Shown here piece by piece: positions 1-22,169 of a stretch of DNA of 22,169 bases. How positions within the stretch are numbered: position 1 is the stretch's first letter; the number at the start of each line of letters is the position of its first letter. The notes under the pieces are model-generated. The model was not told the DNA's origin. It made no database searches and was given only the letters and a program-made list of their open reading frames with translations. Made by a program: the position numbers and the translations under genes. The DNA comes from a virus, in the IMG/VR virus record IMGVR_UViG_3300033986_000022, positions 1-22,169 of that record. The stretch is one strand, 5' to 3'.

Positions 1-1069
1 TCGGTGGTAAAGATGCGGGATTAGGTCTCTTCACCCATGCTCCATTTATCCAGTCATATGTTGTGACGTATGGTGAGCTACTGTGTGCCACTGCCATAAC
101 AGTGCCATTAGGTGTTAGTGCTACACTGTATCCAGTGCTAGGCGGTAAGGATGCAGGATTGGCGATTCTAGAATTACTTTCTTGTTTTTTAATATTTGTA
201 ATATAATCTGAGACGGTCAAACCATCCTTTTTAATAACTAAACTGCTTTGCCTAATATTGGCGGAAGGTAGCATAAAACTTTTCGTAACCCCATCGCCAC
301 TTCCAATATTGACACTCGTGTAAGGTTGACCTGAAAATATACCAGATACTGGTAATTTTAGTCTAAATAGATCCGTAAAGTCTAAATATTTAACATTGCC
401 ATTTCCAGATGTAGTTCCAAACCTTGCCGTATTTGTTCTTCTTTTTCTATTTGAGACATCTGAAGTCCATGAAGCTGAGACTGTCCCCAATCTTGAAAAT
501 GGTTTTTCAATTGTACTTAACCCAAAAGAGCCAGATGGAGCACTACCTCCAGTTAAATAATTGATTAATTGATTGTTATTGGGTATACCAATCAACTTTA
601 ACTCTGGAATAGTATTTGTAAATGTTATAAACACTGTTGCAAATATAGTGATTACATCCGTATCACTTTTAGTAATTGAGATTGCATTACCCTCACTATC
701 CTTAAGCATTGCATGAGTGACTAGGCTGTTAGCTGCTGAGTCAAATGCAATTCCAACCTCAGTAATCGTTGACCCTACAAATTCTTCGGGATTGAGAACT
801 ATTTTCCTTTTCCAACTTGAAAGAGGTAGTGCCTTTATGATTTCCTCGGTTACTGCAGTTTTAGTACCTAAGTGAGTGAATAGACTTGTCCGATTAGTAA
901 CTGGGGTTCCACTTCCAGTACCAAAGTGAATATTAGAAAAATAACGGTTGCCAGCACATAACCTTGTCCACATTTGGTCTAGAATAATATTTTCAGCATA
1001 TCCAACCCATTCACCATTTACATAGACATCAAACCTATTATGAATATTTACTTTTTGCTTTATTTCCAT
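1..1069 (-). CDS. Tail fibre / receptor-binding protein, C-terminus cut by window edge
   Basis: An open frame begins at ATG 1069 and runs off the left edge without a stop (356 codons visible). A consensus AGGAGGTGG site lies about 6 nt before the ATG. The first part (about residues 1-240) is not recognised. From about residue 304 a 46-residue repeat begins: NPASLPPSTGYSVALTPNGT, followed by VMAVAHSSSPYVTTYDW and a linker. A second copy starts at the window edge. The pattern of a small hydrophobic strand, NGT turn, MAVAH strand and YVTTYDW strand resembles WD40/beta-propeller blades known in phage tail fibres. Its place as the last gene of the tail module fits an adsorption role. The gene is visibly AT-richer than the head genes, suggesting separate ancestry. 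Fibre function is inferred from position and repeats, not from a recognised family. Confidence 0.72.
   Translation of the reverse strand, partial: MEIKQKVNIHNRFDVYVNGEWVGYAENIILDQMWTRLCAGNRYFSNIHFGTGSGTPVTNRTSLFTHLGTKTAVTEEIIKALPLSSWKRKIVLNPEEFVGSTITEVGIAFDSAANSLVTHAMLKDSEGNAISITKSDTDVITIFATVFITFTNTIPELKLIGIPNNNQLINYLTGGSAPSGSFGLSTIEKPFSRLGTVSASWTSDVSNRKRRTNTARFGTTSGNGNVKYLDFTDLFRLKLPVSGIFSGQPYTSVNIGSGDGVTKSFMLPSANIRQSSLVIKKDGLTVSDYITNIKKQESNSRIANPASLPPSTGYSVALTPNGTVMAVAHSSSPYVTTYDWINGAWVKRPNPASLPP
23..160 (-). repeat. First complete 138-bp (46-aa) propeller-like repeat unit
   Basis: The codons for NPASLPP start at 160 and again at 22, exactly 138 bp apart. The second copy is cut by the window edge after about 7 codons. 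The two starts differ mainly at third codon positions (cct/ccc, tcc/tct, ttaccg/ttacca), so this is a protein repeat under selection rather than a recent DNA duplication. More units are expected beyond position 1. Confidence 0.7.
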
Positions 1070-1119
1070 TACTTTCCACCTCCTATACTTTGGTTGCCAT
1101 AAAAACTTTTCTTTTCCAT
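1069..1119 (-). CDS. Possible 16-residue leader peptide upstream of the tail fibre
   Basis: A short frame starts at ATG 1119, 8 nt after a GGGGG ribosome binding site, and encodes MEKKSFYGNQSIGGGK. Its TAA shares one base with the ATG of the fibre gene (TAATG), the arrangement used for translational coupling throughout this genome. It fills most of the gap between the fibre gene and the preceding tail gene. It may equally be a chance frame, because its last codons overlap the fibre gene's ribosome binding site. Confidence 0.25.
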   Translation of the reverse strand: MEKKSFYGNQSIGGGK

Positions 1120-1132
1120 ATATCATTCCCCC

Positions 1133-2536
1133 TTACAGTGGATTATGTCCAACTTTAGTTACTACAAAACTAATATCCATTATGCTTGTTTCAAGGTTCT
1201 CTCCACCATTATATGCGTTACTATAATGCACTTGCGTAACATCAAATGTTATATCCGTTACTGTTACGTTAAGATTCTCTTCAGCAAAACCCTCTGGTGG
1301 TGTCAAGTCTGGCGTGAACTCATACGTAAAACTATCTATAGCGAATCGACTGCCTTGGTTCAAACAATCCAATTCCACTACAGTTCTGTCATAAGTCACA
1401 AACAAATTACCAGACGCACCATTGAAGTTAACTAACGTTAAGACCAACTCACTATTATCAACACCAGCAGACGTACTCACAATATCAAACGATGTTTCCA
1501 ACGAATCTTTAACTGAGAACGCTGGACCCACTGCTGACAAATCATAGTCTATGATATGACTAAACTTTATCCTTATCGTATACTCATCATCATTGCTGAT
1601 ACTTAGAACTTCCGGATATATCGGTTCCGCTACATTGAACCATACATCAGTAATTCCTGTTTCTATGTGCTCATCACCATACGTGTCATGGTACGTTATC
1701 GGTACTACTTCAAACGTAATATCTGTGATACTTGTAGCGAGATGCTCTGCTGGGGAAGCCATGCCGCCCCAGTTACGTGGTGTGACTAACCAGTGGACTT
1801 GACCCATACTATCTTCAACGACAAAGCCCATTCTATAATCATTCGTGATAAACAGATTCACGTTCACTGCTGTGCCAGTAAAGTCCGTTAGTTCCCTTTC
1901 AGGTTCCCATATTTCCGTGTAATCTTCTTGAATACAGTAGTTTCTATAGTATACTTTTCCGTCAGTCTTGATGTATGCAACCACCACACCTTGGTCTAAA
2001 TAATGAATCACTGTGTTTTTCCATGCTCGTATCATCCTAACTTTGGACACACCACTCGATAACTGAAACTTGGTATCATGCTCATCCCACTTCTGTACCC
2101 ATAAGTCGCCATTTCCATCAACCCATGAAACATAAGGCTTTTCTTCTGTAACCAACCTGAACAAATTCCGATATCTTTGCCACTCACCGTTGAAAGCTAT
2201 TGCTACTGAGGTGCCAGTTCCTAATGAAAATTGGTCTTGCCACCCATCTTTCAACCTATCTGGATACTCACGAATCGCTGTCTTGACTTCACCGTTATGA
2301 ACGTGTATTTCATAAATCCTGTTAGGTGGACCATAAGGTCTAAAGTGTCTAGGGGCAACGGATATTTCCCCTAGTCCACTCGTTTCTCTTATCGTTTCAA
2401 CTGTCCAGTACGTACTATCATCCACCGTATTCTTGGCTCTAGTCACATAAACATCCATGCTTATGTTGGAATTGTTGTAGGTGGTCTGGTGCTTGCTGTT
2501 TAATTTATCAATGATAGACTGAGGTAAATTTCTCAC
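1133..2536 (-). CDS. Tail tip/fibre-associated structural protein with short internal repeats
   Basis: 467 residues. The start is GTG 2536, which overlaps the stop of the preceding gene (GTGA). The first half is rich in Trp/Asp/Gly strand-turn-strand units (for example SWVDGNGDLWVQKW at about 137-150) and looks like a beta-propeller or beta-sandwich. The second half has four copies of a roughly 20-residue motif of the type E-H/N-L-x-T-S-I-T-D-I-T-F-x-V, at about residues 264, 289, 419 and 446. Between copies two and three (about 308-410) lies an immunoglobulin-like segment (VLSISNDDEYTIRIKFSH ... LFVTYDRTVVEL) resembling bacterial adhesin domains. No signal peptide or enzyme motif is seen. 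Its location between the minor tail protein and the fibre suggests a baseplate/tip component. The exact role is unknown. Confidence 0.65.
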   Translation of the reverse strand: MRNLPQSIIDKLNSKHQTTYNNSNISMDVYVTRAKNTVDDSTYWTVETIRETSGLGEISVAPRHFRPYGPPNRIYEIHVHNGEVKTAIREYPDRLKDGWQDQFSLGTGTSVAIAFNGEWQRYRNLFRLVTEEKPYVSWVDGNGDLWVQKWDEHDTKFQLSSGVSKVRMIRAWKNTVIHYLDQGVVVAYIKTDGKVYYRNYCIQEDYTEIWEPERELTDFTGTAVNVNLFITNDYRMGFVVEDSMGQVHWLVTPRNWGGMASPAEHLATSITDITFEVVPITYHDTYGDEHIETGITDVWFNVAEPIYPEVLSISNDDEYTIRIKFSHIIDYDLSAVGPAFSVKDSLETSFDIVSTSAGVDNSELVLTLVNFNGASGNLFVTYDRTVVELDCLNQGSRFAIDSFTYEFTPDLTPPEGFAEENLNVTVTDITFDVTQVHYSNAYNGGENLETSIMDISFVVTKVGHNPL

Positions 2537-2880
2537 AGAACCACCTCACTTATCACGTTTATAAGGAATTCACCACTATAGTAATCTACAGTAACTCTTT
2601 GCCAGTCAATTGGAGCATCAATGAACCCCGTCCACTCTTTACCATATACTACTACCTTAATTGGTTTGGAAATTGCTTCTGCATAGTCCAAAGTCTCAAC
2701 CCCTGCCCTATCACAAGAAACAGCTATCTTAAGTGTTCTTGCAGGCTCTCCAACATTCTGAAAGTGGTACGAACCATCTATCAGTCGGTTTTTAATCTTT
2801 ATAGAATCCCATCCTGGTGTAGCATCATGAATGTGGTCAGAGATGAGGTTCATTTCTAAATCATATACGCCAACAATCAT
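2533..2880 (-). CDS. Minor tail protein, small
   Basis: 115 residues starting at ATG 2880, which overlaps the tape measure stop (ATGA) and implies coupled translation. The sequence is predicted mostly beta-strand and mixed, beginning MIVGVYDLEMNLISD, with no recognised motif or membrane segment. Genes directly downstream of the tape measure in siphoviruses normally encode distal tail or tail-tip proteins, but this one is shorter than a typical distal tail protein (about 200-300 residues). I therefore call it only a minor tail protein. It may fit between the tail tube end and the fibre components encoded next. Confidence 0.6.
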   Translation of the reverse strand: MIVGVYDLEMNLISDHIHDATPGWDSIKIKNRLIDGSYHFQNVGEPARTLKIAVSCDRAGVETLDYAEAISKPIKVVVYGKEWTGFIDAPIDWQRVTVDYYSGEFLINVISEVVL

Positions 2881-5327
2881 GCTCTGACCTCCCTTCTGAT
2901 TTCATTGATAACAGCATCAACAATTTCTTCAAACCCTTGTTGAGGAGACTCAACAATGACTCTCAATGTTCCAAAGTGTCTGTGTTCTACGACTTTAGGT
3001 GTACCCATCCTGCTGGCTATCATCTCGGCTAGCTTGCTTAACACACTGTCAGACAATGGTATAACTGCTTCGTCGTACCTGCCCTCACCAATGATTGCAG
3101 GTGTCGGGTTTCCAGCCCTGATAAATCCACCTCTGGCTAGGTAAGGTATCTTAGGAATGTTGAAACCTATGGTATCTCCACCTTTACCACCTATAAGTGG
3201 AACCCAATCAGGCACCTTAGGTATCTTAATCTGCACCCTGTTCAAGGCTCCTATCAGCCCATTGATTATGCTGATAATCCCATTTACAGGTGCTTTGATT
3301 ATGGTCACCATGGAATCCCATATGCTCTTGGTTGTGTTCTTTACACCGTTCCACACGTTGGTGATAGTGTTCTTAATCCAGTTGAATGCTGTGCCTATGG
3401 TATTCTTTATACCATTGACGATACCTGTAATCACGCTCACGATACCATTCCAAACCGTACTGGTAACATTATTTATGCCATTCCAAACGTTGTTAATAAC
3501 GTTCTTGATTGCTTCAAGTGCCTTGTTGAAAATCTGCTTGATGTTCTTCCAGGTGTTGATGAAAAACGCTTTTATCTCATCCCAGTGGGTGATAATAATC
3601 CCAATTGGGTGGTACTTCATGAACAAATCTATGATGAAACTCAAGGCTGCATTGAAGATGTTCTTTATGCTCTCCCAGATGTTTGTAAAGAAATCAGCTA
3701 TCGCCTGGAATACTGACGTAACCGTCTCTTTGATACCATTCCAGATACCAGATAAGAAGTCAGATATGGCTGTCCACACGGTTGTTACCACGTTCTTGAT
3801 ACCTTCCCAGATACCTGTGAAGAAGTCTGCTATCCCCTGGAATATGTTCATGGCTGTCTCCTTTATCCACTCCCAGCTATTGGATAGCCACTGACTCACG
3901 GTATCCCAATTCTTCCACAGGAGGACTATTGCGGCAATCAGTGCCATTATCCCAGCTATTACCCAGGTGATTGGGTTCGCTAGGAGTGATGCATTAAACA
4001 GATTGCTCACTGTGGTTACTGTAGCCCATGCAGTCTTAAGTTTAGTAAATATCCCTATCATGGTTCCTATTGCTCCTACTACCTTACCTAAGATTACAAG
4101 AACTGGTCCAACTGCTGCAACTATGCCCAGTATGGTGATAATCGTTCTTTTAGTACCTTCGTCCAACCCAGCAAACCACTTTATCAAGTTGCTTATCTTT
4201 TCCCCAAAGCCAGATAAAAGAGGAATTATTGTGTCTCTCAGTATAGGTGCCAATTGCTCCCCTATCTGTATCATGATACCTTCCATCTGAGACTTTAAGG
4301 CTCTAAACGCACCTGCTACGTTATCTTCCATGATATCTGCCATCCTCTGTGCAGCCCCTTCAGAGTTGTACATTGCTTGCTCCAGTTCCTTGTACCTTTC
4401 AGAACCTGTTGCCAGCAAGATGTTCACACCTCTCATAGCTTCGGAACCGAACACTGCACTTAATGCTGCGTCTCTTTGTGCTGTGGTCATGTTTTTGGTG
4501 GCTTGTTCCACGTCAGCCATGATTGAACCTAAGTCTCTCATGGTACCGTCTGCATTGTATAAAGCAATGGACATATCCCCTACAGCAATAGCCCCATCTT
4601 TTGCTTTGTTCCTCATATCTCTCAATATAGCATTGAATGTGGTTCCTGCCATGCTTCCTTTAACACCACTATCAGCAAATACACCTAAGATAGCTGCAGT
4701 CTGTGCCAAGTCCATTCCTGCTGCATTTGCAGTAGAGGAAGCATATTTCATTGCTTCACCAAGTTGCTCAACATTGGTGTTACTCTTGGAACTTGCTGCA
4801 GCAAATATATCTGCTGCCTCACCTGCTCTCTCTGCACTCATTTGGAAACCACTCATGGTATCGGTAACAATATCTGCTGCAGTTGCCAAATCCATGCCTG
4901 CTGCTGTTGCAAGGTTCAACATACCAGGAGTGGCACTTAATATCTGATTAGTATCGTAACCTGCAAGTGCCAAATAAGTCATTGCATCTGCTGCTTCACT
5001 TGCAGAATATCTGGTGGTAGCACCAAGGTCTTTAGCTAAGTCTCTCAGCTTTTCCAGTTCTTTGCCAGTAGCACCACTGATAGCAGCAACCTGAGACATG
5101 CTGTCGTCGAACTTAGCCATAGTTGCAACTGACACTGTTGCAAGTCCTGCTAACGGTGCAGTTACATGGGTAGAAAGAGTTTTGCCTGCATTGGTCATAG
5201 CTTTGCCTGCATTTTGGAAACTCTTCTCAAGGTTCTTGGTAGCCTGCTCCCCTTGCTTACCTATATTGTTAAGAACATTGCTGGCTTGGTCTACTGCTCT
5301 AACAATTATTTCCATAATGTTAGACAT
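2877..5327 (-). CDS. Tail tape measure protein (TP901 type)
   Basis: 816 residues. ATG 5327 follows a GGGGGTGA site inside the end of the preceding gene. Residues about 60-300 match the TP901 core family of tape measures: MAKFDDSMSQVAAISGATGK, then Ala/Gly-rich helices with SASEAADAM and AGMDLA repeated. Two long hydrophobic stretches follow (about 395-428 and 449-472), typical of tape measures that enter the host membrane. Residues 501-566 form three tandem 22-residue units, each starting D-F-[FL]-[TS]-x-I-W-x-[GS]-I-K, and Trp-bearing helices continue to about 675. The C-terminus has the common GGFIRAGNPTPAIIGEGRYD motif (about 733-752). The protein sets tail length; at about 0.15 nm per residue the tail would be roughly 120 nm (inference). 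Chaperone genes G and GT lie just upstream, as usual. Confidence 0.95.
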   Translation of the reverse strand: MSNIMEIIVRAVDQASNVLNNIGKQGEQATKNLEKSFQNAGKAMTNAGKTLSTHVTAPLAGLATVSVATMAKFDDSMSQVAAISGATGKELEKLRDLAKDLGATTRYSASEAADAMTYLALAGYDTNQILSATPGMLNLATAAGMDLATAADIVTDTMSGFQMSAERAGEAADIFAAASSKSNTNVEQLGEAMKYASSTANAAGMDLAQTAAILGVFADSGVKGSMAGTTFNAILRDMRNKAKDGAIAVGDMSIALYNADGTMRDLGSIMADVEQATKNMTTAQRDAALSAVFGSEAMRGVNILLATGSERYKELEQAMYNSEGAAQRMADIMEDNVAGAFRALKSQMEGIMIQIGEQLAPILRDTIIPLLSGFGEKISNLIKWFAGLDEGTKRTIITILGIVAAVGPVLVILGKVVGAIGTMIGIFTKLKTAWATVTTVSNLFNASLLANPITWVIAGIMALIAAIVLLWKNWDTVSQWLSNSWEWIKETAMNIFQGIADFFTGIWEGIKNVVTTVWTAISDFLSGIWNGIKETVTSVFQAIADFFTNIWESIKNIFNAALSFIIDLFMKYHPIGIIITHWDEIKAFFINTWKNIKQIFNKALEAIKNVINNVWNGINNVTSTVWNGIVSVITGIVNGIKNTIGTAFNWIKNTITNVWNGVKNTTKSIWDSMVTIIKAPVNGIISIINGLIGALNRVQIKIPKVPDWVPLIGGKGGDTIGFNIPKIPYLARGGFIRAGNPTPAIIGEGRYDEAVIPLSDSVLSKLAEMIASRMGTPKVVEHRHFGTLRVIVESPQQGFEEIVDAVINEIRREVRA
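3640..3840 (-). repeat. 22-residue (66-bp) tandem repeats inside the tape measure gene
   Basis: Three consecutive 22-residue units (protein residues 501-522, 523-544, 545-566) align at D-F-F/L ... I-W-x-x-I-K. At DNA level the stretches starting with tgatacc at 3731 and 3798 (plus strand, same motif phase 66 bp) are visibly similar. The unit is two 11-residue turns, the period expected for coiled or helical tape measure segments. Confidence 0.6.
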
Positions 5328-5331
5328 TCAC

Positions 5332-5658
5332 TCACCCCCTTCTTCTGGCTTCTACCATCTTTCTGAGAATATTGCTTTCTCCTTCCCCTCCCCCTCTTAC
5401 AGCTTGTGTAGAAGTTGGAAGAGAAGGAGAAGCCTGTTCTTGCATCAAATGCATATAGTTAATCGCTTCAATAAAAAATTCTACTTGTGCTGGTGTCATG
5501 TCCACTTGAGACTTTGCAAAAGGTATCCCTGCCAGGTGCAGTTGGACTATCCTTTGCCCCTCATCACTCCTGGCGAAAGTTGCGTGCTTCTTCAGCACCC
5601 TCCTCTGTAACTCCAGAGATTTTGAAAATAAACTCAGCAATATCATCAACAACTCCAA
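5332..5658 (-). CDS. Tail assembly chaperone extension (T part of G-T frameshift product)
   Basis: This frame overlaps the end of gene G and ends at TGA 5332, just before the tape measure ATG. It has no good ribosome binding site at the nominal TTG 5658, and the frame is open only from 5664. That is the classic arrangement of the G/GT tail chaperone pair, in which a few ribosomes shift frame near the end of G and make a longer fusion. Going from G into this frame needs a +1 (or -2) shift. A fusion would be about 223 residues wherever the shift happens. The T part (…AINYMHLMQEQASPS…) ends in a Gly/Glu/Arg-rich tail. The GT form is expected to bind the tape measure while the tail tube polymerises. 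Confidence 0.75.
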   Translation of the reverse strand: MELLMILLSLFSKSLELQRRVLKKHATFARSDEGQRIVQLHLAGIPFAKSQVDMTPAQVEFFIEAINYMHLMQEQASPSLPTSTQAVRGGGEGESNILRKMVEARRRG

Positions 5659-6004
5659 CTGGTCTTAGCTGTTTAACTTCCTCAACCGTCCATTGGGTGT
5701 CAGGACTGGTGCTTAACCCCCAGGCAACAGCTTTAGCCTTTGCCTCAAATTCCATGAGTTGAATTCCCTCGAAGTCAATTTCCACCTGTAGGTTCTGCTG
5801 CATAGATTTAATATCCAAGTTGCCACTTTTGTTAAAGATAGGTCTGCCTTTAATTTTAGCTCCATTACTTCTCAATGCTTCTATTTCTGCCCATTCGCCT
5901 TCAGTTAAAGGTCTCACATCTACCTCTCCACCCAGCTTATCAAAGTACTGGGTTTTGACATTATTGACTCCTTTCAGTATATCAGCTTTCGTCAGCTTTG
6001 CCAT
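5564..6004 (-). CDS. Tail assembly chaperone (G-type)
   Basis: 146 residues. The start ATG 6004 shares one base with the stop of the tail tube gene (TAATG). The sequence is soluble and mixed alpha/beta (MAKLTKADILKGVNNVKTQY…, …EFEAKAKAVAWGLSTSPDTQ…). It ends just inside the overlapping T frame. Position between tail tube and tape measure, size, and an overlapping downstream frame together identify it as the G-type chaperone; the sequence family itself is not one I recognise with certainty. It should coat the tape measure before tube assembly. Confidence 0.75.
   Translation of the reverse strand: MAKLTKADILKGVNNVKTQYFDKLGGEVDVRPLTEGEWAEIEALRSNGAKIKGRPIFNKSGNLDIKSMQQNLQVEIDFEGIQLMEFEAKAKAVAWGLSTSPDTQWTVEEVKQLRPVGVVDDIAEFIFKISGVTEEGAEEARNFRQE
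5573..5623 (-). other. Candidate programmed frameshift window (+1 or -2) for G/GT
   Basis: The frames of G and T overlap from 5664 to 5564. Two places allow a +1 slip with re-pairing of the P-site tRNA. One is AAA-A at 5623-5620 (Lys AAA to AAA). The other is TTT-C at 5578-5575 (Phe TTT to TTC), eight nucleotides before the G stop codon. An AGGAGG Shine-Dalgarno-like stretch lies at 5604-5599, about 20 nt before TTTC, and may only reflect Glu codons. I found no good -1 or -2 heptamer. Confidence 0.45.
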
Positions 6005-6981
6005 TAATCTTCACCTCCAACGTCGTCGACAATCGACACATACATATCTGTGGTTATTGGAGTGGTGCCATCATTCAAATACATGCTGCCCATGTATGCC
6101 TTGGCACTAATCTCCTGTACCAATTCGTCTCTGCCTGAAGGTTGAAGGTTTACACTCGTGTGAATGACTCTCGGTAGCTTGATTACCATACCCTTACCTC
6201 CACCTGCATCAAAGTTGAACTCCAGGCTATATTCTTGAGAACCTGTCTCACTTGGTCCAAGAGAACCACCCCAGAACCTTTCAAGCTGGCTGGTATCCTC
6301 AAAGAACATACTGCTGGATAGTGTTATCTCCCTCTCTGCAGCCAATAGCTTTCTTGGGTATCTACTGCCAATACTCCTTCCACTTGCTGCATCAATACCG
6401 TTACTGATTGACAAAGTGAAGCTCTTCACCTGGGAGGAAATGTCACTACCATCTAAGTTCATGGTTACGTCATAAAACGCCAAAGGATAGTCTGCAGGTA
6501 GTTTCAGTTCGTGTTGTTCCTTGAGAACTGCCTTGCTATCCTTCACTGCAACCAGTTCTGCTGTTGCCTGGCAGAAACTGTCCTCAACGGATATCTCCAG
6601 GCTGTTAATCTTACATCCAGTGAACACGTGTTCAAACAAGTCTTTACCTAACCTTGCTGTGAAACTCGGAAGGTCGGTGTTGTCACTGGCATAAATCTCA
6701 TGCAGGTTATCCAGGTCGGTAAACACATATTCACCCAGTGTCCATTTCAGTAACCACCTGATAGTCTTGATGTCAAACGCATACACAATGTTACCACTTG
6801 GACTGTAGAACCCAGGTCTGTGCATTCTTGCTCCCCTACCCATACTGGACTCAAAGTCTAAGTGGGTGTCAGAAGGTGAGTCAAGAGAAGCACTTGCTAT
6901 ATCTACATGAAACTCTGCTTCTGCAGGCTCGGCAAACGTTGTCTCTTCTGCCAAACCCAAATACCTTAATATCTTTGCCAT
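6004..6981 (-). CDS. Major tail tube protein
   Basis: 325 residues with a strong GGAGGTGA site before ATG 6981. The N-terminal motif MAKILRYLGLAEETTFAEPA and the following strand-rich sequence, including WLLKWTLGEY (about 76-85) and SLEISVEDSF, match tail tube proteins of long-tailed phages of Gram-positive hosts. There is a second half with repeated beta-strands (about 170-290). It is encoded between the tail terminator and the tail chaperones, the standard place for the tube protein. It forms stacked hexameric rings around the tape measure. It is longer than the smallest tube proteins, so it may carry an extra surface domain. Confidence 0.8.
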   Translation of the reverse strand: MAKILRYLGLAEETTFAEPAEAEFHVDIASASLDSPSDTHLDFESSMGRGARMHRPGFYSPSGNIVYAFDIKTIRWLLKWTLGEYVFTDLDNLHEIYASDNTDLPSFTARLGKDLFEHVFTGCKINSLEISVEDSFCQATAELVAVKDSKAVLKEQHELKLPADYPLAFYDVTMNLDGSDISSQVKSFTLSISNGIDAASGRSIGSRYPRKLLAAEREITLSSSMFFEDTSQLERFWGGSLGPSETGSQEYSLEFNFDAGGGKGMVIKLPRVIHTSVNLQPSGRDELVQEISAKAYMGSMYLNDGTTPITTDMYVSIVDDVGGED

Positions 6982-6999
6982 GTTAATTCACCTCCAAAT

Positions 7000-7464
7000 T
7001 TATGGCTCCAGGATTGTGAATAGTACCTCAACGGTTGCTGCTGCCCCGTGTAGGGAACCCTGCTGGCTGTTTGGTCCACCAGCTTCGAACCGTAGGCTCT
7101 TTGTATCCTGGACAAATTGCCTCAAGCCTAATGAACGGTCTTTCAAAATAACACTTCTCACTTTAGCAGCCAACTCTGTTGACTTCTTGTACCCTTCTTC
7201 TGGGTCATCTTCCTTCACGGTTACTACACATATTACAGGCAACCTCCATTGTTCTGCCAGTGTTCTGGGTGAAGCTTCAGCCCTAGCAACGTCTGTAAAA
7301 ACGAACACAGAAGGAGTCTCTGGCTTAGGTCGTGTCTTATCCCCACGGATAACCGTTTTAACTTCTTCCAGCAATCCCCCTTCCGTGACTTCAGTTTCGA
7401 TTACTCCAACTATTGCATCCAGTATTTGGTTGATTGCCTGGTCTAGTCTAATTCTATGTGGCAT
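7000..7464 (-). CDS. Tail terminator / tail completion protein
   Basis: 154 residues. ATG 7464 overlaps the stop of the preceding gene by one base and follows an AGGGAGGTGG site. The fold pattern is an N-terminal helix (LDQAINQILDAIVGVIETEV), central strands with PETPSVFVFTDVA and RLPVICVVTVKE, then a helix EGYKKSTELAAKVRSVIL. This matches small alpha/beta tail terminator proteins (lambda U/HK97 gp10-neighbour type). The location immediately upstream of the tail tube gene supports this role: capping the finished tube and joining it to the head. Confidence 0.65.
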   Translation of the reverse strand: MPHRIRLDQAINQILDAIVGVIETEVTEGGLLEEVKTVIRGDKTRPKPETPSVFVFTDVARAEASPRTLAEQWRLPVICVVTVKEDDPEEGYKKSTELAAKVRSVILKDRSLGLRQFVQDTKSLRFEAGGPNSQQGSLHGAAATVEVLFTILEP

Positions 7465-7886
7465 TATAACCCCACCTCCCTTAATGCTCGGCTTATGAAC
7501 TCATCACTTCTGTTACTCGCCTGTTCAATGGCACGGTCTGCATAAGGATTAGCTTGAGTTCCTGGATGTATAACCCTCTTTACAGGATGTTCAGCTCCCT
7601 TCCAATACAAAGCCTTTTTTCTCTTTGGCTTGATTTCGTGTGGTTTAGTACCTTCATGAACTGCCAGTGCATACTCAACCCCACTCCATATCCTGTAAGA
7701 CAGGTCATCCACCTGGTCAAGTTGGAATGAACCAACCAGCCTACCGTGGTCTACAGGTGCTTCTTTACGGATATTGCCCCATACTTCGGTAGCTGTGTAC
7801 TTGATAGCCAGGGAAATTGCCTGTCGTGCAACTCTTATAAGCCTGTCAAAATCCTCTTGGCTCCACCCCTCTATCTTAATATCCAC
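7464..7886 (-). CDS. HK97 gp10-family neck / head-tail joining protein
   Basis: 140 residues from GTG 7886, 9 nt after GGAGG. It carries the hallmarks of the HK97 gp10 family: an N-terminal helix, then EAPVDHGRLVGSFQ (about 63-76), SGVEYALAVHEGT (about 88-100), a basic HEIKPKRKKALYW segment, and the C-terminal HPGTQANPYADRAI motif. Members sit in the neck between portal and tail and are needed for head-tail joining. Order in this genome (connector, gp10-like, terminator, tube) fits exactly. Confidence 0.85.
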   Translation of the reverse strand: MDIKIEGWSQEDFDRLIRVARQAISLAIKYTATEVWGNIRKEAPVDHGRLVGSFQLDQVDDLSYRIWSGVEYALAVHEGTKPHEIKPKRKKALYWKGAEHPVKRVIHPGTQANPYADRAIEQASNRSDEFISRALREVGL

Positions 7887-7890
7887 TGGT

Positions 7891-8304
7891 TCACACCTCC
7901 TCCTCCTCCTTCTTGACTACCATCATGCCAAAGCTTGGCTTTCTAGGATATCTGGAAAGGTCTTTCTTTATTGCATCAGTAAACACTTGGTCATCTACCA
8001 TCTGAATCTTATAATCATCCACCTGAACAATAGTGCTTTCCCTCCTGAAGGAAGCCTGAGCAATCACGTTAGCACACACTCTCATAGCAATATGGTTAAT
8101 CCCAGGTGGCACTTCGGTACGCTTACCGTCTTCCACCTCCTGGTGGTAATTACGGTTTCGGTCTTGGTCGATGATATCCTTAATCTGCACCAACCAGCCC
8201 TCTATTACCTTCTTGAGTTCTTCATCGCTTTCTAATCCAAGGTCTTGAGGATGAACACCTGTATACTGTATCACCTCATCTGCAGTGCTATAGAATTGTG
8301 GCAT
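7891..8304 (-). CDS. Head-tail connector (adaptor) protein
   Basis: 137 residues starting at ATG 8304 after an AAAGGGGG site. The sequence is mainly helical, with YSTADEVIQYTGVHPQDLGL at the start and a helix around EELKKVIEGWLVQIKDIIDQDRNRNY. That pattern is characteristic of gp6/gp15-like and YqbG-like adaptors that bind beneath the portal. It ends in an acidic EEEE run. Being the first neck gene after the capsid genes supports the call. Confidence 0.75.
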   Translation of the reverse strand: MPQFYSTADEVIQYTGVHPQDLGLESDEELKKVIEGWLVQIKDIIDQDRNRNYHQEVEDGKRTEVPPGINHIAMRVCANVIAQASFRRESTIVQVDDYKIQMVDDQVFTDAIKKDLSRYPRKPSFGMMVVKKEEEEV

Positions 8305-8309
8305 TCATA

Positions 8310-8657
8310 TTACCCCCTTTCCTTGAATTCCTCATACAACTCCTCGTGTGTCTGTCTAACGTGTGCCATTAGTCCTTGTTTGCTCTTACCTACATAGTCT
8401 TCACAGTAAGGACACGCAAATTCTGGTACATCAGGTTTATCAGGCTCCACAGAATGGTTTGTGTTGGGTTCTTCAACCTCCACCTGGGTATTATCCCTTG
8501 GTGAAACCACTGCTAAGTCTGTGTGTGCCTTGATTTCAGCCAACTGATATTTACTAACGATAACGGTTGTGGTCTTCAGAGGAGGAAAGAACCTTCCTCC
8601 CCTGAACACACCCTTATCGCTGTTGTTCTTGACTTCTACAGTCAATCTAACCGCCAT
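8310..8657 (-). CDS. Small head-module protein with C-terminal C2H2 zinc finger
   Basis: 115 residues from ATG 8657, preceded by AGGTGGTGAG; an in-frame GTG at 8669 lies within that site and is less likely. Residues about 1-48 form a small beta domain (VKNNSDKGVFRGGRFFPPLK … EIKAHTDLAVV) of a kind often seen between capsid and connector genes. An acidic/proline linker (VEVEEPNTNHSVEPDKPDVP) leads to a single zinc finger C-x2-C-x13-H-x4-H (CPYC … HVRQTH). The finger is plausible as a DNA- or protein-binding module. Function is unknown; a capsid decoration or connector accessory role is a guess from position. Confidence 0.65.
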   Translation of the reverse strand: MAVRLTVEVKNNSDKGVFRGGRFFPPLKTTTVIVSKYQLAEIKAHTDLAVVSPRDNTQVEVEEPNTNHSVEPDKPDVPEFACPYCEDYVGKSKQGLMAHVRQTHEELYEEFKERG

Positions 8658-8672
8658 GGCACTCACCACCTA

Positions 8673-9662
8673 TTAATCTGCTGGCTTCTCTTGGTCAATG
8701 AGTGCAACCACAGCACCGTTCTCGTCTTCATAATGACAGTCGGCTTCAATGGTCAGAACAAAGTCTGTTCTGCGTGCCTTAGCTTCACGTTCTCTCTCGA
8801 TAGTAACCTCATGGAACACACCCCACGCCATGTTGTCAGGATGCTGGAGCATTGCTACCCTACCAGTAGCCTGGCTTGCTCTCTCAAGCATAGGACAGTA
8901 AATCACAGGGATACCCTTGTACATCAAGCCACCGCCCTCGGTTTGTGCCCTGTCACCAAGTGCAGTACCTCTCTTCTTGAGAAGGTCTCTGTAACCATCC
9001 TCAATTTCATAAGGTACATAGAACCTCCACTCGGCTCTGTTCACCAGGAACTCTTTAGGCAGTGCATCAAGCAATGCCTTCAATACGTTCTCCGGAAAGT
9101 CGTCGGCATTCGGGTCAAAGTCCTTGTCGGTACTTGCACCGTACACCTTGTTTTTAGCCTTCTTAATCCAACCATCAGTCAAACTTAACAGTGGGTCAGT
9201 AGCATTGCTGGTGTCGGCAAAGATTGCCCATTCCTCAAGGTCTCTACCTGCTGCCTCACCGAACAGGTCAACCAGAGTATTCTCAAATCCACCACGTTCA
9301 ATGTTGCGTCTTAACGCTCTATCCTTGATTGCAGTGACTGCCTGCATTTCCTTCGCAACCAACTTGTTGGTAGCAAAGGCTGGCTTGGAGAATTCAGTCT
9401 CTTCAAGCACTTTCTGAGTACCGTCAGAGTTGTTGCCTACGGTAAGCACTCTACCAGTGAACCCTACACGGTCAATCTCGGTTACATGAGAGTTCATCTC
9501 GATGAAACGTGCTTCAGGCAAGATGACTGTTCTAGCCTGCATTGCACGGATGAACTGGTTAAACTTCTCAGGTGCCAGCACACTGTCACCCAGGCTCTCA
9601 ACGGTAATGCTCTTGAATGCACCGTCAAGTCTTGCCAAAATTTCATCATTGCTGTAAGTCAT
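8673..9662 (-). CDS. Major capsid protein (HK97 fold)
   Basis: 329 residues. AAGGAGG lies 7 nt before ATG 9662, among the best ribosome binding sites in the window, as expected for the most abundant virion protein. The order of elements fits HK97-fold capsids: an N-terminal arm, a spine-like helix at about 135-148 (GEAAGRDLEEWAIF), a P-domain stretch with WRFYVPYEIEDGYRDLL (about 217-233), then GIPVIYCPML and the terminal strands near HEVTIEREREAKARRTDF. It follows the protease/scaffold gene, which should cut it or its scaffold. No crosslinking residue can be assigned. Confidence 0.85.
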   Translation of the reverse strand: MTYSNDEILARLDGAFKSITVESLGDSVLAPEKFNQFIRAMQARTVILPEARFIEMNSHVTEIDRVGFTGRVLTVGNNSDGTQKVLEETEFSKPAFATNKLVAKEMQAVTAIKDRALRRNIERGGFENTLVDLFGEAAGRDLEEWAIFADTSNATDPLLSLTDGWIKKAKNKVYGASTDKDFDPNADDFPENVLKALLDALPKEFLVNRAEWRFYVPYEIEDGYRDLLKKRGTALGDRAQTEGGGLMYKGIPVIYCPMLERASQATGRVAMLQHPDNMAWGVFHEVTIEREREAKARRTDFVLTIEADCHYEDENGAVVALIDQEKPAD

Positions 9663-9664
9663 GA

Positions 9665-9991
9665 TTATCGAACCTCCTTATATGCTCTTTTTCTACCGAA
9701 CAGGTCTCGGTCTTCCAATTGAGACTTCTTGGCTTCATTGCCTTCGTCTCCATCCTGCCCCTTCAATGATTTAGGTGCAGCATTCTTCTTGCCAATTCTG
9801 GCTTCAAGTTCATCAAGCTTCTCAAGAACCTTGGACTTGAATGCCTCTTCCTCTTGGCTGGTGGTTTCGTCAACTTCCTCGGTCTCAACCTCATCTGCCT
9901 TTGATTTCAGTGCCTCTATCTCAGCCTGAAGTGGCTCAACTGCAGACTTGACCGCTTCGTCAATCATGTTCTTTAAGTCTTCAGGTTTCAT
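9665..9991 (-). CDS. Possible separately initiated scaffold protein (in-frame within protease gene)
   Basis: Within the protease gene, AAGGAGG at 10009-10003 precedes an in-frame TTG at 9997 (5 nt spacing) and ATG 9991 (11 nt spacing). Initiation there would give a 108-residue acidic helical protein equal to the scaffold domain, as lambda Nu3 is made within gene C. The site may instead be a chance result of Glu-Lys-Glu-Asp-Asp codons. Confidence 0.4.
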   Translation of the reverse strand: MKPEDLKNMIDEAVKSAVEPLQAEIEALKSKADEVETEEVDETTSQEEEAFKSKVLEKLDELEARIGKKNAAPKSLKGQDGDEGNEAKKSQLEDRDLFGRKRAYKEVR

Positions 9992-10921
9992 AGTCAAATC
10001 ATCCTCCTTCTCATCATCAGGAACATCCTCCTTAACTGCACTATTGTTAGGAAACAAAACCTCCCTAACTTTCTGATACCAACTCTTTGACTTCTCTGCT
10101 GGAACCTCTTTGGATTTCAACGCAAAGAACTTAGCCTTCGGCACTGCTGGTTCATCAACTATGCTAACTGCTGCAGCAATCCAATCTTCTCCAAGGTCTC
10201 TCAGCAACGTTTTCTTCAGTGCCACTTCTGCACTTTTGCTGGCTGTCTCTAGTGTGGTTCGCCTGATACCCATAACGCTGTACCCAGTCAGTTCACCCTT
10301 CTCTACCATATCCCAGGTGGCTTCATCCAGTACCTTGCTTGCCAATACCCATGTACCTGCTGGCAGAATGGTCTTAACACCCTGCATATCAACCTCCATG
10401 TCCATAGGTAGCACATAACTCTCTACTGGCACTGCCACGTTGTTAAGTGTGTGCTGCAGGTCTACGTTACGGTAACTCTGCATCCACTCGTGTGCAGCCT
10501 GCTCAATTTTTTCTTTGGTGACAACCTCTCCGTCGCTGTCAGGTTCACCTGGCACTAACACTGCTGCATATGCTATATGCTTGCTGGCATTCTTCATGAC
10601 AATTGGTCCAGTTAGCTCACATACGTTAAGCCCTTTGCTGGCAATGTCAATTCCTACCTCTTCCAAACGTTTAAGCACATACACGTTCTCCACTTCTCGT
10701 GGTAGCCCCAGGTAGACTTCTGTGTCACCTCTCATATAAGGAACCTCATACAACTTACCACTAACTTCATCTCGGACTATCACTGCATCGTCAAACGTGT
10801 GTATCACGTAGAAGTCAGTAATATCACCTTGACTAGAGTCGTGGTTATCTAGCTCCCTATACACCTTTGTTCTTAGTCTCTCCATGATAACTTCATAGCT
10901 GTCGTTGACTCTTCTGCTCAC
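9665..10921 (-). CDS. XkdF-like prohead serine protease fused to a scaffold domain
   Basis: 418 residues from GTG 10921 after GGAGGTGATGACTAG. The middle (about 95-265) matches the XkdF-type phage serine protease: HIAYAAVLVPGEPDSDGEV, VDLQHT with the likely catalytic His157, ELTGYSVMG with the likely catalytic Ser215, and VSIVDEPAVPKAKF. After residue 300 it becomes a highly charged helix-rich region (MKPEDLKNMIDEAVKSAVEP, later KVLEKLDELEARIG) typical of scaffolding delta domains. The N-terminal 90 residues are additional and unassigned. The protease matures the procapsid and the scaffold guides capsid assembly. A strong internal ribosome binding site could also produce the scaffold alone. 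Confidence 0.85.
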   Translation of the reverse strand: MSRRVNDSYEVIMERLRTKVYRELDNHDSSQGDITDFYVIHTFDDAVIVRDEVSGKLYEVPYMRGDTEVYLGLPREVENVYVLKRLEEVGIDIASKGLNVCELTGPIVMKNASKHIAYAAVLVPGEPDSDGEVVTKEKIEQAAHEWMQSYRNVDLQHTLNNVAVPVESYVLPMDMEVDMQGVKTILPAGTWVLASKVLDEATWDMVEKGELTGYSVMGIRRTTLETASKSAEVALKKTLLRDLGEDWIAAAVSIVDEPAVPKAKFFALKSKEVPAEKSKSWYQKVREVLFPNNSAVKEDVPDDEKEDDLTMKPEDLKNMIDEAVKSAVEPLQAEIEALKSKADEVETEEVDETTSQEEEAFKSKVLEKLDELEARIGKKNAAPKSLKGQDGDEGNEAKKSQLEDRDLFGRKRAYKEVR

Positions 10922-10928
10922 CTAGTCA

Positions 10929-11789
10929 TCACCTCCTAACCTCAATCAAATCACTCTCTCGGAAATAACTGGCTCCTGGTGGTGCCATCTTTCCTTCTGG
11001 CATCAGGAATGGTACCGTTCTGCACCTGCAGTTAATCCATTCCTTGATTGTGCCTTGCCCACCACTTCTATCACCTGGATAATACAACCCATTGCTGAAA
11101 GGTTCTCCCACTCGCACTATCTCACCGTGTATATTAACGTGGCTTCCCCTTACCCTCTCATCTAGTGCTGTATACCACATGTGATATCTGACACCAAGCT
11201 CCTGCTCGGTCAGGTAGGCTCCTTCGTTCTGGAATGAGTTAATTTCTGTTCTTGCAACTCGTCTCAATTCGTAGTCTTGCATAGCCTGGAACACCTGTCG
11301 TAGTTCCTCGGCTGCATCATCTATTCCAAGCCCATTAGCATAACTGTTAGCCAAGTTCTGCATCACATTACCTGTAACCCTGCTAATGGTGTGCTGGCTT
11401 GCTGTGAACACATGTTCCATAATTATCTTCTGAACCCTCTCAGAGAACTCACTGAAGGATACACTCACACCCAGTCTTTGCAACTCTCTGATAATACGGT
11501 TCCTGCCATATCGTGCTGCCTGCAATGCCTCTTCCCCCAACGTCTCCTTGTAACTATCACTGGCTCCAAGGATATGGGATATAACCAATCTCATGGTGGC
11601 GTCGTCTGTTGGTAGTCGATTACGTCTCAGTAGCTCCTGGATAGTACGCTCGGCAACCTCTGCAAACAACTCCTGCAGCTTTCTGGTTAACCTAGCTTCG
11701 GCTCTTAGCTGGCTTGCTGGCAACTGCTTTAAGGCTCGTAAGTATATCAATGATTTCTCTATCTCCAAAGCCATCTTGGTCGCTAGCAT
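10929..11789 (-). CDS. Minor head protein, SPP1 gp7 / Mu F family
   Basis: 286 residues from ATG 11789, 9 nt after GGAGGTGG. The gene start overlaps the portal gene by 98 nt. The N-terminal half is helical. The C-terminal domain (about 180-275) has the family signature: RVARTEINSFQNEG, WYTALDERVRGSHVNIHGEI, YPGDRSGG and INCRCRTVPF, with conserved Arg, His and Cys positions. Members bind the portal and enter the procapsid, and some have a role in DNA ejection. Its place between portal and protease genes is standard for PBSX/SPP1-like phages. Confidence 0.9.
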   Translation of the reverse strand: MLATKMALEIEKSLIYLRALKQLPASQLRAEARLTRKLQELFAEVAERTIQELLRRNRLPTDDATMRLVISHILGASDSYKETLGEEALQAARYGRNRIIRELQRLGVSVSFSEFSERVQKIIMEHVFTASQHTISRVTGNVMQNLANSYANGLGIDDAAEELRQVFQAMQDYELRRVARTEINSFQNEGAYLTEQELGVRYHMWYTALDERVRGSHVNIHGEIVRVGEPFSNGLYYPGDRSGGQGTIKEWINCRCRTVPFLMPEGKMAPPGASYFRESDLIEVRR

Positions 11790-13227
11790 GCTTCTCTGCC
11801 ACCTCCAATAACCTATCCTGCAGGCTTAACAATGTTGCTTCTACTTCAGGTGCCAGGTCTACCTCCAAAGTAATTGGCATTCCATTCAAGTAGTGTGCAT
11901 CCATAGCTGGGTGGTCTACTGGCTCTAGTCCAAACCTATCTCCAAAGTAGTGGATAAGCTGGTTCGGTGTCATTGCTGCATTCCTAAACAGCTCGGTAGC
12001 CATCTCCATGTCATGCTTCTCATCCTGGGTATCAATTTCTGCGAACTTGAATTCCCAGTCGAATGCCTCAAACCCTTCCCACAAGATATACTTGTTAATC
12101 ATACTCTCAAGCATTTCCTGTCTTGGTTCAATGACGGAACGCTTGTATATTTCAGTTGACTCTTTGGCTGTGTTGCCTCCTAGAGAACCTGTCTCAGCTA
12201 TACCCAAACGGTATGGAGGTACACCGTGTGCTGCCAGAATTTCATCCCTGTTGTCTTGCCTGTACAATCTAAAGCTGGCTTCTTTGACTTCGGTACTCAA
12301 AGGCTTGAACTCAATATTGACTTCTCCCTGCCCCTCTATAGTAGGCACAGACATAATCAGTGTTGAGTGTGGAGACTTGGATAACTCGTTGAAGTGTTCC
12401 TCAATGCTCCTCTCAAACTCGCTCTTGCCTTGCTCATCTAACTCACCTGGGTCAAAGTTACCTGTAATGAACACTGCATAAGCTGGCACACCCCAGTTGT
12501 CAAAGAATGCTATATTGTAGTCTCGTCTGGCAATGTCACCATGCACTGCTCCCAGTGCTGGTATAATATCAGGTAATCCATAATAGTCACTACGTGGTGT
12601 GTAGTTGACGAACCACATGATTTCAGTAGCTCGATATTTAGGTGGGATTGAACCTAGTGGTTTAATTTCACCTGTATCACAGTGAACATCATACTCGAAC
12701 CCTATACGCTTGAACCAACGTCTCTTGTTGCCACGTATCTGCACGAATCTGTTGCCATCCTTATGAATTCGTACTGTATGTGCTGGCATATGAACCAGGT
12801 TGGCAGGCTCCCCGTCTGGGTCATAATTCACCCTTGTCAGCTCGGCACAGCCATAACCTATTGCCTCATAGTCTAGCATTATTTTGTCAAAGGTCTTACT
12901 TACTGGCTCATGCATCTCGCTGAAGAAGTCATCAAGCTTCTTGTACTGCTCGTCGCTTGGATTCTCCTTCAACGGTCGCAAACTCCATCCCAGCCCTGCT
13001 GTATCCCTTGCCTTGGTCTTGCAGGCTCTATAGTGGTACGTGTTCATCTCCAGCACCCTTGCCAGTGCTTCTGGATTGTACAACGGTTGCACCAGCCCCT
13101 GGGTATATGAACTCTGGAAACTGTCTGCAAGTATCTGCTTGCTGTCACTCTTTATTGCATATTGTTGTAAGATATCATCTCTCACCACTTTACCACTCTT
13201 AGTTACATACGCAAATGGTCTGTTCAT
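11692..13227 (-). CDS. Portal protein (HK97/PBSX family)
   Basis: 511 residues from ATG 13227 after AAGGTGGTGATTG. Family features include MNTYHYRACKTKARDTAGLG (about 61-80), IMWFVNYTPRSDYYGLPDII with the YYG-P loop, an IARRDYNIAFFDNWGVPAYAV helix/strand, and HGVPPYRLGIAETGSLGGNT in the stem. The dodecameric portal forms the DNA channel at one vertex and docks the terminase. The last 32 codons overlap the next gene in another frame, so this tail (after about residue 479) is constrained by both and is probably not conserved. Confidence 0.93.
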   Translation of the reverse strand: MNRPFAYVTKSGKVVRDDILQQYAIKSDSKQILADSFQSSYTQGLVQPLYNPEALARVLEMNTYHYRACKTKARDTAGLGWSLRPLKENPSDEQYKKLDDFFSEMHEPVSKTFDKIMLDYEAIGYGCAELTRVNYDPDGEPANLVHMPAHTVRIHKDGNRFVQIRGNKRRWFKRIGFEYDVHCDTGEIKPLGSIPPKYRATEIMWFVNYTPRSDYYGLPDIIPALGAVHGDIARRDYNIAFFDNWGVPAYAVFITGNFDPGELDEQGKSEFERSIEEHFNELSKSPHSTLIMSVPTIEGQGEVNIEFKPLSTEVKEASFRLYRQDNRDEILAAHGVPPYRLGIAETGSLGGNTAKESTEIYKRSVIEPRQEMLESMINKYILWEGFEAFDWEFKFAEIDTQDEKHDMEMATELFRNAAMTPNQLIHYFGDRFGLEPVDHPAMDAHYLNGMPITLEVDLAPEVEATLLSLQDRLLEVAEKHASDQDGFGDREIIDILTSLKAVASKPAKSRS

Positions 13228-13231
13228 TCAA

Positions 13232-14653
13232 TCACCACCTTCCTACACTTCTTGCTCTAAGTCTCACTGGCTTAATTTCCTTCTGTTGTGCGAATGCCAA
13301 CATCAAGGCATCAGCTCTGTCAGGAGAAGGTAAACCTCTCTTCTTCATATCATCCTTGCTCTCAATCTGTATCTGTCCTCTGCTGTTAATCTTGTACTTG
13401 ATGTTGGACAGTTGACTGATAAGCTCCTCGTCATCCTCAATGTCTATGTCACCTGACTCGAACCGTTCTCTCAAGCCCCACCACCATTCGGCACGCTTAT
13501 TGGCAAACCGTTCACTGTCAGTTGCAGCCATTCCTGAACGCATTTCTAGTGCAGGTTCCCCTAACTCTTTCAGTCGGTCGTATACTCCTGCTCCTAGCCC
13601 ATCTGCATCCACCTTTATCTTAGTAGCCTTGGTTTCCTTCCTGCTCTTAACACACAGTCCTGTTGTCTCCATGGTATCGCCCATTGCCTTAGTCAGGTAT
13701 AGCCTTGCTACAGAACCTCGTCTTATAACCCAAACACTCTCGTCTTGTCCATACCTTGCAACGTCTACACCTAATTCTATAGGCTCTCCAGGTTCCAGCT
13801 CCCTCTTCACTGCTGCCTCTATCCAGCTCAACGGTATTAGTGTGTCGTCTCCTTGTTCTGGGAACTGTCCTAATACCCTCGCCTGGTATAGTGGTGAGTC
13901 CTTACCCCATCTCTGATACCTCTTGGTAACCCACTGTGGAGTTACTAGATACGGTGCTGGCAACTCACCTGTAATCTTGTCCTGCCAAGTTCCATTGGCA
14001 ATATCCTCCTCGGTTATGCCAAAGGTCGTGAAGTTCGGTGTGTCATATGCACTGATGTAGAACTTCTTTATACCAGGTGTCTTGAATGCTTGCCCAAACC
14101 TGCCTGCTGCATTGGTTGGATTTCCTATCAGTAACAACCTGGAATGTTCGCTTGTAAGAACACCGTCAATTGCTTCATATATTTGTTCACTCACCCCTGC
14201 AGCTTCGTCAACTATTACCAGAATGTTGACTTCGTGGAAGCCCTGGAAACGGTCTGGGTCATACTCTGGTGCTGTAAAGCCCCATGCCCACCAGTTGGTG
14301 TCTAACTTCAGCTCCTGGGTAAGTAGCTTACCTCCCAACGGTATTCTTGACCTACCGTGTGCTAACCTTATCTCTTTCCACAGAATACCTTTAACCTGAC
14401 GGTCTGTAGGTGCTGTGGTAATCACCACGCTTGGCTTATGATTGAACAGATACCACAGTGCAACGTTTGCTGCAGTAAAACTCTTGCCTGCACCGTGGCA
14501 ACTGGCTACAACGGTTTCTTGATTGTTCTTAACTGAATTGATGATTTCCCGTTGTGTACTCCACAGGTTGTTACCTAATATATTACTTACCCACCATTCA
14601 GGTTCTTGCTGGGAACGTTGTAGCACTGCCTTTGCTACACCTGTACTAATCAT
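13232..14653 (-). CDS. terL: Terminase large subunit
   Basis: 473 residues from ATG 14653, overlapping the small subunit by 8 nt. The ATPase domain shows Walker A SCHGAGKS (51-58), Walker B ILVIVDEA (144-151) with Glu150 as catalytic base, and coupling motif IGNPTN (176-181). The RNase H-like nuclease domain has ELGVDVARYG with Asp297, KVDADGLGAG with Asp349/Asp351, and SPDRADALMLA with Asp445 and Asp448. Together these are the expected metal-binding acidic residues. The protein cuts concatemeric DNA and pumps it through the portal. Length is normal for the family. Confidence 0.96.
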   Translation of the reverse strand: MISTGVAKAVLQRSQQEPEWWVSNILGNNLWSTQREIINSVKNNQETVVASCHGAGKSFTAANVALWYLFNHKPSVVITTAPTDRQVKGILWKEIRLAHGRSRIPLGGKLLTQELKLDTNWWAWGFTAPEYDPDRFQGFHEVNILVIVDEAAGVSEQIYEAIDGVLTSEHSRLLLIGNPTNAAGRFGQAFKTPGIKKFYISAYDTPNFTTFGITEEDIANGTWQDKITGELPAPYLVTPQWVTKRYQRWGKDSPLYQARVLGQFPEQGDDTLIPLSWIEAAVKRELEPGEPIELGVDVARYGQDESVWVIRRGSVARLYLTKAMGDTMETTGLCVKSRKETKATKIKVDADGLGAGVYDRLKELGEPALEMRSGMAATDSERFANKRAEWWWGLRERFESGDIDIEDDEELISQLSNIKYKINSRGQIQIESKDDMKKRGLPSPDRADALMLAFAQQKEIKPVRLRARSVGRW

Positions 14654-15218
14654 CTACACCAACGCTCCCGATTATATCAATCCAAGTCTCCATCACACTT
14701 GCCTTCCTACCTTCAGCATCAGTTCCCAGTAACTCTGCCTTGGTCTTCAAGCTGGTGTTGATGTTGGAGTTCAGCACTCTCAGGAAGTCAACCAGTGGTT
14801 TGGGTGCTAGCTTGCTCTCCAGCTTTTCCTTCATAAGTTCAACGGTTCGCACATACATGGCATAATCCTTCTCAATCATGTCATCAAGTTTCTCAAGCTC
14901 TGTCAGATTGCCTTCTATATATTTGGCTTGCAACAACCTGCTCTTCTCTTGTGCTGCATCAAACTCTTCTTCCTTGAGTTTGGCAAGGTCTTTTGCCTTC
15001 TTCTCCGTGTACACCTTCTTGACGTCTTCCTTGCTTACAAAGTGGTCTTTCATATGACGCCAAATAGATGTCCTACTGAAGAACTCCCCCAGCTCCTTTG
15101 TGCTTCGTTCCTCTGCTTCAACCAATGTCATCTCACCACTGGTCATCCACTCCTCAACGGTTGCCCTGTGTGGTGAGTTACATATCTTACATCTGCTGGA
15201 GTACCCTATCACCTTCAT
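14646..15218 (-). CDS. terS: Terminase small subunit
   Basis: 190 residues from ATG 15218 after GGAGGTGAAGG. The N-terminal region begins with C-x2-C (CKIC at 10-13), a possible metal-binding knuckle, and then a helix-turn-helix-like segment (TKELGEFFSRTSIWRHMKDHF). The rest is long charged helix (KKAKDLAKLKEEEFDAAQEK, TELEKLDDMIEKD) fit for ring oligomerisation. The gene directly precedes and overlaps terL. It should recognise the packaging site and recruit the large subunit. The role comes mainly from domain layout and position. Confidence 0.82.
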   Translation of the reverse strand: MKVIGYSSRCKICNSPHRATVEEWMTSGEMTLVEAEERSTKELGEFFSRTSIWRHMKDHFVSKEDVKKVYTEKKAKDLAKLKEEEFDAAQEKSRLLQAKYIEGNLTELEKLDDMIEKDYAMYVRTVELMKEKLESKLAPKPLVDFLRVLNSNINTSLKTKAELLGTDAEGRKASVMETWIDIIGSVGVDD

Positions 15219-15311
15219 CCACCTTCACCTCCCTCTTCTCGCAAATTCTTCTCAGTTTCCTCCTCTGCTTCTCTCTCAAAAGAAACAAAGTTGATTTTTC
15301 CTATACCTCTT

Positions 15312-15360
15312 CACATTATATTATATCTCATCTCAAGAGAAAAAGCACATAGTTTATCAG
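15312..15360 (-). promoter_or_regulatory. Candidate late-gene promoter with upstream CTGATAAA element
   Basis: Between nrdG and terS two overlapping TATAAT hexamers lie at 15325-15320 and 15320-15315 on the minus strand. No good -35 box is present. Instead CTGATAAAC occurs at 15360-15352, near -45 relative to the expected start. The plus-strand 12-mer GTTTATCAGTAA here is repeated exactly at 18698-18709. An activator-dependent promoter for packaging and structural genes is inferred. Confidence 0.4.
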
Positions 15361-15365
15361 TAATT

Positions 15366-15815
15366 TCAGAAATATTTCTTGATTATTTGGTTGGAACTTG
15401 CTAACTTTACTCCGTGCATCTCGTGTGGCTCCCCTCCTGGAACATAGGAACCGTATTTTACCCATATGCCATCTGGTTCGCCAAACCTCTTGATGAACTG
15501 CTCCTCGGTCATACCAGTGTAAATCATCACCTGTAGCCCTGCTTCCTTGCATGCATGAATAAGTGCCTGCATTTCTGTAGGCTGTTCTGTCCATTCCAAT
15601 CCACCCAGTACAAGCCCCTCGTTGAAGAAGTTGCTACGAACCCCTTCAACGATTTCTTGTACCTCCTGTGTTCTAATGAGTGAGTCGTCGTTCTTGAGTT
15701 GTTCATTGTGGCACCCTGGACAACCCCTGCTGCATCCTATGGCACATATTCTTGCTGCCAGGAATGGTGCCTCACCATACACGGTGTGTTCAATTCCCTT
15801 GTGTCTTATCATCAT
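15366..15815 (-). CDS. nrdG: Anaerobic ribonucleotide reductase activating protein (radical SAM)
   Basis: 149 residues. ATG 15815 overlaps the nrdD stop (ATGA); a second ATG follows at once. The radical SAM iron-sulphur motif is C28-x3-C32-x2-C35 (CSRGCPGC), with an additional Cys24. LVLGGLEWTEQP (about 69-80) corresponds to the SAM-binding GGEP-like strand, and GIWVKYG near the end is also family-like. NrdG uses S-adenosylmethionine to generate the glycyl radical on NrdD and works only without oxygen. It is co-expressed with nrdD as a two-gene unit. Confidence 0.93.
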   Translation of the reverse strand: MMIRHKGIEHTVYGEAPFLAARICAIGCSRGCPGCHNEQLKNDDSLIRTQEVQEIVEGVRSNFFNEGLVLGGLEWTEQPTEMQALIHACKEAGLQVMIYTGMTEEQFIKRFGEPDGIWVKYGSYVPGGEPHEMHGVKLASSNQIIKKYF

Positions 15816-17569
15816 TCCAACACCAACTGCCTTCTATCTCTGAACTCACTCTTCTTACCCTTATTGAAATATCTCACCTTCCTGATGTAGCCCGTTACTC
15901 TCTGGTACAGTTCCACCTCACTACCACAGATAACACACTTGCCATGGTCGTGGTCAACCATACCGTGCTTGTCACAGAAAGCATTTATTGGGGAAAGGCT
16001 GATATATGGTAGTCTGTAATTCTCACACACTGTTCTGACCGTGTGCTTGGCTTGTCTTGCAGAAATTGGTCCATCAAGATAGAAGTGGACAACGGTTCCA
16101 CCTGTGAATAACACCTGTAGGTCATCTTGGTGGTCAACTAACTGCTTCACACTCTCTACCTCACACACTGGCATATGGCAACTGTTGGTATAGTATGGTG
16201 CATCCTCGGTTCCTTGGGTGATGATGCCTGGGTACTGTTCCAGGTCTTTCTTAGCAAGGCTATACGTACACCCTTCTGCTGGTGTTGCCTCTAAGTTGTA
16301 GAAGTTGCCTGTTTCCTCCTGGAAGTCAGACAGCTTATCTCTCATGAAGTGTAGAACCTCTATACTCCAAGCCTTACCTTCCTTATCTGTGATACCACAA
16401 CCCAGCATATTCTCACACATCTCATTTAAGCCAATGACTCCAATTGTGGAGAAGTGATTATGCAGTGTTCCCACGTATTCCATGTATGCAGGTATGGCAT
16501 TAGTGTCCAGAATATTCTTCTGCAACCACTTACGCTTGATTTCCAAGCTCTCCTTGGCAAGCTCCATACGTTCCTCCAGTAGTTCGTAGAATAACCTCAT
16601 GTCACCCCTGCTCTCGTATGCAATACGTGGCATGTTGATAGTAACCACACCTATGGAACCTGTGCTGTCTGCACTACCGAACAAACCTCCATTCCTCTTC
16701 TTGAGTTCTCTAAGGTCAAGGTTCAGCCTGCAGCACATACTACGCACGTCTTCCACCTGTAGGTCAGAGTTTATGAAGTTGGCGAAATACGGATAGCCAT
16801 ACTTACCTGCCATCTCCCATAACCCCTGCAGATTGGGATTGTCCCAGTCAAAGTCCTTATGAATATTATATGTCGGTATTGGGTAGCCAAATGGTCTTCC
16901 ATCTGCATCACCCTCAAGCATGAGTTCGAAGAATGCCTTGTTAATCATGTCCATTTCCTTCTGGCACTCTCCATAGGTGAAGTCAAGCTGGTTCGTACCC
17001 ACCCACACTTTCTCATCCTTTAGGTCTCTCGGTGGTGTTAAGTCGAATGTCATATTGGTGAATGCAGGCTCGGCTCCAACCCTGCTATTTGAGTTAAGGC
17101 TGAATATTAAGTTCTGTAGGTTTTGCTTGGTCTCCTCGAATGATAAGTTGTCAACTCTCACGAACGGTGCCAGTAGGGTATCCACACTGTTGAAGGCAAC
17201 TGCTCCCTTAATCTCATTCTGGAATATGGTTGCCAGGTTCACGATATGGTTGATGATTGACGCAAAGTGTTTAGCTGGCTTACTTCGTGGGATATTCGGT
17301 ACACCTGTAACACCCTTCTGGATAATCTGCTTCAGGCTATAGCCACAACAATACAGTGTCAGCCCTCCCAGGTCATGGATATGAAAATCACCTCTTCTAT
17401 GGGCATCGGCTATCTCACTTGGATACACCACATTCAACCAATACTCCTTCGCAACCTCCTCTCCAAAGTACCTTTGCATGGCACCAAAGCTAAACGGTGC
17501 ATTACTGTTCTCTTCTACCATCCAGGTCTTCCTGTGCAGGTAGGACTCTACTAACTGTTTACTGTTCAT
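15812..17569 (-). CDS. nrdD: Class III anaerobic ribonucleoside-triphosphate reductase
   Basis: 585 residues from ATG 17569, 7 nt after AAGGAGG. It reduces ribonucleoside triphosphates to deoxy forms by glycyl-radical chemistry. Visible features: a thiyl-radical cysteine in MCCRLNLDLREL (Cys279/280), a zinc site C532-x2-H535 and C545-x2-C548, and the glycyl radical motif RVTGYIRKVRYFNKGKKSEF with Gly560. The protein starts directly with core sequence (SNAPFSFGAMQRYF) and has no N-terminal ATP-cone, so dATP feedback through that domain should be missing; this matches its shorter length compared with the about 700-residue E. coli enzyme. The phage thus carries its own dNTP supply. Confidence 0.96.
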   Translation of the reverse strand: MNSKQLVESYLHRKTWMVEENSNAPFSFGAMQRYFGEEVAKEYWLNVVYPSEIADAHRRGDFHIHDLGGLTLYCCGYSLKQIIQKGVTGVPNIPRSKPAKHFASIINHIVNLATIFQNEIKGAVAFNSVDTLLAPFVRVDNLSFEETKQNLQNLIFSLNSNSRVGAEPAFTNMTFDLTPPRDLKDEKVWVGTNQLDFTYGECQKEMDMINKAFFELMLEGDADGRPFGYPIPTYNIHKDFDWDNPNLQGLWEMAGKYGYPYFANFINSDLQVEDVRSMCCRLNLDLRELKKRNGGLFGSADSTGSIGVVTINMPRIAYESRGDMRLFYELLEERMELAKESLEIKRKWLQKNILDTNAIPAYMEYVGTLHNHFSTIGVIGLNEMCENMLGCGITDKEGKAWSIEVLHFMRDKLSDFQEETGNFYNLEATPAEGCTYSLAKKDLEQYPGIITQGTEDAPYYTNSCHMPVCEVESVKQLVDHQDDLQVLFTGGTVVHFYLDGPISARQAKHTVRTVCENYRLPYISLSPINAFCDKHGMVDHDHGKCVICGSEVELYQRVTGYIRKVRYFNKGKKSEFRDRRQLVLE

Positions 17570-17601
17570 TGATTAACCTCCTTACATTGTTGAATTAGAA
17601 A

Positions 17602-17648
17602 CTGAAAGCCCACATAAAGTGTAGACTTTCAGCTCTACCTAATTATAT
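17602..17648 (-). promoter_or_regulatory. nrdDG leader: -10 box and strong 5' hairpin
   Basis: On the minus strand a TATAAT lies at 17647-17642, with no convincing -35. Just downstream, 17632-17602 can form a 13-bp stem (with a few G-U pairs) closed by a 5-nt loop, with arms CTGAAAGTCTACA and TGTGGGCTTTCAG. The hairpin would be at or near the 5' end of the nrdD mRNA and ends 32 nt before the ATG. No long T-run follows, so mRNA stabilisation or regulation is more likely than termination. Confidence 0.4.
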
Positions 17649-17675
17649 CTGCTCTCTCTTAATACAACCCTCTAT

Positions 17676-18191
17676 TCAGCAATTAATTTTATCAAGGTCT
17701 GGTTGTACCCACTTCCTGCTAGCTAGGAAGTCACACAAATGCACGAACCACTCCAGTTCGTCGCTTGGTCTGGGTGTATCCCAGTTACCCATATGACTGG
17801 CTATGCACCTGCCAACTCTCCACCTGACGGAACCTTCTGGTGCATCACTACAGTACAGTTCCTGGGCAATCCTGCCATGTCCTGATACCGTGTGGTCTGC
17901 TCCTTCCAGCCCATGTTTGCAGGTGTCGTGTAGGATTAGTGCTGATATAGCAATATCCTCCTCCAGTGGTGTGAACCTCTCAAGGTCGAACAACTGTAAT
18001 GCAATGTACACTGCAACCCTGGTATGTCTTACTAACCCTCCCTCACCTTGTGCAAACTCTGGGTGGTACTTACCTGTGCTGCTGGCTGGTACCTTCCAAA
18101 AGTAGTCAGGTGCCTTCTGCAGGCACTCCTCTGTCCAGGCTCGTAGCTTGTCATTCTTAATCCACCTGGTACAACGTTTCAGCTCTTCCAT
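17676..18191 (-). CDS. HD-domain phosphohydrolase
   Basis: 171 residues from ATG 18191 after GGAGGTGAGGGT; it overlaps the preceding gene by 13 nt. The HD-superfamily residues are His56 (GLVRHTRVAVYIA), His88-Asp89 (LILHDTCKHG), His93, His133 (SHMGNW) and Asp154 (HLCDFLAS). Such proteins hydrolyse phosphate esters of nucleotides. Next to nrdD-nrdG, a role in nucleotide turnover (for example a nucleotidase or dNTPase) is likely, but the substrate cannot be read from sequence. An alternative is a cyclic-nucleotide phosphodiesterase acting against host signalling defences. The core is short, with no additional domain. Confidence 0.8.
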   Translation of the reverse strand: MEELKRCTRWIKNDKLRAWTEECLQKAPDYFWKVPASSTGKYHPEFAQGEGGLVRHTRVAVYIALQLFDLERFTPLEEDIAISALILHDTCKHGLEGADHTVSGHGRIAQELYCSDAPEGSVRWRVGRCIASHMGNWDTPRPSDELEWFVHLCDFLASRKWVQPDLDKINC

Positions 18192-18469
18192 ACACCCTCA
18201 CCTCCACAATTTGTACAACGCCACATGCCATTAGGGAACAAGTAGAATATCTGTTGTCCATCCTCATCCCTCTCCCTTTCGGTCTTACCACAGTTTGGAC
18301 AAGCCTTTGCTGATTCTGGTTCAGGTTCAGGTCGTGGCTGTCCTCTAACATCCCTGGTTATGATTATCCTACATAAGGCACTTACAGATATCCCCTGTTC
18401 CTCGGCTCGCTCCTCTAATGCCCTAATGGTATCCTCATCCAGGTACACGCTAATGCTCTTCTTAACCAA
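18179..18469 (-). CDS. Ribbon-helix-helix / zinc-ribbon DNA-binding protein
   Basis: 96 residues from TTG 18469, 9 nt after GGGGG; an upstream in-frame TTG at 18511 would add 14 basic residues but has no clear ribosome binding site. The N-terminus VKKSISVYLDEDTIRALEER (first residue TTG) with the following helix (ISVSALCRIIIT) is a CopG/Arc-type ribbon-helix-helix. A Pro/Glu linker leads to a zinc ribbon with CPNCG and CTNCGG. RHH proteins bind DNA as dimers and commonly repress nearby promoters. The gene begins about 100 bp from the iteron arrays, so these are candidate targets. The fusion with a zinc ribbon is uncommon. Confidence 0.78.
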   Translation of the reverse strand: MVKKSISVYLDEDTIRALEERAEEQGISVSALCRIIITRDVRGQPRPEPEPESAKACPNCGKTERERDEDGQQIFYLFPNGMWRCTNCGGEGVWKS

Positions 18470-18570
18470 AAACAAAAACCCCCTTTTTCGTCGAATTTGG
18501 CTGAATTTCAAGTTCGGTTTTTTGTCATCTAAGCCCCACGTCGGCTAACCTCGTTAAAACGTCGTAAAAA

Positions 18571-18690
18571 ATTCACCTTGATTCACCTTGATTCACCTTG
18601 AAACACCTTGAAACAAGGTGAATTTCACCCACTTTTTCACCTTGATTCACCTTGATTCACCTTGAAACACCTTGAATCAAGGTGAATTTT
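18571..18690. repeat. Duplicated 10-bp-phased CACCTTG iteron arrays
   Basis: CACCTTG starts at 18574, 18584, 18594 and 18604, then the inverted form CAAGGTG at 18614. The same set recurs at 18638, 18648, 18658, 18668, with the inverted copy at 18678. Each is exactly 10 bp apart, one helical turn. The two 54-bp blocks (18572-18625 and 18636-18689) differ at one base. The last direct and the inverted copy can form a hairpin in each block. This pattern is typical of iterons or multimeric operator arrays. Confidence 0.85.
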
Positions 18691-18696
18691 TAACTG

Positions 18697-18776
18697 GGTT
18701 TATCAGTAAAACTGACAAATTTTAACTGTCTCAGCCACTGACAACACAATTTTCATGGTTTATCAGCTGATAAACC
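18697..18776. repeat. TTTRTCAG half-site cluster with perfect 20-bp palindrome
   Basis: TTTATCAG is at 18699-18706, and its inverted variants CTGACAAA at 18712-18719 and CTGACAAC at 18738-18745. The last two half-sites abut as GGTTTATCAGCTGATAAACC at 18757-18776, which is a perfect palindrome. Such mixed spacing of a dyad half-site suggests an operator bound by a dimeric protein. A further TTTATCAG is present at 15353, upstream of terS. Confidence 0.7.
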
Positions 18777-18806
18777 CCTAAAAAGTCGGCTTAAAACCAA
18801 AAATCT

Positions 18807-18890
18807 TCCTCCCCACCCATTTCTGATTTTGAAATTTTCACAAATGCCTTGTGACGAAAATATTTTTGGAAAGCATTTTAGTGGGGAGGA
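18807..18890. repeat. Inverted repeat with 10-bp perfect arms
   Basis: TCCTCCCCAC at 18807-18816 and GTGGGGAGGA at 18881-18890 are perfect complements with a 64-nt AT-rich interior. The interior contains a smaller hairpin, TCACAA-ATGCC-TTGTGA at 18839-18855. The arms are GC-rich in an otherwise AT-rich stretch. It lacks a T-tract right after the stem on either strand, so it is not a typical terminator. Confidence 0.6.
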
Positions 18891-18930
18891 TGAAATTTCA
18901 AATCAAACCGATATTATTACTGCTGATTTC

Positions 18931-18970
18931 AAGCAATTCAGTGATATTTGAAGCAATCCCAAGCAATCAC
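18931..18970. repeat. Three AAGCAAT repeats phased at 10 bp
   Basis: AAGCAAT begins at 18931, 18951 and 18961 on the plus strand, so spacing is 20 and 10 bp; the 18941 slot is degenerate. The last copy overlaps the stop of the tandem-HTH gene. The common 10-bp phase with the CACCTTG arrays suggests protein binding along one DNA face. Confidence 0.5.
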
Positions 18971-19308
18971 AAGAACGTGGGTTCAGGTACCTGCCACTCC
19001 TCACCCTCGAATGGTTCAGGTGCAACGTCGGTGTAGGTCTCTCCTCTCTTGATACGTACAATGGTGTTGACTGGTACTTTGAACCCCTCGGCAATAGTCT
19101 CAACTGTCATACCCTTGTTCAGTAACAGTTTGATACGTGCCACCTGCTCATAAGTCAACTTTCTTTCATTCCAAGTCTTGTTACGCTTGATGTCGCTAAT
19201 GGTGTTCGGCTTCACACCATACATAGCTGCAACTTCCTTGTTCTTATACCCCATAGCCAATAGCTTACGAATCTCCTGCACCTGGTTCCATGTCAGTGTG
19301 TTATTCAT
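18967..19308 (-). CDS. Tandem helix-turn-helix DNA-binding protein
   Basis: 113 residues from ATG 19308; an in-frame GTG at 19317 overlaps the GGAGGTG site and is less likely. The protein is two copies of about 45 residues. Copy one is LTWNQVQEIRKLLAMGYKNK…MYGVKPNTISDIKRNKTW. Copy two is LTYEQVARIKLLLNKGMTVE…GFKVPVNTIVRIKRGETY. Each has a helix-turn-helix with a recognition helix and basic end. An acidic tail follows (about 95-113). Such double HTH proteins can span two adjacent helical turns. The gene ends in the repeat-rich region, making it a candidate binder of the 10-bp iterons. It might be a transcription factor or an origin-binding protein. Confidence 0.75.
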   Translation of the reverse strand: MNNTLTWNQVQEIRKLLAMGYKNKEVAAMYGVKPNTISDIKRNKTWNERKLTYEQVARIKLLLNKGMTVETIAEGFKVPVNTIVRIKRGETYTDVAPEPFEGEEWQVPEPTFL

Positions 19309-19726
19309 TAAGCTCACTCACCTCCCTTATTCCTGCTGTGAAGAACTGCCAATATAGTGCATGCCTTACACTGTCTCGGCTGTGTCTCTGCCCACGGTCG
19401 TACAATCCTAGTTTCTTCAACCTGTCATCTCCAAAGAACTTCTTCTGTGCAGGTGATTGCTTCACCGTCGGTATGCCTGCCTTGTATGCAATCCACTTGA
19501 TTACACCTATCACCTGTGGTGTCTCGAACTCGTTACCTATCATAGCCTTGGCACTGCTCCTGCGTAAGGCATAGCTCTCGTAGATTATCAGGTCAAGCTC
19601 TCCAACCTTCTCTTCCAGTTTATGGAGGAACTCGGTTATACCAAGTTCCCCTTGCTCTACTCTTTCGGTGCCATTCCATACAGAATAACCTATCGTCTCA
19701 CCTGGGTCTATACTGATGTATCTCAT
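19301..19726 (-). CDS. RuvC-like Holliday junction resolvase
   Basis: 141 residues from ATG 19726, overlapping the VOC gene stop (ATGA). It has an RNase H-type fold with YISIDPGETIGYSVW (Asp7), LIIYESYALR (Glu50) and RHSRDSVRHALYW (His115, Asp118). These match the acidic active-site set of RuvC family nucleases. Phages use such resolvases to clear branched DNA before packaging. It sits in the replication cluster upstream of the candidate origin. Family membership is clear; true Holliday junction specificity is inferred. Confidence 0.88.
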   Translation of the reverse strand: MRYISIDPGETIGYSVWNGTERVEQGELGITEFLHKLEEKVGELDLIIYESYALRRSSAKAMIGNEFETPQVIGVIKWIAYKAGIPTVKQSPAQKKFFGDDRLKKLGLYDRGQRHSRDSVRHALYWQFFTAGIREVSELNE

Positions 19727-20046
19727 TCCCCAATCACCTCGATTAACTCCCCGTTAATCCCTCTGAAGAATATGGCTCTCTTACCCCACTCGGTAATCAT
19801 GATTTCCTTCTCATACACCACGTCGTGTTCCTCCAACCAACACTCCACACAAGGAACCTCTATTGCCACGTGGTTCTCCACGTCTCCGTTGTCCTCGATT
19901 AACTCCAGAACCGTGTCATCCATGTACACGTATCCTAGACGAACTCCTATACTCTTCAGGTTGAAGGTGTCTCCCTCGGTGAACCCTATCTCCTTGTAGA
20001 AGGCTATAGCTTCCTCAAGGTCTCTTACTACAATTGCCGTATGCAT
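19723..20046 (-). CDS. VOC superfamily (glyoxalase/bleomycin-resistance fold) protein
   Basis: 107 residues from ATG 20046, overlapping by one base the upstream small gene (TAATG). A VOC beta-alpha-beta-beta-beta pattern is seen: MHTAIVVRDLEEAIAFYKEI at the start, then TVLELIE (about 45-51), NHVAIEVPCVE (58-68), and RGINGELIEVIGE at the end. All four usual metal ligand positions look filled: His2, Glu48, His59 and Glu103, so it may be a metalloenzyme. Family members include glyoxalases, dioxygenases, and resistance proteins. Its occurrence in a phage replication operon is unusual and the substrate is unknown. Confidence 0.8.
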   Translation of the reverse strand: MHTAIVVRDLEEAIAFYKEIGFTEGDTFNLKSIGVRLGYVYMDDTVLELIEDNGDVENHVAIEVPCVECWLEEHDVVYEKEIMITEWGKRAIFFRGINGELIEVIGE

Positions 20047-20201
20047 TATCTCTCCTCCTCTTCTTCTGCCATATTTTCACAATCAATATTAATATCAAAC
20101 GTACCTACCATATCCTGTTTTTGTAATTCTTCGAACAGCCAATTTCTAAATTTTTCGAAATCATATATTTCTATCTTTCCGTTTAAATAACATTCAGACA
20201 T
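20046..20201 (-). CDS. Small acidic protein of unknown function
   Basis: 51 residues from ATG 20201, 9 nt after AAAGGAGG; an in-frame extension to 20258 lacks a good start site. The sequence MSECYLNGKIEIYDFEKFRN leads to helices with aromatic residues and ends in an EEEEE-type tail. No family recognised. The local base composition is more AT-rich than that of the flanking polymerase and resolvase genes, so it could be a later insertion. It is coupled to the downstream VOC gene by a one-base overlap. Confidence 0.6.
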   Translation of the reverse strand: MSECYLNGKIEIYDFEKFRNWLFEELQKQDMVGTFDINIDCENMAEEEEER

Positions 20202-20243
20202 AATCTTTAACCTCCTTTCCCAAGGTATAAAACCCTGCACCCA

Positions 20244-20261
20244 CTGTTGATAACCCAACAG
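20244..20261. other. Small hairpin in the 68-bp gap between two small genes
   Basis: CTGTTG and CAACAG form a perfect 6-bp stem with a 6-nt loop. There is no T-run directly after it, so it is a weak terminator candidate at best. Confidence 0.25.
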
Positions 20262-20269
20262 AACCCATT

Positions 20270-20590
20270 TTACAAGGTCGTTTTTCTGGCAACTCCCTTG
20301 TTTACGTTGTAGTAGGTTTGTTTCCTCCCCTTTTCCTTCCTGGTCTGCTTTAGTTGCTCAATACGTTCAATGTACTTCTCTTCTGTGGATATCCTCTGCA
20401 ACGTGGTTAGGTAATAGAACCCTCGGCTCCTCGGTAGCTTGCCTTTCTGCACCAAGTTGATTGCCGTCTTTGCTGCCTTGAGACTCTTCAAGTGGCTATG
20501 TCCATTCTCCCATTCCTTCTTTGTATTATAGACTATAAACCCTTCTGAAACCTTGAGAATAATGAATTCGTCTTTCCTGTATATTACCAT
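20270..20590 (-). CDS. Hypothetical basic protein
   Basis: 106 residues from ATG 20590, 6 nt after AGGAGG; a GTG at 20596 is too close to the binding site. The N-terminal half is a likely small beta-alpha domain (MVIYRKDEFIILKVSEGFIV), followed by a helix KSLKAAKTAINLVQKGKL. The C-terminus is strongly basic (KQTRKEKGRKQTYYNVNKGV) and may bind nucleic acid. It lies just downstream of the polymerase gene, so a replication accessory role is possible. No family is recognised. Confidence 0.6.
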   Translation of the reverse strand: MVIYRKDEFIILKVSEGFIVYNTKKEWENGHSHLKSLKAAKTAINLVQKGKLPRSRGFYYLTTLQRISTEEKYIERIEQLKQTRKEKGRKQTYYNVNKGVARKTTL

Positions 20591-20600
20591 ACACACCCTC

Positions 20601-22169
20601 CTACATTACCCTCACCCTCGCTGCATAGACTTTCTGGTATTGCTTGCTGTACTCTCCTGTCACTACCACTATACTGTCTTCGGTAATACCATTCAGCTCC
20701 TCTTGTAGGGTAATGTCGGCATACTTGTATCTGTTAATTGTTACATTTACTGTGCCAGTCTCATCTGCTAACTCCATATGAACATACTTCTCATACTCTG
20801 GGTCACGCACGTCGTACACTCTGCCTTGACTCTCAATCACCTCCCTCAAGTTCTTCACTTGCATCTTGAGAACCTTGCCTGCTATACGAACATACTCACC
20901 AGGCTTAATACTGTCAATGGTATCACGTTGTGGAACCATTTCCAGCTTCTTCTTGAGTTCCTCTAACCCCAGGTAGTCACAGTCTCCTTCCTCTGGTTCA
21001 AAGGCTCCAGCCTGCTCCAGTATCTCCCGAACCTTACCTGTAGGCTCTTCTCCTTGTTCAAGCTTCTCAGCATTCTTTGGTCCAATTCCCTTCAGTGTCA
21101 GGTAGCCAGCTCGCAACCCTCCACGGTCGATTGTCCAGGTGGCTTTGCTCCTGCCAAACTTGACACCATACACCTTGCCTCCAGCCTGGATATACTCTCT
21201 TAAGAGACTCTCCTTGTCTGGCTCTGCTACCAGGTTAGCCCAATAAAACTCTAGTGGGTAGTGTACCTTCAGGTACATGCAATAGTATCCCAGGAACGTG
21301 TAACTGGTACTGTGTGCCACGTTGAACCCATAGGCACCAGACTCTCCACACCTGTGCCATATCTCTTCACCAAGCTCTGGGTCATCTTTGAATGCCTGTA
21401 GGAACCTTTCCTTAATACCTGCCAACTTCTCAGCTCCCTGCTTCTTGGTTATAAGCTTACGAACTGCTGTTACGTCTGCCCAGTCTAGGTTACCTGCCTC
21501 TCTCAGTATTTTCATTATCTGTTCTTGGAACAGTATCTGCCCTCTGCTCCTGGCTGTGTGCTTGGTTACAACTGGGTGGATATCGTCGCTCCAACCGTTG
21601 ATATATGCATCAGTTGCACCACTTTGTATTGGTCCAGGTCTTGAGAGTGCATTAATGTCAATAAGCTCCTGGAACTTGGTCGGTTTAATTTGCTTACAGA
21701 CTCTCTTGGTAGTGGCACCCTCGAACTGGAATATCCCCTGGAAGGCATCGGATGCAAAAGCTTTATAGGTTTCTTTATCATCCAGTGGTAAATTGTACAA
21801 CCATTCGCTGTCCTTACCTATTGCCTTCAGGCAATTATCTAGTATAGTCAACGTCTTCAGTGACAGAACGTCTATCTTCATTAGCCCTAAGTACTCTGCA
21901 TCCCTGTGGTCAAGCATGATGTTCCTACCCCTACCAAGTGTGGTGTACTTCTCCAGCTTGTCGCTCGCTACAATCATACCTGCAGCATGCACGGTCAACT
22001 GTCTAATCATGCCTTCAACCTTGGCAAGGTAGCTGTGTTCTGGCCAACGTTCTTGAATAATCTCCTCGACATCCTTGGTTCCACCGTTCTCAATGAGTTC
22101 GTTCTTTGCTTCCTCAATCTCAGACTTCGGTATCTTGAACACCCTGCCTATATCGTCTAATAGACTCTT
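20601..22169 (-). CDS. DNA polymerase III alpha subunit (DnaE type), 5' part cut by window edge
   Basis: 523 codons are visible and the frame is open to the right edge (KSLLDDIGRVFKIPK), so the GTG at 22142 is not the true start. Conserved DnaE elements are seen in order: QLTVHAAGMIVAS, the palm strand KIDVLSLKTL with the third catalytic Asp (visible residue 100), GIFQFEG, INALSRPGPIQSG, ILFQEQIMKI, and GAYGFNVAHSTSYTFLGYYC. A helix-hairpin-helix region (LKGIGPKNAEKLEQ) and an OB-fold (YVRIAGKVLKMQ … VHMELADETGTVNVTI) follow. The other catalytic Asp pair and the PHP domain lie outside the window. It should replicate phage DNA independently of the host enzyme. Confidence 0.95.
   Translation of the reverse strand, partial: KSLLDDIGRVFKIPKSEIEEAKNELIENGGTKDVEEIIQERWPEHSYLAKVEGMIRQLTVHAAGMIVASDKLEKYTTLGRGRNIMLDHRDAEYLGLMKIDVLSLKTLTILDNCLKAIGKDSEWLYNLPLDDKETYKAFASDAFQGIFQFEGATTKRVCKQIKPTKFQELIDINALSRPGPIQSGATDAYINGWSDDIHPVVTKHTARSRGQILFQEQIMKILREAGNLDWADVTAVRKLITKKQGAEKLAGIKERFLQAFKDDPELGEEIWHRCGESGAYGFNVAHSTSYTFLGYYCMYLKVHYPLEFYWANLVAEPDKESLLREYIQAGGKVYGVKFGRSKATWTIDRGGLRAGYLTLKGIGPKNAEKLEQGEEPTGKVREILEQAGAFEPEEGDCDYLGLEELKKKLEMVPQRDTIDSIKPGEYVRIAGKVLKMQVKNLREVIESQGRVYDVRDPEYEKYVHMELADETGTVNVTINRYKYADITLQEELNGITEDSIVVVTGEYSKQYQKVYAARVRVM

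Follow-up and report, generated by a model that had tools for sequence, protein, structure and literature searches.

Arrays of 10-bp Near-Palindromic Boxes as a Candidate Multi-Box Operator for an RHH/Zinc-Ribbon Protein in a Phage Group

Gene Layout of the Window

The DNA analyzed here, referred to as the window, is a viral record of 22,169 bp in which every large gene lies on the minus strand. Its left side contains tail, portal and terminase genes, followed by NrdG/NrdD, an HD protein and a protein in which an RHH domain is joined to a zinc ribbon. A non-coding stretch of ~0.5 kb follows the RHH/zinc-ribbon gene and houses the repeat array that is the subject of this study (array 1, at site 1), ~100 bp upstream of the RHH start, and beyond this stretch are genes for a tandem helix-turn-helix (HTH) protein, a RuvC-like protein, a glyoxalase-like protein and DNA polymerase III alpha. 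The features are listed in Table 1. No Rfam family was found in the window, and an IS21-like transposon end was rejected as an explanation for the repeats, as there is no transposase beside them (the neighbors being HTH, RuvC-like, RHH, HD and NrdD).

Table 1. Coordinates of array 1 and neighboring features in the window.
Feature	Position	Strand	Description
CACCTTG, direct copies	18574, 18584, 18594, 18604; 18638, 18648, 18658, 18668	+	
CACCTTG, inverted copies	18614; 18678	-	Read as CAAGGTG on the plus strand
RHH (Arc/CopG-type) and zinc-ribbon protein	18179-18469	-	TTG start; candidate binder
Array 1, block 1	18572-18622		Five TTCA-N3-TGAA-type boxes, centers 18577, 18587, 18597, 18607, 18617 (fifth flipped, AGG)
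Degenerate box	18624-18634		TTCACCCACTT; center 18629, midway in the 24-bp gap; read from the sequence
Array 1, block 2	18636-18686		Five boxes, centers 18641, 18651, 18661, 18671, 18681 (fifth flipped, AGG)
Variable spacer V	18700-18785		Between the array and element C
Palindrome GGTTTATCAGCTGATAAACC	18757-18776		Perfect, 20 bp, within V
Element C	18786-18903		Non-coding, conserved; CCTCCC...GGGAGG arms and conserved AAAATATTTTTG core
Array B	18928-18967		Weak second 10-bp array; four units, ending at the stop codon of the HTH gene
Tandem helix-turn-helix protein	18967-19308	-	Rival candidate binder

Anatomy of the Array

The heptamer CACCTTG occurs ten times within 18574-18684, eight times on the plus strand and twice on the minus strand, which confirms the count given in a first-pass annotation of this DNA, as do its two 54-bp blocks (18572-18625 and 18636-18689), which are 98% identical and differ at one base. 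The window as a whole contains 15 matches, where 4.4 are expected and none of 100 shuffles reaches 15, and 10 of the 15 are packed into 111 bp. The longest chain at 10-bp steps formed by any 7-mer of the window is five, as in array 1, and in 30 Markov surrogates of the window such chains never exceeded two. The array is real and is not due to chance. Single boxes dispersed outside the arrays are at most slightly above expectation, and a many-site regulon is therefore unlikely.

The repeated unit is a near-palindrome, TTCA-N3-TGAA, with either CCT (TTCA-CCT-TGAA) or AGG at its center, and hence an "inverted" copy differs from a direct one only in its central triplet and stays in register. The steps between box centers are 10, 10, 10, 10, 24, 10, 10, 10 and 10 bp, inverted copies included, with the fifth box of each block being the one whose center is flipped. 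The gap between the blocks contains a degenerate box, and at the second site described below the gap in the relatives holds TTCACTGTGTT. The 10-bp steps within a block had been recorded previously, together with the claim that all of the sites face the same side of the helix, which is only roughly so since, by arithmetic at 10.5 bp per turn, each step drifts by ~17 degrees and the 24-bp gap rotates block 2 by ~100 degrees.

Relatives and a Second Site

Among 2.9 million viral contigs the RHH protein has two relatives, L007 (99%) and L008 (87%), a result with which an alignment-based repeat agreed, and apart from near-identical ones only two distinct RHH sequences were found. The array lies just upstream of the RHH gene in both, as it does in the window, with 10 boxes in L007 and 15 in L008 (4 + 6 + 5, with 14-bp gaps). 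Its absence from close relatives of the same gene order had been named beforehand as the result that would speak against it, and it is present in them. Further contigs were retrieved with an array pattern and a pattern for the core of element C; the collection scans used exact patterns, which diverged arrays would escape.

The contigs L015, L017 and L018 contain a second site (site 2), with 10-11 boxes, V and element C in inverted order, placed at the junction of the late and early genes, with a terminator-like sequence where the late genes end. The early genes include an amidoligase and a sigma factor, and also a SNF2-like helicase, a RecB-like and a Sak4-like protein, the last three being named from sequence. 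A TATAAT-type sequence in V, seen by eye, faces the early genes. There is no RHH gene adjoining the array at site 2, and so any action of the RHH protein there would be in trans. One contig with site 1 and one with site 2 came from each of the samples 33998 and 34520, and overlaps between contigs (L149-L153, 99.7% over 8 kb; L153-L150, 99.98% over 4 kb) connect site 1 to site 2 by way of the late arm, which measures ~24.8 kb by coordinates. Both sites on one molecule were not seen among the contigs, and it is the paired contigs of each sample and the overlap chain that point to two arrays per genome. A view of the single window, as one array with hairpins, misses this twin site.

The arrays contain 10, 15, 11, 10 and 10 boxes, and their spacing consists only of 10-bp steps and gaps of 14 or 24 bp, both of which equal 10n+4. 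The arms of the 56 boxes over five loci read T(47/56)CA...TGA(48/56); the 7-base core is invariant among these 56 by construction, as it was used to find them, but the gap box is the one lattice position without it. When read along the transcribed strand, the orientation of the boxes is <>>>><>>>> in the window, <>>>>>>>>>>>>>> in L008, >>>><>><>>> in L015 and ><<>>><>>> in both L017 and L018. Across the loci the register is kept, the box orientation varies, and at the sequence level the TCA/TGA arms are retained. This is most naturally read as recognition of each box by a two-fold symmetric protein.

Since orientation varies at constant register, conservation does not extend to the terminal hairpin. 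The direct/inverted pair can form the hairpin that was ascribed to it in the first-pass annotation (7 bp, -7.3 kcal/mol as RNA), but its position at the end of each block is found only in the window and L007, as elsewhere the pair is missing from some blocks or differently placed. The emphasis that had been put on the hairpins and on a layout of four direct copies and one inverted copy, repeated, is accordingly not upheld, neither being conserved in the relatives, and the hairpin was rejected as a functional feature. An intrinsic terminator or hairpin element was likewise rejected, as a conserved terminal pair with a T-run was not found.

All of these relatives are metagenomic fragments from one phage group, and exact-pattern scans of the collections did not reveal an array of this kind beside an RHH gene outside of it. 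Named phages and plasmids gave no BLAST match to the array region, to the RHH protein or to site 2. The named distant relatives by NrdD or TerL are the Oceanotoga phage, vir525 and two faecal scaffolds, and the stretches of them that were read do not contain the array. The large intergenic region of the Oceanotoga phage, vB_OteS-UFV02 (68% NrdD identity), contains an array of 11-bp repeats (L144, 44024-44070). Four copies of a generic pattern, CANNNTGANWCA, gave many matches in the viral and genome collections, mostly to unrelated arrays in bacterial genomes; these were first suspected to be IS21 ends, and clustering of the neighboring ORFs revealed no widely shared transposase-like family, on which the suspicion was provisionally set aside. 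Dispersed arrays of the same 10-bp unit, TTCACCTTGA, in two Verrucomicrobia MAGs (L052, L057, L068, L070, L081, L091, L096, L100, L107 and L108) are probably a coincidence. Two further contigs, L014 with three boxes and L020 with a chance match to element C within a gene, are unrelated.

Element C, the Spacer and Nearby Motifs

Element C is ~118 nt in length, its arms can pair to form a stem, and an inverted copy is present at site 2 in L015, L017 and L018. Site 1 in L149 and site 2 in L150/L151 are 78% identical over 360 bp, which comprise C with V and part of the array. The z scores of its predicted RNA fold are -3.1 in the window, -3.0 in L015, -2.2 in L008 and -1.1 in L018, and C is possibly a structured RNA that would end at GCCGATTTTTT at site 2, based on about four distinct sequences. 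The V of the window is unrelated to that of L008 at site 1 and to that of site 2, with the array and C being kept. The palindrome within V, which is absent from L008, is a candidate operator of an HTH protein. Three of the four units of array B contain a CAAGCAAT/GAAGCAAT core, a dyad of the TTG-N3-CAA type, and this array is more regular in L149 (3482-3527).

Candidate Binding Proteins

The RHH domain is matched by Pfam RHH_1 above the cutoff and by PHROG profiles of Arc-like repressors, and the AlphaFold model of the protein has two RHH helices and a C-terminal zinc ribbon. Its best match in the PDB is CopG, both by sequence (E 0.02) and by fold, each of them weak, with the RHH domains of PutA and Arc next in the fold search and none below E 0.001. 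The window and L008 have an identical predicted DNA-reading strand, KKSISVYL, and an identical box core, while V cannot be aligned between them. The HTH protein contains two HTH units per chain and has a weak match to Cbp1, a protein that binds CRISPR repeats (NF040595, E 1e-4, far below the cutoff). From the sequence we infer that the RHH or the HTH protein would be the binder, and since the two genes co-occur at every site 1 locus seen, their presence does not discriminate between them.

A Proposed Multi-Box Operator for the RHH Protein

We tentatively propose, with somewhat less than even confidence, that the array is a platform, or multi-box operator, to which the RHH/zinc-ribbon protein of the same phage would bind cooperatively. 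RHH dimers have two-fold symmetry, and one dimer would occupy the major groove at each box, with neighboring dimers packing into a filament over each block. The loaded array would repress or modulate the RHH gene at site 1, by autoregulation, and the early promoter region at site 2, and through the pair of arrays the phage might switch between its early arm and its late arm. Consistent with this are the 10-bp step in all of the arrays, which falls within the fixed 7-11-bp steps of tandem short boxes in RHH operators of the omega, MetJ and CopG type, the dyad arms, which suggest orientation-independent use, and the presence of the RHH gene at site 1. The first-pass annotation offered either a replication origin or a master operator, and of these the operator is favored, since array 1 is placed just upstream of the RHH gene and the late arm and there is a second copy, inverted, where the early arm begins, array 2 being flanked by the late terminator and the early arm. 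Its suggestion of multi-site protein-binding DNA with the neighboring RHH protein as a natural candidate binder has good indirect support from the symmetry of the boxes, the apparent tolerance of their orientation and the conservation of the array beside the RHH gene. Counting against an operator is the distance of several hundred bp between array 2 and the TATAAT-type sequence beside the first early gene, and a promoter scan of the window found no sigma-70-type promoter on the minus strand near site 1.

Array layouts of this type are known from plasmids and that of the phage differs as a variant. Tandem sites of comparable length are occupied by known RHH proteins, among them ParR, with 11-bp sites in plasmid R1 and 10-bp sites in pB171 (PMC9426499). 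The operators of MetJ and CopG are short symmetric boxes that are cooperatively filled by RHH dimers, but the MetJ boxes are 8 bp and few, whereas the phage has 10-15 boxes in two inverted arrays. Closer in layout is omega of plasmid pSM19035, an RHH protein with 7-bp sites in mixed orientation and several arrays per replicon that overlap the promoters of its own operons (PMC9499535), with dimers on contiguous short boxes as we propose for the phage. The heptads of omega are non-palindromic and omega has a ParA partner, delta, whereas the phage has 10-bp near-palindromic boxes, a zinc ribbon fused to the RHH domain and no ParA that was found.

The main rival is that the arrays are a pair of replication origins of the SPP1 type, or an origin and a fork-stalling site, where the boxes would be the target of an initiator that melts the AT-rich V/C, and this we consider unlikely. 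Phage SPP1 has two origins, oriL and oriR, ~13 kb apart, each with direct repeats and an AT-rich region and both bound by one protein (PMC6316719). The phage arrays similarly adjoin AT-richer DNA (V/C about 29-40% G+C versus ~45%) in two non-coding junctions, site 1 is near the DNA polymerase III alpha gene, and the early arm of the relative L152 contains a CHC2/Toprim primase with an MCM-like P-loop. However, GC skew has the same sign across both arrays, there is no DnaA-like box near site 1 and near site 2 there are only two weak AT-rich TTTTTCAAA matches, such that the origin half of the earlier reading is not supported by skew or by DnaA boxes. No known initiator family adjoins either array, and no homologues of the initiator gp38, helicase loader gp39 and helicase gp40 used by SPP1 were identified in the phage. 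Moreover, contiguous near-palindromic 10-bp boxes are generally better suited to RHH dimers than to the known iteron initiators.

Less probable again is the same regulatory function with the tandem-HTH protein as the binder, its two HTH units gripping adjacent boxes that are one helical turn apart. Two units per chain do suit direct repeats spaced by 10 bp, the tandem-HTH protein Cbp1 binds CRISPR repeats, and the gene adjoins C and the array in all site 1 loci, but single boxes flip without a change of register, which would break a directional contact with two boxes, and the distinct degenerate array B lies closer to the HTH gene.

To return to the RHH operator, an extension of it, to which we assign a lower probability still, is that the two inverted arrays and the one RHH/zinc-ribbon protein bound to them, with a structured and possibly transcribed C, form a paired boundary that would mark the ends of the early and late arms and act in trans on both, by coordinated switching or by bridging of the two sites. 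To our knowledge, such a layout is undescribed for tailed phages.

It is very improbable that the array is a parC-like centromere for the partition of an extrachromosomal prophage. In R1, ten of the 11-bp repeats flank a promoter (PMC9426499), and the phage resembles both R1 and pB171 in having an RHH gene beside blocks of repeats of this length. In parC, however, the repeats are directional, and the actin-like ParM that defines the system was, like ParA and TubZ, unseen in Pfam scans of the site 1 neighbors and a sample of early genes from the incomplete genome; the two inverted arrays also sit at arm junctions. Nor do we give much credence to a functionless minisatellite, since although box number varies among the phage arrays and 10-bp units with the same arms form simple arrays in some bacterial genomes, including those of the Verrucomicrobia MAGs, the core is kept at every lattice position bar the gap box, at two sites and in relatives with a wholly changed spacer, and both sites have a matching C partner.

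If the RHH operator is correct, arrays in the style of plasmid omega and ParR would extend to the control of a tailed phage that carries genes for anaerobic ribonucleotide reductase. Its near-palindromic boxes, which occur naturally in sets of 10, 11 and 15 and with natural flips, would then be a compact case for the study of RHH cooperativity and orientation tolerance.

Other Features of the Early Arm

A Type II hammerhead ribozyme (Rfam RF02276, E about 6e-8) is located directly after the early-arm amidoligase gene in L015 (1819-1884) and L018 (7938-8005). Two regions of L150 (14013-14213 and 15780-15971) are in direct repeat (77%) ahead of early genes, and the first contains 10-bp-spaced GTTTGAAAAA repeats and a TATAAT-type sequence.
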